Assembly (NCBI RefSeq): GCF_025685425.1
Contig: NZ_JAGTAS010000022.1
Location: 62,001-126,000, forward strand
Reading direction: 5' to 3'
Source: Terriglobus albidus
GTDB taxonomy: Bacteria > Acidobacteriota > Terriglobia > Terriglobales > Acidobacteriaceae
DNA length: 64,000 bases
Position 1 is the stretch's first letter, and each line of letters starts with the position of its first letter. The notes under the pieces are model-generated. The model had not been told where the DNA came from and searched no databases. It worked only from the letters and a program-made list of their open reading frames with translations. Made by a program: the position numbers and the translations under genes. Shown here in pieces: positions 1 to 64,000 of this stretch.

Positions 1-96
1 AAGACCGGACCTGCCGGCGTCGGCGGTTTGAGCGAACGCGGCAGGCGCCAACAGAAGAGCGGCGGCCGTCATGAACAGATACTGAAGCTTACGCAT
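1..96 (-). CDS. atpE: ATP synthase F0 subunit c, N-terminal fragment (runs off window)
   Basis: Only the first 32 codons are inside the window; the gene reads leftwards from an ATG at 94-96 and leaves at base 1. The visible protein starts MRKLQYLFMTAAALLLAPAA and continues FAQTADA, which looks like a cleavable signal peptide in front of the c-subunit hairpin, a layout seen in some bacterial AtpE proteins. A GGAGT Shine-Dalgarno sequence lies just upstream. Position directly downstream of atpB on the same strand supports the call, because atpB-atpE is the standard F0 order. The diagnostic carboxylate helix is outside the window, so the identity rests on context and the N-terminus. Confidence 0.72.
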   Translation of the reverse strand, partial: MRKLQYLFMTAAALLLAPAAFAQTADAGRSGL

Positions 97-240
97 TGGA
101 GTTACTCCGGGCTTCCGGAATTCCGTCATCAGTGGGTGGTTGAGGTTCACCGTGCTGACCCCCTCACGCTCATGGCGGTGTTGCTCCGCATGCGGTGGAA
201 GCCGGTACCGCATGCGTCAAACTTGTCGTTCAGCCGGAGC

Positions 241-972
241 CTAGTGCTCGTGCGAAACCGCGAGGCTGACATAAATCGTAGCCAGCAGCATGAAGACGTA
301 TGCCTGAATCACAGCAACGCCAAGGTGCAGGCCGAGGAAGACCAGCGGGATACCGATGGGCACCAGCGAGAAGAAGGCCAGTGTCAGCAGATCACCGGCG
401 AACATGTTCGCGTACAAACGGACGGTGAGCGAGAGCACGCGAGCGAGGTGTGAGATCACCTCGATGAGGAACATCAGAGGCGCCAGCCACCAGACGGGGC
501 CCAGGAACTGCTTGATGTATCCGAAACCGTTGGCCTTGATGCCGTACCAGTGGTAGTAGAAGAAGGTCAGAATCGCCAGACCCAGGGGTACAACCTTGTC
601 AGCGGTCGGCGACTCGAGCCCAGGGATCAGCCCCATCAGGTTCGAGAGCAAGATGTACAGGAAGATGGCAGTCAGGTAGCCGGTGAACTTCTCATAGCCG
701 TGACCGATGATGCTCTCACCCTGGCCCGAGACGAACTCGTGGGTCATCTCCGCCAGGTGCTGCGCGCCGCCGGGATTCTCGACGCTGAGCGTCAGGCGAA
801 TCACAACGAAGTAAGCCAACAGGAACAACGCCACCAGAATCTCCATCGCAAACGAATTGGAGATCGGCGCAGCGGGATATTTCGGCGTGTAACCCACAGA
901 ATGCAGGATTCCGTTCGTCAGACCGCCAAAATGGTTATTCAGAAACTCGGTAAACAGCAACTGGTGAGGCAT
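241..972 (-). CDS. atpB: ATP synthase F0 subunit a
   Basis: This 243-residue integral membrane protein forms the stator half-channels that pass protons to the c-ring. The sequence has five to six hydrophobic segments and the family signature SLTVRLYANMFAGDLL at about 181-196; the Arg at 185 is the essential residue facing the c-ring carboxylate. A second conserved block (VIQAYVFMLLATIYV, 221-235) forms the last helix. Length fits the family. It lies between atpI and atpE in an ATP synthase operon read leftwards, with 144 bp before atpE. Confidence 0.96.
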   Translation of the reverse strand: MPHQLLFTEFLNNHFGGLTNGILHSVGYTPKYPAAPISNSFAMEILVALFLLAYFVVIRLTLSVENPGGAQHLAEMTHEFVSGQGESIIGHGYEKFTGYLTAIFLYILLSNLMGLIPGLESPTADKVVPLGLAILTFFYYHWYGIKANGFGYIKQFLGPVWWLAPLMFLIEVISHLARVLSLTVRLYANMFAGDLLTLAFFSLVPIGIPLVFLGLHLGVAVIQAYVFMLLATIYVSLAVSHEH

Positions 973-1004
973 ATCTTGGGGCTAATAACCTGTCTGAGGA
1001 CTTC

Positions 1005-1436
1005 CTAGACGGTCCAGACGCGGGCCAACTTCGCCCCCTCGAACGCCAAGGCAAAAACGCCCAGACCGAGGCCGGCCGCCAGCGCGTAAACCGAACCATC
1101 CAGAAACTTAAGGCTAACATACAGGGCCACTAAAGTGAGTCCCAGGCGCAGGAAAAAGCCCGCCAGAACCAAACCAAGGGACCGCCCTTTTTTCACCGTA
1201 GCGTCAGCGTTGGCGTCCATGCGAACCATAATGGCCGTCATGAGCCGGAGCCATTCCCAAAGGCCGCTGGTGCTGATCAAGGCGCCAACCAGCAGAAGAA
1301 CGGCGGACCGCCATCCCCACTTGAGCCAGACGCCCGCGGCGCCCACCAACGCCAGAATGGTGGCAAGTTTCATGGCGCGCAGGATCAAGCGGCGGAAGTC
1401 GTCGTCGGTGTAACTGGCAGAGTCCGGCAGGTTCAA
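1005..1436 (-). CDS. atpI: ATP synthase subunit I (AtpI-like assembly membrane protein)
   Basis: This small membrane protein of about 143 residues has four predicted hydrophobic stretches and lies between the AtpZ-like protein and subunit a, the usual place of the atpI gene that assists c-ring assembly. I chose the TTG at 1434-1436, which overlaps the TGA of the preceding gene (TTGA) and keeps a polar N-terminal segment (TDDDFRR) before the first helix. An ATG at 1371-1373 would give 122 residues and is the alternative. AtpI proteins are poorly conserved, so the family call rests on topology and operon position. Confidence 0.75.
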   Translation of the reverse strand: MNLPDSASYTDDDFRRLILRAMKLATILALVGAAGVWLKWGWRSAVLLLVGALISTSGLWEWLRLMTAIMVRMDANADATVKKGRSLGLVLAGFFLRLGLTLVALYVSLKFLDGSVYALAAGLGLGVFALAFEGAKLARVWTV

Positions 1437-1681
1437 TCGTCCCTCTTCATGTAGCGCGAGGCGACGGTGTAGATCTGGATGAATCCGCCGGCCGCACCCA
1501 CCAGGATGCCCACGACCCCAATCCAGTGCGTCCCCAGCTTGGTGTCGATCCAATGCCCAAGCAGCCAGCCCACCAGGCACCCGATCGGCAGCGCAAACGC
1601 CAGCTGAATAAACGACTCTGCCTTAACCAGGTCGCCAAGGACGCCTTTCGGCTTGCCGGGAGTGCGATTTTCCTCGCTCAT
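1433..1681 (-). CDS. atpZ: AtpZ/AtpI-type F0F1 ATPase accessory protein
   Basis: This 82-residue protein has a polar N-terminus ([10 protein letters not shown]) and two transmembrane helices, at roughly 26-44 and 53-72, joined by a short loop containing [12 protein letters not shown]. The two-helix form with a Gly-rich second helix ([14 protein letters not shown]) is typical of the AtpZ/AtpI family (Pfam AtpZ-type, formerly a DUF), known to accompany F-type ATPases. It is first in the operon and overlaps the next gene by 4 bases. The ATG at 1679-1681 is chosen because upstream codons in the same frame do not look coding. Confidence 0.8.
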
Positions 1682-1932
1682 TGCGTGTCCTATTACACCA
1701 CCGCGGAAATAATTTCGCACGGAAGCGCAACTTTCCCTTTGGTTGTCGGTCTGTGGGGACATTGGCAGCACGGATCTGGCACGTTCTGCCAATGTTTCTA
1801 ACCAGCAGTCCTCCCCCAGGGGGACCGCATCCTCGCATGCGGTTCCCTTTGCTGTGTAACGGCCACATTTTCCTCGAAAAATTGGCGGATATACTTGAGT
1901 TTTCAAGTCCTTTTGAGAAGCGAGTATTCCTT
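1682..1932. other. Divergent intergenic region atpZ / lysS
   Basis: This stretch of about 250 bp separates two divergent housekeeping genes and must hold the promoters of both. The frame of lysS stays open to 1681, but residues in that stretch ([10 protein letters not shown] and on) do not resemble LysS, so I treat it as non-coding. I see no convincing repeat or RNA gene. Confidence 0.5.
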
Positions 1933-3588
1933 TTGTTCGAATCAGAGTTTGAAGAAAAGCTGTATGGCGAGCGCATCGAGACGCTGAAGAAGATCAGCGA
2001 GCTCGGCCAGCCCCTGTACCCAAACACCTATCCGGTGACGATGACCATTCCGGAGGCACGGGCGAAGTTCGGTGCGCTCTCCGCCGAGGATCTGGAGGCA
2101 CAGAAGCCGCCGGTCGCCATCGCGGGACGCATCATGGCCATCCGCCTACAGGGAAAGACCGGCTTTGCGACGTTGCAGCAGAACGGCGAGCGCCTGCAGA
2201 TCTACGTTCGCAAGGACGCTGTCAGCGAAGAACAGTTCGCGCTCTATAAGCTTCTCGATCTGGGCGATCACATCGGCGTACAGGGCTACATCTTCCGCAC
2301 CCGCACCGGCGAGCTCACCATTCACGTCGAGTCTCTCAGCTTTCTGACCAAGGCGCTGCTGCCTCTCCCTGACAAGTTCTCCGGCCTTGCCGATATCGAG
2401 ACCCGCTATCGCCGCCGCTACCTCGACCTCTTCACCGATACGGGAGACTTTGAGGAACTGGCTCCTGCCGAAGAAGGAGGAGCTCCACAGCAGGGTCAGC
2501 GCCTGCGCGCTCCTTCACGCGAGGTCTTTGTGAAGCGCGCCAAGGTGCTGCGCGCCATTCGCAACTACTTCGACTCGCGTGGATACATCGAGGTGGAAAC
2601 CCCGATGATGCAGTCCATCGCAGGCGGAGCAGCGGCACGCCCATTCCAGACGCATCACAATGCGCTCGATCTGGATCTCTACCTTCGCATCGCTCCGGAG
2701 CTCTATCTCAAGCGCCTTGTCGTTGGCGGCGTCGATCGTGTTTACGAGATCAATCGCAACTTCCGCAACGAGGGCATCAGCACCCAACACAACCCAGAGT
2801 TTACGATGCTCGAGTTCTACCAGGCCTACGCGAACTACTGGGACCTGATGCAGATCACGGAAGAGCTGATCACCTATGTCGCCAACGAGGTGAACGGAAC
2901 CACCATCGCCCGCTTCCCGCTGCCGAAGGGCAAGCGTGCAGGCCAGATGGTGGAGATCGACCTCGCCAAGTGGCGGCGTCTCTCGATGCGTGAGGCGATC
3001 ATCACCTTCTGGCCTGAAGCTGCGGGTGCGAAGCCGGGGATGGACTCGTTTGCCTCGCGCGATGCGGTCGCCAGTTTTGTGCAGCAGCTCCGCTCAGCCG
3101 GCATTGATCTACCCTACGATGCGAAGGAGCCGCTCGGCAGAACGATCGCAACCATCTTCGAGACCATCGCCGAAGAACATCTGGTCGAGCCCACAATCAT
3201 CTACGACTTCCCTCTCGCGGTATCGCCGCTCAGCAAGGTCAAGCCGGATGAGCCGGAGTGGGTAGAGCGGTTCGAGTTCTATATCGGCGGCTTCGAAGTG
3301 GGCAACGCCTTCAGCGAGCTGAACGATCCCGAAGATCAGCGCCGCCGCTTTGAGATGCAACTTGAAGAGAAGGCCCGCGGCGACGAAGAGGCCCACGCCA
3401 TGGACGAAGATTACGTCCGTGCCCTGGCATACGGTCTGCCTCCGACCGGTGGTGAAGGTATCGGCATCGATCGCCTGACCATGCTTCTGACCGGGTCGCG
3501 TTCGATCCGCGATGTCATCCTGTTCCCGCTGCTTCGTCCGCAGCAGAAGCACGGGGAGAAGCAGGAGCATGGGGAGTCTGCGGAATAA
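1933..3588 (+). CDS. lysS: Lysyl-tRNA synthetase, class II
   Basis: It charges tRNA-Lys with lysine in the cytoplasm. The N-terminal OB-fold anticodon-binding domain (about residues 60-150) precedes the class II core with motif 2 ([11 protein letters not shown], then [16 protein letters not shown]) and motif 3 ([14 protein letters not shown]) near the C-terminus. The TTG at 1933 ([14 protein letters not shown]) is preferred: upstream residues do not match the family and GAGAAG lies about 11 bases upstream. A segment of about 25 residues between YRRRYLDLF and [11 protein letters not shown] is extra compared with E. coli LysS, rich in Glu, Gly, Gln and Pro. Length 551, against about 505 for E. 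coli. Confidence 0.95.
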
Positions 3589-3604
3589 CAGTCATTCCTG
3601 ATTC

Positions 3605-3640
3605 GCATTGAGCCCGGTTCCGACCGGGCTCAATGCTTTT
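3605..3640 (+). terminator. Rho-independent terminator of lysS
   Basis: A perfect 14-bp stem (GCATTGAGCCCGGT pairing with ACCGGGCTCAATGC) with a 4-base loop TCCG starts 17 bases after the lysS stop and is followed by TTTT. This is a textbook intrinsic terminator. Confidence 0.9.
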
Positions 3641-3696
3641 ATGAGCGATTCGATGATTTTTTCTGTCAGTCGTTGGCCAACAGCCCTTCGTTCCAC

Positions 3697-3811
3697 TAGA
3701 GCATTTTCCCTGTTACTGGGCATCCCGGAAGGGTCGCGCAGTGGCGTTTTCATTGCGGAAAACGCCCGTAGATGCGGAAGCCCTGCACTGCACTTACAGG
3801 GAAATGCTCTA
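3697..3811 (+). repeat. MITE-like dispersed element, copy 1 (plus orientation)
   Basis: A 115-bp element bounded by TA on both sides: it begins TAGAGCATTTTCCCTGT and ends ACAGGGAAATGCTCTA, a near-perfect terminal inverted repeat. Inside is a second hairpin, GGCGTTTTC with GAAAACGCC around ATTGCG. Related copies lie at 4619-4728, 17042-17117, 25850-25965, 29856-29971 and about 59838-59943. It sits 11 bp before the ymdB-type gene. TA-bounded short inverted-repeat elements are typical of non-autonomous elements moved by IS630/Tc1-mariner-type transposases; that assignment is inference, as no transposase is in the window. Confidence 0.85.
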
Positions 3812-3822
3812 TCCTTAAACGT

Positions 3823-4620
3823 GTGAATATTCTTTTTGTCGGCGACATCTTCGGCTCGGCCGGTCGCCGTATTGTTACCGAACATCTGCCCCACGTCCTT
3901 GAGACACACACTGTCGACCTTCTGATCGTGAACGGTGAAAACGCCGCCGGAGGCTTCGGCATTACTCCCGCGCTGGCCGAAGAGATCTTCGATATGGGCG
4001 CTCATGTCATCACGACCGGGAACCACTTCTGGGACAAGAAAGAGATCCTCGAGTACGTCTCGTCGGTCCCATCCTACTCACACGACCGCGCCCGCCGGGT
4101 CATCCGTCCCGCGAACTTCTCGCCGGCAACACCGGGTTTTGGCGTCTACGAAGGCGAGCTTCCCGACGGCCAGACGTATGCCGTCATCAACCTGCAGGGG
4201 CGGGTCTTCATGCAGCAGAACGACGACCCTTTTCGCAAGGCCGATATGCTGCTCCGCGATATTAAGGCGAAGGTCATCTTTGTTGATTTCCACGCCGAAG
4301 CGACCAGTGAGAAGGTCGCCATGGGATGGTATCTGGACGGCAGAGTGACCGCCGTTCTGGGCACACATACGCATATCCCGACAGCCGATGAGCGCGTCCT
4401 TCCCGGCGGTACGGCCTACCAGACGGACGTAGGCATGTCCGGACCGTACGATTCGGTCATTGGGGTCGTGACAGAACTTGTCCTGAACCGGTTTCTGACT
4501 GGCGCCCCAGGCAAGTTCGAAGCGGCTAAGGGCAACCCGAAGATGTGCGCCACCCTGATTCGTTGCGATGGTGCGACGGGCAGGGCTAACGGCATCCAAC
4601 GCATCATGCTGGGGGAGTAG
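3823..4620 (+). CDS. TIGR00282-family metallophosphoesterase (YmdB-type)
   Basis: This 265-residue cytoplasmic phosphoesterase has the metal-binding motifs of the YmdB family in order: VGDIFGSAGRR at the N-terminus, VNGENAAGGFGI, TTGNHFWDKKEI, VDFHAEATSEK and GTHTHIPTADERVLPGGTA, followed by YQTDVGMSGP. YmdB of Bacillus subtilis hydrolyses 2',3'-cyclic nucleotides and affects biofilm and motility decisions; the same reaction here is inferred. The GTG at 3823 gives MNILFVGDIFGS, the expected family start; no strong ribosome site is visible. The gene is bracketed by two copies of the MITE-like element in opposite orientation. Confidence 0.9.
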   Translation: MNILFVGDIFGSAGRRIVTEHLPHVLETHTVDLLIVNGENAAGGFGITPALAEEIFDMGAHVITTGNHFWDKKEILEYVSSVPSYSHDRARRVIRPANFSPATPGFGVYEGELPDGQTYAVINLQGRVFMQQNDDPFRKADMLLRDIKAKVIFVDFHAEATSEKVAMGWYLDGRVTAVLGTHTHIPTADERVLPGGTAYQTDVGMSGPYDSVIGVVTELVLNRFLTGAPGKFEAAKGNPKMCATLIRCDGATGRANGIQRIMLGE

Positions 4621-4728
4621 GAGCATTTTCCCTGTGGAGGTACTACAGGGCTTCCGCATATGGTTTTCCGCAATGAAGACGCCGCTGCAGTCCTTTTTCG
4701 GCCACCCAGCAACAGGGAAAATGCTCTA
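4619..4728 (-). repeat. MITE-like dispersed element, copy 2 (minus orientation)
   Basis: Read on the minus strand this copy begins TAGAGCATTTTCCCTGTTG and ends CACAGGGAAAATGCTC next to the stop codon of the YmdB-type gene. It keeps the internal ATTGCGGAAAAC core but with a shortened hairpin arm. It is inverted relative to copy 1 at 3697-3811. The left TA boundary is offset by one base (TAGGAGCA), so this copy is slightly degraded. Confidence 0.8.
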
Positions 4729-4828
4729 AACAACTCGCATCGCACCGGCATCAGAAACAATCTAAACGGTTGCGCTCACCTGTACGATGGATTACAGGTC
4801 ACATAAGGGTTCTGAAGGATTCTCCGAT

Positions 4829-6175
4829 TTGAGGCTTGTACGCTCTCTCATTTGCTTTCCTGTTGTTCTGGCTGTCGCCCTGGCGGCTCCGGCGGCGCAC
4901 GCCCAGATCTCATTTAGCTCCGCCATCGACCTTGCCCTTCGCAACAGCCCTAAGGTCAAGATGGCCGAGGCCGATGTCGCCAAGTCAACGGCGGTGCTCG
5001 CCGAATCGAGGGATGTCTTTATTCCGTCGCTCAGCGCCGGCTCGGGTCTCGGCTACTCCTACGGCTTCCCTGTCGGTCAGCCGACCCTCTACAGCTTCAC
5101 GGTGCAGTCCCTGGTCTTCGATCAGTCGCAGAAGAACTACATCCGCGCTGCCCGGATGGGACTTGAGGCGGCCAACTACGCCCTCGCTGACGCACGTCAG
5201 GCAGTCGCGGAAGACACGGCACTGACCTATCTCGCTCTTGATCACGATCTGCAACGCCTCGACGCACTGCAGCAGCAACTGGCTTTTGCTTCGAAACTGA
5301 CGGAGATTACCCAGGCCAGGCTCGATGCAAACCAGGACAGCAGGATCGACTTCACCAAGTCCCGCCTTACCGCGGCCCAGGTAAAACTCGCCCGTCTGCA
5401 TACTGAGAGCGATACCAATTTCCAGCGGCAGCATCTGGCGAATCTAACCGGACTTCCCGCGGAGGGTCTGAGCACGATTCACGACACCATTCCGCAGCCG
5501 CCCGCCCCGGTTGAAGGGCCGCCGGCAACCAACATCCCCGCGATTCAGGCTGCCTATGCCAGTGCGCAGTCGAAGTTCCAGGTTGCCTTTGGAGACTCGC
5601 GGAAGCTCTATCGTCCGCAGATTGCCTTCGCTGCCCAGTACAACCGTTATGCGGAGTTCAACAACTATCAGGACTACTACCGGAACTTCCAGAGAAATAA
5701 CTTCTCTTTCGGTATCCAGTTGAACTGGCCCATCTTCAACGCCAATCTCCGCGCCAAAGCGAGAGAGTCTATCGCAGACGCTGTCCGAGCGCAGTACGAC
5801 GCAGACCGCATCAAGAAAGAGTTTCTCGAAGGCCGGGCGAAGGCCGTGAATGCCCTGCCGGAACTTGCTGTCCGCACCGAGATCGCCACGTTGGACCGGG
5901 ATCTGGCGCAAGAGCAACTCGAAGCAGTGCAGATCCAGCTCAACCAAGGCGCGGGAAATCCGAATGCTCCCCCGCCGACGCCGAAGGATGAGCAGAACGC
6001 ACGTATTCAGGAGCGACAGAAGTTTCTGGACATGTTGGACGCCGATCTCGCGCTTCGTCAGACCCAGATCAGCGCCTTGCGCGTTACCGGTCAGTTGGAG
6101 CAGTGGTTGAAGAGCTCTGTCCGGCTCGACAATACTTTGCCGCAAGCACCATCAGCGGCAACCTCGAAGCCCTGA
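4829..6175 (+). CDS. TolC-family outer-membrane protein
   Basis: It is an outer-membrane efflux/secretion duct component. The N-terminus (RLVRSLICFPVVLAVALAAP then AHA|Q) is a good signal peptide. The mature part carries the two OEP repeats: long amphipathic alpha-helices rich in Ala, Gln and Leu (for example LQRLDALQQQLAFASKLTEI) and beta segments ending in aromatic residues (FAAQYNRYAEF, FSFGIQLNWPIF). The TTG at 4829 is preferred since GAAGGAT lies 9 bases upstream and it gives a short basic n-region; an ATG at 4787 would add 14 polar residues. No adaptor or pump gene is adjacent, so the partner is unknown. Confidence 0.88.
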   Translation: MRLVRSLICFPVVLAVALAAPAAHAQISFSSAIDLALRNSPKVKMAEADVAKSTAVLAESRDVFIPSLSAGSGLGYSYGFPVGQPTLYSFTVQSLVFDQSQKNYIRAARMGLEAANYALADARQAVAEDTALTYLALDHDLQRLDALQQQLAFASKLTEITQARLDANQDSRIDFTKSRLTAAQVKLARLHTESDTNFQRQHLANLTGLPAEGLSTIHDTIPQPPAPVEGPPATNIPAIQAAYASAQSKFQVAFGDSRKLYRPQIAFAAQYNRYAEFNNYQDYYRNFQRNNFSFGIQLNWPIFNANLRAKARESIADAVRAQYDADRIKKEFLEGRAKAVNALPELAVRTEIATLDRDLAQEQLEAVQIQLNQGAGNPNAPPPTPKDEQNARIQERQKFLDMLDADLALRQTQISALRVTGQLEQWLKSSVRLDNTLPQAPSAATSKP

Positions 6176-6195
6176 TTCGTACTCTTAGCAGAAAT

Positions 6196-6513
6196 ATGCG
6201 TAATGTATTTCTGGTCATCATCCTCCTCCTAATAGGAGTGGTGATCTACGGGGTGTACCACGACCGCCGGCTGGACGCTCGTCTGAACCAGGTCTTCCCA
6301 CAGGAGCCGGAATCCGTCGTCAAAGCAGCCATGGGCACTCCGAGCAGTGTCAGCAGCCCCTGTTCTGCCTACGGAACGACCATTACCCTTGGAGACTGCG
6401 ATCACGTCCTGGTCTATCGATCCTTCTTCTATTCCCTGCATCCGAAGTTCTGGCTCGTATTTGTGGACGCTAAGGGTCTGACCACGGCCACCTCCCGGCA
6501 GAACCTCCCTTAG
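6196..6513 (+). CDS. Small membrane-anchored protein of unknown function
   Basis: This 105-residue protein has one N-terminal transmembrane helix (VFLVIILLLIGVVIYGVY, about 4-21) followed by a soluble domain with two Cys (SSPCSAYG and LGDCDHV) that may pair outside the membrane. I do not recognise the family. It starts 20 bases after the TolC-family gene on the same strand and may be co-transcribed. The ATG at 6196 is chosen because it directly precedes the hydrophobic helix. Confidence 0.6.
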   Translation: MRNVFLVIILLLIGVVIYGVYHDRRLDARLNQVFPQEPESVVKAAMGTPSSVSSPCSAYGTTITLGDCDHVLVYRSFFYSLHPKFWLVFVDAKGLTTATSRQNLP

Positions 6514-6634
6514 ATAGAAATCAAATCGCCCCTGCGCGTACCTGTATAGGTTCCATTCGGAGCTCATGAGACCTCCTGACCGGAAACCTTGGGGAGTTCC
6601 ATAGCCCCCGAATGGTAAAATCAGGGGTATTACC

Positions 6635-8113
6635 ATGCCGCTGAAAACGCTGTTTCTTAACCCGCCCTCGTTTGAGAATTTTGACGGCGGAGCCAGCTCT
6701 CGTTGGCCCGCTACCCGTGAAATCGAGTCGTACTGGTATCCCGTGTGGCTTGCGTATCCGGCTGGAATGCTCGAGGGTTCGCGCCTGCTCGACGCTCCTC
6801 CGCACCATATTTCCGCAGAAGAGACGATCGAGATTGCCAAGGGTTACGAGTTCCTGGTGCTGTTCACCTCGACCGTAGGCTGGGCCGGTGACCACGCATT
6901 GGCGCAGGCCATCAAGAAAGCTAACCCCAGCATCAGGATTGCTTTTGTCGGACCGCCCGTCACTACTGACCCGGACCGCGCCCTGAACGAGTGCTCGGCG
7001 ATCGATTTCGTCTGCCGCCGTGAGTTCGACTTCTCTGTCGTCGAGTTTGCGCAGGGCAAGCCGCTGAACGAGATTCTCGGCATCAGCTATCGCAATGCCG
7101 ACGGCACCATTCAGCACAATGCTGATCGTCCGCAGGTCGAAGACCTCGACCAGATGCCCTGGGCAACCAAGATCTACAAGCGCGATATGGACGTGACGAA
7201 GTACAACGTCCCCTTCCTGCTGCATCCCTACATCGCGCTCTACTCTACGCGTGGCTGCCCGGCACAGTGCACCTACTGCCTCTGGCCGCAGACTCTCTCC
7301 GGCCATGCGTGGCGTAAGCGCTCGACCGACGATGTCGCCGCCGAGATGAAGTGGGCCAAGGAGAACTTCCCCGACGTCAAGGAGTTCTTCTTCGACGATG
7401 ACACTTTCAACATTCAGAAGGCACGTACCATCGAGCTGTGCGCCAAACTGAAGCCCCTGGGCATCACCTGGTCCTGCACCTCGCGCGTCACCACTGACCG
7501 CGAGACACTGAAGGCCATGAAGGAAGCGGGCTGCCGCCTGCTGATTGTGGGCTTCGAGTCCGGCGATCCGCAGATCCTGAAGAACATCAAGAAAGGCGCC
7601 ACGGTTGAGCGTGCGCGCGACTTCGTGAAGGACTGCCACGATCTCGGCCTGGTCATCCATGCCGACTTCATCCTGGGCCTACCGGGCGAGACCAAGGAGT
7701 CGATCCGCAACACGATCAACTTCGCCAAAACGCTGGACTGCGAAACCATCCAGGTCTCCATCGCGCACGCCTACCCTGGTACCGAGTTCTACGACTACGC
7801 CAAGAAGAACGGCTTCATTACGAACGAGGTCATGTCGGATGATAGCGGCCACCAGATGGCACATATCGAGTACCCCGGCCTGCCGACCGAATACGTTCTC
7901 GAGATGGTGCACCGCTTCTACGACGAGTACTACTTCCGTCCGAAGGCGGCCTTCCGCGTAATCTGGAAGGCAATCGTCAACCGCGACGTTCCTCGCCTAT
8001 ATCAAGAGGCCAAGGCCTTCCTGAAGCTGCGTTCGCAGCGTAACAAGGTGGTCAAGCAGAAGAAGGCGGAGAATGCGATGAAGCAGCAGGAATCCGTCAG
8101 CATGAATGCTTAG
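6635..8113 (+). CDS. hpnJ: Hopanoid-associated B12-binding radical SAM enzyme HpnJ
   Basis: Residues about 1-190 form the cobalamin-binding-like N-domain (MPLKTLFLNPPSFENFDGG motif) and about 200-420 the radical SAM barrel with the cluster motif CPAQCTYC (Cys 208, 212, 215). The ESGDPQILKNIKKGATVERA and HADFILGLPGET segments match the B12-radical SAM family. The N-terminus and overall pattern fit HpnJ (TIGR03471), reported to act in forming the cyclitol ether head group of bacteriohopanetetrol. It lies about 13 kb from the hpnCDE genes. A homologous B12-radical SAM enzyme with another substrate cannot be excluded from sequence alone. Confidence 0.85.
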   Translation: MPLKTLFLNPPSFENFDGGASSRWPATREIESYWYPVWLAYPAGMLEGSRLLDAPPHHISAEETIEIAKGYEFLVLFTSTVGWAGDHALAQAIKKANPSIRIAFVGPPVTTDPDRALNECSAIDFVCRREFDFSVVEFAQGKPLNEILGISYRNADGTIQHNADRPQVEDLDQMPWATKIYKRDMDVTKYNVPFLLHPYIALYSTRGCPAQCTYCLWPQTLSGHAWRKRSTDDVAAEMKWAKENFPDVKEFFFDDDTFNIQKARTIELCAKLKPLGITWSCTSRVTTDRETLKAMKEAGCRLLIVGFESGDPQILKNIKKGATVERARDFVKDCHDLGLVIHADFILGLPGETKESIRNTINFAKTLDCETIQVSIAHAYPGTEFYDYAKKNGFITNEVMSDDSGHQMAHIEYPGLPTEYVLEMVHRFYDEYYFRPKAAFRVIWKAIVNRDVPRLYQEAKAFLKLRSQRNKVVKQKKAENAMKQQESVSMNA

Positions 8114-8133
8114 CACTCATACAGGCTGTACAA

Positions 8134-8163
8134 CGTGAGGCGGGGCTTTGGCCCCGCCTCACG
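8134..8163 (+). terminator. Strong hairpin downstream of hpnJ
   Basis: A perfect 13-bp stem (CGTGAGGCGGGGC with GCCCCGCCTCACG) and TTTG loop follow the hpnJ stop by about 20 bases. There is no clear T-run after it, so it may be an attenuator or RNA-stabilising hairpin between hpnJ and the next gene rather than a full terminator. Confidence 0.6.
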
Positions 8164-8189
8164 CTTGCCGAAGGCAGAAAGTTGAACGG

Positions 8190-8606
8190 ATGAGCTCCAC
8201 GCATCACACACTGACTCCGCAACGCTGGCTGATCCTGATATGCGTCATGGTCGGAGCGGCAGTCGGCGACTTCCTGCTGGCAAGGGGCATGCAGCAGGTC
8301 GGGGTCGTCGATGTGCATCATCTTGGAACCCTGTTTACCGCAATCGGCAATCCCTGGGTGATCGGCGGAATCCTGGTTCTGCTGGGCTTCATGGCATGCA
8401 ATATCACGGCGCTCAGCTGGGCTGATGTCAGCTTCGTTTATCCGGCGACCGCCTTCGGCAATGTAATCACTGCTCTGCTCTCAAAGTTTTTTCTGCACGA
8501 AGATATCTCCAAGTCTCGCTGGCTTGGGATCTCTCTGATCGTTGTCGGTGTCGGATTCGTGGCGCAGGGCCCCTCAAGGACAGAACATGCCGAGGAGACA
8601 CCATGA
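8190..8606 (+). CDS. EmrE/EamA-like small membrane transporter, four helices
   Basis: This 138-residue protein has four hydrophobic helices: LILICVMVGAAVGDFLLARG, then WVIGGILVLLGFMACNITAL, then VSFVYPATAFGNVITALLSK, and LGISLIVVGVGFVAQG. This is the half-size DMT layout. The third helix with a Pro-Ala-Thr (YPATA) motif before FLHED is typical of EamA-like halves. Such genes often accompany hopanoid or lipid-sugar clusters, so a lipid head-group flipping role is possible but unproven. Start ATG at 8190; stop overlaps the next start (ATGA). Confidence 0.75.
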   Translation: MSSTHHTLTPQRWLILICVMVGAAVGDFLLARGMQQVGVVDVHHLGTLFTAIGNPWVIGGILVLLGFMACNITALSWADVSFVYPATAFGNVITALLSKFFLHEDISKSRWLGISLIVVGVGFVAQGPSRTEHAEETP

Positions 8607-8809
8607 TCGCTTCCGGATCAGGCAACGTCTCTGAAGGACTTCACCCCAGTGAACAAGTTCGTTGGGGAGCCCGAAAGGGTCTGCGGATGCTCTTCCTGAT
8701 GCTGCTCGTCGCCGTCGTTCTGATGAGACTCGGCGGAGCTTCTGGACGCCTCGGCGTCCTCAAGCAGAACGGAGCTCGGTTTGCTGAACAACACGCACAA
8801 CTGCTGTAA
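8603..8809 (+). CDS. Small hypothetical protein with one membrane helix
   Basis: A 68-residue reading frame whose ATG overlaps the stop of the preceding transporter (ATGA), indicating translational coupling. It has one hydrophobic stretch (MLFLMLLVAVVLMRLGG, about 29-45) and otherwise polar residues. No family recognised; the coupling is the main evidence that it is translated. Confidence 0.45.
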   Translation: MIASGSGNVSEGLHPSEQVRWGARKGLRMLFLMLLVAVVLMRLGGASGRLGVLKQNGARFAEQHAQLL

Positions 8810-8961
8810 GGTAAGAAATGGAGTGACCATCGCGCCCTCACCTCTTCAGCGGCCTCATTAGGCTGCTGACATAGCCTCTGACGATCCAGGAGTGTCCTCT
8901 GGTTTTCTCGCTGCTTTCAATTCCTTCCATCTCGGCCGGATCCCACTATCTTCGCCAGCAT

Positions 8962-9360
8962 GTGACGGAACACCTTTCGGCGGTCTCACTGCACGCTTGG
9001 GTGACGATCTGGACGGTAGTGATCTTCGCTACGGCAGGAGACATCCTGATCGCCGCAGCGATGCGCCGGCTGGGAGACCTCGATGATATCCGCACGAAGT
9101 CCGGCCTGGGGGGAGCGATCAAAGCCGTCGTCAGCAGTCCCTTTCTGGGGGCCGGCATCGGCTGTATGGCCATCAGCTTCTTTGCCCTGCTGTATGCGCT
9201 TTCGGCTGCGGACCTCTCATTGATTGCCCCCGCGACCGCCTCCCTGACCTACATTGCAACCTCGGCAGGCGCGCGACTCTTCCTGAAGGAACGCGTCGAC
9301 AAGCGGCGATGGATTGCCGCGCTCTTCGTCTGCGCCGGCGTTGCTTTGCTGACGCAGTAG
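8962..9360 (+). CDS. EmrE/EamA-like small membrane transporter, second copy
   Basis: A 132-residue, four-helix protein similar in plan to the one at 8190-8606 (GDILIAAAMRRLGDLDD resembles GDFLLARGMQQVGVVDV; APATASLTYIATSAGARLFL resembles YPATAFGNVITALLSKFFL). Two unequal half-size DMT proteins encoded together are likely to form a heterodimer, as known for paired SMR proteins. The start is a GTG with no clear ribosome site, so the N-terminus is uncertain. Confidence 0.72.
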   Translation: MTEHLSAVSLHAWVTIWTVVIFATAGDILIAAAMRRLGDLDDIRTKSGLGGAIKAVVSSPFLGAGIGCMAISFFALLYALSAADLSLIAPATASLTYIATSAGARLFLKERVDKRRWIAALFVCAGVALLTQ

Positions 9361-9375
9361 TTCTGTCCTGCGCCT

Positions 9376-10812
9376 CTACGCTTCGACCGGTTCCTCGCGC
9401 TCCATCACGTGTCCACTGACCTCCGCTCCAGCAGTGTGAGGAAGCGTGCGGATATCCAGCAGGCTTAGAAATGCAAGCGCCGCTACGACGTAGAAGGCAT
9501 ATCTGAAATCGACAACCTGCGGAGTTCCACCGTGCCGGCCATGCAGGACAGCTGAGCCACGAAGCAAAAGCACGCCGAAAGCGACTCCCCCGCCGACGGT
9601 CATCTGTTGCATGGTGCTGGCAAACGCAGAGGCCGTACTCAACTTCTCCTTCGGCAGATCCGCATAACCCATCGTCGTCAATGAGGTGAGCTGCATGCTG
9701 CGGCCCAGTCCGCTCAGGAAGAGCACAATAAGCACCAGCCAGTGCGGCGTCCACGGCTGCAGCAGGCCGCACCACAGCAACGTTCCCGCGGTAAGTACGC
9801 CGTTCCAGAGCAGCACTGTACGAAAGCCGAAGCGGCGAAGCAGTGGTGTGGTCACCGGCTTCATGGCCAGGTTTCCAGCAAAGACAGCCAATGTAAGAGA
9901 GCCGGACTGAAAGGCATTGAGACCGAAGCCGAGCTGGAACATCAGTGGCAGCAGAAATGGAGCCATGAAGATGGCGACGCGGAAAGCCGACCCTCCCCAC
10001 ATGACGGCGGAGAAGGTTCGGATTCTCATGACCTCAAGATCGAAGAGCGGATTCGTGACACGACGAAGATGCCAGTATGAGAGAACAGCGCATGTCACCG
10101 ATCCCGCAAAGAGGATGCATCCGAGTGTCCAGTTTGCGGGCTCGCGCCCGATAAGCTCCATCGCATAGACGAGCGAGAAGCACGTGCCTCCGACAAGCAG
10201 AAATCCCAGAAAGTCGAATGTAGGAGGACGTTCTTCGTGGGTGTTTTTGACCAGGATCCAGTTCGCGATCAGGCAGACGATCCCGATCGGTACATTCAGC
10301 AAAAAGATCCAGCGCCATGACCAGTGGTCGACGATGAAACCGCCCAGCGGAGGGCCAAGGATGGGCGCGACCAGCGCAGGCCATATCGTCCAGGCAATGG
10401 CCATCATGATCTGGTCCTTCGGGGTAACGCGGACAACCATCAACCGCCCGACCGGTACCATCATGGCGCCGCCAATCCCCTGCAGGACACGGGCCAGCGT
10501 GAACTCCCACAGATTCTGGCTCATACCGCAAAACACCGAAGCCAGCGTAAAGACAACGATGGCGGAACCGAAGATAGTACGCGCGCCCCAGCGGTCCGCC
10601 ACCCATCCGCTGATGGGAATAAAGACGGCCACAGCCAACAGATAAGCGGTCATACCGACGTTCACATCGACAGCCGCAACGTGGAATGCCTGACCGATCT
10701 TTGGCAGACCAGTGGCGATAATTGTGCCGTCCAGGTTTTCCATGAACAACGCACCGGCCACGAGCAGCGCCACCATCAGCGAGCGCTGCGAGCCGGTCGA
10801 AAATTCTTCCAT
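9376..10812 (-). CDS. MFS transporter, DHA2 (EmrB/QacA) 14-helix family
   Basis: A 478-residue inner-membrane drug/proton antiporter. The N-terminal block LFMENLDGTIIATGLPKIGQ matches motif D1 of DHA2 members, WVADRWGARTIFGSAIVVF matches motif A, and VLQGIGGAMMVPVGRLMV matches motif B; GPPLGGFIVDHWSWRWIFLLN is motif C and the following loop. About 14 hydrophobic segments are visible. It is convergent with the second EmrE-like gene (15-bp gap) and divergent from the YiaK-type gene. No adjacent EmrA-type adaptor; substrate unknown. Confidence 0.93.
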   Translation of the reverse strand: MEEFSTGSQRSLMVALLVAGALFMENLDGTIIATGLPKIGQAFHVAAVDVNVGMTAYLLAVAVFIPISGWVADRWGARTIFGSAIVVFTLASVFCGMSQNLWEFTLARVLQGIGGAMMVPVGRLMVVRVTPKDQIMMAIAWTIWPALVAPILGPPLGGFIVDHWSWRWIFLLNVPIGIVCLIANWILVKNTHEERPPTFDFLGFLLVGGTCFSLVYAMELIGREPANWTLGCILFAGSVTCAVLSYWHLRRVTNPLFDLEVMRIRTFSAVMWGGSAFRVAIFMAPFLLPLMFQLGFGLNAFQSGSLTLAVFAGNLAMKPVTTPLLRRFGFRTVLLWNGVLTAGTLLWCGLLQPWTPHWLVLIVLFLSGLGRSMQLTSLTTMGYADLPKEKLSTASAFASTMQQMTVGGGVAFGVLLLRGSAVLHGRHGGTPQVVDFRYAFYVVAALAFLSLLDIRTLPHTAGAEVSGHVMEREEPVEA

Positions 10813-10896
10813 ATGTCCCTATTCTCGCAGGGACAGCGCTGTACGGATTGAGAAGCCGCGGTATCGTCTTGATGGCCACTTCGTTAAGCTGGTTCT

Positions 10897-11895
10897 ATGC
10901 TGCGCATTCCGTATGACGAACTTGTCCGCACTCTCGTTCTGGCCCTTCGCAACCTCGGTTTTACGCCGGGGCGTGCCCAGGAGTGCGCCAATCTCTTTGC
11001 AGAAACCACGCGTGATGGCGTCTACACTCACGGAATCGCCCGTTTCCCTCGCTTTGCGAAGCTGATTCATAACGGCGCTGTTCACCCTGAGGCGTCGCCG
11101 ACACCGGTCTCGGCCTTCGGTGCACTGGAACGCTGGGATGGCAACTACGGCCCCGGCAACCTGAATGCATGGCACACCATGGGACGCGCGATTGCACTTG
11201 CCCAACAGCATGGAATCGGATGTGTGGCGATCCGCCACACCAATCACTGGATGCGCGCCGGCACCTACGGTCTGCAGGCTGCCGAAAGCGGCATGATCGG
11301 CATTTGTTTCACCAACACCATGCCGAACATGGCGCCCTGGGGAGGCAGCAAATCCGTGCTCGGAAACAATCCCCTGGTGATTGCAGTTCCCCGGGCGAAT
11401 GGAGCACATTTCTTGATCGACTTCGCGATGTCACAGTTCTCTTATGGCGCTCTGGACGGCTATGCCGCGCGCGGCGAACAGCTCCCGGTTCCCGGAGGCT
11501 TCGATAAGGAAGGCAAGCTCACCAGCGATCCCCAGGCAATCATTGATTCGAACCATCCCCTGCCCATCGGCTACTGGAAGGGCTCGGCGTTTTCGATGAT
11601 GCTCGACGTGGTCGCGGCGACGCTCGCGTTCGGACAGGCCACGCATCAGGTGTCCCCCGATCCGCTACGCGAGGCAGGTGTCTCCCAGGTCTTTCTCGCG
11701 ATCAATCCTGCGGCTCTCGGCCCCGTTTCTACCATTGGCGACGAGATCATCGCTTCGCTGCATATCGAGCCAGACGCCAAGGTTCGCTATCCCGGCGAGC
11801 GATTGCCGGCCACCCGGACCGAAAACATGGAGAAAGGCATTCCGGTCGACGAAGACATCTGGGAGGAAACCCGTAAACTCGCAGGTCTGGCTTAG
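10897..11895 (+). CDS. Ldh/YiaK-family NAD(P)-dependent reductase (2,3-diketo-L-gulonate reductase-like)
   Basis: A 332-residue cytoplasmic oxidoreductase of the malate/L-lactate dehydrogenase fold. The stretch RDGVYTHGIARFPRF carries the catalytic His, and AIRHTNHWMRAGTYGLQAAE and FTNTMPNMAPWGG closely match E. coli YiaK (DlgD), as do LPVPGGFDKEG and LPIGYWKGSAFSMMLD. The likely reaction is reversible reduction of 2,3-diketo-L-gulonate, but relatives use other 2-keto acids and no ascorbate or gulonate genes are nearby. Confidence 0.85.
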   Translation: MLRIPYDELVRTLVLALRNLGFTPGRAQECANLFAETTRDGVYTHGIARFPRFAKLIHNGAVHPEASPTPVSAFGALERWDGNYGPGNLNAWHTMGRAIALAQQHGIGCVAIRHTNHWMRAGTYGLQAAESGMIGICFTNTMPNMAPWGGSKSVLGNNPLVIAVPRANGAHFLIDFAMSQFSYGALDGYAARGEQLPVPGGFDKEGKLTSDPQAIIDSNHPLPIGYWKGSAFSMMLDVVAATLAFGQATHQVSPDPLREAGVSQVFLAINPAALGPVSTIGDEIIASLHIEPDAKVRYPGERLPATRTENMEKGIPVDEDIWEETRKLAGLA

Positions 11896-12021
11896 GACCC
11901 ATGGAAAGGCCGTCCCGAGAGTTGCCTACAGGCTTGAGTTGCCTTTTTCGATTTGTCATTTCGGAATGACCGCAGGCAGCGGACAAGTCTGCTTTCTGCC
12001 TCTGACCTTGGAGCGTCGAGT

Positions 12022-12036
12022 ATTCGCTTTTCTTTC
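12022..12036 (+). promoter_or_regulatory. Candidate LexA operator upstream of uvrB
   Basis: The 15-mer ATTCGCTTTTCTTTC is a direct repeat of TTC-type half sites with seven bases between (ATTC-N7-TTTC). It ends 18 bp before the uvrB ATG. A closely similar 15-mer, ATTCGCCTTTTATTC (12 of 15 identical), lies just before lexA at 62437-62451. uvrB and lexA are classical SOS genes, hence the proposal; it rests on two sites only. Confidence 0.35.
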
Positions 12037-12054
12037 TCCTGCTATTCTTAGAGG

Positions 12055-14043
12055 ATGGACTTTCAGCTCTCCACCACCTACAAGCCACAGGGAGACCAGC
12101 CGCGTGCCATCTCCGAGCTCGTAAACGGTCTGAACGACGGCGAAAAGCATCAGGTGTTGCTGGGCGTGACTGGATCAGGCAAGACCTTCACGATGGCGAA
12201 GGTCATCGAGCAGTCTGATCGTCCCGCGCTTGTGCTGGCGCATAACAAGACATTGGCTGCACAGCTCTTTCATGAGTTCAAGCAGTTCTTCCCGAACAAC
12301 GCGGTAGAGTACTTTGTCAGCTACTACGACTACTATCAACCCGAGGCCTACATTCCCTCGGGCGACCTCTACATCGAAAAAGAAGCCACCATCAATGAGG
12401 AGCTCGACAAGTTGCGGCTTTCCGCAACGCGGTCCCTCTTTGAGCGCCGCGACTGCATCATCGTCTCGTCCGTGAGCTGCATCTACGGCCTGGGCTCACC
12501 GGAAGCGTATTACGGCATGTTGCTGCTGCTTGAAAAAGGTCAGCAGATCCGCCGCGAAGATATCACCAGGCGTCTGGTCGAGATTCTGTACGAGCGCAAT
12601 GATCACGACTTCCGTCGCGGCACCTTCCGTGTCCGCGGAGACGTGATTGAGGTCTATCCAACGTACGACGAGAACGCCTATCGGATTGAGCTCTTCGGCG
12701 ATGAGGTCGAATCTCTTTCACAGATCGACCCTCTCTTTGGGACAGTGAAACAGCGGTATTCTCGCCTGCCCATCTATCCGAAGTCGCACTACGTAGTGCA
12801 GCCGGAGCGGAAAAAGTCGGCAATGGACTCGATCCTCGAAGAGCTCGCAGAGTGGGAGGCTCAGCTTGAAAAAGAGGGTCGCATGGTGGAGGCGCAACGT
12901 ATTCATCAACGCACCCGCTTCGACCTGGAGATGATTAAGTCCGTTGGCTACTGTCATGGCATTGAGAACTACTCGCGCCACTTCTCCGGACGCCTTCCAG
13001 GAGAGCCTCCGCCGACGCTGCTGGACTACTTCCCGAAGGATTTTCTGATCTTCATCGATGAGTCGCATGTCACCGTGCCACAGTTGCACGGCATGTGGCA
13101 CGGCGACCGCTCCCGCAAACAGAACCTCGTGGACTACGGTTTCCGTCTACCTTCAGCACGCGACAATCGTCCGTTGCGCTTCGAGGAGTTCGAGGAGCGC
13201 ACCGGGCAGATCATCTATGTTTCGGCAACGCCAGGACCGTACGAGCTGACAAAGGCGGAAGGTGTGGTCGTAGAACAGATCATCCGCCCCACCGGCCTCA
13301 TCGATCCGGAGGTCGAGATCCGACCGGTGAAAGGACAGATTGACGACCTGTTGGGTGAGATTCGAGATCGCGCTGCGAGGAATCAGCGTGTCCTGGTGAC
13401 GACCCTGACCAAACGTATGGCCGAAGATCTCGCCGGTTATTACACCGAGGTGGGTGTCCGTTGCCGTTACATGCACTCGGAGATCGAGACGCTGGAACGC
13501 GTAAAGCTGCTGCGCGATCTGCGTAAAGGCGAGTACGACGTGCTGATCGGCATTAACCTTCTACGCGAAGGCCTGGACCTGCCGGAGGTTTCTCTGGTGG
13601 CGATTCTGGACGCCGACAAGGAAGGATTCCTGCGTTCACAGGGCTCCCTTATCCAGACCATCGGACGTGCGGCCCGCCACCTGGAAGGCCGGGCAATCCT
13701 GTACGCCGACCAGATGACGGATTCCATGAAGCGAGCCATCGACGAGACCAGCCGGCGCCGTGAAGCACAGATGGCTTACAACGAAGAACACGGCATTACG
13801 CCGAGGACTGTTGTTCGCGCCATTGAGGATTCGCTTGCCGTGGTTCTAGAAGCGGATTATGCGGACCTGACGGCAGAAGCAGAAGGTATGCCGGAGTTCG
13901 CGACGCAGCAGGAGTTGGACACCTATATCGCGAAGCTCGAAACCGAGATGCGCGAAGCAGCCAAACAGTTCGAGTTCGAGAAGGCGGCGAAGCTGCGCGA
14001 CACAATCAAAGAGCTGCGGACGAAGGAGTTTCTGTTCAGCTAA
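12055..14043 (+). CDS. uvrB: Excinuclease ABC subunit B
   Basis: UvrB is the damage-verifying helicase-like subunit of nucleotide excision repair, acting with UvrA and UvrC in the cytoplasm. Residues 37-44 are the Walker A motif GVTGSGKT; the beta-hairpin follows ([20 protein letters not shown], about 86-105); helicase motifs include FIDESH and [10 protein letters not shown], then [20 protein letters not shown] and QTIGRAARH. The C-terminal UVR domain ([20 protein letters not shown]) contacts UvrC. Length 662 is typical. The ATG follows AGAGG; a candidate LexA site lies 18 bp upstream. Confidence 0.98.
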
Positions 14044-14387
14044 GGACGAATCGAAAAATCCCAAATCAGTAGACATTCGTCGCCCATTCTTCGCAGTTTT
14101 ATCGCGAAGGGTGGGGTCCCCCGGGGAACTTTGTTCGCCGGGGTTTAGTGTGTGGTATCGCGCTTCGCGGGACCGTATTTCTATAACCCTCAGGTTAACC
14201 AGAAAAGCCTGGCACGAGCGCTCCGTAAAGAGAAGGCCGGGCCCATGTCCCAAGGGACATGGGCACCCAGTGCATGGGTGATACGAGATCTTATCCCGTC
14301 ACGGTCAGACCTGTACCAAAGCTCATGGGCATGACGAGACGCTACCGGATCGCATCTACCCTGTTGCACCTTTATTCTGAAGAGAGC
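14044..14387. other. Gene-free stretch with three hairpin-forming repeats
   Basis: About 340 bp between uvrB and pabBC. It contains an imperfect hairpin near 14,081-14,118 (CCCATTCTTCGCAG and CGCGAAGGGTGGGG), a perfect 24-bp palindromic hairpin at 14,241-14,264, and a 6-bp hairpin CACCCA-GTGCA-TGGGTG immediately after. The first resembles short repeats I associate with acidobacterial intergenic regions. No gene is evident; the pabBC frame is open through part of it but does not look coding. Confidence 0.55.
14241..14264. repeat. Perfect 11-bp inverted repeat
   Basis: GCCCATGTCCC and GGGACATGGGC are separated by only AA, giving a near-continuous 24-base palindrome, followed by a second small hairpin at about 14,263-14,281. 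There is no T-run, so a simple terminator is unlikely; a REP-like element or a protein-binding operator are alternatives. Confidence 0.6.
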
Positions 14388-16118
14388 GTGTCCCCCAATC
14401 TCCAGGTCGGTACCGTTGCACTCATCCATGCTCTTCCAGGGGCATCCAGTTATCTATTCCGTAATCCGGTCGAAACTCTCACGGCCTCTACGGTCGAGGA
14501 ATTGGAAGAGTTGTTGGGGCGCATCGATAGCGCCGTAGCAAAGGGCCTCTACGCTGCTGGATATATCGCCTACGAAGCGGGCTATGTGCTCGAACCCTCG
14601 CTACGCCGCCTGCTATCCCCCCAGCCATTGGCATGGTTCGGTTTCTACAACGATATGGAGAGCTTCACGTACCAAACGGAACCATCGCAAATCGCGATCG
14701 AGGATCCCGCCATCACCATGTCTGCATCCACCTTTGCGGACAAGGTCGCGCGCATCAAGCAACACATCGAGCAAGGCGATACATATCAGCTCAATCTGAC
14801 AACGAAGCTCCAATGGAGCTACACAGATTCCCCTGAAGCGTTACTGCATCACATCCTTGCCGTACAACCCGTTGAGTTTGGCGCCATCCTCAATCTCGGC
14901 TCGACGCAGATCCTCTCCGTTTCGCCGGAGTTGTTCTTCCGCCGCAATGGAAACCGCATCACGACGCGTCCGATGAAAGGCACCGTGCAGCGCGGCCGTA
15001 CTCTTGAAGAAGATCGCGAGAAGATGGCTTGGCTGGCCAACGACGAAAAGAATCGCGCGGAAAATCTGATGATCGTCGACCTGCTGCGCAACGATCTCGG
15101 GCGTATCTGTACGACAGGCTCTGTTCATGTCGACAAGCTCTTTGAAGTGGAACGCTATTCGACGCTGCATCAAATGACTTCAACTATCCATGGTGACCTG
15201 CGTCCCGGCATAGGCTATGCCGAAATCTTCCGGGCTCTCTTCCCTTCTGGCTCGATCGTTGGCGCTCCGAAGATCAAGACCATGGAGCTGATTCACTCCC
15301 TGGAAGAAGAACGGCGCGGAGTCTACACAGGATGTATCGGTTTTATTGCTCCGGGCGGTGAGGCATGCTTCTCTGTTGCGATCCGCACCATCACGCTGAA
15401 AGGCGGCCAAGCGGAGATGGGAGTCGGAGCTGGCATTACGTATGACTCCGATCCTGCAGCGGAATATGAAGAGACACGCCTCAAAGGAGCCTTCCTGCAG
15501 CAGGATGCAGAGCCGTTTCAGTTGATCGAGACCATGCTATGGGATGGCAACCTTCTTCACTTTCTCGATGAGCATCTAGCCCGCCTGCAGCAATCGGCCG
15601 CCTACTTTGATTTTGTCTGCGATGCCGATGCGTTAAGGCATGCTCTCCAACAGAAGGTCCGGACTCTGGCAGGCATGCATCGCATCCGGTTGCTCAGTGA
15701 CCGCTCCGGTGCTTTCACGATTGAATCTGCCCCAATCCAGCTTGAAGATCGCCCGCTGCGGGTGATGCTCTCCAACATCCGGACACGCTCAGGAGATCTC
15801 TTTCTCCAACACAAGACCACCCGCCGCAAGCTCTACGACGAGCAACTTCGTCTCGCGCGCGAACGTGGCTTTGATGAAGTTCTTTTTCTTAACGAAGCAG
15901 GCAATGTCACCGAAGGAGCCATCACAAACTTCTTTATCGAACGGGACGGGAAGCTGCTAACGCCTCCGTTGAAAGATGGAGTTCTGCCAGGCGTGTTACG
16001 CTCCCATCTCCACCCTGAAGAGCGGTCTCTGAAGTTGGAAGATCTGTTACCGACAGATCGCCTATACCTTGGAAATTCTGTCCGCGGGATGCTCCCCATC
16101 GGGTACCTGGAACGGTAA
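14388..16118 (+). CDS. pabBC: Fused aminodeoxychorismate synthase component I / aminodeoxychorismate lyase
   Basis: A two-domain enzyme for p-aminobenzoate, the folate precursor. The N-terminal two thirds is the chorismate-binding PabB domain: RPMKGTVQRGRTLEED (its Lys is the position used for catalysis in PabB), DLLRNDLGRI, and GSIVGAPKIKTMELIHSLEE. The C-terminal third is a class IV aminotransferase-like PabC domain: LIETMLWDGNLLHFLDEHLA, HKTTRRKLYDE with the PLP Lys, FLNEAGNVTEGAITNFF, LPGVLR. Start uncertain: GTG at 14388 has GAAG at good spacing; ATGs at 14325 or 14331 would extend the N-terminus. No pabA-like glutaminase is adjacent. Confidence 0.9.
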   Translation: MSPNLQVGTVALIHALPGASSYLFRNPVETLTASTVEELEELLGRIDSAVAKGLYAAGYIAYEAGYVLEPSLRRLLSPQPLAWFGFYNDMESFTYQTEPSQIAIEDPAITMSASTFADKVARIKQHIEQGDTYQLNLTTKLQWSYTDSPEALLHHILAVQPVEFGAILNLGSTQILSVSPELFFRRNGNRITTRPMKGTVQRGRTLEEDREKMAWLANDEKNRAENLMIVDLLRNDLGRICTTGSVHVDKLFEVERYSTLHQMTSTIHGDLRPGIGYAEIFRALFPSGSIVGAPKIKTMELIHSLEEERRGVYTGCIGFIAPGGEACFSVAIRTITLKGGQAEMGVGAGITYDSDPAAEYEETRLKGAFLQQDAEPFQLIETMLWDGNLLHFLDEHLARLQQSAAYFDFVCDADALRHALQQKVRTLAGMHRIRLLSDRSGAFTIESAPIQLEDRPLRVMLSNIRTRSGDLFLQHKTTRRKLYDEQLRLARERGFDEVLFLNEAGNVTEGAITNFFIERDGKLLTPPLKDGVLPGVLRSHLHPEERSLKLEDLLPTDRLYLGNSVRGMLPIGYLER

Positions 16119-16139
16119 CCCTGCACTGTTTACAGGGTT
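16117..16139 (+). terminator. Weak hairpin at the end of pabBC
   Basis: AACCCTG and CAGGGTT pair around a 9-base loop and are followed by TTC. The stem overlaps the pabBC stop codon. It may be a weak intrinsic terminator before the glycosyltransferase gene. Confidence 0.4.
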
Positions 16140-16188
16140 TTCACGAAAGCTTCACCTCCCCGCAGTGGAATGCAACACATGCTTGAGC

Positions 16189-16938
16189 ATGGACGTCGTG
16201 TGCTCGCCATCCGAACTGACCATCGTAATCCCTGCCAAGAATGAAGCCGCCTACCTGCCGCGCCTGCTGGATTGTCTGTCCAGACAGGATCTGCCGGAAA
16301 TGCGCTCCGTACCGATCTTTGTTGCGGACGCCGGCTCGACGGACGGAACCGTTGAATTGGCGATGAGCTTTGCCAACCGGCTCAATGTAACGGTCATTGC
16401 CGGCGGACTTCCCTCCGTTGGTCGAAATGCCGGCGCCCGTGTGGCCTCGACCCCATATCTCCTCTTTCTCGACGCAGATATTGAGCTGGACGACACAACT
16501 CTGATCCGTCGCGCCGTCCGTCTGCTGCGCCGACGGAGACTGCACTGCCTGACCACCTCGATCCGCTGCATGAGCCGCAATCCCTTCGATCACGCGCTCT
16601 ACCTGGCAAACAACCTGATGCAGCGCATCGGATCGTTCACCAAGCCGTTCGGGACCGGGATGTTTCTGCTGTTCGATGCTTCGGCGTTCAATCGCCTGGG
16701 AGGCTTCGATGAGTCGGCGCTCTTTGCCGAGGACTATCACCTCACCCGGCAGATCTCTCCGCGTCGGTTCGGCATTCTACGTGGACATATCCTGACATCA
16801 AACCGGCGCTTCCTCCGCACCGGCCGGCTGCGCATGGTCTTCCTCTTCTTCCGCACCATGCTGAACACCTGGAATGACTCCTACTTCGCAAACGATCATC
16901 GCTACTGGGAGACGCCTAGCGAGGCTGAGCAACAATAA
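16189..16938 (+). CDS. Family 2 glycosyltransferase
   Basis: A 249-residue GT-A fold protein. The N-terminus has the nucleotide-sugar motif LTIVIPAKNEAAYLPRLLDC, then VADAGSTDGTVE, and the metal-binding DxD-type motif LFLDADIELDD; LGGFDESALFAEDYHLTRQI is the typical acceptor-side ED motif. A basic, partly hydrophobic C-terminal region (LRMVFLFFRTMLN) suggests membrane association. Substrate unknown. The ATG at 16189 gives a start directly before the catalytic domain. Confidence 0.85.
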   Translation: MDVVCSPSELTIVIPAKNEAAYLPRLLDCLSRQDLPEMRSVPIFVADAGSTDGTVELAMSFANRLNVTVIAGGLPSVGRNAGARVASTPYLLFLDADIELDDTTLIRRAVRLLRRRRLHCLTTSIRCMSRNPFDHALYLANNLMQRIGSFTKPFGTGMFLLFDASAFNRLGGFDESALFAEDYHLTRQISPRRFGILRGHILTSNRRFLRTGRLRMVFLFFRTMLNTWNDSYFANDHRYWETPSEAEQQ

Positions 16939-17032
16939 ACTTTTTGCAGTTCCTATTGCTAATTCCTTGTTGCTAGTTGGATCGAGTCCAAAGCGATTAT
17001 GCGCCAGATCCCGCCATTCTGAGCGTATGCGG

Positions 17033-17129
17033 AGGACCTGCCGTGCAGCGGCGTTTTCATTGCGGAAACACCCATACATGCGGATGCTCTGAACTACAAC
17101 TACAGGGAAATGCTCTAAAAGCAGGTCCT
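17033..17129. repeat. Inverted AGGACCTGC / GCAGGTCCT pair flanking MITE copy 3
   Basis: AGGACCTGC at 17033-17041 and GCAGGTCCT at 17121-17129 form an inverted pair around the truncated element. The homology extends outwards: ATTCTGAGCG on the left and CGTTCAGGAT on the right belong to a second repeat type. One repeat therefore appears to lie inside the loop of another. Confidence 0.6.
17042..17117 (+). repeat. MITE-like dispersed element, copy 3 (left-truncated)
   Basis: This copy keeps the internal core (GGCGTTTTCATTGCGGAAA) and the right terminus ACAGGGAAATGCTCTA but lacks the left 40 bases that include the left terminal repeat. Its left edge abuts the AGGACCTGC repeat. Confidence 0.7.
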
Positions 17130-17158
17130 TCACTTCGTTCAGGATGACAACGCAGGGC

Positions 17159-17196
17159 AAAGAAGAAGGGCGGCCGAATGGCCGCCCTTCTTCTTT
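17159..17196 (-). terminator. Bidirectional terminator between glycosyltransferase and TonB-dependent receptor
   Basis: A perfect 17-bp stem (AAAGAAGAAGGGCGGCC with its complement) and GAAT loop ends 12 bases after the receptor's stop. The A-rich and T-rich arms make it usable from both strands between the two convergent genes. Confidence 0.85.
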
Positions 17197-17208
17197 GTTG
17201 TGATTCGG

Positions 17209-20200
17209 TTAGAAGATGACCTTGGCTGCCAGTTGGAGCTGACGGGCCGGGAGATTAGTGGTGATTGAACCAAAGTTTGAGCTGTTTACGGCAAACGTGC
17301 TGTTCGGCTGTAGGTAATTCACCTTGTTGAGGACGTTGAATGCCTCCGCACGGAAGTCAAATTTGGAAGATTCGCTCCAGAGATCGAAAGCCTTATGCAA
17401 ACCGATATCAGCCTGATAGAACGCCGGGCTGCGCTCGGAGTTACGGGAGACATTCCCCCACGGAGCACTGGTCGGAATGGCGAGATTCGCTCCAGTCAGA
17501 TAACCGTTCAGGGCGGTTGCAGTCTTTACCCAGTTTGTCTTCGGCGCCTTGATAGGCCCGCCACCCGCAGCATGGCTCGGACGGTATGTGACCAGATCGG
17601 TTACATACAACGGTGAAGACGACGAGAGTGAGTAGTTGACGTTGACCGGCAGACCGCTGGTCATGGTGTTGATAAGAGTGATCTGCCAACCGCCGAGTGC
17701 GGCATTGGTCAGATAACCGGTCTTGTTACCCCAGTGGCGTCCGTGACCGAAGGGAAGGTCATAGACTACCGACAGCGTGTCGGCCAACGGCTGATCATAA
17801 CCGCCAGGACCGTAGTCCTGACGGGGATTCGCGTAGTTCACACGAGAGTTGTCCCCCCCCGAGGTCTCAAGGTGTCCCGACGAGATGTCAAAGATACGTC
17901 CCCATGTGAACGAGTTCAGCAAGTAGAGGCCGTTTTGCGCACGCTTCTCAAGCTTGAACTGCATCGAGTTGTAGTTGGCAGACCCGGCGCCATAGGCGAT
18001 TTCGATGCTGCCGAAGGTCGTTACCGGGCGGCGAGCAGCAAGGCTTCCGCAGGTACCGGACGTGCAGGGTGTCGCCTGGTTGTAATCAGCCAGTACCTGC
18101 AGATGCGTGGCCTTGCTGCCGACATAAGCCAGATCAGCAACGATGCCGTAGGGTAACTGCCGCTGAATGCCAGCCTGGTAGCTCTGCACATACCCTGTCT
18201 TGAAGTTCTTCGGAATATAGCGAGAGGTTACGTTTGAAGGGTTGAAGTACGCAGGAGTGGTCAGCGTAGGAGCGTAGCCCTGCTGCGTCTGGCGGAAGCA
18301 GGTGGACTGAACCTGCGTGTCATTGCAAAGGTTGGATGATGATGGGAACGTGGATGCCGAAGTACCCTGCGTGATGCTGGCGTTGACGACATTCGGACCG
18401 TTGTAGGTCAGATTGTTTTCGCCGCCGGCGCGGTTCCACTGACTGAACCCGATGCCGTAACCAACACGAAGCACCGTCTTATCGGTTGCCGAGTATGCCA
18501 GACCGAAGCGAGGTCCGATGTTCGTCATCGGCGTATTCACCAGAGCACGGTCGGCGATGCTGCCGTCCTTTGCCGCAATCAGGGTGTTGGTGGAAGGATC
18601 GAAGTTGGAGAGCTTGTTATTTGCCTCAAACTGAGGCGTAACAATCTCGTAGCGCACGCCTGCATTGACTGTGAGCTTCGGAGAGAGCTTCATGTCGTCC
18701 TGGATGTACATGAAGTTGTAACGCTGGCGAAGTTGAACAATAGCGTAAGTCGTCAATGAGTAGGCTGAACGGTTGCCGAACATGAAGTCGGCAAGGTTAC
18801 GGGCCTGCTGTACCTGAGTTACCTGGGAAGTACCAGCTCCGAACGAGCCACGCGAGAACTGACCGCCGTACGTATCCGAACCATAGCTCGGATTGAAATC
18901 ATTTACCTGCGTGTGAACAGCCTGGAACTCATAGCCGATCTTCAGCGAGTGCACGCCACGAATCCAGGTATAGTTCACCTTCGGGTTGTAGATGGTTGGG
19001 TTCTGGAACTGTGGATTGGAGCTCTGAGCACCGAACTGCGAATAGCCTGTAACACTCTGGGCATTCAGCGAACGAACCACGAGCGGGTCAGTCGGCAGAC
19101 CGGTCGTGATGCCGTTCTCGACCAGCAACGAAGTCTGTCCCTGACCGATGGGGAACTTCCCACCCTTGTTCTGCGACCAGCCGAAACGAACATCGAGCAA
19201 CTTATTGCTGGAGATGGTCCAGGTTGCACCACCTGCGATATTACGGTTTTGAATGCTCACGTTGCCGTTGGAGTTACCACCGGCGCGACCCGGGATTCCT
19301 GGAGGATCGAAGAGGTAACCGCGGTGTTCGCTGTAACGGCCGAAGATGCTCCAACGAGAGTTGAAGGTGTGGTCAACGCGACCATCACCCTTGTCGTCAT
19401 TGATGATGCCTCGCGGAGAGATGACGTAGTTATTGGAGTAAGCAAGGGGATTGTTATCGGCATATCCGGTGTTCGGAAGCGGAAGTGCCCCCAGTACGGC
19501 ACGCGCAAACGGAGTCATGGCGGACGACGGAACTGTACCGTTGTAGGTCACGCCCGTGACTGGATTTGTTACCGAGATCGGCTTTGTGGGATCACCATCC
19601 GTATAGAATTGCCCGGCGCGCTGTGAGGCAGTCGGCAGAATGGAGTTAGCGGTTGCCGCATTGAAAATCTGACGGACGCCTTCATAGTCGCCGAAGAAGA
19701 AGGTGTGATCCTTCCAGATCGGGAAACCTACGGTGCCACCGAACTGATTGCGGATGAACTTCGGCTTGGTCGCGCCAGGAGCAAGGAAAGGTCCGATGGC
19801 GTTGAACGATGTGTTACGAACGTAGTCCCAGGCGCGTCCGTGAACCTGATTCGTACCGCGACGAATAGCAGCATTGATCACGGCGCCGGTCGTACGGCCG
19901 TATTCTGCGGAATAATTGCTGGTCTCTACACGGAACTCGCTCAGAGCATCCGGCGAAGGAGGAATATTCTCGTTGGCAAAGCCTTGGTTGGACGTGCCGT
20001 AGTTGTTGTTGTCGAGACCGTCGAGCAGATAGTTGTTGAAGGCCGACCGCTGACCATTGATATTGAACGAACCTTCGCGGCTCGAAGTACCGTTATTTTC
20101 CAGTAGTGACTTACGAGCACCAGGAACGAGCAATACGAGGTCCGCGTAGCTGCGGCCGTTCAAAGGAAGTTCCTGAAGCTGCTTGGTCTGAATGACCGTC

Positions 20201-20628
20201 GAGCGGGAGCTGGTTTCAGTATCCAGCAATTGCGCCGCGGCGGAGACCTCGACGGTCTCATTCACTGATCCCGGCGCTACTTCGACGTCAACACGCTGAC
20301 GTGCGTTGACCAGAAGTTGGAAGGGAGCTGTTTTGGTGTTCTGGAAGCCACCGGCTTCAGCAGAAACAACATAGGTTCCGATATTGACCGAGTTGAACTC
20401 GAACTTGCCTTCTCCGTCGGTCTTGGATGCCTGGGAAACGTTGGTACCTGTGTTGGTCAACGTAACGGTTGCACCGGCGATGGCAGCGCCCGATTTGTCA
20501 CGGACATAACCGATCACAGATGCGTTTTCAAATTGCGCCCAACCAACAACTGGACTGAGCATCACGAGGCCAACAACAAGAAGCAAGTAGAAGCACATCA
20601 ACCGCGCGGATTGGATCCGTCTGCGCAT
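17209..20628 (-). CDS. TonB-dependent receptor with N-terminal carboxypeptidase-regulatory-like domain
   Basis: A 1139-residue outer-membrane protein. Residues 1-32 form a signal peptide (MLSPVVGWAQ end). Residues about 35-115 form a carboxypeptidase D regulatory-like beta-sandwich (VIGYVRDKSGAAIAGATVTL, GTYVVSAEAGGF), followed by a plug domain and a long beta-barrel with aromatic strand ends, closing LQLAAKVIF at the C-terminus. This Oar-like architecture is abundant in Acidobacteria; ligands are unknown, often presumed to be plant polysaccharide fragments. It is monocistronic, ending at a strong terminator. No SusD-like partner is adjacent. Confidence 0.92.
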   Translation of the reverse strand: MRRRIQSARLMCFYLLLVVGLVMLSPVVGWAQFENASVIGYVRDKSGAAIAGATVTLTNTGTNVSQASKTDGEGKFEFNSVNIGTYVVSAEAGGFQNTKTAPFQLLVNARQRVDVEVAPGSVNETVEVSAAAQLLDTETSSRSTVIQTKQLQELPLNGRSYADLVLLVPGARKSLLENNGTSSREGSFNINGQRSAFNNYLLDGLDNNNYGTSNQGFANENIPPSPDALSEFRVETSNYSAEYGRTTGAVINAAIRRGTNQVHGRAWDYVRNTSFNAIGPFLAPGATKPKFIRNQFGGTVGFPIWKDHTFFFGDYEGVRQIFNAATANSILPTASQRAGQFYTDGDPTKPISVTNPVTGVTYNGTVPSSAMTPFARAVLGALPLPNTGYADNNPLAYSNNYVISPRGIINDDKGDGRVDHTFNSRWSIFGRYSEHRGYLFDPPGIPGRAGGNSNGNVSIQNRNIAGGATWTISSNKLLDVRFGWSQNKGGKFPIGQGQTSLLVENGITTGLPTDPLVVRSLNAQSVTGYSQFGAQSSNPQFQNPTIYNPKVNYTWIRGVHSLKIGYEFQAVHTQVNDFNPSYGSDTYGGQFSRGSFGAGTSQVTQVQQARNLADFMFGNRSAYSLTTYAIVQLRQRYNFMYIQDDMKLSPKLTVNAGVRYEIVTPQFEANNKLSNFDPSTNTLIAAKDGSIADRALVNTPMTNIGPRFGLAYSATDKTVLRVGYGIGFSQWNRAGGENNLTYNGPNVVNASITQGTSASTFPSSSNLCNDTQVQSTCFRQTQQGYAPTLTTPAYFNPSNVTSRYIPKNFKTGYVQSYQAGIQRQLPYGIVADLAYVGSKATHLQVLADYNQATPCTSGTCGSLAARRPVTTFGSIEIAYGAGSANYNSMQFKLEKRAQNGLYLLNSFTWGRIFDISSGHLETSGGDNSRVNYANPRQDYGPGGYDQPLADTLSVVYDLPFGHGRHWGNKTGYLTNAALGGWQITLINTMTSGLPVNVNYSLSSSSPLYVTDLVTYRPSHAAGGGPIKAPKTNWVKTATALNGYLTGANLAIPTSAPWGNVSRNSERSPAFYQADIGLHKAFDLWSESSKFDFRAEAFNVLNKVNYLQPNSTFAVNSSNFGSITTNLPARQLQLAAKVIF

Positions 20629-20715
20629 GGGAAAACACTCCTTTTTGTGTTTCTATTAGCGTCACCGTTTACGGTTTCAGTTCGGTTGCTGACATATGAA
20701 CGCCACGTGAAAACC

Positions 20716-22071
20716 CTAAAAGTCCCCAAGAATCCACGGCATAATTCCGTCGGCTGGAAGGTCAGGTTCAAGATTTACGCGCTCCGTAATCGATGACGCA
20801 GCCAACAACCCGCTGCGGACAGCGCCCTCCATGGTAGAGGGCCAACCTGTCCTCGTCCAGTCCCCTGCAAGAAATATTCCTGGCCGACCGCTCTCTTCCT
20901 GGGAGGGACGATAGCGGTCCAGTCCCGGCAAAACCGAGAACGTCGCACGAGCCTCTTTCAGCACCCCGGTCTTGAGCAACCGGGTCGTTCTTGCCTTCGG
21001 AAAAAAAAGAGCTAACTCATTGATTGCGCTTTGGATAATCTCGTCCCGCTCTTGCTTGAGTTGGGCGTGGGATGCACTGATCACCAACTCCGTATAACTG
21101 CTGCGCGAGGGGTTATATCCCCGGATTCGGGACTTATGGAAGATCCATTCGATCGTGGTATCGAGCAGGACGGCATGATCCAGATCCGTAATCTCTTTTT
21201 CCCACCAGAGATGGACCGTTGTAATGGGCGCATGAACAAAGCGCGTAATCGTTGACGTAAGCTCGGGAAGCAGCTTAACGGCCTGCTCGAAGGGGAGAGC
21301 GACAATCACTTGCCTGGCCTGAAAGACCCCGGCCGTAGTTTGCAGTGTGAACCCGGTAGTAGCGTCTCCGGAGATGCTCTCAACACTTGCCCGCAACACA
21401 AACTCAGCTCCCTGCTCTTCCGCCGCCCGGGCGACCTCGCCGTAAAACTCGCTTAGCGGAAGCATGGGAATGCCAAGCCGTCCCCCCGTGGAGGACTTCA
21501 GGAAGGACTCATGAAAGACTTGTCCGGCGTACTTCAACGAACAATTCTCAAAACGGTCGTTCAGTGCACCGATGATGACAGGCGCCCAGAAGTGTTTGAT
21601 AGCCCGCTCCGTTTGCCCGGTACGTTTCAGCCAGCTCGCGAAGCTCTCTGTGTCGTCTTTTGGATACCCGCGAAAAAATTGGAGGAGTCCCCGTACGATG
21701 GCTGCCTTGTCGGCAAAGCTGAGCATGGGAGCCTTCAGAAAGCTCAGGGTATTGTGCCCCGGCGCCGGCAGACCGCTGGGACCGATGCGGCTGGCGCGCC
21801 CGCCTGGTTCGAGGAAGGTCAGGTCGTCATACCAGCGGATCCTGTCTCCCAGGCCTGCCGCCTTGCACAGAGCGACAAGATTCGTACAGCAACCGAGCAT
21901 GACATGCTGACAGTCAATGACCTCGTTCAGCGCGGGATGCTCGTAGGAGTAAGCTCGTCCGCCGATGTAAGGGCGACGCTCCAGCACCTGCACCGCAATT
22001 CCCTGCTTCGCAAGTGCATGCGCAGCCGTCAGGCCGGCCAAGCCACCGCCGACGATGATGACGTCTTTCAT
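20716..22071 (-). CDS. hpnE: Hydroxysqualene dehydroxylase HpnE
   Basis: A 451-residue FAD-dependent enzyme related to phytoene desaturases that reduces hydroxysqualene to squalene, the last step of the HpnCDE route. The N-terminus is the dinucleotide motif VIIVGGGLAGLTAAHALAKQ, followed by VLERRPYIGGRAYS; near the C-terminus is GIFLAGDWTRTGWPSTMEGA, the second FAD contact. I start at the ATG at 22069-22071 because it overlaps the hpnD stop (ATGA), typical of this operon; an in-frame ATG seven codons upstream is less likely. Confidence 0.93.
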   Translation of the reverse strand: MKDVIIVGGGLAGLTAAHALAKQGIAVQVLERRPYIGGRAYSYEHPALNEVIDCQHVMLGCCTNLVALCKAAGLGDRIRWYDDLTFLEPGGRASRIGPSGLPAPGHNTLSFLKAPMLSFADKAAIVRGLLQFFRGYPKDDTESFASWLKRTGQTERAIKHFWAPVIIGALNDRFENCSLKYAGQVFHESFLKSSTGGRLGIPMLPLSEFYGEVARAAEEQGAEFVLRASVESISGDATTGFTLQTTAGVFQARQVIVALPFEQAVKLLPELTSTITRFVHAPITTVHLWWEKEITDLDHAVLLDTTIEWIFHKSRIRGYNPSRSSYTELVISASHAQLKQERDEIIQSAINELALFFPKARTTRLLKTGVLKEARATFSVLPGLDRYRPSQEESGRPGIFLAGDWTRTGWPSTMEGAVRSGLLAASSITERVNLEPDLPADGIMPWILGDF

Positions 22072-22988
22072 CGCGCAGCCACCCGATTCCACAGGGTCAT
22101 CGCCATACCCTGTCCCAGTACCCGAAGTTTTGTAGCAGTCGGCACGGAGACACGTTCGGAGAAGACATCGAAGTCCATCCGCTCGATACGTTCCAGCAGC
22201 ATGCGATAGATCTTAGCCAGCACCCACATTGCCGCCCTGCTGTCACGATCAAGCATCGGGGTCAGACGATCCGACGCCAGATACATTGCCTTTGCCTTCG
22301 CGGCAAGACTCAACATCACGGGACGCAGCAGCACCGGATCTCCCTGAAGGACATCCGCCGGCGTGAGTCCCGCTGCCTGTAACTCATCCAGAGGGAGATA
22401 GACGCGTCCACGTTCGCTGTCTTCTTTCACGTCGCGCAGAATATTCGTGACCTGGAAAGCGAGGCCGGTCTCTTCCGCGAGCTTCACAGCCTCCGTTCCG
22501 TGATAGCCAAAGATGCGGATGCATACCAGACCGACAACGCTGGCGACGAGGTAGCAGTAGTCGTATAGCGCCGAGATCGACTCATAGACCTCATACGGCC
22601 TGCCATCGATCTCAAGTATGCGGACGCCGGGCTTTGTCTCCTGGATGTCCAGCGTGGTGCCCTGCACCAGCTTCTCCAGGAGATCGTCGGGAATTTGAAA
22701 GCGGCGCTGCGCATCCTTCAAAGCGACAAAAACAGCATCATCAGTGGGTGCTCCGGCCCGGGCACGACGCCAGTCCTCAAGCCAGACGGCCATCCGCTGG
22801 CGGCGTTCCGGAATACTCAGGCTCTCATCGTCCGCCAGATCGTCTGCCTTGCGCATGAAGGCGTACACCGCGCACATGGCATTGGATTTGTGCGGCGGCA
22901 GCGCGACGAAGGAATAGTAGAAGTTCTTCGCTTCACGCTTTGCGATGGCCCGGCACTGCGCATAGGCCTGCTCTACAGAGATACTCAC
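22068..22988 (-). CDS. hpnD: Presqualene diphosphate synthase HpnD
   Basis: A 306-residue trans-isoprenyl synthase that condenses two farnesyl diphosphates to presqualene diphosphate. The two Asp-rich motifs are visible: YAFMRKADDLADDE (about 43-56) and NILRDVKEDSERGRVYLP, with FYYSFVALP near the N-terminus. Length is standard. It overlaps hpnC and hpnE by 4 bases each, so the three are translationally coupled. Confidence 0.95.
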   Translation of the reverse strand: MSISVEQAYAQCRAIAKREAKNFYYSFVALPPHKSNAMCAVYAFMRKADDLADDESLSIPERRQRMAVWLEDWRRARAGAPTDDAVFVALKDAQRRFQIPDDLLEKLVQGTTLDIQETKPGVRILEIDGRPYEVYESISALYDYCYLVASVVGLVCIRIFGYHGTEAVKLAEETGLAFQVTNILRDVKEDSERGRVYLPLDELQAAGLTPADVLQGDPVLLRPVMLSLAAKAKAMYLASDRLTPMLDRDSRAAMWVLAKIYRMLLERIERMDFDVFSERVSVPTATKLRVLGQGMAMTLWNRVAAR

Positions 22989-23887
22989 GCGACCATCTTC
23001 TCCACAAATGCGCGTCCCAGCAGTTTTACCTTGGCCGCCTTGGTCACGACGGGACGCCGTGTGAGCGTGTCGTATCCCTGAGCTTCAATCGCATTCAGGA
23101 TGCTCTCTCCACCGCGGCGGAAGAGGCGCAGGGTCACCGCAAGTTGCTTCTCCACACCACGCTCGAGAGCTGCTCCCTCGGTAAACATCGACCGTGTCTC
23201 GGCGACAAGGCCACGCATCATCTCCCGGAACTGCGGTGTGATGCGGCGAGCTGCGATCTGCTCTTCCGTGATACCGAAACGTGCCATCCAGTCCTGCGGC
23301 AGGTAGACACGTCCACGGTCCCAGTCTTCGCCTACATCCTGCCAGAAGTTCGCCAACTGCAGCGCGGTGCAGATCTTGTCCGAGAGCAGATTCAGCACCT
23401 CATCGTGATAACCACAGGTGTGCAGGATCATGCGGCCGACGGGATTGGCCGAATAGACCGAGTACTCCTCCAGTTCGGCGATTGAGGCATGCCGGGTCTT
23501 AATCTGATCTGCCTTGAAAGCCGCCAGCAGATCCAGGAACGGCTGCATGGGGATTTGCCGCTCGCGAATGGTCTCGGTCAACGCAACAAAGATGGGATGC
23601 TTCGTCTGTTCGGGCGCCTCGTAGCACTCGCGCAGCAGTACACCCCACTCTTCGAGCAGGCGCATACCGATCTCCGGTGTAGCAACCTCATCTCCAAGGT
23701 CGTCCGAGGCACGGCAGTAAGAGTACAGGGCCTCGAAGTCAGTCTTGAACTCCTTCGGCAGCAACCAGGTCACGACGTGAAAGTTCTCGTAGTGGCTGGT
23801 CGCCAGATTATGGCACCAAGCGCGCGCCTCCTCCACCGTCAGCCGCACTGCGGGCATAAGGTACTGCGCTGGAGCGCCTTCTAACAT
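22985..23887 (-). CDS. hpnC: Hydroxysqualene synthase HpnC
   Basis: A 300-residue homologue of HpnD that converts presqualene diphosphate to hydroxysqualene. Asp-rich motifs: LYSYCRASDDLGDEV and NFWQDVGEDWDRGRVYLP; N-terminal HYENFHVVTWLLPKE matches HpnC rather than HpnD. The ATG at 23885-23887 overlaps the end of the alcohol dehydrogenase gene by 7 bases. An open frame extends upstream inside that gene but is antisense-like in composition and is not used. Confidence 0.94.
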   Translation of the reverse strand: MLEGAPAQYLMPAVRLTVEEARAWCHNLATSHYENFHVVTWLLPKEFKTDFEALYSYCRASDDLGDEVATPEIGMRLLEEWGVLLRECYEAPEQTKHPIFVALTETIRERQIPMQPFLDLLAAFKADQIKTRHASIAELEEYSVYSANPVGRMILHTCGYHDEVLNLLSDKICTALQLANFWQDVGEDWDRGRVYLPQDWMARFGITEEQIAARRITPQFREMMRGLVAETRSMFTEGAALERGVEKQLAVTLRLFRRGGESILNAIEAQGYDTLTRRPVVTKAAKVKLLGRAFVEKMVA

Positions 23888-24948
23888 GACACCCCTTCTG
23901 GAAAGACGGCCGTCTTGATGTCTTTCACTCCCTCGGCCGAACGCACCATCATCTTGCGGAAGATCTCCGGAATATCTGCCAGACCGGCACGGCCTGTGAT
24001 GTACTCCGCACACTTGAAGCGCCCGCTTTTAATCAGCTCGAAGGCAGTCCTCGAGGTAGAGGGAGTGTGATGAAAACTCGCCTTCAGGGTGATGTTGCCA
24101 TAGTGCAGACGATTGGTGTCGAGCTGCACCTTGGTTCCGCTGGGAGGACCTCCAAAGAAGTTGACGGTGCCGCCCTTACGGACCATATCGACAGCCCACT
24201 CCCAGGTCGCCGGTGTCGCTACCGCTTCAATGGCAATATCCACGCCACGGCTTCCGGGTGTCAGCTTGCGGACCTCAGCGATCGCATCGACCCCGTCAGC
24301 GATTTGCACCACATGCCGCGCGCCAAAGATCTTCGCGGTCTCGATCTGATCATCGCGTTTAACGACGGCAATCACCTCAACGCCGGCGATCTCTGCGGCA
24401 TGCATAAACATCAGACCGATGGGACCGGCGCCGATCACCACCATGGAGTCGCCCAGCTTTGCATTCGACTCCTCAAGCCCACGGATCACACAGGCTAAAG
24501 GCTCGGTCAATGCAGCATATTCAAACGGCAGACTCTCTGGAACCGGAAGGGTATTCTTCGCAACGATGCGGGCCGGAATGCGGATGTATTCCGCGTAAGC
24601 TCCGTTGTTGAAGAGGAGGTCTTCACAGAGGTTCTGCTGCCCTTCCATGCACCAATAACACTGGTCGCACGGCGCCGAGTTCAGAGCCACGACTCGGTCG
24701 CCAATCTTGAATTTCGCACCCTCTCCAGCCTCTACTACGGTTCCGGCAAGTTCGTGCCCGAAGGGAATGGGCGGCTTCAGCATCATGGCGTGGTAGCCGC
24801 GGCGATAGACTTTGAGATCCGTGCCGCAGGTTAAGGCAGCTCCTACACGAACAACAATCTCTCCAGGGCCAGCCGTAGGGCGGTCTACCGTTTCGAGACG
24901 CAAATCTTCCTTGCCGTACAGTACGGCAGCCTGCATGGTGTCAGCCAT
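23881..24948 (-). CDS. Zinc-dependent medium-chain alcohol dehydrogenase
   Basis: A 355-residue MDR enzyme. Catalytic zinc ligands are ALTCGTD (Cys about 41) and PFGHELAG (His-Glu); the structural zinc loop is PCDQCYWCMEGQQNLC; the nucleotide-binding motif is VVIGAGPIGLMFMHAAEIAG. It resembles threonine/sorbitol dehydrogenase-type members. It is the first gene of the hpnCDE operon and overlaps hpnC by 7 bases, so a role in hopanoid or isoprenoid alcohol metabolism is suggested by context only. Confidence 0.9.
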   Translation of the reverse strand: MADTMQAAVLYGKEDLRLETVDRPTAGPGEIVVRVGAALTCGTDLKVYRRGYHAMMLKPPIPFGHELAGTVVEAGEGAKFKIGDRVVALNSAPCDQCYWCMEGQQNLCEDLLFNNGAYAEYIRIPARIVAKNTLPVPESLPFEYAALTEPLACVIRGLEESNAKLGDSMVVIGAGPIGLMFMHAAEIAGVEVIAVVKRDDQIETAKIFGARHVVQIADGVDAIAEVRKLTPGSRGVDIAIEAVATPATWEWAVDMVRKGGTVNFFGGPPSGTKVQLDTNRLHYGNITLKASFHHTPSTSRTAFELIKSGRFKCAEYITGRAGLADIPEIFRKMMVRSAEGVKDIKTAVFPEGVSC

Positions 24949-25066
24949 CTCCTTATTTTCTCATCCTGCACCGAAGGAGACACGTCCGGTACACAATCCC
25001 TTAAGCCAAATCGCATCCATCCGCATCTAAACGACAGCAGCAGTACGAGATAATTCCAGCAAGAGC

Positions 25067-25852
25067 ATGCCAATTCCGCTACCGTCTCCCACTGCGTGGG
25101 TCAAATCCAAACTCCTGGCTCTCCAGGAGTACTCTCTGCTAGCCGGACGTGCCTTCCGCTCGCTGCTGACGCCGCCCATCTACTGGGGAGACCTCTTTCA
25201 GCAGATGGACCTGATCGGTGTTGGCTCCTTGCCGATCGTCGTCTTGACAGGCTTCTTCACGGGTTGCGTGCTGGCGCTGCAGGCGGCGACAGCGTTGCAG
25301 CAGTTTGGCGCGGTCAGTAAGACCGGCAACCTCGTCGCTCTTTCCATGGTGAAGGAGCTCGGCCCTGTGCTGACCGGATTGATGGTCTCTGGCCGTAATG
25401 CCTCCGGCATGGCATCCGAACTTGGCTCGATGCGTGTGACGGAACAGATCGACGCCATGCGCGCGCTGGGTGTAGACCCGGTACGCAAGCTGGTTGCTCC
25501 GCGGATCCTGGCGACGGTCTTCATGCTCTTCTGGCTTTCTATTCTGTCCATGTGCATGGGTATCCTGGGCGGCGGCCTGGTAGCAGTCTTTCTTCTCGGC
25601 CTGGATGGACACGCTTACTTCACCTCGACCTACTCAGCCCTGGTATGGGCCGACCTATGGCAGGGGCTCACCAAACCGGTCTTCTTCGGTTTCATCATCT
25701 CCTCCATCGGCTGCTACTTCGGCATGCAGACCAAGGGCGGCACACAAGGTGTGGGCCGCGCCACCACTGAGGCGGTGGTAGCCTCCTCCATTCTGATCAT
25801 CGTTTCGGATTTTATCCTGACCCGGTTCTTGATCGGGATCCTGGGACGCTAG
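25067..25852 (+). CDS. mlaE: MlaE-type ABC transporter permease
   Basis: A 261-residue MlaE-fold permease that moves phospholipids between the two membranes. Motifs: GSLPIVVLTGFFTGCVLALQ, LGPVLTGLMVSGRNASGMASELGSM (split here only for naming; the core is ASELGSM), VTEQIDAMRALGVDP. Five to six hydrophobic segments follow. It is divergent from the alcohol dehydrogenase (118-bp gap) and followed by mlaF, but the TAG stop and the 114 bases after it belong to a MITE-like element. Confidence 0.94.
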   Translation: MPIPLPSPTAWVKSKLLALQEYSLLAGRAFRSLLTPPIYWGDLFQQMDLIGVGSLPIVVLTGFFTGCVLALQAATALQQFGAVSKTGNLVALSMVKELGPVLTGLMVSGRNASGMASELGSMRVTEQIDAMRALGVDPVRKLVAPRILATVFMLFWLSILSMCMGILGGGLVAVFLLGLDGHAYFTSTYSALVWADLWQGLTKPVFFGFIISSIGCYFGMQTKGGTQGVGRATTEAVVASSILIIVSDFILTRFLIGILGR

Positions 25853-25965
25853 AGCATTCTCCTAAAGGTGTAGAGCGGAGTTTCGACAGTTTTGCGCCGT
25901 TTTCCTTCGAAGAAAACGGCATTCACAGATTTATCCAACGCTACAGTATTAGGAGAATTGCTCTA
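25850..25965. repeat. MITE-like dispersed element, copy 4 (divergent subtype) between mlaE and mlaF
   Basis: 116 bp bounded by TA: begins TAGAGCATTCTCCTAA and ends TTAGGAGAATTGCTCTA. The internal hairpin is GCCGTTTTC and GAAAACGGC around CTTCGAA. The ends match the other copies for TAGAGCATT then diverge, so this is a related subtype. The first three bases are the mlaE stop codon and the last base precedes the mlaF ATG by one nucleotide. Confidence 0.8.
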
Positions 25966-25966
25966 G

Positions 25967-26800
25967 ATGCCATCCATCCAAGAGACCGCGCTCAAGCACG
26001 GATTGTCACCTGACGCTCCGGTTGTTGCCTTCGAAGGTGTCTCCATCGGCTTCGAAGGCAACGAGGTATTGCGCAACGTCTCCTTTACCGTCATGCCTGG
26101 TGAAACCCGCATTCTGCTGGGTCCGGCAGGCGGCGGTAAATCTGTTCTGCTGAAGCTGGTTGACGGCCTTCTCAAGCCGGACTCCGGCCGGATCTTTGTC
26201 TTTGGAGAAGAGGTCACGGCGATGCCGGAGCGGGAGCTCTTTAAGCTGCGACGGCGCATCGGTATGGTCTTCCAGGAATCGGCGCTGTTCGACTCCATCA
26301 ATGTCGAGGACAACGTTGCCTACCGCCTCAACGAAGAGGGAGTTGCTCCGGAAGAGGCTCATCGCCGTGTCGTGGAGGCGCTGGAGTTCGTGGAGCTGGG
26401 CCACGCCATCGAGAAGTTTCCCTCTGAACTCTCCGGTGGCATGCGCCGCCGCGTCTCGATTGCCCGCGCCATCATTACCGGTCCCGACCTGATTCTCTAC
26501 GACTCGCCTACTGGCGGACTCGACCCCATCACATCGACGACCATCATTGCCCTGGTCGCGAAACAGCGCGATGTCTCTCAGACAACATCGTTGCTCATCA
26601 CACATCGACTGCAGGACGCATTCACCCTGGCCACGCACTATTACAACCAGAAGGAACAGCAGTTGGAGCCATTGCCCAAAGGAACGCTCGAGGAGAATAC
26701 AAAATTCCTTGTCCTGAATGAGGGACGGGTCGTCTTCGACGGCACCACGCTTGAACTCACACACACGGAAGATCCATGGATCAGGGAGTATCTCGCTTAG
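25967..26800 (+). CDS. mlaF: MlaF-type ABC transporter ATPase
   Basis: A 277-residue ATPase partner of MlaE. Walker A is GPAGGGKS (about 46-53), the Q-loop is GMVFQESALFDS, the signature is LSGGMRRRVSIARA, and the Walker B region reads DLILYDSPTGGLDP. In Walker B the catalytic Glu expected after the Asp is Ser. The C-terminal stretch after the H-loop (THRLQDAFTLATHY) is longer than in E. coli MlaF. No mlaD is downstream; the next gene overlaps by 25 bases. ATG at 25967 follows the repeat element, with no good Shine-Dalgarno sequence outside it. Confidence 0.92.
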   Translation: MPSIQETALKHGLSPDAPVVAFEGVSIGFEGNEVLRNVSFTVMPGETRILLGPAGGGKSVLLKLVDGLLKPDSGRIFVFGEEVTAMPERELFKLRRRIGMVFQESALFDSINVEDNVAYRLNEEGVAPEEAHRRVVEALEFVELGHAIEKFPSELSGGMRRRVSIARAIITGPDLILYDSPTGGLDPITSTTIIALVAKQRDVSQTTSLLITHRLQDAFTLATHYYNQKEQQLEPLPKGTLEENTKFLVLNEGRVVFDGTTLELTHTEDPWIREYLA

Positions 26801-27747
26801 GCAAGGTCGTTCTCCTCGGTGGCTCCGGCCAGATCGGCCAGACCCTGGCCCACCACTTCCATGGCCGAGGCGTAGACGTCATCAGCGTATCGCGTACTCC
26901 ACATTCTGCGCCCTGGACCACTGTGACCTGGGACGGTAAGACCGTCGGGCGATGGGCCAAATGCCTTGAAGGGGCAGACGCAATCATCAATCTTTCCGGG
27001 TCAAGCATCAATACCCGCTTCACCCGCAAACATCGCGCCCTGATCCTCCACAGCCGCCTCGATGCCACCAAGGCAACAGCGGCGGCCATTCGTTCCCGAA
27101 GACGCCCACCACGTGTGTGGCTTAATGCCTCCGCTGTCGATATCTACCCGCACTCTCTCACCCCCACCCCCGAGACCACCGTGAGCGGATATAGGGATAC
27201 GGGAGCGATCGATAGCACCACGCCCGAATCATGGCGGTTCCTTTCAGAAGTCGTGTGGCGGTGGGAAGAAACATTTCGAACAGAACAGGTCCCAGGCACC
27301 CGCAAGGTGGCATTGCGCACCACGCTGATGCTCTCTCCGGACCAGGGTGGCATCTTTCGGCTGCTGTCGACACTGGCACGATTCGGTCTCGGTGGGCCAC
27401 AGGGATCGGGAGAGCAATTCGTATCGTGGATACACCACGTTGATTACGCGCGGGCGGTGGAGTTCCTGATCGAACGAGAGGAGATTGCGGGACCCGTGAA
27501 TATCACCAGTCCACAGCCGTTACCGAATCGTGAGTTCATGCGCCTGCTGCGGCAAGCACTTCGCATGCCCATCGGCCTGCCTGCACCTGCTTTTGGGATT
27601 CAGCTCAGTTCTCTCCTGCTACGGACGGAACCTGTATTGGTATTGAAGTCACGATGCAGCATCCCGACGGTTTTGCAGAAACACGGATTTACATGGAATT
27701 TTCCGGACTGGCCAGGAGCTGTGCAGGATCTGGTCGTGGGGCATTGA
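26776..27747 (+). CDS. TIGR01777-family NAD-dependent epimerase/dehydratase-like protein
   Basis: A 323-residue SDR protein. The cofactor motif is VVLLGGSGQIGQTLA at the N-terminus, followed by DAIINLSGSSINTRFT; the C-terminal DUF1731-type region contains PVNITSPQPLPNREFMRLLRQ (21 residues in life; the key block is NITSPQPLPN) and MPIGLPAPAFGIQL. Relatives include YfcH of E. coli and plant chloroplast SulA-like proteins; the substrate is unknown. The ATG at 26776 lies inside mlaF, overlapping by 25 bases; coupling to mlaF is likely. Confidence 0.85.
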   Translation: MDQGVSRLGKVVLLGGSGQIGQTLAHHFHGRGVDVISVSRTPHSAPWTTVTWDGKTVGRWAKCLEGADAIINLSGSSINTRFTRKHRALILHSRLDATKATAAAIRSRRRPPRVWLNASAVDIYPHSLTPTPETTVSGYRDTGAIDSTTPESWRFLSEVVWRWEETFRTEQVPGTRKVALRTTLMLSPDQGGIFRLLSTLARFGLGGPQGSGEQFVSWIHHVDYARAVEFLIEREEIAGPVNITSPQPLPNREFMRLLRQALRMPIGLPAPAFGIQLSSLLLRTEPVLVLKSRCSIPTVLQKHGFTWNFPDWPGAVQDLVVGH

Positions 27748-27834
27748 ATGATTGAAAAAGTGAATGATTGAATAACGTTCGAGCGAAGCTCGAATCGGGG
27801 GAGGCCGTTCTCGGACCATGAATGTCTCGCTGCT
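27748..27834. other. Short convergent intergenic region with hairpin
   Basis: Between the epimerase and the convergent hydrolase there is a tandem GAATGATTGAA repeat (two copies about 16 bases apart) and a small hairpin TTCGAGC-GAA-GCTCGAA at 27778-27794. No T-run follows, so a terminator function is uncertain. Confidence 0.4.
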
Positions 27835-28581
27835 CTAACCGCCAACCGCCAGCCTGCGATGGAAAAGCTCAAGCGCCATCCCGTAACCCCAGCGTGCCAA
27901 AGCGGGATCATAACGAGGTCCCTCGTCGCGAAGAAAGGCATGCGCCGCATTCACTTCGTGCCAGGTAAAGTTCAGATTCAGCTCGTCTAGACGTGCGAGA
28001 ATCTTTCTCCGGCCTTCGAGCGGCACATGCGGATCCTGCCGTCCCCAAATCATCATCAGTTCGCCTTTGATGTCTGAGGCACGAGCCAGCGAATCGTCTC
28101 CGCTCACGCTCAGCGATCCCTTATGGATATCGGTTCCGTAGAAACATGCCGTCGCCTGCACATCCGGATACATTGCCGCACGAAATGCCAGGTGACCACC
28201 AATGCAGATACCCATGACCCCCAGCCGTCCGGTGCAGTCCGGCCGCTGCTTCAGGTGGTCGAGCACCGCCCGCGCATCTCCGTCGTAGCCCGCCAGCGTC
28301 TTCGTGGTCTTGAGTGCATTGCCTCGATCGCTTCCGGCCTGGTCATAACCGAGCACCGTTCCTGCAGTCTCGAACTCGTGATAGATCTCCGGAATGGCCA
28401 CGATATACCCATGCCCCGCAATCATGGCTGCGGTACGGCGGATAGGGCCTGTTACCTGGAAGATCTCCGTATAGAAGAGAACGCCAGGATACTTGCCCTC
28501 TCCGGCCGGACGGAAGATGTGTACCCGCATCGGACCGGTGGGCGTGGAGAGCTCTACGTGCTCGTTTTCCAGAATCGTCAT
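27835..28581 (-). CDS. Dienelactone hydrolase-family protein
   Basis: A 248-residue alpha/beta hydrolase. The nucleophile elbow is GVMGICIGGH with Cys instead of Ser, as in dienelactone hydrolases; the acid and base are in MIWGRQDPHVP and NAAHAFLRDEGPRYDP. The ATG at 28579-28581 (MTILENEHVELSTP) is the natural start; the frame continues upstream through the opposite-strand gene and that part is not coding. Substrate unknown. Confidence 0.9.
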   Translation of the reverse strand: MTILENEHVELSTPTGPMRVHIFRPAGEGKYPGVLFYTEIFQVTGPIRRTAAMIAGHGYIVAIPEIYHEFETAGTVLGYDQAGSDRGNALKTTKTLAGYDGDARAVLDHLKQRPDCTGRLGVMGICIGGHLAFRAAMYPDVQATACFYGTDIHKGSLSVSGDDSLARASDIKGELMMIWGRQDPHVPLEGRRKILARLDELNLNFTWHEVNAAHAFLRDEGPRYDPALARWGYGMALELFHRRLAVGG

Positions 28582-28650
28582 GCACTCCACTATAGAAGAG
28601 AAAAAGTTCAACTCGATCCTGAGAGCCGCCTCCGCTACACTGATGGTGCA

Positions 28651-29061
28651 ATGGCTGCGAGCATGTATATCGTCGTGGAAGGAGAGGACCCCGGCTACGA
28701 CATCTTTGTGAATGGACGGGCTCTGGCTCGCCACGAGGATGCCATCGAGAAGCTGGCGCTTCGCTTGAATGTAAAGCCCCTGATCGAGTTCTTCTCCGCC
28801 GATGAGAACTCCATGGCGCTGCTGATTGAAGAGGGCGCGGGCAATCCGGATCTTTTGAGACGTATGCCGCCACCCCAATGGTATGCACCGGCGGATGGCC
28901 TGTTGACTGTACAGACGCTGCTTGATGACCTGCGCAAAGAACCGCAGCTCCTTGGGTCTGAGACATCGATCGTGATCGCCGAATTGGAAGAGTACGAGAC
29001 CGTACTGCTGAAAGCGGCCGCACGTGGTCACCGGTGGCATCTTGCTGTCAGTTGGCGCTGA
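28651..29061 (+). CDS. Conserved-looking hypothetical protein
   Basis: A 136-residue soluble protein starting MAASMYIVVEGEDPGYDIFV, with mixed alpha/beta character and no recognised motif. It is divergent from the hydrolase gene and its TGA overlaps the ATG of the next gene by one base (TGATG), which supports real translation and coupling with that permease-like protein. Confidence 0.65.
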   Translation: MAASMYIVVEGEDPGYDIFVNGRALARHEDAIEKLALRLNVKPLIEFFSADENSMALLIEEGAGNPDLLRRMPPPQWYAPADGLLTVQTLLDDLRKEPQLLGSETSIVIAELEEYETVLLKAAARGHRWHLAVSWR

Positions 29062-29858
29062 TGCGGCAGATCGCGGCGCTTCTATTGCTGTGCTTCCTCT
29101 GGGGCATGGAGTGGTTGCGCGAGCTTCTGATATTACCCGCAACGCCTTCTACGTTACGCGCAGCAATCACGTGTACGTTTGCCGCACTTCTGTATGCTCT
29201 TTTTCCGAGAGAACGCTGCAGCAGTTGGAGAGGCATCGCCTCGGCATTGGGACTTTTTGTATTTCCCATATTGCTGCAACAGGCGGCCCACCTCTCCGGT
29301 TACACCAGTGCCGCACTCTGGGCTCTGACCCCGGTCCTGATCGTAGTCGTATGCGGAGCACAAGCTGCCGGCCTGCGGCAGGAGATGTTAATTGCCGCCC
29401 TGGCCGGCGTCGCCGGAACATTGCTTATCCTTCCATTTCAATTCCCTGCATCTGTGACCGATGGGCTCCACTGGCTGATTCTTCTTGCCGGCATTGTGAG
29501 CGCAGCAGTTGCCTCCGTGATCGCGCCGGAAGCAGCAGGATTCAGGACAAGCGGCTTATTGAGCGGAGCCGCCGTTCTTTGGATTGCAACTCTCGCACGC
29601 AGACCGATCTCTCTATCGCTGCCTGAGTTGCTTTGGATCGCATGTATCGACCTGCCGGCGATGCTCCTGCTTCTCTGGCTGTTGCCGCAGATGCGGCCGG
29701 AGGCGCTAAGTACGCGTTATCTTTTGCCCATGGCCATCACCACCCTGACGAGTTGGATCGCTCTTCATCAACAGATGACGGTCCGCTTCGCCAGTGGCAC
29801 TATTCTGCTGATCGCCTCGTCCATGAGTCTCATACTCCTCGCGCGGCGCACGGCTTAG
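29061..29858 (+). CDS. DMT/EamA-like integral membrane protein
   Basis: A 265-residue protein with eight to ten hydrophobic segments and two EamA-like halves (LLLLCFLWGMEWLRELLILP near the N-terminus; YTSAALWALTPVLIVVVCGA ending the first half). It is coupled to the preceding hypothetical gene. Its TAG stop codon is formed by the first three bases of a MITE-like element, so the original C-terminus may have been slightly different. Substrate unknown. Confidence 0.75.
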   Translation: MRQIAALLLLCFLWGMEWLRELLILPATPSTLRAAITCTFAALLYALFPRERCSSWRGIASALGLFVFPILLQQAAHLSGYTSAALWALTPVLIVVVCGAQAAGLRQEMLIAALAGVAGTLLILPFQFPASVTDGLHWLILLAGIVSAAVASVIAPEAAGFRTSGLLSGAAVLWIATLARRPISLSLPELLWIACIDLPAMLLLLWLLPQMRPEALSTRYLLPMAITTLTSWIALHQQMTVRFASGTILLIASSMSLILLARRTA

Positions 29859-29971
29859 AGCATTTTCACTGTAGGTGTACCGCAGGGCTTCCACATCTAT
29901 GGGCGTTTTCCGCAATGAAAACGCCGCTGCACGCCTTTTCCGGGATACCCAGCAACAGGGAAAATGCTCTA
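29856..29971 (-). repeat. MITE-like dispersed element, copy 5 (minus orientation, intact)
   Basis: 116 bp bounded by TA. On the minus strand it begins TAGAGCATTTTCCCTGTTG and ends TACAGTGAAAATGCTCTA, with the internal GGCGTTTTCATTGCG / GAAAACGCC hairpin complete. It is the most intact copy together with copy 1. It overlaps the stop codon of the DMT gene and touches the pnp terminator. Confidence 0.85.
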
Positions 29972-30003
29972 AAAGCAAACCGGACTGCCGAAGCAGTCCG
30001 GTT
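29971..30003 (-). terminator. Intrinsic terminator of pnp
   Basis: On the minus strand: AACCGGACTGC, TTCG tetraloop, GCAGTCCGGTT, then TGCTTTT. It starts 17 bases after the pnp stop. An 11-bp stem with a UUCG loop and U-run is a strong intrinsic terminator. Confidence 0.88.
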
Positions 30004-30019
30004 CGAGTTTCGTTATGCC

Positions 30020-32479
30020 TTAGGCAGGGCGGTTGCCGCCACCCTGCTGTCCGCCACCCTGTCCACCGGGACGGCGTCCGCCGCGGCGGCGACGACGACC
30101 ACGGCCACCATCACGCTTCTGCTGCCCCTGACCGGCACCCTGAACGAAGCCTCCGGGAACGTCGGCGCGGTTGAAGTTCTCATCACCGCCTTCGCTGCCC
30201 TCACCTTCGAAGTCGTCATCGCCTTCCTCGTCTTCGTCGAAGTCGTCGCCACCCTCAATTGTGATGGTGGGCTCATTCGACGGCTGACGCTCGGGGCGCG
30301 GAGCACGAGGTCCACGATCGCCTCTGCCACCTTCCTGCGCGCTCTTGCCGCCTTCCTGCGGCGCAGCAACCGGTGGAAGACCCAGCTTCTCACGCTGTTC
30401 GCGAAGAACAGCCTTGCGGGAGAGCTTGATACGGTTGCCTTCAATGGCCAGGACCTTCACCAGGACCTGATCGCCCTCACGCAGTTCGTCCTTCACATCC
30501 TTGACTCGATGTTCTGCGATCTCGGAGACGTGCAGCAGACCGTCGGTGCCGGGGAAGATCTCCACAAAGGCGCCGAACTCCGCCAGACGAACGACCTTGC
30601 CCAGATAGGTCTTGCCAACCTCGGGCACGGCCGTGAGGTCGCTGATCATCTGGATGGCGCGATCCAGTCCATCGGAGTCCGAGGAGGCGACATTGACGCG
30701 GCCGGAATCGTCGACGTCGATCTTCACTCCCGTGGCATCGATGATGCCGCGGATCACCTTGCCTCCCGGTCCGATAAGATCGCGGATCTTGTCGGTCGGA
30801 ATCTGCATGGTGTGGATACGCGGAGCGTAAGCCGAAGGCTTCTCGCTCGGAGAAGCAATGACGGCGTCCATCTTGTCCAGGAGGAAGAGACGGGCAATGC
30901 GTGCCTGCTCCAGGGCTTCACGCATGATCTGCGCGGTGATGCCCATGATCTTGATGTCCATCTGGAGAGCGGTAATACCGTTGCGGGTACCGGCTACCTT
31001 GAAGTCCATATCGCCGTAGTGGTCTTCCGCACCGGCGATATCGGTCAGGATGGCGTACTTATCGCCTTCCTTCACCAGGCCCATCGCGATACCCGCGACA
31101 GCGGCCTTTAGCTTGATGCCGGCGTGCATCAACGCGAGTGACGCACCGCAGACCGTTGCCATGGAAGACGAGCCGTTCGACTCAAGGATGTCCGAAACGA
31201 CACGCAGCACATAGGGCGACTCCGCCTCGGAGGGCAGAACAGCCTCGATAGCGCGCGACGCCAGGGCTCCGTGGCCGATCTCGCGGCGGCCAACGCCGGA
31301 CATACGGCCAACTTCACCGACCGAGAACGGCGGGAAGTTGTAGTGCAGCATGAAGGCCTTCTTCTGCTCACCGGTGTAAGTCTCGATACGCTGAGCATCG
31401 TCACCGGTGCCGAGCGTGGCGGTCACAAGTGCCTGTGTCTCGCCGCGGGTAAACAGGGCCGAACCGTGCGTGCGCGGAAGAACACCGACCTCGATGTCGA
31501 TCTTGCGGATCTGGTCGAAGGCGCGGCGATCAGGACGGATGCGCTCGTCGAGCACCTGCTCGCGGAAGGTGTTCTCGCGCAGCAGCTCGTAATATTTCGA
31601 GAGCTTCTTCGGAGCATCGGGATCGTCAGCCGGAAGAGCAGCCTTGAGCTCGTCCTTGATCTCCTTGACCTTGGCATAGCTGTCGATCTTCGTGTACTTC
31701 TGTGTGTCCAGCGCATCCTTCAGGCGGTCGCCCACCTTAGACTTCAGCTCGTTGTAATAAGCCTCGTCCTTCTCGACGGCGGCAACGGCGCGCTTGGGCT
31801 TGCCGGCCTTCTCCACCAGTTCGTTGATCGCAGCAACGATCTTCTTGAGCTCGCTGTGGCCGAACTCGATCGCGTCGACGACCTTATCCTCGGCGACCTC
31901 CTTGGCTCCGGACTCGATCATCACGATGCCATCCTTGGTGCCGACAACCATGATGTTGAGGAGGCTCTTTTCCTTCTCCTCGTAGGTCGGATTGACCACA
32001 AATTGATCGTCGACCAGGCCGACACGGACCGCACCAACAGGGCCGGCGAACGGGATGTCCGACAGCGCCAGAGCGCAGGAAGCGGCATTGATGGCGACGA
32101 CGTCAGGATCGTTTTCCTTGTCCGCGGAATAAACAAAGCCGACAACCTGTGTCTCGTTGCGGAAACCTTCCGGGAACAGAGGACGGATCGGGCGATCGAT
32201 CTGGCGTGCGGTGAGGATCTCCTTCTCCGAAGGACGGCCTTCACGCTTGATAAAGCCACCGGGGATGCGTCCACCGGCATAGGTAAACTCGCGATACTCA
32301 ACGGTGAGCGGGAAGAAATCGATGCCTTCCTTCGGCTCCGGGCTGGCAACAGCCGTGCCAAGGACTACGGTATCGCCGCTGGTCGTCAGCGCAGCGCCAG
32401 AAGCCTGCTTCGCGATCCGTCCCGTCTCAAATGTGATTCGCTTGCCACCGGCAAGCTCAACAGTCACTTCCTGTTTCAT
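30020..32479 (-). CDS. pnp: Polyribonucleotide nucleotidyltransferase (PNPase)
   Basis: An 819-residue 3'-5' phosphorolytic exoribonuclease. Two RNase PH domains are visible (first: GDTVVLGTAVASPEPKEGID; second: RTHGSALFTRGETQALVTAT, then EAVLPSEAESPYVLRVVSDI), followed by the KH domain (IRDLIGPGGKVIRGI) and the S1 domain (GKVVRLAEFGAFVEIFPGTD). The C-terminal hundred or so residues are an unusual tail: an acidic stretch rich in Asp, Glu and Gly, then an Arg/Gly-rich end with RGRRRRRGGRRPGG. E. coli PNPase has 711 residues. It is downstream of rpsO in the conserved order. Confidence 0.97.
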   Translation of the reverse strand: MKQEVTVELAGGKRITFETGRIAKQASGAALTTSGDTVVLGTAVASPEPKEGIDFFPLTVEYREFTYAGGRIPGGFIKREGRPSEKEILTARQIDRPIRPLFPEGFRNETQVVGFVYSADKENDPDVVAINAASCALALSDIPFAGPVGAVRVGLVDDQFVVNPTYEEKEKSLLNIMVVGTKDGIVMIESGAKEVAEDKVVDAIEFGHSELKKIVAAINELVEKAGKPKRAVAAVEKDEAYYNELKSKVGDRLKDALDTQKYTKIDSYAKVKEIKDELKAALPADDPDAPKKLSKYYELLRENTFREQVLDERIRPDRRAFDQIRKIDIEVGVLPRTHGSALFTRGETQALVTATLGTGDDAQRIETYTGEQKKAFMLHYNFPPFSVGEVGRMSGVGRREIGHGALASRAIEAVLPSEAESPYVLRVVSDILESNGSSSMATVCGASLALMHAGIKLKAAVAGIAMGLVKEGDKYAILTDIAGAEDHYGDMDFKVAGTRNGITALQMDIKIMGITAQIMREALEQARIARLFLLDKMDAVIASPSEKPSAYAPRIHTMQIPTDKIRDLIGPGGKVIRGIIDATGVKIDVDDSGRVNVASSDSDGLDRAIQMISDLTAVPEVGKTYLGKVVRLAEFGAFVEIFPGTDGLLHVSEIAEHRVKDVKDELREGDQVLVKVLAIEGNRIKLSRKAVLREQREKLGLPPVAAPQEGGKSAQEGGRGDRGPRAPRPERQPSNEPTITIEGGDDFDEDEEGDDDFEGEGSEGGDENFNRADVPGGFVQGAGQGQQKRDGGRGRRRRRGGRRPGGQGGGQQGGGNRPA

Positions 32480-32805
32480 CTAGTGTTCTCTCTTTCTTTC
32501 TCTTCTGTCTTCGTCTCGAAACCTGGTGTTGTGTGTCAGACACACGAATGCAAAGACATGGCGGCCCACAGGCACAGGCCATGCAATGCGACAAACTTGA
32601 GTTGGGGGTGCCCTGACAGAGGCGCGCCTGGCTGTTCAGCTACCATCGCGCCCGTCATTATCGCGCGCTCCAGAGGGGCGGAAAAGCATAAACGGCTGCT
32701 GAAGCCCGCATAGCGGACCCCGCAGCCGTATATGGAAACTTCGTGCGCGTGGGCATAGTTACTCGTGCCGCGTAAAGCTCAACCGGAAGCAGATGTTGAA
32801 TCCGC
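32480..32805. other. Gene-free region between rpsO and pnp
   Basis: About 325 bp. It holds a terminator-like hairpin after rpsO (32681-32729) and presumably the pnp promoter and leader. In many bacteria pnp is autoregulated through its leader RNA; here I see no specific structure beyond the hairpin. Open frames crossing this region on the plus strand are antisense shadows of pnp. Confidence 0.5.
32681..32729 (-). terminator. Hairpin downstream of rpsO
   Basis: On the minus strand ACGGCTGC at 32722-32729 pairs with GCAGCCGT at 32692-32699, enclosing an inner hairpin (GTCCGC / GCGGGC), followed by TTATGCTTTT. It lies about 75 bases after the rpsO stop and may terminate or attenuate before pnp. 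Confidence 0.6.
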
Positions 32806-33072
32806 TTACTTACGGATGCCCAGCTTACCGATCACTTCGCGGTAGCGGTCAGAGTCGTTCTTCTTGAGGTAGTCCAGCAGGCGACGGCGCTTGCTGACCA
32901 GCATCAGCAGGCCGCGACGGGAGCCATGGTCCTTCTTATGGGTCTTGAAGTGCTCCGTCAGCTCGCCGATCCGCTCGCTCAGAATCGCAATCTGGACCTC
33001 GGGGCTACCAGTATCCGAATCATGCGTGCGGAATTTGCTGATAATTTCTGTCTTCTTGGCAGGTGCTAACAC
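32806..33072 (-). CDS. rpsO: 30S ribosomal protein S15
   Basis: An 88-residue protein with the family signature in order: [61 protein letters not shown]15 binds 16S rRNA at the central-domain three-way junction. Length and the rpsO-pnp order are standard. Confidence 0.98.
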
Positions 33073-33180
33073 GGGATTACGTTGCTCCTCTACTTCTCTT
33101 CTCTTAAATTCACTCGTCTAGTGTCTTGTGTAGGATACCATTGTTAGCTTTGCCGGGCAATTTACCAGACCGGCCTACAA

Positions 33181-34329
33181 TCAAGGCTTTGGCGGCATCG
33201 AACGCGCTTCCATAGCCGCCCTCGCCGCATAAAACGCCTCTTTCGGGCGAAGATCTCGATCAAAAAGCAGCGGACGCGTCTGGTCGTCACGTCCATTTTC
33301 ATACCGCAGCCAACTGTGGCCGTCATCGACCCCCCAGAACAAAACCGCCGTCACAGCCCGCTCTGCGAGCGCCATCGCCAGAAAACGGTTATAGGTCTGG
33401 GCGACCTCCGCATCCTGTCTTTCTGGTGTCCTGTCCGCATTCCGGTCGTTGACGTCCATCTCACTCAAGAAGATCTGGAGTCCCATCTCCCGCACCTGCT
33501 CCGTAAATCTCTGCAAGCCGGGGCCGTAGCTGTACATGGGCCGGGCCGAAATATGGCACTGAATGCCAACCGCATCGAGCGGCACACGTCTGGCCTTCAG
33601 CCGCCGTAATAAGAGCAACACAGCGCTTCGCTTCTGCTCTGCGTCGTAGGTCTCGCTTTCCAGACCATAGTCGTTGTAACTCAGAAGCGCTGCAGGGTCC
33701 GCGGCTCGGGCAGCGTGAAACGCCGCTTCGATATAGTCCGGTCCTACAAGCCGAAGCCAGAACGAGTTCCGCAGACCGTCCGGGCGATTGTCCTTTACCT
33801 CTACGGCCTCATTCACTACATCCCAGGAGTGCATTCTCCCCGCATAGCGGCCCGCCACTGTCTGGATATGTTCCGTCAGTTGCCGGTGGGCCTCCTGCGC
33901 GGAATCGATCGCCTCGACCCAGGATGGCAGCGATCGGTGCCAGCACAGCGTATGTCCGCGCAGACGAATCCGGTTCTGCTCCGCAAAAGTAAGTAATATA
34001 TCGGCTTGCTCGAACGAATACTGTCCGGGTGCGGGCCGTAATGCGCCCCACTTCATCGCATTTTCGGGGACAATCAGGCTGGCCTGCTCACGCACCACGG
34101 CGGCATAGTGTGGGTCCTGCAGCAGTTTGGGATCCACCGCGAACCCTGTCAAAAGACGATGCTCCGCGGCGACAGCGCGCAGGGACCACTGTCCTGTAAT
34201 TTCGCGGGTAGGAGCCTGTTTCGGAGCCGGAGCAGACGCCTTCTTCCCGCAGCCGATCACTGAAGCAAGACCGGCATTCGCAGCGGAGAGAAAACCATAC
34301 CGTAACAGGTCGCGGCGAGGCAGCTTCAT
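33181..34329 (-). CDS. Endo-1,4-beta-xylanase, GH10, predicted Tat-exported lipoprotein
   Basis: A 382-residue secreted glycosidase. The N-terminus MKLPRRDLLRYGFLSAANAG has a twin-arginine-like motif and runs to a lipobox-like ASVIGC (Cys about 27), so it may be a Tat-exported lipoprotein. The GH10 barrel shows PENAMKWGALRP, RGHTLCWHRSLPSW, the acid/base Glu in SWDVVNEAVE and the nucleophile Glu in FLSEMDVND. It hydrolyses internal xylan bonds. Its start overlaps the small gene upstream by 4 bases. Confidence 0.93.
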   Translation of the reverse strand: MKLPRRDLLRYGFLSAANAGLASVIGCGKKASAPAPKQAPTREITGQWSLRAVAAEHRLLTGFAVDPKLLQDPHYAAVVREQASLIVPENAMKWGALRPAPGQYSFEQADILLTFAEQNRIRLRGHTLCWHRSLPSWVEAIDSAQEAHRQLTEHIQTVAGRYAGRMHSWDVVNEAVEVKDNRPDGLRNSFWLRLVGPDYIEAAFHAARAADPAALLSYNDYGLESETYDAEQKRSAVLLLLRRLKARRVPLDAVGIQCHISARPMYSYGPGLQRFTEQVREMGLQIFLSEMDVNDRNADRTPERQDAEVAQTYNRFLAMALAERAVTAVLFWGVDDGHSWLRYENGRDDQTRPLLFDRDLRPKEAFYAARAAMEARSMPPKP

Positions 34330-34556
34330 TCCCCGCCCCGCTTCCCTGCCAGATCGCGGATCTCCCCGGTCCAGCGTAGAAAGCGCATCAATTGCCCACG
34401 TTCCCGCCAGGCAAACCGGAAGAAATCCGATGCTGTGATCTGCTCTGCCTTCAACCCGGAATAGGTTTCAAGACGCCAGCGAAGATAAGGAGAGTTCCAC
34501 GGTCGCAACCTATGGCCCTTCGTCGCATTCCAAAGAAACAGCAGCCCACCAAACAT
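34326..34556 (-). CDS. Small basic protein coupled to the xylanase
   Basis: A 76-residue, Arg/Trp-rich protein (MFGGLLFLWNATKGHRLRPW at the N-terminus; FFRFAWRERGQLMRFLRW later). Stop and xylanase start overlap (ATGA). It begins 29 bases after flgL on the same strand. Short proteins of this kind occur next to redox or lipid genes in other acidobacteria, but I do not recognise a function. Confidence 0.6.
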   Translation of the reverse strand: MFGGLLFLWNATKGHRLRPWNSPYLRWRLETYSGLKAEQITASDFFRFAWRERGQLMRFLRWTGEIRDLAGKRGGE

Positions 34557-34585
34557 TCCCCTGTCAGTATAGGGCTAGGACAGAG

Positions 34586-35437
34586 TTATGAAAGAAAGTC
34601 GAAGAGGTTGGACTTGCCCAGAGAGGCAATCACACTCAGCAATGCCTTCTGCTGAGTCTGGGTGTTGCTCAGATCGGTGGCAACCTGGGCGGGGTCCGCG
34701 CTCAACAGCTCTGTCTGCGCAATCGTAATCTCGGACTTGCGCTGGCTGGCTGTGTCGCTGGCGCTCTGCACGGCAGAGAGCGAGTTTTCAAAGGCTGCTC
34801 GCTGCGCGGTTACTGTATTCAACGCTGTTCCTAGCTTGCCCGTCGCCGTCGTATCTCCGGAGGTTGCTCCCGCGATGGCGTCGTCAAGAGCACTAAGAGC
34901 CTGGGAAAAGATATTCGATCCCGGCACATTCGTTGCGATCTTCTGCCCGGTCGGAGTGGTTACGTACTGGATCGAGCTATCTCCGGAATAAGTCCCATTC
35001 GACGCGAACGCAGGCGAGTCCGTAGCGCTGCCGGCAAAGAGGTATTGCCCCTGAAAGGAGCTGTTCGCCATGGAAAGAACCGTGGACTTGATGTTCTGCA
35101 GTTGCTGCGCCACTGTTGCTTTCGCGTCAGCATTCAGCGTTCCGTTATTCGCCTGCGTTGATAACGAAATCGCTTGAGTCAACTGCTGCACCACCGTGCT
35201 CAGAGCGCTGTCGGCTGTCTGCATGCGGCCGGTCAGACCGGTTGCAGTATTGATAAAAGTGTCGTTGAGGGAAAGCTCTGACTGCATACGGGCCGCGCTG
35301 CTGACCGCGACAGAGTCGTCTGACAACTGATTCACACGCGATCCGCTCGAGAGCTGCTGCGTCAAACGCTGTTCTGTCGCTGAAATCGCGTTCAGCGAGC
35401 CGGTAAGGCCAGTGATGAAATTGGGATCGATACGCAT
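34586..35437 (-). CDS. flgL: Flagellar hook-filament junction protein FlgL
   Basis: A 283-residue flagellin-like protein (HAP3). The N-terminus MRIDPNFITGLTGSLNAIS, the LSSGSRVNQLSDDSVAVSSA block and the C-terminal heptads (SAVQSASDTASQRKSEITIA, LLSADPAQVATDLSNTQTQQ) fit the D0/D1 coiled-coil of FlgL. It caps the hook for filament assembly. It is last in the flg block, 12 bases after flgK. Confidence 0.93.
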   Translation of the reverse strand: MRIDPNFITGLTGSLNAISATEQRLTQQLSSGSRVNQLSDDSVAVSSAARMQSELSLNDTFINTATGLTGRMQTADSALSTVVQQLTQAISLSTQANNGTLNADAKATVAQQLQNIKSTVLSMANSSFQGQYLFAGSATDSPAFASNGTYSGDSSIQYVTTPTGQKIATNVPGSNIFSQALSALDDAIAGATSGDTTATGKLGTALNTVTAQRAAFENSLSAVQSASDTASQRKSEITIAQTELLSADPAQVATDLSNTQTQQKALLSVIASLGKSNLFDFLS

Positions 35438-35449
35438 GTCATGCCGTCC

Positions 35450-36772
35450 TTAGGAGACCGTCGTGTCCTGTCCGAGGTTGATCGCTTCCGCCATCAATTT
35501 GTCCGCGACCGCGAAGATGCGCGCGTTGGCCTGATAGGCCCTCTGGTACATGGTCAGGTTGGCTGCCTCTTCATCCAGCGATACACCGGAGACTGCGTTA
35601 CGTTGCGACTGGATCTGCGTCAGCGTTGCGTTTTGAGCCGTATTGTCCGTGGAGGCCGCACTTGCCTGCGCACCGATCTCGGACAGCATTGCGGCGAGAA
35701 AGTCTCCGCCGGTCTCTCCGCTGGTGTTCTTTGCATCCTTCAGGGCGGCCAAAGCAGAGGCGTTTCCACTCCCGCCCGAGCCCTCTCCGGAGGCTGCTGC
35801 CGCAATGCCTGAAGGACTGGTCATCACGACCTTGATATTTGCCGCAAATCCCGTCGCGCTGGAGGGCGACGAAAAGATCGCTCCGCCGCTGCTTCCGTTG
35901 GCATCCACGCCGGCGGCATTCTGCGTATTAACGGCATTCGCCACAGTCGTGGCGAGCTGGTCCAGTGCGGTGCGGGCGCTTGTCAAAGCCCCATCGCGTG
36001 CAGCCACCAGGCCGCCGATCTGTCCACCGGTAAGACCAGAGGTCGAGGTCATATCGAATGCGTACGAAGATGCACCGCTGACAAGGACTGCACCGTTGCT
36101 CGCGGTCACGGTCACAGCAGCATTATCTGTATTGGGGGTAACGGTAACACCCAGATAATTGGACAGTTGGGTAATAACCTGCTGCCGCTGCTCGCTAATA
36201 GAGCCGTCAGTATCTCTGCCTTCAAGGATCTGCTGGTTGAGGCCGGCGATCGTCTTGCTCAGGCTGTCGACGTTGGTAGCAATGCCACCGATCTGTGTGT
36301 TGATTCCAGAGATCTGCTGGTCCAGTTGACTCGCCGCCGAATTCATTGCCGAAGCGAACGATCCGGCCGAGGACAACACCGCCTGGCGTGTCGCAACATC
36401 CGAAGGATTGGCCTCAAGGCTGGCAAACGAGGTCCATAAGCCGTCGAGGGCGCTTCCGAGAGCCGTGCTCCCGCTGCTGTTGACCGGAAAGACGTTTTGG
36501 AGATCATTCAGTGCTGACAGCTTGGAACTGGCCGCCTGCGCCACCTGCGTCTGGTTCGCCAGGCGCTGCTCCACGGCGGGGTCGCGCTGCTGGGTCACGC
36601 TAATGTTCACAGCGGAGACCGACACGGAATCCTGGAAGGCCACTACGCGTCGTGTATAACCAGCGGTGTTCTGGTTAGCCACGTTCTGCGCGGTTACATT
36701 GAGCGCCTTCTGCGTTGAATCCAACGCCGAGCCGGCTAGCGACATCAATGAAGCCAGGCTTCCGATAGACAT
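35450..36772 (-). CDS. flgK: Flagellar hook-associated protein FlgK
   Basis: A 440-residue HAP1. The N-terminal LMSLAGSALDSTQKALNVTA and QNVANQNTAGYTRRVVAF match the rod/hook-type D0 domain, and the C-terminus VSLDEEAANLTMYQRAYQAN and ARIFAVADKLMAEAINL is the matching FlgK C-terminal helix. The central part is rich in Ser, Ala and Thr. Confidence 0.95.
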   Translation of the reverse strand: MSIGSLASLMSLAGSALDSTQKALNVTAQNVANQNTAGYTRRVVAFQDSVSVSAVNISVTQQRDPAVEQRLANQTQVAQAASSKLSALNDLQNVFPVNSSGSTALGSALDGLWTSFASLEANPSDVATRQAVLSSAGSFASAMNSAASQLDQQISGINTQIGGIATNVDSLSKTIAGLNQQILEGRDTDGSISEQRQQVITQLSNYLGVTVTPNTDNAAVTVTASNGAVLVSGASSYAFDMTSTSGLTGGQIGGLVAARDGALTSARTALDQLATTVANAVNTQNAAGVDANGSSGGAIFSSPSSATGFAANIKVVMTSPSGIAAAASGEGSGGSGNASALAALKDAKNTSGETGGDFLAAMLSEIGAQASAASTDNTAQNATLTQIQSQRNAVSGVSLDEEAANLTMYQRAYQANARIFAVADKLMAEAINLGQDTTVS

Positions 36773-36779
36773 GTGTCTC

Positions 36780-37076
36780 CTATTTGAGCATCGACGAGAT
36801 CAGCTTGTCAGCTACCGCGGTCGATGGCACGTTATAGCTGCCGTCGGCAATCGCCTTCTGCAGCGCGGCGACTTTCTCCATGCGCGTATCGTCGCCATTG
36901 ACAGCCTGGGCGAGTGCTCCCGCCGCGGGGCTAAGGGTTGTCTGATCCTGCTGGATGCTCTTGGCTTCTGTTGCGGACGCGGCCTTGGTCGTGCGTGCCA
37001 CGCCACCCGTCTTCTCAATACCGAGACCATTTACCAGGCTGCCGAGATTTCCAATGCCACTCGTTTCGTTTGCCAT
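36780..37076 (-). CDS. flgM: Anti-sigma-28 factor FlgM
   Basis: A 98-residue, largely disordered protein whose C-terminal half (EKVAALQKAIADGSYNVPST, VADKLISSML) matches the sigma-28-binding part of FlgM. FlgM holds FliA inactive until it is exported through the completed hook. fliA is in the same cluster. Confidence 0.88.
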   Translation of the reverse strand: MANETSGIGNLGSLVNGLGIEKTGGVARTTKAASATEAKSIQQDQTTLSPAAGALAQAVNGDDTRMEKVAALQKAIADGSYNVPSTAVADKLISSMLK

Positions 37077-37095
37077 ACAACACTCCTTGACGAGC

Positions 37096-37401
37096 TTATC
37101 GGCCTATTGGGACCAGACTTGAGCTCGTAACAGAATCTTTTTCGCGTTGTTCGACAGCCGCTACCATTCTTGAACCAAATCCCAGGCCACCCCGGCTTGC
37201 CATCGCTGTTGCCAGCGCCTCAGTCCCATAGGACTTCAGGGCATCGCCAAACTGGCCCTCTCCGTCTTCTTCGTTCCGCAGCGGCTTCAACAACTCGTTC
37301 ATCAGCATACCTTCAAACTGCTTCGCTGCGTTTTCGAGCTTTTGTTGCCGTATTGCGGTTGCATCGCCCAGGGACGGACCTACAGAGGTCACCATCATCA
37401 C
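37096..37401 (-). CDS. flgJ: Rod-binding protein FlgJ, N-terminal type
   Basis: A 101-residue protein consisting only of the rod-capping domain (LENAAKQFEGMLMNELLKPL; FGDALKSYGTEALATAMASR). The muramidase domain of enteric FlgJ is absent, so rod passage through peptidoglycan needs another hydrolase. Its ATG overlaps the flgI stop (ATGA). Confidence 0.88.
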   Translation of the reverse strand: MMMVTSVGPSLGDATAIRQQKLENAAKQFEGMLMNELLKPLRNEEDGEGQFGDALKSYGTEALATAMASRGGLGFGSRMVAAVEQREKDSVTSSSLVPIGR

Positions 37402-38492
37402 AGCACCTCAATCTCCGCTTCTAATGCTCCTGCCGCCTTCATTGCCTGCAGAATCGAGATCACGTCACGAGCTGTAGCCCCGATCGCCTGCAGATCCTTC
37501 ACCAGTTCTTCCACCGTCGCGCCCTGCTTGAGCTCGATGCGGTTGACCGGCTTATCCTTTGCATCCACCTTGGTTTGCTGCACCACCTGCGTTGTACCCT
37601 GCGCGAAGGCGTTTGGCTGGCTGACCTCGAACTCCGAGACCACGTTGACACTTAGACCGCCGTGCAGGATCGAAACCGGCTGCAGCACCACTTGACCGCC
37701 AATTACGACTGTCCCAGTACGTTCATTCACAATGACGCGGGCGCTTGGGGCCAGAGAGACTTCCACCGCCTCCACGCGAGCCAGAAGTTGAGGAATATCC
37801 TCGCCGGGGGCAACCTGAAGCTCGACCCGACGGCTATCCATCGCACGCGCTGCTGTGCGTCCAAGTGCTTTGTTCACCGCGGTTGCGGTAGATTCTGCGC
37901 TGCGAAAATCGGCGTCATTCAATAGCAGAGAGAATGTCTGGCGGCCGGCAAGCTCGAGCGGCACTCCGCGTTCCACCATCGCTCCGGTCGGAATTCTGGC
38001 AGTCGTCGGATGGTTAGTCTGCTTCGTATTGCCGTTCGCGCTTACCGAGTATCCGCCAATTGCCAGCGATCCCTGTGCCTGCGCATAGATGCGGCCATCG
38101 GCGCCGTATAGCGGTGTCATCAGCAACATACCGCCCTCAAGACTCTTGGCATCACCTGCGGCCGCGACGGTCACGTCGATACGGGTTCCGGGCCGGGAGA
38201 AAGGCGGCAATGACGCCGAGACGAAAACCGCGGCCAGGTTCTGCACGCGGATGCCATTCGACGGGACGCTCACCCCCATACGGGAGAGCGTTGCGGTCAA
38301 GGTCTGCATCGGGAAACCCGTTTGTTGGCTGTCTCCAGTTCCCTGGAGCCCTACGACGATGCCATACCCAACAAGCTGGTTTTCGCGAATTCCCTCGATG
38401 GTCGCAATATCCTTCACATGCGCCAGGCGGGCGTCGGCACCGAACATGACGCCGGAGATCAGCAAAAGCAGCAGGACGACAAAAGCGCGCAT
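37398..38492 (-). CDS. flgI: Flagellar P-ring protein FlgI
   Basis: A 364-residue periplasmic ring protein with a signal peptide (LLLLISGVMFGADA). Family blocks: VKDIATIEGIRENQLVGYGI, VVGLQGTGDSQQTGFPMQTL, RIDVTVAAAGDAKSLEGGML, LMTPLYGADGRIYAQAQGSL, ARVIVNERTGTVVIGGQV. Length is typical. Starts one base inside the flgH stop (TAATG). Confidence 0.97.
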   Translation of the reverse strand: MRAFVVLLLLLISGVMFGADARLAHVKDIATIEGIRENQLVGYGIVVGLQGTGDSQQTGFPMQTLTATLSRMGVSVPSNGIRVQNLAAVFVSASLPPFSRPGTRIDVTVAAAGDAKSLEGGMLLMTPLYGADGRIYAQAQGSLAIGGYSVSANGNTKQTNHPTTARIPTGAMVERGVPLELAGRQTFSLLLNDADFRSAESTATAVNKALGRTAARAMDSRRVELQVAPGEDIPQLLARVEAVEVSLAPSARVIVNERTGTVVIGGQVVLQPVSILHGGLSVNVVSEFEVSQPNAFAQGTTQVVQQTKVDAKDKPVNRIELKQGATVEELVKDLQAIGATARDVISILQAMKAAGALEAEIEVL

Positions 38493-39205
38493 TAGAAGAT
38501 CACCGCTTTCTGCAACAACCGGACCAGCACATTAGGACGGCGGGTGTAGTCAGTCACAATGCCCTTCCCACGTACCTGCAACTCAAGGCTGGAGATAGCG
38601 GTCGAGAGTACCTGGTTCTGCTGCGAGATATCTTCGGGACGAACCAGGCCGCGCAACACGATGGTCTGCGCCTGCTGGCTGAACTCCACCTGGCGGGCTG
38701 CCTCAATGACCAACATGCCGTTTGGAAGCACCTCGACGACCTGCCCCCCGAATGTTGTTAGCAAGCTGGAGTTGTTGGCACTGCTTCCCTGAGCATTTAA
38801 GCCCGCGGACGAATTCTGCCCGATAAGATTTTGTGCCGCGGAACTTGCACTCAGTTTGCTGAACAGTGACGTAATCTGCGAGCTCGCATTCGAGGTCCGC
38901 GATCCTTTCACGGACCCATCGGTGCTTGCGACTACGCTCTCCTGAACCACCACCTGGATCAGATCATGGGGAAACCGCGCGCGCATATCGCTACCCATCC
39001 GCGCCATCCGGCCGTTTTCAGTCCAGATAGACCCAGGCGAGGTCTGCGAGCCGGCGTCCTCAGCATGAACGCGGGCCAGATAAGAATCAAGCGAACTGGC
39101 CGCGACATCCTGCTTCTTGGACTTCCCCTGTGCCATGGAGATCTCCACTCCCAGCAACAGAAGCACCAGCATCACCAGCGCGATATATTTCCAATCGTTC
39201 TTCAT
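38492..39205 (-). CDS. flgH: Flagellar L-ring protein FlgH
   Basis: A 237-residue outer-membrane ring protein. It carries the family end pattern LVIEAARQVEFSQQAQTIVL followed by RGLVRPEDISQQNQVLSTAI. The N-terminus is hydrophobic (IALVMLVLLLLGVEISMAQG) but I see no clear lipobox Cys, unlike enteric FlgH. It presence with FlgI shows a diderm basal body. Confidence 0.93.
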   Translation of the reverse strand: MKNDWKYIALVMLVLLLLGVEISMAQGKSKKQDVAASSLDSYLARVHAEDAGSQTSPGSIWTENGRMARMGSDMRARFPHDLIQVVVQESVVASTDGSVKGSRTSNASSQITSLFSKLSASSAAQNLIGQNSSAGLNAQGSSANNSSLLTTFGGQVVEVLPNGMLVIEAARQVEFSQQAQTIVLRGLVRPEDISQQNQVLSTAISSLELQVRGKGIVTDYTRRPNVLVRLLQKAVIF

Positions 39206-39681
39206 CGCAGTTCCACCTCGCCCTTTCCTTTAATCACTGCCTGGACCCAACGTTCGGAACCTTCACTGCCAAATACAGCCATCGAAACCGGAATGACATC
39301 TCCGACCATGCCGCTGCGATTGGCAATGCCCGCCATCTGCATACGGCTTGAGGTGGAGTTTGACCTCACAAAAACCCGCTCCCCTGCGCGGACTGCCAGA
39401 TCCATTGACGCAACTTTGGTAACAGGCGCCTGCGCTTTTACTTCCACTGGTGCGGGCAACATATAGGCCGGCCATTCTGGGTGCGCACAAGAACGCACGA
39501 CAGCCCAGCTTCCTCGCCCAACCAGATCGTGCTTCACCGTCTCTACGCGGTAACCGCCGCTTTCCCCCAGCTCTCCCGGAGCAGCAGCCGTTCCTACGAC
39601 CGCAAGCTCCGGCGTGCGTGCGCATGTTGCCTGCCCGAGTACTGTTCCAGTTGCCAGACCTATTACCAGAAGAATCCGCAT
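39202..39681 (-). CDS. flgA: P-ring assembly chaperone FlgA
   Basis: A 159-residue protein with a signal peptide (MRILLVIGLATGTVLGQATC) and the SAF-like C-terminal domain (VRAGERVFVRSNSTSSRMQM, GDVIPVSM, WVQAVIKGKGEVEL). FlgA helps FlgI assemble. Shorter than E. coli FlgA. Overlaps flgH by 4 bases and flgG by 1. Confidence 0.87.
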   Translation of the reverse strand: MRILLVIGLATGTVLGQATCARTPELAVVGTAAAPGELGESGGYRVETVKHDLVGRGSWAVVRSCAHPEWPAYMLPAPVEVKAQAPVTKVASMDLAVRAGERVFVRSNSTSSRMQMAGIANRSGMVGDVIPVSMAVFGSEGSERWVQAVIKGKGEVELR

Positions 39682-40469
39682 CAGCGCACCAGGTTATTGA
39701 TTTGGCCGTACATATCGTCGGCGGTCTTGACCACCTTGGAGTTGCTCTCATAGGCCCGCTGGGCCATGATCATCTGCACAAACTCTTCAACCGCATCCAC
39801 ATTCGAGTTCTCGAGATAGCCCTGCTGCAGCGTGCCCACACCGGTCGTTCCGCCGGGAGTATCTGTAATCGCGGTTCCCGAAGAGGTGCTGGGCAGAAAC
39901 AGGTTGCCGCCGATTGAGTTCAGCCCGCCCGGATTCGCAAAGGTAGCAAGCTGAAGCGTGCCTAGCTGCGAGCTCTGTGTCTGTCCTGGAATCGTCGCTG
40001 TCACGACACCGTACTGCGAGATCTGTACGTTCGACGCATTTGAAGGAATCGTGATCTGCGGCGTAAGAAGATCGCCGTTCGCCGTAACGATCTGCCCCTG
40101 ATTGTTCAGGTGGAAGCTGCCGGCACGCGTGTAAGCGATAGCGCCGTCGGGGCGAGTGACCTGAAAAAAGCCCTGTCCCTGGATAGCAAGGTCGAGATTA
40201 TTGCCAGTCTGGTTAAAGTCGCCCTGCGTCATGATGACTTCGGTCGCCACCGGCTTGGTACCGAGGCCGATCTGCAGGCCGGCCTGAGTCGTCTGGGTGC
40301 TCTGCGCGCTGCCAGGAGTAACGACGTTCTGATAGATCATGTCTTCGAACTGAAGACGCCGGCGGCGGAATCCTGCCGTCGCTGAGTTAGCCAGATTGTT
40401 GGCAACCGTATCCAGATTCATCTGCTGCGCGCTCATGCCGCTGGCTGCCGTGTATAACGCCCGTATCAT
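39681..40469 (-). CDS. flgG: Flagellar distal rod protein FlgG
   Basis: A 262-residue rod protein. N-terminus MIRALYTAASGMSAQQMNLD, TVANNLANSATAGFRRRR; C-terminus QGYLENSNVDAVEEFVQMIM and AQRAYESNSKVVKTADDMYG. These are the FlgG hallmarks; length 260-262 is invariant in the family. Confidence 0.97.
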   Translation of the reverse strand: MIRALYTAASGMSAQQMNLDTVANNLANSATAGFRRRRLQFEDMIYQNVVTPGSAQSTQTTQAGLQIGLGTKPVATEVIMTQGDFNQTGNNLDLAIQGQGFFQVTRPDGAIAYTRAGSFHLNNQGQIVTANGDLLTPQITIPSNASNVQISQYGVVTATIPGQTQSSQLGTLQLATFANPGGLNSIGGNLFLPSTSSGTAITDTPGGTTGVGTLQQGYLENSNVDAVEEFVQMIMAQRAYESNSKVVKTADDMYGQINNLVR

Positions 40470-40479
40470 CGCTTTACTC

Positions 40480-41232
40480 CTATATCCGTCCCAGGTCTTC
40501 GCCTGCCGTCTTGTCGAAGCTGTTGAAAATGCTCAAAGCCTTTTGCATCATTTCTGTTTGCCGCTGCACCAGAATGAGTTCCATGGTGCCGTGAATGGCG
40601 TCTTCGTTCGAACCTTCGAGAGCACCCTGGCGGACGACCGCCGCTCCGGTCTTGGGTGTGACCCCTTCGGCGGCAGCAAAGAGATTGGTTCCCTGATTGG
40701 TAAGCTCCCCTGGGCCAAAGTCAAAGACACCTACCTGGCCGACGATGGCGCTGCCTTGGGGTCCGCTCACCGAAATCATGCCGTTCTCTGCAACATGAAT
40801 CTGCCCGCTGGGCAGGGTGATCGGCGCTCCGCTCTGGTTCAGAACAGCGTCACCATGTTGCGTGACGAGAGTTCCGTTTTCGCTGCGCTGAAATCCACCA
40901 TCGCGGGTATAGCGAATACCCTGCGCGGTTTTGATACCAAAGTAGCCGTTCCCCTGTAGCGCCAGGTCCAGCGGGTTGCCCGTGGTTTCAATCTGTCCCT
41001 GTGTCGTATCCAGGCGATTCCCGCCCAGCAGGTTGTAGTTGTTCACAGCCCGGCCTACCTGAGAGGCTTCCGGCTGCCCCTGGGTATCTGCAGCATCCAT
41101 CAGCGCGCGGAAGTAATCCCGCTGCGCCCGGAATCCATGTGCTCCCACATTCGCGAGATTATTCGCCGCCGTATCCAGGGCCTGGGTACGCGATTGAAGC
41201 GCCGAATAGATGGCATAGATCCCGCTGCTCAT
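40480..41232 (-). CDS. flgF: Flagellar proximal rod protein FlgF
   Basis: A 250-residue rod protein beginning MSSGIYAIYSALQSRTQALD, TAANNLANVGAHGFRAQR, with the C-terminal rod motif ALEGSNEDAIHGTMELILVQ. First gene of the second flagellar block; preceded by a terminator and a candidate sigma-54 promoter. Confidence 0.94.
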   Translation of the reverse strand: MSSGIYAIYSALQSRTQALDTAANNLANVGAHGFRAQRDYFRALMDAADTQGQPEASQVGRAVNNYNLLGGNRLDTTQGQIETTGNPLDLALQGNGYFGIKTAQGIRYTRDGGFQRSENGTLVTQHGDAVLNQSGAPITLPSGQIHVAENGMISVSGPQGSAIVGQVGVFDFGPGELTNQGTNLFAAAEGVTPKTGAAVVRQGALEGSNEDAIHGTMELILVQRQTEMMQKALSIFNSFDKTAGEDLGRI

Positions 41233-41244
41233 GCTCTCAAGATG

Positions 41245-41260
41245 TGCACGCAGCGTGCCG
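41245..41260 (-). promoter_or_regulatory. Candidate sigma-54 promoter before flgF
   Basis: On the minus strand CGGCACGCTGCGTGCA matches the -24/-12 consensus TGGCACG-N4-TTGCA at 10 of 12 fixed positions, with GG and GC exactly ten bases apart. The predicted start would lie only about 2 bases before the flgF ATG, which leaves no room for a ribosome site; this weakens the call unless the message is leaderless. Confidence 0.35.
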
Positions 41261-41272
41261 ATAAAAACAAAT

Positions 41273-41308
41273 CGGGCTTAGAAAGCACTAAGTACGCTTT
41301 CTAAGCCC
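41273..41308 (-). terminator. Terminator between the two flagellar blocks
   Basis: A perfect 14-bp stem (CGGGCTTAGAAAGC with its complement) and 8-base loop. On the minus strand it is followed by ATTTGTTTTTA, a good U-run. It ends the long flgB-to-41342 block and isolates flgF and the genes after it. Confidence 0.88.
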
Positions 41309-41341
41309 GCTCTTATCTTTTGTTCGGCCTGTCTACTTTTA

Positions 41342-42256
41342 TTAAGGATGGATTCTCCAGACACAATCGAGAACATCCTCAGACGACTCGCCGGGAATGC
41401 AGGAAACAGCGTGTCCTTCGAGCCACAGACGCATCCAGTACAACCGTCCTACACGCACCAGCCGTGATGCGACCGGCTGTTCCTTCTCAATGACGGAAAC
41501 CATCGCCTTGACGAGGCTATCCTGATCCTCGACCGTGTCTTCGTTGGTGGCGATCCCCTTACACTCCGCCAGCCGCTTTCGTGCAGTCTGATACTGCGAC
41601 GACGGCAACAGGCCGCTGTGAACCTGAAGATCCGTCATCTGTTCCACCGCCAGAGCAGCCGCCGGATTCAGTTCCGCGTCGAAGGCAAGGTAAAGAGCCT
41701 TGCCGCCTGCCACGCGTACCGGCAACATACCGCTCTCTTCCAGAACTGCCTGCGGTGCAAGGCGCGCCATCCGCTCCGGAGAGAAGCCTTCCAGGGTAAG
41801 CATGGGGCAATTCCACTGTGCGCCCATCGCACGCGTGATCTGTCCTTCACTCAGATTTGCGGCTTCCATCAGGCAGTCGCCGATGCGGCCATGTCCACGC
41901 TGTCGCTGGTGCTGCAGTGCCTGCTGCAGCTGTACAGGCGTAATGATTCCTTGAGCCATCAGTACCAGGCCCAACGGAATACGGTGGTTGTGTGGGCTGA
42001 ATTCATCGCCTGCGATGCTTGACCCAACTTCGCGGCGGACTGACTGGGTTACCAGTTGAGAAAGGCAGTTGCGGCTGCACGCCCACTGACCTTCAAAGTA
42101 GGGGCGGGTGCGATTTTTCCAGCGCTGCAACCACCCGCCGGCACACTGCAGGTTCCCGCAGAGCACGGTCTCAGTGACATTCGAGGGGATAGACTTACCG
42201 CCGAGAGACGGCGTTTGCAACACGACACTATCTTTTACTGAATCGATGTAGGCCAT
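41342..42256 (-). CDS. MshEN-domain protein of unknown function in the flagellar operon
   Basis: A 304-residue protein. The N-terminal 70 residues contain two Cys pairs (Cys 33, 38 and 60, 64) that could bind zinc. Residues about 92-165 match the MshEN/GspE N-terminal repeat: IPLGLVLMAQGIITPVQLQQ, then RIGDCLMEAANLSEGQITRA. No ATPase domain follows. MshEN domains of some GspE-type proteins bind cyclic di-GMP, so a second-messenger role is possible. It overlaps fliN by 22 bases, so it is co-translated with flagellar genes. Confidence 0.7.
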   Translation of the reverse strand: MAYIDSVKDSVVLQTPSLGGKSIPSNVTETVLCGNLQCAGGWLQRWKNRTRPYFEGQWACSRNCLSQLVTQSVRREVGSSIAGDEFSPHNHRIPLGLVLMAQGIITPVQLQQALQHQRQRGHGRIGDCLMEAANLSEGQITRAMGAQWNCPMLTLEGFSPERMARLAPQAVLEESGMLPVRVAGGKALYLAFDAELNPAAALAVEQMTDLQVHSGLLPSSQYQTARKRLAECKGIATNEDTVEDQDSLVKAMVSVIEKEQPVASRLVRVGRLYWMRLWLEGHAVSCIPGESSEDVLDCVWRIHP

Positions 42257-42510
42257 TCCACGCTCTCCTTGCGTGTTTGTTCCGGAGCGACCTCCGTAAC
42301 CTCGAAGGCGTAATTACCGTTCACGATCACAATCTCGCCCCGTGCCACAACGCGCCCGCTCACAACCAGCTCGACCATTTCGTCGATCTGGCGGTCGAGC
42401 CTTAGTCCAGCACCCGATTGCAGGCGAACGGCATCGCCAAGTGTCAATTCCCGCGATCCAAGCCGGAGTACAGCATCGAATCTCAACCCATCGAGCAACT
42501 CAGGCGCCAT
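42235..42510 (-). CDS. fliN: Flagellar C-ring protein FliN
   Basis: A 91-residue protein that is essentially one SpoA domain: FDAVLRLGSRELTLGDAVRL, then DEMVELVVSGRVVARGEIVI and VNGNYAFEVTEV. FliN forms the lower rim of the switch. It is short because the N-terminal helical extension of enteric FliN is missing. Adjacent to fliA rather than to fliM, which is absent here. Confidence 0.88.
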   Translation of the reverse strand: MAPELLDGLRFDAVLRLGSRELTLGDAVRLQSGAGLRLDRQIDEMVELVVSGRVVARGEIVIVNGNYAFEVTEVAPEQTRKESVEWPTSIQ

Positions 42511-43376
42511 TATTTCGCCCTCGCGCTGCGACGCTTCGACTCGTCTCCGTTCTTGGCATTAGCCAGATCCGCCAGTTTGGCGCGTAGCTTCAGCACCGCC
42601 GAGGAATGAATCTGAGAGACACGCGATTCGACAACACCCAGCGTCAAGCCGATCTCTTTCATCGTCAGTTCCTCGTGGTAGTACAGCGTCAACACCAGAC
42701 GTTCTTTCTCAGGAAGATCTTCAATTGCATCCGCCAAACGCTGCCGCAGTTCACCTTTCAGCGCCCGGAACAGAGGTCCGTCTTCGTCAGGGCTGGCGAC
42801 ATAGGCCAGCTCCTCATCTCCGGACTCTTCGTTCTTCTCAACATGGAGGCTGCCGATCTCAAGCCCCTTCAGCTCACCAAGCAGCATCTGGTAGTCATTG
42901 AGACTGATGCCCAGCTCTGCGGCGATCTCCTGCTCCGCCGGCGAGCGGCCGAGCTGCTGTGTCAACTTGCGGATCGCCTCTTCAACGCTGCGGCCTTTGC
43001 GGCGCAGCTCGCGAGGGCTCCAGTCCAGAGTCCGCAGTGAGTCAAGAATCGCGCCGCGAATGCGGAACTGCGCATAGCTCTTGAACTGCACCCGTTTGCC
43101 ATGATCGAACTTATCGTAGGCATCCATCAAGCCGATCACGCCGGCCGATACCAAATCTTCCAAATCCACATGCTGCGGCAGCCGTTCATGGATGCGCCGC
43201 GCGATGTAGCGAACCGTAGGCAGGTGATCGAGAAGTACCTGCTCACGGGTCGGTATCAGTTGGCTGCCATCCATGCTGGCAACCAGGGCGCGCGCAGCTT
43301 TACTGGCGTCCTCAGCAAGCAGTGCCGACCCCAGCCCTACTTCGCTTCCGTAATCCTTCATTCCAAGCCTCGCCAT
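42510..43376 (-). CDS. fliA: Flagellar sigma factor FliA (sigma-28)
   Basis: A 288-residue group 3 sigma factor. Region 2 is LVSAGVIGLMDAYDKFDHGK followed by FKSYAQFRIRGAILDSLRTL and DWSPRELRRKGR; region 3 is LGRSPAEQEIAAELGISLND; region 4 is LPEKERLVLTLYYHEELTMK followed by EIGLTLGVVESRVSQIHSSA. It directs late flagellar genes and is held by FlgM, encoded in the same cluster. An N-terminal extension of about 45 residues precedes region 2. Confidence 0.96.
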   Translation of the reverse strand: MARLGMKDYGSEVGLGSALLAEDASKAARALVASMDGSQLIPTREQVLLDHLPTVRYIARRIHERLPQHVDLEDLVSAGVIGLMDAYDKFDHGKRVQFKSYAQFRIRGAILDSLRTLDWSPRELRRKGRSVEEAIRKLTQQLGRSPAEQEIAAELGISLNDYQMLLGELKGLEIGSLHVEKNEESGDEELAYVASPDEDGPLFRALKGELRQRLADAIEDLPEKERLVLTLYYHEELTMKEIGLTLGVVESRVSQIHSSAVLKLRAKLADLANAKNGDESKRRSARAK

Positions 43377-43385
43377 TTCTGCTCC

Positions 43386-45452
43386 TTACCCTATTTGACC
43401 CACGCTCTGCACCCTTACTTCCGCCGGTATTTCGACTGGTGAAAGTACCGTCACCCTCGGAAGTATCGGTTCAAGCCAGCGACGTACGTGGTAACGTGCC
43501 GGCGATGGACATAAGAGCACGGGAAGTGCCGAAGTTGACCCTGTTGCTGTTAATCGCTTCACAGACTCCACCAGCTTCCTGAGGAAATCTCCCTGCCCAA
43601 CTACCATCTGACCCTCACTGCTGCGCGCCCTAGGATCGAAGGTTCCAATGATTTCGTCCTCAAGCGAACGCTCCAGTGTTAAAACCTTCAAAGCTCCGTC
43701 CGTATCGAGCAACGGATGCACCAGGCCACGGCCCAGCGCCTGACGCACACTCTCCACCAGATGAACGGTGTTCTTAGAATGCGCAGCAGCCTCTACCAGA
43801 ACCTCCAGAATGCTGCCCAGATCGCGAACGGAGACCTGTTCACGCAGCAGTTGCTGCAGCACCTTTTGAACTTCGCCAAGAGTCATTAATTTCGGCACAA
43901 GTTCTTCCACCAGCTTGGGGTGGCTTTCGGTCAAACCATCCATCAGGCGCTTCACTTCGCCGCGGCTCAGCAGCTCATGTGCATGACGACGAATTAGCTC
44001 GCCGAGATGCGTTCCGATGACCGTTGTCTGATCCACAACCGAGCAGCCAGCAGCCAGAGCGCGCTCCTGCAGTGAAGGATCGATCCACTTCGCATTGACA
44101 CCGAAGGCTGGTTCCTTGGTCTCAATTCCCGGCAGCGCCTTGGCGCGTCCCTCGCGATCAGGCCCGGCGGTGACGGCCAACAGGCAGTTCCCTTCCGTCT
44201 GCCAGCGGCCAATCTCAATGCCGCGCAGGCTGATGACGTATTCGCGTGGACGTAGCCGGAGGTTGTCGGTGATATGGACGGAAGGCACAACAAAGCCAAG
44301 CTCGGTCGCCAGGTGCCGCCGCAATGCGCGGACACGGTTCAGCATCTGGCCTCCATTCGACGCATCGACGAACGGAATCAACTGGAAGCCGATCTCTAGC
44401 GTAAGCTCATCGACCTTCAACAGCGATGCCAGATCGTCCTGTTGCGACGCCGCAGCTGCACCTGCCTTCTGTTCGACCAGCTCTTCGATAACTTCCGGAG
44501 CATCCGCTGGCAGGCTTTTCGCCACCATGCCGACGGCGATCGCCATGAAGATAAAGGCAAGCTTTGGCAGGCCGGGAATCAGAGCCATTGCCGCCAGGAC
44601 ACCGCAGGCAATCCAGAGGGTCTTCCTCTTGGTGAACAACTGTGATCCCAGCTCTGCATCCAGAGCTCCGGACGAAGAGGCGCGCGTCAGCACCATGCCA
44701 CCGGCGACACTGACCAGCAGCGATGGGATCATAGTGACCAGGCCATCGCCCACCGTCAGGATGGTGTAGGTCTTGACGGCCGTCATCAGATCCACGCCCT
44801 GCTGCAGCGTTCCGATCAACAGACCGGCAATGATATTGATCGCCGTAATGAGAATGGTGGCCATGGAGTCGCGCTGATTAAAGCGCGCGGCGCCGTCCAT
44901 CGCACCGTAGAACTCGGCTTCGCGAGCGATGGCCTCTCTACGTTTGCGGGCTCCCTGCTCATCGATCAGGCCGGCATTCATGTCGGCATCGATCGCCATC
45001 TGTTTACCCGGCAAGGCATCGAGGGTGAAACGGGCTGTAACCTCAGCCGTACGAACTGCGCCGTGGCTCACTACCAGAAACTGAATCGCGATCAAGGCCA
45101 AAAACAGCACGAAACCAACGATGTAGTTGCCGCCAACGACGAACTGGCCAAATGCCTCGATAACATTTCCGGCGGCCCCAGTACCTTCGTGGCCATGCAG
45201 CAGAATCCGGCGGCTGGAGGCCAGATTCAGCGATAGGCGGAACAGAGTCAGCAATAGCAGCAACGTGGGAAAAACGGAGAAGTCCACTGCGCGCCGCACC
45301 TGCACGGCCGTCAGGAACACGATGATGCTGGCCGTAATCGAGACCGCCAGCAACAGATCCAGCAACAAGCCGGGAAGCGGCACCAGCATGACGAAGATCA
45401 TGCTGATAGCACCTAGCGGCAGCAATACACCATTCCACTTTTTCAGGTTCAC
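43386..45452 (-). CDS. flhA: Flagellar export gate protein FlhA
   Basis: A 688-residue export gate subunit: eight N-terminal membrane helices, the FHIPEP-type block (TLLLLLTLFRLSLNLASSRR; DALPGKQMAIDADMNAGLID; GAMDGAARFNQRDSMATILI) and a cytoplasmic ring domain (QLIPFVDASNGGQMLNRVRA, then DNLRLRPREYVISLRGIEIG). flhF and flhG, often next to flhA, are missing. Confidence 0.98.
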   Translation of the reverse strand: MNLKKWNGVLLPLGAISMIFVMLVPLPGLLLDLLLAVSITASIIVFLTAVQVRRAVDFSVFPTLLLLLTLFRLSLNLASSRRILLHGHEGTGAAGNVIEAFGQFVVGGNYIVGFVLFLALIAIQFLVVSHGAVRTAEVTARFTLDALPGKQMAIDADMNAGLIDEQGARKRREAIAREAEFYGAMDGAARFNQRDSMATILITAINIIAGLLIGTLQQGVDLMTAVKTYTILTVGDGLVTMIPSLLVSVAGGMVLTRASSSGALDAELGSQLFTKRKTLWIACGVLAAMALIPGLPKLAFIFMAIAVGMVAKSLPADAPEVIEELVEQKAGAAAASQQDDLASLLKVDELTLEIGFQLIPFVDASNGGQMLNRVRALRRHLATELGFVVPSVHITDNLRLRPREYVISLRGIEIGRWQTEGNCLLAVTAGPDREGRAKALPGIETKEPAFGVNAKWIDPSLQERALAAGCSVVDQTTVIGTHLGELIRRHAHELLSRGEVKRLMDGLTESHPKLVEELVPKLMTLGEVQKVLQQLLREQVSVRDLGSILEVLVEAAAHSKNTVHLVESVRQALGRGLVHPLLDTDGALKVLTLERSLEDEIIGTFDPRARSSEGQMVVGQGDFLRKLVESVKRLTATGSTSALPVLLCPSPARYHVRRWLEPILPRVTVLSPVEIPAEVRVQSVGQIG

Positions 45453-46543
45453 ATTCCACCTCCGGCCAGGCCGCCGGCTTCACGCATACGCTTCTCTCGT
45501 GCCTGTTGCTCAAGTTTTGTGCGATACAGATATGCCAGGATGCCCGCTACTGCCGAATACAACTCAAACGGAATCGACTGCCCAACTTCGACCATCTTGT
45601 ACAAACTCCGTGCCAATGGTTTGTTCTCCATAATCGGAACCCCTGCCCAGCGCGCCTGTTCACGGATCTCAAGCGCATGCAGGTTCTTACCCTTCGCCAG
45701 AACTTTAGGTGCGGACATCGTCTCAAAGCTGAACTCGAGCGCTACGGCATAGTGAGTCGGGTTGGTGATCACCACGCTGGCTCGGCTGATATCCGCTTTC
45801 TCTCTGCGCTTGCGCATCTGCCGCTGGAGCTGACGGATCTTCCCCTTAATTTGGGGATTACCCATCGCCTCTTTCACTTCCTCGCGGACTTCCTGTTTGC
45901 TCATCTTGAGGCGCTTATTCCACTGCACCCACTCCATGGCATAGTCCACGCCGGCCCACATCACCATGACCAGTGCGGTGATCATCGCCAGGTGATAGGC
46001 AGAAGCGAGTGTTTCCGTCAGGCGGTTGAGGCTCATCACCGGCATACCTGCAATCAGGCTGCGGATAGTCCCGACTGCAATGCCAATTACGATGGCCGCA
46101 GGAATCAGGCTCTTGGCCAGACGCAAGATGGAGCGGGTACCGAAAAGCTGCTTAACGTTTTCTGCCGGATTCAAGCGGGTCCACTTAGGTTCCAGGGCTT
46201 CCACACGAATCTGCGTGCCACCGCCCTGCAGAATGCCTCCCGTCAGAGTACCCATGAGAGCGCAGCTCATCACCACGACCGCGGGCCACAGTACTGGAAG
46301 CGCAACATGCCAGATAGCATGTCGAAACATTGCTTCATCCCAGTGCTCGCTTGTCATCGAGAGCACGTCGGAATATGCCCCGCGCCAGCTCTGCAGCACC
46401 TTCGGAGCAACCGCTCCTATCGCAGCCAAGCCGGCGAGCATGGCAAGAGAACTCAGCAACTCGCGCGAACGGACGACATCGCCTTTTTCGCGCGCCTTCC
46501 GCTTGCGTTGCGGTGTTGCCTGTTCTGTTTTCTGTTCGCTCAC
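45449..46543 (-). CDS. flhB: Flagellar export gate/switch protein FlhB
   Basis: A 364-residue protein with four membrane helices and the C-terminal autocleavage domain: VVITNPTHYAVALEFSFETM contains the NPTH motif cut between Asn and Pro. MSEQKTEQATPQRKRKAREK is the typical N-terminus. Cleavage switches export from hook to filament substrates. 4-base overlaps on both sides. Confidence 0.97.
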   Translation of the reverse strand: MSEQKTEQATPQRKRKAREKGDVVRSRELLSSLAMLAGLAAIGAVAPKVLQSWRGAYSDVLSMTSEHWDEAMFRHAIWHVALPVLWPAVVVMSCALMGTLTGGILQGGGTQIRVEALEPKWTRLNPAENVKQLFGTRSILRLAKSLIPAAIVIGIAVGTIRSLIAGMPVMSLNRLTETLASAYHLAMITALVMVMWAGVDYAMEWVQWNKRLKMSKQEVREEVKEAMGNPQIKGKIRQLQRQMRKRREKADISRASVVITNPTHYAVALEFSFETMSAPKVLAKGKNLHALEIREQARWAGVPIMENKPLARSLYKMVEVGQSIPFELYSAVAGILAYLYRTKLEQQAREKRMREAGGLAGGGM

Positions 46544-47316
46544 CCGCGCACCAGCCTCTCAGCGGCGTTCAACAGGTTGGTGAAATTGTGTTCGATCCAG
46601 AGCGGCCAGATTCCGAGCGAGGCAATCAGTACACCGTAGCTCACCAGTGTTTTCACGGGGACATTCACCGCCATGACCGGAAGCTGCGGAGAGATACGAG
46701 CGATGAGGCCTACGACGACCTCGACCATCAAGGCTGCACACATGACAGGTGCCGCCAACTGAAGACCACCCAGCAGAACCCCTGCGGTCATGTGTGCCAG
46801 CTCGATGCCGCTATTGGCATGCATCACTGCCTGACCTACGGGAATAGCGGCAAACGTCCGCATAAAGGCAGCGAGCATCGTGCGTTCAAGACCACAGGCC
46901 AGGAGTACGAGGATTCCAATCCATCCCAGAAACTGGCCAAGAACCGGGGTTTCAATCTGAGAGTTTGGATCCATCAGATTGACGAGCGAGAAACTGAAAT
47001 CGATCCCCAGCAACTGACCGGCGAAGGACAGAGCTTCGTTCATCAACGACAGCGCAAATCCGAAGACCAAGCCTACGGAAAGTTCACCCAACACAGAAGA
47101 AGCATTGATTGCCGGCGGCGGTCCCAGTTCCATGACCACAGGAGTAAGCAGGAACGCGATCGCGAACACAAAACCGGCCTTGATGCGCATGGGAATTGCT
47201 TTCGACGAGAACACCGGCGCAAAGAGCATCAGGCTGCTGACACGGATCGACACCAGCAGTCCGGTCGCCAGCAGACGTTCCCAGGTCGGCGGCAGATTTG
47301 CGAAATCGATCGGCAT
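46540..47316 (-). CDS. fliR: Flagellar export protein FliR
   Basis: A 258-residue membrane protein with about six hydrophobic segments (LLVSIRVSSLMLFAPVFSSK, IPMRIKAGFVFAIAFLLTPV, then GVLLGGLQLAAPVMCAALMV) matching FliR of the FliPQR export core. Followed by flhB with 4-base overlap. Confidence 0.95.
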   Translation of the reverse strand: MPIDFANLPPTWERLLATGLLVSIRVSSLMLFAPVFSSKAIPMRIKAGFVFAIAFLLTPVVMELGPPPAINASSVLGELSVGLVFGFALSLMNEALSFAGQLLGIDFSFSLVNLMDPNSQIETPVLGQFLGWIGILVLLACGLERTMLAAFMRTFAAIPVGQAVMHANSGIELAHMTAGVLLGGLQLAAPVMCAALMVEVVVGLIARISPQLPVMAVNVPVKTLVSYGVLIASLGIWPLWIEHNFTNLLNAAERLVRG

Positions 47317-47322
47317 GTTTCT

Positions 47323-47592
47323 TTATCCAAGAAAGCGGTGAAAGTCGCGCCACAACACCGTCGTGAAGGTCATCACGCGGTGTAGAAACCAGGGCAGCGT
47401 CACCATGGCCGCTCCCAGGACGACAAACAGGCGAGGCACCGTCGTCAGTGTCTGTTCCTGCAGGCTGGTAAGAGTCTGCAGCAGACTCAGACCGACAGAG
47501 ATCAAACATCCGCAGATCAGCAGCGGAGCGCTGAGAATCAGCGCCTCACGCAGCAGCATTCGTCCGAGTTCAGCAACAACGTTGGGTTCCAC
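47323..47592 (-). CDS. fliQ: Flagellar export protein FliQ
   Basis: An 89-residue, two-helix protein: LGRMLLREALILSAPLLICG and LQTLTSLQEQTLTTVPRLFV (LTSLQEQTL block is the family signature). Standard length and gene order. Confidence 0.96.
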   Translation of the reverse strand: MEPNVVAELGRMLLREALILSAPLLICGCLISVGLSLLQTLTSLQEQTLTTVPRLFVVLGAAMVTLPWFLHRVMTFTTVLWRDFHRFLG

Positions 47593-47601
47593 GATTGTTC
47601 C

Positions 47602-48495
47602 TCACGAAAAACTTTTCAGCAGCGAACCAGTCAGCAGGTTCCAGCCGTCGACCATCACAAAAAGCAGGATCTTCAAAGGGGTTGAAATCACGACGGGCGG
47701 AAGCTGCATCATGCCGATAGAGGTCGTCACACTTGCTACCACCAGGTCGATTAGCAGGAATGGCAGAAAGAGAATGGCGCCAATCTGAAAGCCGGCCTTG
47801 AGCTCGCTAAGGATGTATGCCGGGACAACAACCTGCATCGGAAGCTGTGCGCGTGTCTGAGGGCGCTCCGCCATGCCGGCCGAGGCAAACAGCGCCAGAT
47901 CTTTCTCGCGGGCGTATTTCAGCATGAAGACCTTGACTGGCTCCGAGCCCTTGGCGATGGCTTCTTCACCGCTGATCTGTCCGGCCCGAAAGGGAGCTAC
48001 CGCCTGCTGATCCACCTGAACCAGAACCGGCTGCATCAGGAACCAGGTCATCATGAGACCGAGTCCCATCAATACCTGATTCGATGGAGCTGTCTGGGTT
48101 CCGAGCGCCTGGCGCAGGAAGTGGAAGACAACCAACAGCCGCACCAATGGCGTCATCGACAGCAAAATCGCCGGCAGCAGGCTCAGCAGAGTCAGTCCGA
48201 TGACGATCGACCAGGAGGTGCTGGGCTCGTTCTCCATGCGGTGGTTGATGGAATCTTCGCGTTTGCCCGTATTCTGGTTGGACTTCGACGGAGCCGTCGG
48301 CGCGGTAGGAGCGGTTGCGCCCGCAGCTCGCCGTGCCGCTTCCGTGGCAAAGGCCAGCGCCATCCGCTGTTCCGCGACAGCGGGACTCTCGGCCACCGCC
48401 GGCGACGGCTGTACATGGGCCGCGCTCCGTTTTTCAGCCTGCATGGAAACGCCGGACAGCAGTACGGCGACCAGCAGGACAGGACGAACCAGCAT
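47602..48495 (-). CDS. fliP: Flagellar export protein FliP
   Basis: A 297-residue export core subunit. An N-terminal signal peptide (MLVRPVLLVAVLLSGVSMQA) and an Ala/Pro-rich linker of about 70 residues precede the membrane domain: LTLLSLLPAILLSMTPLVRL, VFHFLRQALGTQTAPSNQVL, MGLGLMMTWFLMQPVL, PAYILSELKAGFQIGAILFL and MMQLPPVVISTPLKILLFVM. The linker makes it about 50 residues longer than E. coli FliP. Confidence 0.97.
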   Translation of the reverse strand: MLVRPVLLVAVLLSGVSMQAEKRSAAHVQPSPAVAESPAVAEQRMALAFATEAARRAAGATAPTAPTAPSKSNQNTGKREDSINHRMENEPSTSWSIVIGLTLLSLLPAILLSMTPLVRLLVVFHFLRQALGTQTAPSNQVLMGLGLMMTWFLMQPVLVQVDQQAVAPFRAGQISGEEAIAKGSEPVKVFMLKYAREKDLALFASAGMAERPQTRAQLPMQVVVPAYILSELKAGFQIGAILFLPFLLIDLVVASVTTSIGMMQLPPVVISTPLKILLFVMVDGWNLLTGSLLKSFS

Positions 48496-48804
48496 CTACT
48501 CAGCCTTCCTTACCGGCATCATGGCCTGAACGCCGTGCTCTCCACTGCCGACCAGGAACTGCTGACCGTCGCACTCCACCAGCGCGAGTTGCTGTTTATT
48601 GCCAAGCGAAACCTGTTCGAGGACGCGAAGGCGCTTCTGCTCCCGGGGCCGTGTAGCACGTCCCTTCCAGGAACGGAGGATCCAGGAGGCCAGCCCTGCC
48701 GGTTCCGGACGACGCATTTCAGCCAGGGGAACGATCGTTCTCTGTACGATCGCCAGTTCCGGCTTTACTACTTCAGCTTTGACCATGGCTACGCTGCGAC
48801 GCAT
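48496..48804 (-). CDS. fliO: FliO-like flagellar biosynthesis protein
   Basis: A 102-residue protein in the fliO position between fliL and fliP, preceded by AAGGAG at good spacing. The C-terminal half (RLRVLEQVSLGNKQQLALVE, CDGQQFLVGSGEHGVQAM) fits the FliO soluble domain. The N-terminal membrane helix typical of FliO is missing; the only mildly hydrophobic stretch is LASWILRSW. Confidence 0.72.
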   Translation of the reverse strand: MRRSVAMVKAEVVKPELAIVQRTIVPLAEMRRPEPAGLASWILRSWKGRATRPREQKRLRVLEQVSLGNKQQLALVECDGQQFLVGSGEHGVQAMMPVRKAE

Positions 48805-48814
48805 CTCTGTCTCC

Positions 48815-49360
48815 TTACCGCTGGACCAGGAATTCTGTGAAGAAGATGTCGACCACCTTCATGCTGGGCTCACGCACCGTAAGTACGGCCTTGATCTCTT
48901 TCTTGACCTGCTCTTTGCCTTCAGGCTGCAGCAGTTCATCCGAGCTCTTGCGGCCCAGAACGTCGATCAGGGCATCCCGCACCGCGACATCTTGCTGGCC
49001 GCCGGCTTTGGGCTTCTTCTCCCCGCCCTCTTCCTTCTTCGCCTCGCCGGACTTTTCCTCATCGGCAAGGCGCAGGGTAATCGCGGCGCGCAAATAGGCG
49101 CGGCCGCCTACGTCGGTGAGGTTCACTACCATCGGCTCCAGCACCTCGTCCTTGGTCTTTTGGGGTTCGCTTTTGACAACCTCGACAATCTTTGTGCCGC
49201 CGCCGCCCAGCTTCCCGGTCTTCCCCATCCACCAGACCAGGCCGCCGGCCGCTCCTACGGATCCTATAACCGCAACGAAGGCGACGAGCGCCAGTTGCAC
49301 GATGCCCACTTTTGCCACCGGCGCCGCGGGCGTAAGCTCTGCTGTCTCTGCTTTAGCCAT
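48815..49360 (-). CDS. fliL: Flagellar stator-associated protein FliL
   Basis: A 181-residue inner-membrane protein with one helix (VGIVQLALVAFVAVIGSVGA) and a periplasmic domain containing VVNLTDVGGRAYLRAAITLR and a Lys/Glu/Gly-rich insertion (about residues 108-124), ending in MKVVDIFFTEFLVQ. I start at the ATG at 49358-49360 rather than the GTG three codons upstream. Confidence 0.88.
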   Translation of the reverse strand: MAKAETAELTPAAPVAKVGIVQLALVAFVAVIGSVGAAGGLVWWMGKTGKLGGGGTKIVEVVKSEPQKTKDEVLEPMVVNLTDVGGRAYLRAAITLRLADEEKSGEAKKEEGGEKKPKAGGQQDVAVRDALIDVLGRKSSDELLQPEGKEQVKKEIKAVLTVREPSMKVVDIFFTEFLVQR

Positions 49361-49374
49361 ATGTCCCACTTAAA

Positions 49375-49390
49375 TGCACCTGCCGTGCCA
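49375..49390 (-). promoter_or_regulatory. Candidate sigma-54 promoter before fliL
   Basis: On the minus strand TGGCACGGCAGGTGCA matches TGGCACG-N4-TTGCA at all fixed positions but one, with GG and GC ten bases apart. The match lies inside a hairpin arm (49379-49405) and the predicted start would be about 4 bases before the fliL ATG, so it could be coincidence. Confidence 0.38.
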
Positions 49391-49405
49391 TTCAGGCACG
49401 GCAGG
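49379..49405. repeat. Inverted repeat between flgE and fliL
   Basis: CCTGCCGTGCC and GGCACGGCAGG form a perfect 11-bp stem around ATTCA, 38 bases after the flgE stop. No T-run follows on the minus strand, so termination is doubtful; it overlaps the candidate sigma-54 motif. Confidence 0.6.
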
Positions 49406-49442
49406 CATTAGTGAGGACTCAGGAAGACTTCAGACCCTACAA

Positions 49443-50675
49443 CTAACGGATCATATTGATTGCAGATTGGGTTAGCGTGTCGTACGCCGTAACCGTCTTG
49501 GAATTGGCCTCGAAGGCGCGCTGGGCGACAATGAGACGCGAAAACTCGCCGGCGATATCAACATTGGACTGTTCCAATGAATTTCCCAGCACCGTGCCAC
49601 GGCCGCCCGCACCGGCGACGCCAATGGACGGCAGACCGGATGCCTGGCTGGAGATAAAGGCGTTGTTACCAACGCGAGTCAGGCCCTGGGTGTCGCTGAC
49701 CGTGGCGATAGCCAACTGGCCAACCACACTGCTGCGGCCGTTGCTGTACTTGGCCGAGATGATTCCATTGGAATCAATAGAGAAGTTCTGGTAGGTGCCG
49801 CTGGCATATCCATCCTGGCTGGTAGACGCGGTAGCGGAGGCGGAGCTGGAGCTCGAGATCACCCCGTTGCCGGCGGTGTCATAGAGTGACCAGTTGAAGC
49901 TGAGGTCAGCGGCGCTATTGGTAAGTCCCGGGAAGGTAATGCCAGAGATATTGCTGCTCGGGCCGACCAGCTTGCCAGCGGAATCGAAGGTCAACGTGCC
50001 GGTATTGTTCGAAGGAGTACCCGAGATATCGCCGGAAGGAAGCTCGATGTCGTAGTTCCAGGTCGTATTGCTGGTCTTCGTGAATTTGACACTCGCCAAA
50101 TGGGTGTTTCCGAGGGAGTCATACACACTCACAGAGCTGGCGAAGGTCGTGCCAGTCGCCGCCGAAGAGTCCAGATTAGCCTTCAGAGTGACATTTTTCG
50201 TCGTGCTGGCCGCCTGGTTGGAGCCGATCGGTAGCTGGATCGGAGCCAGAGCGCCGCCAGTACCGACTGTAACGCCGTCCGTGCTCTGGAAACCCATCAC
50301 GCTCGCGCCGTCCAGGGTGGTCAAAAAACCATCTTTGGCAAGCTGGAAGTCGCCGGCGCGCGTAATCTGCTGCTGACCGTGGTCCTGAATCACAAAGAAC
50401 CCATCGCCATTGAGCGCCATATCGGTCGCATTATTCGTCGTTGTCAGACCACCCTGCGAGAAGTCACCAACGGTTCCGGAAACGCGGGTACCGAGTCCAG
50501 ACTGCAATGCATTACCCGAGCCAGACTCGCCGAGCTGTTGGTAGAAGAGGTCTTCGAACTCGGTCGTAGCACCCTTGAAGGCAACCGTGTTCAGGTTTGC
50601 AAGATTGTTTCCGATCGTATTGAGCGCTACGGCGTTCGCCTTCAGGCCCGTCAACGCAATTGAAAATGCACCCAT
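49443..50675 (-). CDS. flgE: Flagellar hook protein FlgE
   Basis: A 410-residue hook subunit: MGAFSIALTGLKANAVALNT, IGNNLANLNTVAFKGATTEF at the N-terminus, a Ser/Thr-rich middle (SSSSSASATASTSQDGYASG), and the C-terminal NSLEQSNVDIAGEFSRLIVA, RAFEANSKTVTAYDTLTQSA. These are the rod/hook family D0 motifs. GGAG-type ribosome site upstream. Confidence 0.97.
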   Translation of the reverse strand: MGAFSIALTGLKANAVALNTIGNNLANLNTVAFKGATTEFEDLFYQQLGESGSGNALQSGLGTRVSGTVGDFSQGGLTTTNNATDMALNGDGFFVIQDHGQQQITRAGDFQLAKDGFLTTLDGASVMGFQSTDGVTVGTGGALAPIQLPIGSNQAASTTKNVTLKANLDSSAATGTTFASSVSVYDSLGNTHLASVKFTKTSNTTWNYDIELPSGDISGTPSNNTGTLTFDSAGKLVGPSSNISGITFPGLTNSAADLSFNWSLYDTAGNGVISSSSSASATASTSQDGYASGTYQNFSIDSNGIISAKYSNGRSSVVGQLAIATVSDTQGLTRVGNNAFISSQASGLPSIGVAGAGGRGTVLGNSLEQSNVDIAGEFSRLIVAQRAFEANSKTVTAYDTLTQSAINMIR

Positions 50676-50716
50676 CGTAATTCTCCTTGTCCTTAATCCG
50701 TTACTGCTGGAAATTC

Positions 50717-51004
50717 TTATCCGTTGCTGCTGGAACTTGTTGAGCTGGTACCTGACGTCAGCGAAGTAATGCCTTGATTGATCGAGATCAACTGCTGAAG
50801 ACTGTTCACACTCACCAGCTGCTGCAGGTATGCGCTAGGATCGGTCGGCTGCGTAGGATCCTGGTTCTTCATCTCTGCCACCAACAGCGTCATGAAGTCG
50901 CTTGCGGTGATGTTGCTACCGCTATTGCTGCTACTGCTGCTCGTTGTATTGCTCGTACCCGATGTCGAGGCCATCGGATTTGCCGCATTTGCATTTACCT
51001 GCAT
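50717..51004 (-). CDS. flgD: Hook-capping protein FlgD, truncated to its N-terminal region
   Basis: A 95-residue protein with the FlgD N-terminal motif DFMTLLVAEMKNQDPTQPTD followed by PSAYLQQLVSVNSLQQLISI, and a Ser/Thr-rich tail (SGTSSTSSSSNG). Typical FlgD has about 220 residues with Ig-like and tudor-like domains, which are missing. A near-duplication of about 19 bases (TTAATCCGTTACTGCTGGAA / TTATCCGTTGCTGCTGGAA) covers the 3' end. Confidence 0.88.
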   Translation of the reverse strand: MQVNANAANPMASTSGTSNTTSSSSSNSGSNITASDFMTLLVAEMKNQDPTQPTDPSAYLQQLVSVNSLQQLISINQGITSLTSGTSSTSSSSNG

Positions 51005-51026
51005 TCCCGTCTCTCCTTAATCCGGC

Positions 51027-53249
51027 TTACGCTCGGACACTCAACAGCCCTACACCGCGTGATGTGGTCGACAAGGAAGGAGAAGCTCCTACCTGCCGCC
51101 ATACCAGCTTTTTCTGCTCTGCCCCCGCATCGGTGCCGGAAGACTGCTGCCCACGTTCCTGTTGCGCTCTCCCGCCCAAGTCCATGTTCATCGCAGCGCT
51201 ATCCTGCATCCGCACCACCTGGACTCTGTCCACCGGCACCGTCTGCTGGCTCAGAAAACTCGTTATATGTGGCGCCTCAGCCTTCAGCACCTCGTGCGAA
51301 AACTCGCTGCTCGCCATCACCACGGCCTGCACGGTGTTGTCGCTGCCCTTCTCGGCGCGCACATGCATCACACCATGTGTTTCATCTGCAATCGCAACTT
51401 CAATCTGGCGATGTCCGGCGGCGATCCACTGTGCGCCATTCTCCTGCGCATTCGCCCCTGCAGCGGCGTCCAGGCGGGCAAATGGATCGCGAGTCCCTGA
51501 CTGGGCCGGCTTTGAAGCATCCGCTAGATCCTGGAGGCTGTTCACTCCCGTGTCTACCTTCAAGGCAGATACAGCGTGCAGCCTGTTATCCACCGTATGG
51601 GCGGCTGGAGAGTGCGCTACCTGCGGAACAGCAGTTTCATTGCCCGCAGAAGTATTTTTCTCCGCAGGAGTGGAGACATCCTGCCAGGTCTTCGTGACAC
51701 CTGTCTCACTCTTTGCTGCCTTCTCATCCTTGGTGTTGGCAGCTTTTTGTCTTCCCATCACCTGAGCAGAGCGCCCAAACTTACCCGCAGCCGCTTTTGG
51801 TGTCACCGTTTTGGCCGCAACAACCGTCTGAAGCGAACCCTCGACGCTATCTTCCTGCGCTTGTTTCTGCACAGTTGGAGCTGCGGAGTTCATCGGTATG
51901 GCATTGACTGCTACCGCATCGCTCTGGATGCTCTGCTGCTGGGGTACGACATTGTTTCCAGTTTCCCCGGAAGAGATCTTTCCAGAAACAGAACCTTTGC
52001 TGCTATGTACGGAGGTCTGGGATGCAGAAGAATAGAGCGTCCCTTTGCCAATCTTGGTGGGCTCGTTGCCGGCCAACTGCGCCGGCAACACAGGAACCGT
52101 AACGCCGGCGACAAGATTTACATCCTGGCCATTATCCTGAGCATCATTCTTTTCTTCAGAGAACGATGACGCCTGAGGTACATCTTCTTTCGTATCTATT
52201 GAAGCTGGGCTCTTCGGGTTGTCCGTCTTCATCGGAGCATCAGTCTGCAGCACATCGGTACCAGTGCCCACCCCGATAGCGCGAACAATGGCCTGGTAGG
52301 CGTCATGTTGACGGCTACCAGGCATGACGACCGGAAGCGCTTGCGTACCTGTCTTCGCATCTGGTGTCTGTGCCGGAGCTTGCGCCTGCGGTAGTGTTTG
52401 CTCTGTTGAAGTAGGCTTCTGATTCGGAGTGGCCTGTACTGCTGATTCTGCCTGCGCGGGTATCTCCGGTTGCGCAGGTGCATCCTGAGCGAAGGGCTCT
52501 GGCTGCACAGTAGCCGGCAGTGGTAAAACACCGGACTTCACACCCACAGCAACAGCAGGCTTTGAGTCAGAAGTATCTACTTTATTGCCGTCTATTAAGG
52601 TCGAGATATTTTCTGGTTGTGAAGCAGCCTCAGCGTCTGATTCGTGCGGAGTTTGCGGCAACGGCTTACTGTCCACGGGTTGAAGCTTATCCTGAGCCAC
52701 TGGGGCTGGTAATTCCTGTGCAGCAATCGTCCCCACCGTATTTTTCGAATCAACTTGTGGCGCTTCAACATTTGATGTGCCCCCCATCCGCCCCGGTGCA
52801 GCATCACTCGTCGCATTACCTGCTTGTGGTGTTGTAACGGTCTGCGGAGCAGGAATGGACTGTAAAGCAGGAACGGTCTGGGAGTCTGTCAGCGTTGATG
52901 CCGCTATAGCCGGCATGGGTGCTGCTGTAGTCTCACTTGGCAGCGACACGGGTGCCGTCGCGGAAAGAGATATCTGTTGCAGAGATCCGCGAGAAAGATC
53001 AGGCGCTTTGTCGAACGTTCCAACGAACGAGCCCTGTGTCGCAGAAGGCTGACTCTTGGCGTCAGCCAAAACTGGCGTATCCGTCGCAGTCTGTGTACCG
53101 GTTCCAGCCGCGGCCTCAAACATACCGGCAAACAGCGAGTCTCCTGCACCCAACAGGTTGTCGTTATTCCCCGCGGAGTGCATGTCGGACGATTTTGCCG
53201 CACCCGGCACAAGCTGGGATCCGATCGTCGCTGCTGCCATTTCCATCAT
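51027..53249 (-). CDS. fliK: Flagellar hook-length control protein FliK-like
   Basis: A 740-residue protein, much longer than the roughly 400 of enteric FliK. Most of it is low-complexity, rich in Ala, Gln, Pro, Thr and Ser (for example TSTEQTLPQAQAPAQTPDAK), expected for a molecular ruler. Only the C-terminal region (QIEVAIADETHGVMHVRAEK, AVVMASSEFSHEVLKAEAPH, VDRVQVVRM) resembles the FliK C-terminal domain. Position between flgD and fliJ supports the call. Confidence 0.8.
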   Translation of the reverse strand: MMEMAAATIGSQLVPGAAKSSDMHSAGNNDNLLGAGDSLFAGMFEAAAGTGTQTATDTPVLADAKSQPSATQGSFVGTFDKAPDLSRGSLQQISLSATAPVSLPSETTAAPMPAIAASTLTDSQTVPALQSIPAPQTVTTPQAGNATSDAAPGRMGGTSNVEAPQVDSKNTVGTIAAQELPAPVAQDKLQPVDSKPLPQTPHESDAEAASQPENISTLIDGNKVDTSDSKPAVAVGVKSGVLPLPATVQPEPFAQDAPAQPEIPAQAESAVQATPNQKPTSTEQTLPQAQAPAQTPDAKTGTQALPVVMPGSRQHDAYQAIVRAIGVGTGTDVLQTDAPMKTDNPKSPASIDTKEDVPQASSFSEEKNDAQDNGQDVNLVAGVTVPVLPAQLAGNEPTKIGKGTLYSSASQTSVHSSKGSVSGKISSGETGNNVVPQQQSIQSDAVAVNAIPMNSAAPTVQKQAQEDSVEGSLQTVVAAKTVTPKAAAGKFGRSAQVMGRQKAANTKDEKAAKSETGVTKTWQDVSTPAEKNTSAGNETAVPQVAHSPAAHTVDNRLHAVSALKVDTGVNSLQDLADASKPAQSGTRDPFARLDAAAGANAQENGAQWIAAGHRQIEVAIADETHGVMHVRAEKGSDNTVQAVVMASSEFSHEVLKAEAPHITSFLSQQTVPVDRVQVVRMQDSAAMNMDLGGRAQQERGQQSSGTDAGAEQKKLVWRQVGASPSLSTTSRGVGLLSVRA

Positions 53250-53290
53250 GATCTGGATATGTGCAGTTCACGTTCCAAAATGACAGGGTT

Positions 53291-53752
53291 TTACATTAGT
53301 GAGTCTTTAGCGATCCTTTTCTTTGCTGCATGCTGCTTGATGAGAAAGAATTCATCCGCGGCCTTCTGTGCGCGCAGGTCTTCCTCGGCTGCACGAACTC
53401 TCATCGCATCGCTATAAAGCGACTTCATCTGTTCAAGCTTCTGCTGTTGCATCAGCATGACCTGCTGCGCTGCGCGAACGCGCTCGTCGGCGCGCACAAG
53501 ATTTTCGCCAAGCTGTCTCTCTTTTTGCTCGATGACCGCTGATTCTGACGACGACAAAATCCATTGCTCTGAATCACCAGTACGCAATGCATCCTGCGCG
53601 TTCGCTTTTAATGTCTGTTGCCGTGCCCCGATCGCACTAATATTCTGTTCAATCTGCTGCCGGCTCATGAAGGCCTGCTGCAATATGCCTTGTGCCTTTT
53701 CTGCCTCGGTTTCCGCAACACGCACCAGCAGAGCAGCCCGCGCCAGTTCCAT
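53291..53752 (-). CDS. fliJ: Flagellar export chaperone FliJ-like coiled-coil protein
   Basis: A 153-residue protein predicted to be almost entirely coiled coil (RVAETEAEKAQGILQQAFMS, RQLGENLVRADERVRAAQQV, MLMQQQKLEQMKSLYSDAMR). FliJ is poorly conserved and the call rests on length, coiled-coil character and its place directly after fliI. Confidence 0.8.
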   Translation of the reverse strand: MELARAALLVRVAETEAEKAQGILQQAFMSRQQIEQNISAIGARQQTLKANAQDALRTGDSEQWILSSSESAVIEQKERQLGENLVRADERVRAAQQVMLMQQQKLEQMKSLYSDAMRVRAAEEDLRAQKAADEFFLIKQHAAKKRIAKDSLM

Positions 53753-53755
53753 AGC

Positions 53756-55060
53756 CTAGTTTCCCAAACCGAGAGAGAATAGCGCACGCAACACAGAGTC
53801 GCGGTCGACCTGTTCGCTCGCCGTCTGCTGCAGGAACCGCTGCAGCACCGGCCGCATCCGGACCGCCTCATCGAGTTCGGCATCATTACCAGTCTGATAA
53901 GCACCGATGCGGATCAGGTCCTCTGACTTCGCATACGCTGACAATAGTCGTCGCACGTGGTTGGCGATACGCAGGTGCTCAGGTGTTGTTACTGCCGGCA
54001 TCAAACGGCTAACCGAATCCACAATGTTCACCGGCGGATACCATCCTGCTCCGGCCATCTGTCGTGAAAGCACGATATGTCCATCGACGATGGAGCGGAC
54101 AGAATCCACGATCGGATCCTGCTGATCGTCGCCTTCCATCAGAACGGTATAAAACGCTGTAATACTGCCTGTCTGGAAGTTGCCGGCACGTTCTAACAGC
54201 CGCGCTGTCTTGGCAAATACCGAGGGTGTGTAGCCCTTGCTAGCAGGCGGCTCGCCGGCAGCGAGTCCAATCTCGCGCGCCGCCATGGCGAAACGGGTCA
54301 CCGAATCGAGCACCAGTAACACATTCTTACCCTGAGCCGCGAAATACTCCGCCACCGATGTTGCAGACATCGCCACACGCATGCGCATGAGGGGAGACTG
54401 GTCACTCGTCGCCACCATGACAACACTGCGCTTGCGCCCTTCCTCGCCAATGGCATCTTCAAGAAACTCGCCAACCTCTCGTCCGCGCTCGCCGACGAGA
54501 CCGACCACCGTCAGATCCGCGGATGTATTGCGGGTCATCATGCCGATCAGCGTGCTCTTACCCACACCCGACCCGCCAAAGATACCGATACGTTGTCCGC
54601 GACCCACTGCGAGGACTCCATCGATGACGCGCAGTCCTGTTCCAAGAGGCTCACGAATCGGCTTTCGTTCCATCGGCCCCGGAGGATTCACATCCAATGG
54701 CCACCGTTCGATCACATCGAGCGGTGGGCCGCCATCGATGGGTTGGCCACCTGCGTCGAAGACGCGGCCAAGCATCTGTTCGCTTACCGAAAGCGAGGGC
54801 CTGCGGCGCATGGCAAACACTTTGGCACCGAAACGAACGCCGGCGACCGCATCTACCGGGCTCAGCAGCGTGCGGCTGCCCCGAATCCCTACGACTTCGG
54901 CCTCAAGCCGGTTGCCGTCAGCGACAATTTCGCAACACTCTCCTACAGAACAAGGAGGTCCGTCTGCCTCGATCAATTGCCCTTCTGCTTCAGCAACACG
55001 TCCACTCCATCGCCACGAAGGCGTGGAAGATAGTCGTGCATGAAAGCGTTGCAACCTCAC
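53756..55060 (-). CDS. fliI: Flagellar export ATPase FliI
   Basis: A 434-residue F1-beta-like ATPase. Walker A is IGIFGGSGVGKSTLIGM; VLLVLDSVTRFAMAAREIGL is Walker B; ASKGYTPSVFAKTARLLERA and GDDQQDPIVDSVRSIVDGHI are FliI-specific. It powers substrate engagement with FliH and FliJ. 4-base overlap with fliH. Confidence 0.97.
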   Translation of the reverse strand: MRLQRFHARLSSTPSWRWSGRVAEAEGQLIEADGPPCSVGECCEIVADGNRLEAEVVGIRGSRTLLSPVDAVAGVRFGAKVFAMRRRPSLSVSEQMLGRVFDAGGQPIDGGPPLDVIERWPLDVNPPGPMERKPIREPLGTGLRVIDGVLAVGRGQRIGIFGGSGVGKSTLIGMMTRNTSADLTVVGLVGERGREVGEFLEDAIGEEGRKRSVVMVATSDQSPLMRMRVAMSATSVAEYFAAQGKNVLLVLDSVTRFAMAAREIGLAAGEPPASKGYTPSVFAKTARLLERAGNFQTGSITAFYTVLMEGDDQQDPIVDSVRSIVDGHIVLSRQMAGAGWYPPVNIVDSVSRLMPAVTTPEHLRIANHVRRLLSAYAKSEDLIRIGAYQTGNDAELDEAVRMRPVLQRFLQQTASEQVDRDSVLRALFSLGLGN

Positions 55061-55716
55061 GATGGACGCTTTCCGAGCAGCTCGCAGAAGCTGGTCTCGA
55101 TCTCAGAAAGCTGCGCTTCCACTCCCAGGTCTACAGAGCCGCACTTCGTATAGAGCTCACAGCCCCCTGGTTGAAGCCCGGCGTCCCCTTCCACCTGAAC
55201 ATCCTGGCCCTGCAGGATCTCTGTCCACGCTGCAACGTCGGCACGAGGCACGCGAAGGCGGACTTCATCCTCGCTGGTCATCTGCTCTACCGCCACACGC
55301 ACGACGCCACGCAACATAAGAGGATCAAGCTTCGCTTCACGATTCAGAATGCGCCGCGCTAAAGCGAGGGCAAGTTTTACCACCTCCGCTTCAGCATCGG
55401 CAAAATAGCGTTTACGATCCGCTTCAAATGCGTCTACCGCATCGCTTATCTCGCGGCGAAGTTCGGCACGCTGCTCCTCTGCTTCTTCTTCCATGACTGC
55501 ACGCGTCTGCTTTGCGCCCTGCTCGCGCGCCAGAGAAACCTCTGCGATACGTTGCTGCTCTGCCTGAAAAAGAGCCGCACGAAGTCGCTCCACTTCAGCG
55601 GTAAGATCCTCTTCTGCTTCGGCGGCCTGTATCTCACGGCCAAGACGGCCATGCGACCGGAACCGCAGCGGGCCGACAGCGTTATCACGCCCAGTGGACT
55701 CAAGCGGAAAGGTCAT
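55057..55716 (-). CDS. fliH: Flagellar export ATPase regulator FliH
   Basis: A 219-residue protein with a long Glu/Ala/Arg-rich coiled coil (AEEDLTAEVERLRAALFQAE and on to about 120) followed by the V-type ATPase E-like C-terminal domain (VVKLALALARRILNREAKLD; VDLGVEAQLSEIETSFCELL). It binds FliI. Overlaps fliG by 17 bases. Confidence 0.9.
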   Translation of the reverse strand: MTFPLESTGRDNAVGPLRFRSHGRLGREIQAAEAEEDLTAEVERLRAALFQAEQQRIAEVSLAREQGAKQTRAVMEEEAEEQRAELRREISDAVDAFEADRKRYFADAEAEVVKLALALARRILNREAKLDPLMLRGVVRVAVEQMTSEDEVRLRVPRADVAAWTEILQGQDVQVEGDAGLQPGGCELYTKCGSVDLGVEAQLSEIETSFCELLGKRPS

Positions 55717-56731
55717 TATCGGTCTCCATTCTCAGCATCAGTTTTCCTTCTGCTTCAAGCCGCCGCGCCAGCGCCAATAGCTCCTGCTGGGCCTGAGCTA
55801 CATCGCGTGAGCGGACGGGTCCCATCACTTCCATATCCTCGCGAAGCATTTCGGCAGCGCGCGTGCTCATCGCCTGGAACAGGTGCGCACGTAGAGATTC
55901 TTTGGCGCCCTTCATTGCCGTCGAAAGAATCTTCTTGTCCGCTGCACCGACGATCTCGCGAATACCGGCCTGCGGCACGGTCAGCAAATCGTCGAAGGTA
56001 AACATCAGGTTGCGGATGCCAAGCGCGATCTCGGGCTGGTTCTGCTCGATATCTTCCAGGATCTTCTTGCTCAGCATCTGATCAACCCGATTCAACATCT
56101 CGGCCACTGCCTTGAAACCGGCATAAGAATGCTTCTTGTTCTGCCCGATCGACTCCGACCGGCGATACAACTGCAAGGCAACCTTCTGCGCCATCTCCGG
56201 AGAGAACTGACGCATTTCGGCAAGACGCTTCACCACCTCTGTCCGTAGCGTTTCGCTCAGTGCGATCAGTACCGACGCGGCGCGGCCAGCTTCCAGGTGA
56301 GCCAGCACCAGTGCGACCGTCTGCGGGTGCTCGCCCTCGAGGAACTTCGCCAGCTGCCGTGGCTCAATCTTCTGCAGCATGGTCAGATCGCTCATGGAGC
56401 GCTCGCGCAGCCGCCACACTTCATTCAGCAGCTCTTCTGCGCGGTTCTCTCCAAAAGCCTTTTGCAACAGCCGGCGAGCATAATCAACACCGCCACGGGT
56501 AGCGAACTTCTGTGTCTCCTGCAGGGCATAGTACTCACCGACCACGTTAGCCAGTTCGTCCCTTGGAACCGTGCCGAGACGCATGATCTCTTCGGTCACG
56601 CGCTGCACGTCTGTTTCAGACAGATACTGAAACATCTCTTTTGCAAGGTCATCACCTATCGCGACCATGAAGACTGCCGCCTTGCGCAAGCCTGCGGCTC
56701 GGGTCATTGGCGAATTGTTCTGGGTAGCCAT
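55700..56731 (-). CDS. fliG: Flagellar motor switch protein FliG
   Basis: A 343-residue rotor protein. Motifs: LRKAAVFMVAIGDDLAKEMF, EGEHPQTVALVLAHLEAGRA (EHPQ motif), EDIEQNQPEIALGIRNLMFT, and the C-terminal torque helix KKILSTAMKGAKESLRAHLF. Standard length and order after fliF. Confidence 0.97.
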   Translation of the reverse strand: MATQNNSPMTRAAGLRKAAVFMVAIGDDLAKEMFQYLSETDVQRVTEEIMRLGTVPRDELANVVGEYYALQETQKFATRGGVDYARRLLQKAFGENRAEELLNEVWRLRERSMSDLTMLQKIEPRQLAKFLEGEHPQTVALVLAHLEAGRAASVLIALSETLRTEVVKRLAEMRQFSPEMAQKVALQLYRRSESIGQNKKHSYAGFKAVAEMLNRVDQMLSKKILEDIEQNQPEIALGIRNLMFTFDDLLTVPQAGIREIVGAADKKILSTAMKGAKESLRAHLFQAMSTRAAEMLREDMEVMGPVRSRDVAQAQQELLALARRLEAEGKLMLRMETDNDLSA

Positions 56732-56757
56732 CTTTTTTCGTCACCAACAAAGGTTTG

Positions 56758-58569
56758 CTATTCGTCCATGTCCGTACCGATCCAATGCTCAAGCAGGCGC
56801 GTGCTCTGCTTGGGCTCCGTACGGATCTGTCTCTTAACCTGTTCGAAGATCATCTGTTCTTCACTGCCCTGCTCTGTCTTCAGACCTATCGAGGAACCCA
56901 GCACCGGCGTATCCGGAGATCCCTCTGTCAATAGGGATGCCGACTCCGTGATCGGCAGAGCACTTGCGGCAGCACCTGTAGCAGCAAGCACAGGAGTCTG
57001 ATGCGCCATCAATGCCGGCGGCTCCGGTTCCTGCATCAGTGCGGCAGTCTGTTTCACCATCGGACGCAGTACGAACATCACCAGCAGCAAACCCATCGCC
57101 ATCAGGCCCACTGTGCGAAGCACACCCGGGGTCCTGATAAGCTCCTGGGTTTGCTCTGTCACGCGCTGCAGCGGAGTCAATGGTACTTCCGCGCTGTTCG
57201 TCTGGAAGCTGATGTTCTCCAGAACAAGCTGATCTCCACGCTTGGAATCAAAACCCGTTGATGCCTGTGCGAGCTGTTCCAGACGACGCATCTCCTCACT
57301 GCTGCGGGCATGCCAGACGGTGTGCATGTCCTTACCTGCACCTTCCAGTTGCGGGCGATCGTTTACCAGGACGGCTACGGTAAGCCGTTTCAGACGGCCC
57401 GGGCCTTCCTGCATGTGGCTCAGATGCCGGGTTACGGCATAATTAGCACTTTCTTCACGAGCATTATTGCTTGCACCGCTGCCGCTCTGTGGATACACGG
57501 GCAGGTTGCCGTTCTGCATCAGAGGAGGAACGTTACCTTGACCATTGGCCTGCTGGTTAGCGGTGCCATTGGCTCCAGCAGCCGCTGGTCCACCCGCCGC
57601 ATTGCTCTGCGTTCCCGGAACTCCCGCTGCCGCGCGCGGGGAACTCTGCACCTGCTCGGTACGTTGCATGCTGACCGTTGCCGAGAGTGCCGGATCATAG
57701 ACCTCGTCGGTTTTTTCTTCCGTGCCCTGCTCGTACTCCGCATGAACCGTCGCGCGGACATTATCCCGTCCGGCTACCGGTTCCAGTATGGAAATGAGCT
57801 GCTGCTCCATCTGGTGAACGGCATCAGTCTGCTGCGCGGACTGAGTCGGCGCACTCATATTGACATGACCATCCGCATCCACCAGGTTCACCTGGTCCGG
57901 CTGCAGGTTCTCTACCGCACCGGCTACCAGGTTACGAATGGACTCGGCCTCACCCTGCGCCATGGTCGAACGCCGTAATTTAAGCACTACCGTTGCCTTC
58001 GCCGGGTGATCCTCAGCACTGAATAGACCCTGCTTGGCCATGGCCAGGTGAACACGCGCGGAACGCACGGAGCCAAGGGTGCCAATCGTATGTTCAAGCT
58101 CACCTTCGAGAGCACGCTGATAGTTGACCTTCTCATCGAACTCCGAACCAACCCAGTTCGGCTTATCGAAGATCTCAAAGCCCATGCGTCCGCTCTGCGG
58201 CATGCCTTTGCTGGCGACTTCCATACGTGCCTTATCCAGCAACTCTTCGGGAACAAGCACTTCGCTGCCGTCAGACGAGATCTTGGCATTGATTCCTGCC
58301 GCACTCAGTTCTTGGCTGACAGCCTGCACATCCTTCGGATCAAGCCCGCTGAAAAGAGTCTTCCATTCCGTACGGGAGCCATACCAGCTCAGTGCAGCAA
58401 TCACCGCAAGCACGATTCCCGACGCCAGCATCAGACGCGAGCGTTGCGCTTTCGGCAAAGCATTCCAGCGGCTACCGGCATTACTTACCAGGCGTTGCCA
58501 GGGAGCAGCGCCTTCACCGAGACCGGGGGTAGAACCTGTTTTCTGTAGTTCAGTCTTCTGATCTGGCAT
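56758..58569 (-). CDS. fliF: Flagellar MS-ring protein FliF
   Basis: A 603-residue membrane ring protein. A first helix (MLASGIVLAVIAALSWYGSR) and a second (TVGLMAMGLLLVMFVLRPMV) flank the periplasmic ring domains with RVHLAMAKQGLFSAEDHPAK and NLVAGAVENLQPDQVNLVDA. A Gln/Asn/Gly/Ala-rich loop lies around 325-370. The C-terminus binds FliG. Confidence 0.97.
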   Translation of the reverse strand: MPDQKTELQKTGSTPGLGEGAAPWQRLVSNAGSRWNALPKAQRSRLMLASGIVLAVIAALSWYGSRTEWKTLFSGLDPKDVQAVSQELSAAGINAKISSDGSEVLVPEELLDKARMEVASKGMPQSGRMGFEIFDKPNWVGSEFDEKVNYQRALEGELEHTIGTLGSVRSARVHLAMAKQGLFSAEDHPAKATVVLKLRRSTMAQGEAESIRNLVAGAVENLQPDQVNLVDADGHVNMSAPTQSAQQTDAVHQMEQQLISILEPVAGRDNVRATVHAEYEQGTEEKTDEVYDPALSATVSMQRTEQVQSSPRAAAGVPGTQSNAAGGPAAAGANGTANQQANGQGNVPPLMQNGNLPVYPQSGSGASNNAREESANYAVTRHLSHMQEGPGRLKRLTVAVLVNDRPQLEGAGKDMHTVWHARSSEEMRRLEQLAQASTGFDSKRGDQLVLENISFQTNSAEVPLTPLQRVTEQTQELIRTPGVLRTVGLMAMGLLLVMFVLRPMVKQTAALMQEPEPPALMAHQTPVLAATGAAASALPITESASLLTEGSPDTPVLGSSIGLKTEQGSEEQMIFEQVKRQIRTEPKQSTRLLEHWIGTDMDE

Positions 58570-58578
58570 TGTTATGTC

Positions 58579-58881
58579 TTAGAACTGCATCTGCATCATC
58601 TGCTGGTATGCCGCTACGGCTTTGTTCCGTACTTGCAGCGCTAACTCGAAGGCCATGTCCGCTTTCTGGGTTGCAATCATGGCCTCGTGAATTTCGACAC
58701 CGCTACCGTCCATCAAACCCTTCACAGCCGTCTGCGCCTGCTTCTCCAGTGCAGTGGCATCATGCAGCGCACCTGCCAGAACATCGGCAAATGGAGATGC
58801 CGCCTGCTCGGTCGAGGGCGCCGGTGACGGAGCCACACTGCCAATTCCGGGAATTGTTCCTGTAAGCCGAATCGCATCCAT
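58579..58881 (-). CDS. fliE: Flagellar MS-ring/rod junction protein FliE
   Basis: A 100-residue protein ending with the FliE signature: IHEAMIATQKADMAFELALQ, VRNKAVAAYQQMMQMQF. Length and order (flgC, fliE, fliF) are canonical. Confidence 0.95.
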   Translation of the reverse strand: MDAIRLTGTIPGIGSVAPSPAPSTEQAASPFADVLAGALHDATALEKQAQTAVKGLMDGSGVEIHEAMIATQKADMAFELALQVRNKAVAAYQQMMQMQF

Positions 58882-58891
58882 ATCTGTTCTC

Positions 58892-59350
58892 TTACTTCAA
58901 GATGTCCAGCGAGCTGGTGATCATGCTTTTCTCTGCCTGTACCGCCGATGCATTCATGCCATAGCTGCGCTGCGCGCTCATCAGTTCCACCATCTCGGTC
59001 AGTGGATCGATATCGGGATATGCAACATATCCGTTTGCATCGGCATCCGGATGTCCGGGATCGAAGCGCATAATCGGCGCTTTGGCGTCATTCTGCACGC
59101 CGACAACTTCCACGCCTCCGGTCGCATTCGAGCTAAGAGAGCCATGCATTCCCAGGTGCGACATAAAGGCAGCGCCGAACGCGCCATCCTGGCCGGCGGT
59201 CTGGAAGACCACCTGCTGTCTGCGGTACGGTCCTCCATCGGCGGTGCGGGTCGTCTCCGCATTCGCCATATTGCTGGCCGTTACTTCGGCACGAACTCTC
59301 TCAGCCTGCAGCGCGGATGCGCTGACATCCATCACACCAAACAGGTTCAT
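58892..59350 (-). CDS. flgC: Flagellar proximal rod protein FlgC
   Basis: A 152-residue rod protein with N-terminal MNLFGVMDVSASALQAERVR, VTASNMANAETTR and C-terminal PLTEMVELMSAQRSYGMNAS. 4-base overlap with flgB. Confidence 0.96.
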   Translation of the reverse strand: MNLFGVMDVSASALQAERVRAEVTASNMANAETTRTADGGPYRRQQVVFQTAGQDGAFGAAFMSHLGMHGSLSSNATGGVEVVGVQNDAKAPIMRFDPGHPDADANGYVAYPDIDPLTEMVELMSAQRSYGMNASAVQAEKSMITSSLDILK

Positions 59351-59703
59351 GCCTTACCGTCCGCTTTGATCGCGTCCATGACGCGTGAATATTCCCGCTT
59401 CAACAACTCCACGCCGGTACGGAAGGCGAGCTGCGATTTTGCCAACTGCATACCTTCGCGCTCTAAGGAGACATTGTTGCCGTCAGGCCGGGTTACCAGG
59501 CCATCAACATCACGCGTGGCCGGAGTAAATGTACCGCTTGCGGTGCCCTCCATGGCGTGCCGCATCTCATCTTCGAAACTGAAACCCTGTGTCCGGTAGC
59601 CGGGAGTATCAGCATTGGCCATATTGCTGGCCGTCAGCTTCATCTGGGCGCTGGCCAGGTCCAAATACCGCGTCAACGCGTCACTGATCGCACTCGTCTG
59701 CAT
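59347..59703 (-). CDS. flgB: Flagellar proximal rod protein FlgB
   Basis: A 118-residue rod protein: DALTRYLDLASAQMKLTASN, MANADTPGYRTQGFSFEDEM, with the C-terminal TGVELLKREYSRVMDAIKAD. First gene of the large flagellar block; a GAGGAAGAGG ribosome site precedes it. Confidence 0.96.
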   Translation of the reverse strand: MQTSAISDALTRYLDLASAQMKLTASNMANADTPGYRTQGFSFEDEMRHAMEGTASGTFTPATRDVDGLVTRPDGNNVSLEREGMQLAKSQLAFRTGVELLKREYSRVMDAIKADGKA

Positions 59704-59732
59704 CAGACACCCTCTTCCTCAAGCGATTGAAC

Positions 59733-59759
59733 TTATCGCCGATAGAGAGTGCAGGTTTG
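59733..59759 (-). promoter_or_regulatory. Candidate sigma-28 (FliA) promoter before flgB
   Basis: On the minus strand CAAA at 59756-59759, 15 bases, then GGCGATAA at 59733-59740, compared with TAAA-N15-GCCGATAA for FliA. The leader to the ATG would be about 25 bases with a good ribosome site. It overlaps the sigma-54 candidate, so only one, or a switch between them, may be real. Confidence 0.35.
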
Positions 59760-59765
59760 GCTCCA
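59750..59765 (-). promoter_or_regulatory. Candidate sigma-54 promoter before flgB
   Basis: On the minus strand TGGAGCCAAACCTGCA has TGG and TGCA in consensus spacing (GG-N10-GC). The inner bases match less well. The predicted start gives a leader of about 36 bases, which is sensible. A sigma-54 activator is encoded immediately upstream. Confidence 0.35.
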
Positions 59766-59837
59766 TTCCTCAGGCAGACATCTAAGAAGGCTCTCAGCCT
59801 CAATCATTAGAGCGAAACAAGAAACCGGGCTTTTCGA

Positions 59838-59943
59838 AAATTTTCCCTGTCGCTGGGTATCCCGGAAGGGGCGTGCACCGGCATTTTCATTGCGGAAAAC
59901 GCCCATAGATGCAATTGCTCTGGACTACATCTATAGAGATGCT
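59838..59943 (+). repeat. MITE-like dispersed element, copy 6 (degraded ends)
   Basis: Plus-orientation copy with TTTTCCCTGTCGCTGGGTAT and the core GCATTTTCATTGCGGAAAAC. Both ends are degraded (no TAGAGCA on the left; GATGCT on the right), so it looks old. Confidence 0.7.
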
Positions 59944-60004
59944 TTCGCCTGGTCTTAGAAGCAATTTGCGCTCGTGGTATGACGCCTGGAGCGGATGACA
60001 TGCG

Positions 60005-61219
60005 CTACGCCCGTTTGCGGCGGAGTACAACCTCGGTCATTCCAATCTCCGGACGGTCTTCCGCCAGAATAGCCGCCCGCTCCAAAACATGTCCTAATTC
60101 ACGGACATTTCCAGGCCAGTCGTATCCCTGGAAGATCTCCAGAGCTGCCGGAGAGAGGCGTTTCTGCGGCATTGTTTCGCCAAGCTTATTGAGGATATGC
60201 GTCGCCAGCAGCGGGATGTCCTCCGCCCGCTCGCGCAATGCAGGAATGACCACAGGGAAAACTGCCAGCCGATGGTAGAGGTCCAGCCGGAAAGCCCGTT
60301 CCTGGCTCAGCCGCTCGAGATCGCGGTGGGTTGCCGCGATCACGCGCACATCGACCCGAACGGTCTCGTTGTCACCAACCCGTTGCAGTTCCCCATTCTC
60401 CAGAAAACGCAACATCTTGGCCTGCAACGGTAGCGGCATCTCCCCAATTTCATCCAGAAACAGGGTGCCGCCATTCGCCGCCTCGATGCGGCCGGTGCGT
60501 GACTGTACTGCACCGGTAAAAGCGCCGCGGGTGTGCCCGAAGAGTTCCGCTTCCAGCAGAGCCTCCGGAATGGCGGCGCAGTTCAAGGTCACAAATGGCT
60601 TCTGGGCGCGAGGACTGAGCCGGTGGATTGCCCTTGAAACCACCTCTTTACCCGTCCCCGTCTCTCCTTCAATCAGGACGGTCGTATCGCGTGGAGCGAC
60701 CAGGCGAACCATGCGAGCAAGCTCGCGCATGCCCGCGCTATTGCCGATCATTCCCGGTAACAAGGCTGCATCCACGGGAAGCTCGGCGGGAACAATCACG
60801 GGGACGGAAACCGTAGGCTCCCGCTCGATGCTCGAATGCGCTGGCTCCGGCGTGACCACAATATCTTCTTCTGCGGTACGCAGGACATGCAACAACTCGT
60901 GCCGCCTCGGGCTTCGCGGTCCGTCTCCAACCGGTACACCATCGGCGCGCAGAATATCGACCGATGGAAATGCCTGGCGCACCCAGGCAATAAATCCATC
61001 CACTTCCAGATCCGGCAGCCAGTTGTCGACAATAAGCGCTTCCGGAATACGCTGTTCCATGCTCGCCATGGCCTCAGCGCCGCCGGAAGCGGCCTCTACC
61101 TGCCAACGCAGGCCCTCAAGCGATGTAATCCATCGAAAACGCCGGTCTCCGTCCGCACTGACGACAACGGCGTGACGAACGGATACTGGTCCGTTCGTCA
61201 CCCTGGTTTCAAATGGCAT
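60005..61219 (-). CDS. Sigma-54-dependent activator with degenerate receiver and no DNA-binding domain
   Basis: A 404-residue protein. Residues 14-115 resemble a receiver: the phospho-acceptor Asp 65 is kept (IVDNWLP) but the acidic pair after the first strand is changed (VVVSAD) and the conserved Lys is not found. Residues 157-385 are an AAA+ domain with Walker A GETGTGKE (185-192), GAFTGA (232-237) and Walker B TLFLDEIGE. It ends 19 residues after the AAA+ domain (VVLRRKRA), without the usual Fis-type helix-turn-helix. FlgR of Helicobacter likewise lacks this domain. Next to flgB, so a flagellar activator is likely. The start overlaps the upstream stop (TAATG). Confidence 0.88.
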   Translation of the reverse strand: MPFETRVTNGPVSVRHAVVVSADGDRRFRWITSLEGLRWQVEAASGGAEAMASMEQRIPEALIVDNWLPDLEVDGFIAWVRQAFPSVDILRADGVPVGDGPRSPRRHELLHVLRTAEEDIVVTPEPAHSSIEREPTVSVPVIVPAELPVDAALLPGMIGNSAGMRELARMVRLVAPRDTTVLIEGETGTGKEVVSRAIHRLSPRAQKPFVTLNCAAIPEALLEAELFGHTRGAFTGAVQSRTGRIEAANGGTLFLDEIGEMPLPLQAKMLRFLENGELQRVGDNETVRVDVRVIAATHRDLERLSQERAFRLDLYHRLAVFPVVIPALRERAEDIPLLATHILNKLGETMPQKRLSPAALEIFQGYDWPGNVRELGHVLERAAILAEDRPEIGMTEVVLRRKRA

Positions 61220-61458
61220 TATTTTAGGTCCCCTGGTCCGTCTTGCATCGCTTCTCGAAGCTGCTGTCGCATCCGCATGGCGATGCCATTCAACCGTTCG
61301 CATTCCGTCAGACTGTCGGCTATCGCGCGACGCATGCCTTCCTCGTCGCCTTCCATCTCTGCCAACTCCAAACGGCACTGCAATGCCGTCAGCGGTTGGC
61401 ACAGGTCATGCAGCATCACGCTCAGTTCCTGTACCTGTTCACGATCCATAGTTGTCAC
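61219..61458 (-). CDS. Small histidine-kinase DHp-like protein without ATPase domain
   Basis: A 79-residue protein predicted as two helices (about 5-36 and 40-70) separated by a GDEEG turn. Helix 1 contains MLHDLCQPLTALQCRLELAE, closely like the H-box of HisKA kinases (His 17 would be the phospho-acceptor). No catalytic ATPase domain follows. It sits between two response-regulator genes, overlapping both (GTGA and TAATG), so it may be a phosphotransfer or inhibitory partner. GTG at 61458 and ATG at 61449 are both possible starts. Confidence 0.7.
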   Translation of the reverse strand: MTTMDREQVQELSVMLHDLCQPLTALQCRLELAEMEGDEEGMRRAIADSLTECERLNGIAMRMRQQLREAMQDGPGDLK

Positions 61459-62216
61459 GCGTGTCGCAATATCCGTGTTGTACTACCCGCGGCTACGCTC
61501 TGTGAACCCGATTTTTCCGGGAGGCCACCCGGAAACGACATGCTCCGCAACCGGTAGCCCTCGCCCCGAACCGTTTCAATCAACGCGGCGCCATCTGACA
61601 CACCCTGTACAGTCAGCTTTCGGCGCAGATAGTTGATATATACGTCTACGACATTTGTGCCAGTATGCGACGTTGTCCGCCATACACCATTCAAAAGTTG
61701 CGCACGGGAAACGGCTTTCCCCTTGTGAAGCAACAGGTACTCGAGCAGCGCATATTCCTTCGAGGTCAGCTCTACTTCCACGTCGGCTACACGCACCTGA
61801 CGGAGCATACGGTTCACTTCCAGGACGCCGTACTTCAGAAGCTGATCCGGTACGTGCTTCTTACGGCGCATCACAGCACGACAGCGTGCTGTTAGTTCAT
61901 GGAAGCTAAATGGTTTAAGTAGATAATCGTCGGCTCCGAGATCCAGACAGCGGACCCGCTCTTCAACCTGAGTCCGCCCCGTCAGTACGAGTACGGAGGT
62001 ATGGGGCATCCTGCGGTGTACTTCTTCAAGCAGTTGAGCTCCATCCATTTTGGGCAAACTCAGATCCAGAACGACAAGTTCCGGATTTTCTTCCATCGCG
62101 TGATGGAGTGCGGCTTCTCCATCCTGTAACCACTCGACTTGATGACCTTCTTTTTCGAGTCCCTTCTTCAAGAGCATTCCAAGGGCTTTATCGTCTTCCA
62201 CCAGCAGAATTCCCAT
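61455..62216 (-). CDS. OmpR/PhoB-type response regulator
   Basis: A 253-residue two-domain regulator. The receiver is canonical: Asp 8/9 (VEDD), phospho-Asp 51 (VVLDLSLPKMDG), Thr 79, Lys 101 (LLKPFSF). The C-terminal winged helix has VELTSKEYALLEYLLLHKGK and NVVDVYINYLRRKL, then IETVRGEGYRL. GGAG lies 6 bases before the ATG at 62214-62216. No conventional sensor kinase is adjacent. Its C-terminus has a poorly conserved tail of about 35 residues. Confidence 0.93.
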   Translation of the reverse strand: MGILLVEDDKALGMLLKKGLEKEGHQVEWLQDGEAALHHAMEENPELVVLDLSLPKMDGAQLLEEVHRRMPHTSVLVLTGRTQVEERVRCLDLGADDYLLKPFSFHELTARCRAVMRRKKHVPDQLLKYGVLEVNRMLRQVRVADVEVELTSKEYALLEYLLLHKGKAVSRAQLLNGVWRTTSHTGTNVVDVYINYLRRKLTVQGVSDGAALIETVRGEGYRLRSMSFPGGLPEKSGSQSVAAGSTTRILRHA

Positions 62217-62397
62217 TTGTTTCTCCAATTCACTGACTAACCTTGCGAAGCGAAAAATTGAAAGTTCCGACTCTTGCGTTCGTTCACGTCTTTTCGAGTA
62301 AGACTTATGTACATACCTTGATTCGTGCACATAGGTAACCGCAAGCCTGCGTTACCAGGACTTTTTTACCGCAGCCCCAAAACGGGAATCTAAAGGG

Positions 62398-62410
62398 AAC
62401 TTAGCAAGTT
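62398..62410. promoter_or_regulatory. Palindrome in the lexA upstream region
   Basis: AACTTAGCAAGTT is a perfect 5-bp inverted repeat with a 3-base centre, flanked by G-rich/C-rich bases (GGG and ACC). It could be an operator of either divergent gene; no factor is assigned. Confidence 0.35.
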
Positions 62411-62436
62411 ACCTCCCTAACGTCTTCCCTCTTGCG

Positions 62437-62451
62437 ATTCGCCTTTTATTC
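62437..62451 (+). promoter_or_regulatory. Candidate LexA operator before lexA
   Basis: ATTCGCCTTTTATTC is a direct repeat ATTC-N7-ATTC ending 6 bases before the lexA ATG, like the direct-repeat GTTC-N7-GTTC LexA boxes of alphaproteobacteria. A similar 15-mer precedes uvrB (12022-12036). Autorepression would fit. Confidence 0.4.
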
Positions 62452-62457
62452 GCTAAA

Positions 62458-63066
62458 ATGTCAGACATGGCGATCACCCGGCGGCAAAAGGACGTTCTCG
62501 ACTTCCTCACCTCATTCACGCAGCGTTGCGGATATTCCCCTTCGTATGAGGAGATCGCCAGCGGTCTCGGCGTCAATTCGCTTGCCACCGTGCACAAGCA
62601 CATCACGAACCTGCAGAACAAAGGTTTGTTGCAGCGTGCGCATAATCGCAGCCGTTCGATCGATGTTCTGCCGGCACGCTCCAAGAAGGGTACCGACCGC
62701 CTGCCACTGCTTGGCCGCATTGCCGCTGGGCGGCCGGTGGAAGCCGTTGAAACAGCTGAAACGATCTCTCTCAGCGATATTCTTGGCAACCGGGAGGTCT
62801 TCGCCCTTGAGGTCCGTGGCGATTCCATGCGGGACGAACATATCGTCTCCGGCGACTATGTTTTGGTTGAGCGTACCCGCACTGCCCGGGAGGGCGAAAT
62901 TGTCGTTGCTTTAGTTGACGGCACAGATGCCACACTCAAGCGGTTTTACCGGGAAGGCAGCATGATTCGCCTGCAGCCCTCAAACTCCGAGATGGCGCCA
63001 ATCTTCGCCCCGGCAGCCGCGGTAACGATCCAGGGAAAGGTTCTGGGAGTGTTGCGGAAGTACTAG
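62458..63066 (+). CDS. lexA: SOS repressor LexA
   Basis: A 202-residue repressor-protease. The N-terminal winged helix (ITRRQKDVLDFLTSF; PSYEEIASGLGVNSLATVHK) binds DNA. The cleavage site is Ala 90-Gly 91 in RIAAGRPVEA; the catalytic Ser 123 is in RGDSMRDEHI and Lys 161 in ATLKRFYREG. Length is standard. The ATG at 62458 is used; an in-frame ATG three codons later is possible. Confidence 0.96.
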   Translation: MSDMAITRRQKDVLDFLTSFTQRCGYSPSYEEIASGLGVNSLATVHKHITNLQNKGLLQRAHNRSRSIDVLPARSKKGTDRLPLLGRIAAGRPVEAVETAETISLSDILGNREVFALEVRGDSMRDEHIVSGDYVLVERTRTAREGEIVVALVDGTDATLKRFYREGSMIRLQPSNSEMAPIFAPAAAVTIQGKVLGVLRKY

Positions 63067-63179
63067 GCCTGCCATCAACTCCTGCGAGGCAGCCTGAGGT
63101 CGCCTGACTTTCAGGGAACCAACCTCCTCCATCGTGCGTACTCTCCTCCGTAACCACCCACCGGAGGATCAGGAGTACC

Positions 63180-64000
63180 ATGGCCACACCCCGCAAATCC
63201 AAGCGCAAACTGTATATCTGGGGCGGCATTGCCGTCGTCGTCCTGGCCGCCGGCCTTACGTTTGCCATCAAGGCCTCCGGCTCCAGCTCGAAGATTGATG
63301 CTTCCCAGTTGTCGAAGGTGGAACGCGGCGACATCGCTCGCTCCGTAGTTGCCACTGGTAAGGTTCAGCCCATCCTCAAAGTCGAGGTCAAATCAAAGGC
63401 TTCCGGCATCGTCACAAAGCTTTTTGCCGATATCAATCAACCGGTTAAGGTCGGCCAGCCTCTTGCCCAGCTTGACCAACAGGAACTGCTCGATCAGGTT
63501 GCCGCCCAGAAGGCGCAACTGACCGCTGCGGAGTCCAATGCCAGAGCCGCCGCCGCCGCAATTGAGTTGGATAAGGTGAACGCCCAGGCCCCCGACCTGC
63601 CCAACTTCAAAAACACCTATGAACGCGCGCTTGCGATGTCCAAGCAAGGAGTCGTCAGCCAGCAGGCGCTGGATGACGCGCAGCAAAAATACGCCGCCGC
63701 CGCCAATGCGCGGGATAAGGCTCTCGCCCAGATCGCCGTTGACACCGCCAAATTGCATCAGGCGGAGGCACAGGTAGCTCAGGCGCAGGCATCACTCAAA
63801 CAGCTTGAAGAACAGCTTAGCTACACCAACATCGTCTCCCCGATCGATGGCATCATCCTCTCCCGGGACGTAGAGCTGGGCAATGCCGTCAGCTCCATTC
63901 TTGTGATGGGATCCACCGCAACCCTGGTCATGACTCTGGGAGACACCACCCAGGTCTACGTGCAAGGCAAGGTCGATGAGAGCGATATCGGCAAGGTCTA
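63180..64000 (+). CDS. RND/MacA-type periplasmic adaptor (HlyD family), N-terminal part
   Basis: The gene starts at an ATG (63180-63182) preceded by CAGGAGTACC and runs off the window, so about 273 residues are visible. A single N-terminal helix (LYIWGGIAVVVLAAGLTFAI) is followed by the biotinyl-lipoyl half-motif (VVATGKVQPILKVEVKSKAS), a long coiled-coil hairpin (VAAQKAQLTAAESNARAAAA to about 200) and the return strand (LSYTNIVSPIDGIILSRDVE). The family links inner-membrane pumps to a TolC-type duct. The pump gene is presumably beyond the window. Confidence 0.9.
   Translation, partial: MATPRKSKRKLYIWGGIAVVVLAAGLTFAIKASGSSSKIDASQLSKVERGDIARSVVATGKVQPILKVEVKSKASGIVTKLFADINQPVKVGQPLAQLDQQELLDQVAAQKAQLTAAESNARAAAAAIELDKVNAQAPDLPNFKNTYERALAMSKQGVVSQQALDDAQQKYAAAANARDKALAQIAVDTAKLHQAEAQVAQAQASLKQLEEQLSYTNIVSPIDGIILSRDVELGNAVSSILVMGSTATLVMTLGDTTQVYVQGKVDESDIGKV

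Follow-up and report, generated by a model that had tools for sequence, protein, structure and literature searches.

Here we describe a 79-residue protein of Terriglobus albidus, called X below, as a HisKA-type dimerisation and phosphoacceptor (DHp) domain that stands alone as a gene of its own, with no ATPase (CA) domain attached. The case for X is built on homology, the invariance of key residues, selection, evolutionary order on a tree and a predicted hairpin. X is probably an ATP-independent phosphoryl handler for the OmpR-type response regulator encoded beside it, left over from a pseudo-kinase, and its novelty is best read as that of a CA-less variant of the pseudo-kinase phosphotransferases. 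A fuller reading, which to us seems evenly balanced, is that a natural, selected lone DHp gene serves the OmpR-type regulator that heads the flagellar genes as a phosphoryl hub working without ATP, and that a single gene family at a single locus still shows the stages of its reduction, from an ATPase domain that is recognisable, to one that is unrecognisable, to its deletion and finally to the absence of the gene.

The window, by which we mean the whole 64,000-nucleotide stretch that was analysed, carries X at positions 61219..61458 of the minus strand. On the same strand it is preceded by the gene for the OmpR-type regulator, with receiver and winged-helix domains (61455..62216; Pfam Response_reg 103 bits, Trans_reg_C 85.4 bits), and followed by that for a sigma-54 activator (60005..61219; Sigma54_activat 235.1 bits, with AAA_lid_14) that has a degenerate receiver, an AAA+ domain with a GAFTGA motif and no HTH. 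X starts with GTG, overlapping the OmpR stop codon as GTGA, and shares one base with the activator (TAATG); order, strand, coordinates and overlaps are thus as an earlier note on this DNA had claimed, and the overlaps suggest translational coupling only, short of the fixed ratio of products that the note had drawn from them. The minus-strand series continues with flgB, the first flagellar structural gene downstream (an open reading frame at 59347..59703 of the minus strand, used as a BLAST marker), and with flgC, fliE, fliF, fliG, fliH and fliI, all named from sequence and gene order, FliH alone among them having been scanned with Pfam. An open reading frame named LexA-like repressor from its sequence (62458..63066, plus strand) diverges from the regulator gene; it is the same divergent neighbour in many relatives, where it serves as a marker of the locus. 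A scan of the window for sigma-54 promoters gave 22 matches with at most two mismatches against 13.3 expected, a number reached in 3 of 100 shuffles, and no clear site upstream of flgB.

Assignment of X to the HisKA/DHp class draws on a Pfam match, alignments, an AlphaFold2 model and dN/dS. The match to HisKA (PF00512) scores 26.4 bits (E 7.2e-6), just under the curated cut-off of 26.9, and the Pfam scan at E <= 1 returned neither an ATPase family nor an HPt family. The H-box reads HDLCQPLTAL, with its histidine at residue 17 counted from the GTG, or 14 from an ATG at codon 4; sequence and Pfam scan confirm this motif and the lack of an ATPase domain, both of which the earlier note had reported. 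The window's genome has 44 HisKA hits; 43 of them lie in frames of at least 401 aa, and X, in an open frame of 87 aa, is the sole short one. AlphaFold2 predicts a two-helix hairpin (helices 6-36 and 39-72, mean pLDDT 84.2), in keeping with the suggestion of a lone DHp domain, and a Foldseek search with this hairpin gave no match at E <= 0.001, designed bundles ranking top. That the window holds a frameshifted full kinase was rejected, as the start of the activator comes a single base ahead of the stop of X, so that a CA domain would have no room.

At E <= 0.001, 52 of the 200 family genomes searched with X and 29 of the 297 phylum genomes gave matches, ordinary kinases included. Short stand-alone X was found in the window's own genus (g1) and in genera g34 and g64, mostly in the order lexA-like gene (divergent), OmpR, X, activator, so that the three-gene order recurs in other genomes. 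Named genomes yielded 46 X loci, 34 short and 12 long; the loci titled by genus belong to Granulicella and Edaphobacter and nearly all others are titled Acidobacteria, Acidobacteriaceae, Acidobacteriales or Terriglobia. On the 3' side of the short loci lies flgB or flgC in 19 cases and a fliA-like sigma factor gene in 11, with neither kind of gene within the stretch examined in the other 4 of the 34.

The N-terminal domain of the activator gave a strong match (E <= 1e-16) in 72 of the 200 family genomes, followed by a clear drop. X lies between OmpR and activator in 21 of these genomes (19 short, 2 long); in each of the other 51 the two genes adjoin, and an H-box motif scan of the interval was empty in every case. 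Eight wide OmpR-activator gaps read in three frames held no H-box either, which disposes of an X hidden there. Relocation of X within the same 51 genomes was also rejected: a profile search (E <= 1e-8) returned only frames of 472-819 aa scoring at most 40.4 bits, whereas the two X-bearing controls, neither of them long-form, scored 91.9 and 79.2 bits, and the search leaves room for a very divergent long X elsewhere in these genomes.

Compared with its counterpart in a near relative, genome G128, X has a dN of 0.005 and a dS of 0.273, giving a dN/dS of 0.02; the values for the neighbouring genes are 0.017 (OmpR) and 0.077 (activator). Judged from these substitution rates, X is under purifying selection and neither a chance open reading frame nor a dying fragment; selection and distribution together led us to reject both a chance origin and a product of decay.

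In other genera X is 220-270 residues long and consists of the DHp domain and a kinase-fold domain that lacks the ATP-binding G boxes. Alignment of 14 such proteins shows the histidine and Gln-Pro to be invariant and the second half to be poorly conserved. HATPase_c finds no match in 14 of 20 distinct long forms, matches below the cut-off in two (L213, L216) and exceeds it in four (L217, L218, L222, L223), all of genus g24. None of 39 long entries, some of which are the same protein twice and two of which are fragments, contains a DxGxG or a GxGL box, both of which are present in two real kinases from the same loci; the N-box pattern missed both of these true-kinase controls and is uninformative. 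The AlphaFold2 model of a 222-aa long form (pLDDT 77.9) matches kinase DHp-CA structures, with 327 PDB matches at E <= 0.001 that include CusS, HK853 and DivL. HisKA scores among the relatives range from above the cut-off in the long L020, L024, L033 and L023 to 12.6 bits in the Edaphobacter-type L037, and the scans made of long forms gave no match to HPTransfase (PF10090). Because the G boxes are missing and the model has the kinase DHp-CA fold, the long form of X is a predicted pseudo-kinase.

The evolutionary relation between the forms was examined on a tree of OmpR and activator from 100 loci, 52 without X, 34 with the short and 14 with the long form, the short set being a selection of the available loci with near-copies thinned by eye. 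Among the long loci, L215, L221 and L222, in which OmpR and activator are broken frames, and L229 were excluded; L224, L225 and L230 have no OmpR-X pair beside the activator. The 34 short forms make up one group (SH-aLRT 95, the sole support measure of this quick tree), whose nearest relatives are the long loci L231 and L232 and the X-less L165, and five changes explain the short, long and absent states, against a shuffled mean of 40.2. The simplest story is that the long pseudo-kinase came first, was lost several times and was reduced to its DHp domain once; the order of long before short is read from the tree, whose root is only a midpoint root, and from the full kinase fold of the long form. 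X would then be the truncated descendant of a pseudo-kinase, and not of a live kinase, since the long relatives are without DxGxG and GxGL, yet one that is maintained and not decaying. The earlier note had allowed that full-kinase relatives would mark X as a decayed fragment, and a longer form does exist, but it is devoid of G boxes and X itself is maintained. That X is a functionless, decaying piece of a kinase would agree with its being the shortened form of a longer gene and with the 51 of 72 genomes that manage without it; the low dN/dS, a frame that is intact in all 34 sampled loci of the short clade and the preservation of the junction overlaps speak against this idea so strongly that we give it next to no probability.

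The residues that are kept in X, and those that are not, bear on what it may do. His17, Gln21 and Pro22 are invariant in an alignment of 41 members found by similarity. A wider tally read the H-box by the pattern of the histidine and Gln-Pro; 96 of its 98 entries were readable (the others being L221, a copy cut by the contig, and L229b, a fragment) and collapsed to 77 distinct sequences, all of which have the same histidine and glutamine. The 46 loci from named genomes were found by a pattern that specifies Gln-Pro and not the histidine, so that Gln-Pro invariance is built in for these; four long copies that were reached through the activator instead of X (L222, L223, L226, L228) have both residues. 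A histidine that varied among homologues, which the earlier note had held would count against its proposal, was accordingly not seen. The position after the histidine (H+1) is occupied in the 77 members by D (31), G (14), A (8), S (8), E (5), R (5), Q (3), M (1), H (1) and K (1), and is thus Asp or Glu in 36 of 77, the window copy having Asp. By comparison, of 30 ordinary HisKA loci that served as a control in the window's genome, 26 could be read, and H+1 is Glu or Asp in 25 of these (Fisher p 4e-6). At H+4 these 26 have Asn (10), Thr (9), Ser (5) or Ala (2) and never Gln, the residue found in 77 of 77 distinct X members. For HisKA kinases, the part of PMC3510030 that concerns these positions describes H+1 as needed for kinase and not for phosphatase activity and an Asn or Thr at H+4 as needed for phosphatase activity, with Gln47 of RapH doing the job of the H+4 residue. 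By the tally and these roles, in X the autophosphorylation-linked H+1 has been released and the phosphatase-linked H+4 has been fixed as Gln.

This pattern, a free H+1 (A, D, G, Q and others) beside a fixed H+4 amide, is that of kinase-dead, phosphatase-competent HisKA mutants (PMC3510030, as far as it treats them), and raises the possibility that X has given up any part in a relay and is dedicated to removing phosphate from the OmpR-type regulator, as a phosphatase or a phosphate sink, its histidine being retained because folding or the phosphatase reaction needs it. A role confined to tuning the regulator would also make it easier to understand how X could go in 51 genomes with Asp51 and Lys101 of the regulator intact, and, six Asp8 or Asp9 positions left out of account, the acidic pair of the regulator is slightly looser without X (Asp8 in 47 of 52 loci, against 47 of 47 readable loci with X, p 0.058). 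Histidine invariance in all 77 members is harder to accommodate, as the CrdS H371A variant is described in PMC3510030 as losing only part of its phosphatase activity; the same source gives PleC H610A as having lost both activities. The long pseudo-kinase relatives of X, moreover, resemble known relays, and overall we regard the phosphatase as an unlikely main role, though one to be taken seriously.

The partner of X is likely to be the OmpR-type regulator. Its phosphorylation site is canonical (Glu7, Asp8, Asp9, Asp51, Thr79, Lys101 in the tally of 100 loci), with Asp51 in every readable short locus (33) and in every long (14) and X-less (52) one, and Lys101 kept in 34 short, 14 long and 52 X-less loci. 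In the activator, the N-terminal region scores 14.0 bits with the receiver model (cut-off 30.2) and has S-A-D in place of the acidic pair and no recognisable Thr/Lys end; at the phosphorylation position the activator has an Asp in 100 of 100 loci, whereas its acidic pair and its Thr/Lys end have gone, and the Pfam scan found no DNA-binding domain in the activator. The description of the flanking genes as two response regulators, therefore, holds for the OmpR-type protein and in part only for the activator, whose degenerate receiver also led us to reject the passing of phosphate between the two that had been suggested. Our assignment of the partner follows from this degeneracy, from loci of genus g29 and related ones, at which X persists beside OmpR with neither a sigma-54 nor a flagellar gene in the stretch examined, and from the 51 genomes that keep OmpR and activator without X.

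Four residues around the histidine (Leu19, Thr24, Leu26 and Leu30) are conserved at 90% or more; in known complexes it is their helix that is turned towards receivers. This would also suit a non-catalytic adaptor or anti-activator whose hairpin binds and blocks either the OmpR receiver or the activator, and PhyT is described in PMC5898713 as also keeping its unphosphorylated regulator in a complex. Mere binding, however, leaves an invariant His and Gln beside a free H+1 unexplained, and we think such a role improbable.

Returning to X as a phosphoryl handler for the OmpR-type regulator, we propose that the regulator was once paired, at the flagellar regulatory locus, with a pseudo-kinase whose CA domain disappeared entirely along the stem of a single Acidobacteriaceae clade, and that the remaining DHp hairpin was retained. 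X would dimerise into a four-helix bundle and dock on the receiver of the adjacent regulator, where a phosphoryl group could be exchanged between His17 and Asp51 without ATP and Gln21 could allow hydrolysis of the Asp phosphate. A DHp dimer that has the histidine and an amide at H+4 is able, even with its CA domain missing, to take up phosphate, to hand it on and to aid its hydrolysis. We infer from sequence and model the dimer, the docking partner, the relay and phosphatase activities and the effect on flagellar genes. In the cell X might serve as a relay from a kinase encoded elsewhere, in the manner of ChpT and Spo0B, as a phosphatase by which the regulator is held inactive, or as both. The invariant histidine favours transfer; the loss of X from genomes in which the regulator stays intact favours tuning. 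As Asp51 and Lys101 are kept in all 52 X-less loci, X is not needed for the regulator to remain phosphorylatable, and one would not expect an obligatory relay to be given up as readily as X was. Relay nevertheless is the main role that we find most tenable, at somewhat short of an even chance.

Neighbouring genes offer hints, and no more, of a donor or a second target for X. Weaker activator matches mark loci with the order OmpR, long X, activator, in which the activator is often followed by a kinase, a second activator with canonical receiver and HTH, and flgB. In genome G038, the only one seen to have a hybrid kinase at this place, OmpR, long X and activator come after a hybrid kinase with PAS, HisKA, HATPase_c and receiver domains; G021 has a plain kinase in front of OmpR, and a gene for a receiver-HD-GYP protein diverges from OmpR in genus g24 and in G052. 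The neighbour-based hunt for a donor kinase gave the one hybrid and the one plain kinase and nothing further.

Several known systems resemble X in part. CtrA, the target of ChpT, is an OmpR-type regulator. Spo0B, ChpT and PhyT share with X, as predicted from its sequence, a HisKA-like or HisKA_2-like DHp domain with a phosphorylatable histidine, the lack of autokinase activity and a receiver as partner, and their plan is shared by the long forms, whereas the window X is without any CA domain. X also differs from this type in having no known fixed donor kinase and in that its activity is a predicted one. Because a CA-fold domain is absent, we do not file X as a member of the Spo0B/ChpT/PhyT family and propose only that it works like one. 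ChpT and PhyT, both with a dead CA domain, act as relays, as PMC9981736 and PMC5898713 present them; the CA domain of ChpT is described as functionally degenerated (PMC9981736), and for PhyT no phosphatase activity was seen in the assay reported, in the same account that has it complexing its regulator (PMC5898713). HPt and other monomeric histidine phosphotransfer proteins are likewise small helical histidine phosphocarriers without an ATPase, and X differs from them in matching HisKA and no HPt family. The isolated DHp of EnvZ (the domain A construct) is like X a DHp without CA and has an OmpR-type partner; it is a laboratory truncation, whereas X is a natural gene with a free H+1 and Gln at H+4. 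Domain A reportedly has phosphatase activity, a finding attributed to Zhu and colleagues in 2000. PMC8971529, by contrast with the original finding, saw no apparent phosphatase activity of an EnvZ DHp-only construct in mammalian cells.

The activator is comparable to FlgR of Helicobacter pylori in having no DNA-binding domain (PMC3930126, in the part that deals with FlgR), and the order activator, kinase, second activator, flgB in other genera recalls flrA-flrB-flrC. The activator differs from FlgR and from FlrABC/FleQSR in its degenerate receiver and in the OmpR-type regulator and X encoded ahead of it, the likeness being one of gene order and domains. The literature searched, from which most subscription journals lay outside coverage, yielded no description of X or of a CA-less stand-alone DHp and no regulatory study of Acidobacteriota flagella, for which the X locus provides a handle.

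Phosphotransferases of the dead-kinase kind, Spo0B and ChpT among them, retain a CA domain that looks useless and whose remaining role is debated. The occurrence of the same kind of protein with and without CA at one locus in related bacteria amounts to a natural domain-deletion experiment, and comparison of long, short and absent X would test both the contribution of the pseudo-ATPase domain and the minimal size of a functional phosphoryl carrier. If our reading is right, X is an end point of the reduction from kinase to phosphotransferase, a natural gene made up of nothing but a DHp domain. Two more CA-less HisKA proteins were observed in other families of Acidobacteriota, one of them fused to a receiver-like domain, which hints that DHp domains without a CA domain may recur in this phylum.

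The sigma-54 activator encoded beside the 79-residue stand-alone DHp protein X (60005-61219, minus strand) carries a degenerate receiver in which Asp65 is kept in all 100 loci compared. Trp67 is present in every one of the 34 loci with a DHp-only X, in 49 of the 52 that lack X and in 3 of the 14 with a long, pseudo-kinase X, and an R-S-P-R-R-x-E-L-L-H stretch is conserved in the activator of the DHp-only loci. Judged by these residue patterns, the domain appears to be a pseudo-receiver under constraint.

Proteins with a DHp domain and no ATPase (CA) domain were also encountered in other Acidobacteriota families. A 190-residue protein of genome G217 (L049:1099-1671) gives profile matches to a receiver, weakly (17.6 bits), and then to HisKA (27.5 bits, H-box HDLSQPVTAL), with no ATPase domain found by the domain scan; its gene is convergent with a sigma-54 activator gene. 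This protein is, by its predicted domains, a second CA-less DHp, joined to a receiver-like domain. In genome G265, of another family, a frame spanning L051:652-1710 ends in HisKA (29.1 bits, H-box HDLTQPLTTI), after which the same type of scan detected no ATPase domain.

The surroundings of the cassette vary. A fliA-like sigma factor gene follows OmpR-X-activator in place of the flg/fli cluster in L071, L072, L077-L080, L082, L083 and L085-L087; in L077 the upstream frames, named by eye, are CheA-, CheW- and CheY-like. Elsewhere, in genus g24 and in genome G052, a receiver-HD-GYP-like gene lies divergent to OmpR-X (L217:8989-10248, L218:1503-2651, L222:8953-10101, L223:8345-9496 and L232:6017-7426, the Pfam scan covering the L232 copy only), and this neighbour could possibly provide a c-di-GMP link or a second phosphate acceptor. 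In genome G155 a 101-residue remnant of a long X, without the DHp, directly precedes the activator (L229:7100-7405), and this contig also carries, roughly 3 kb upstream, OmpR and X as an intact pair.

Within the window, the flagellar cluster includes a 304-residue gene (41342-42256, minus strand) whose only matches, to MshEN and DUF4388, are weak. One-mismatch matches to the -24/-12 sigma-54 promoter consensus lie on the minus strand at 32345-32360, 45600-45615 and 49375-49390, consensus matches being slightly commoner in the whole window than in shuffles.
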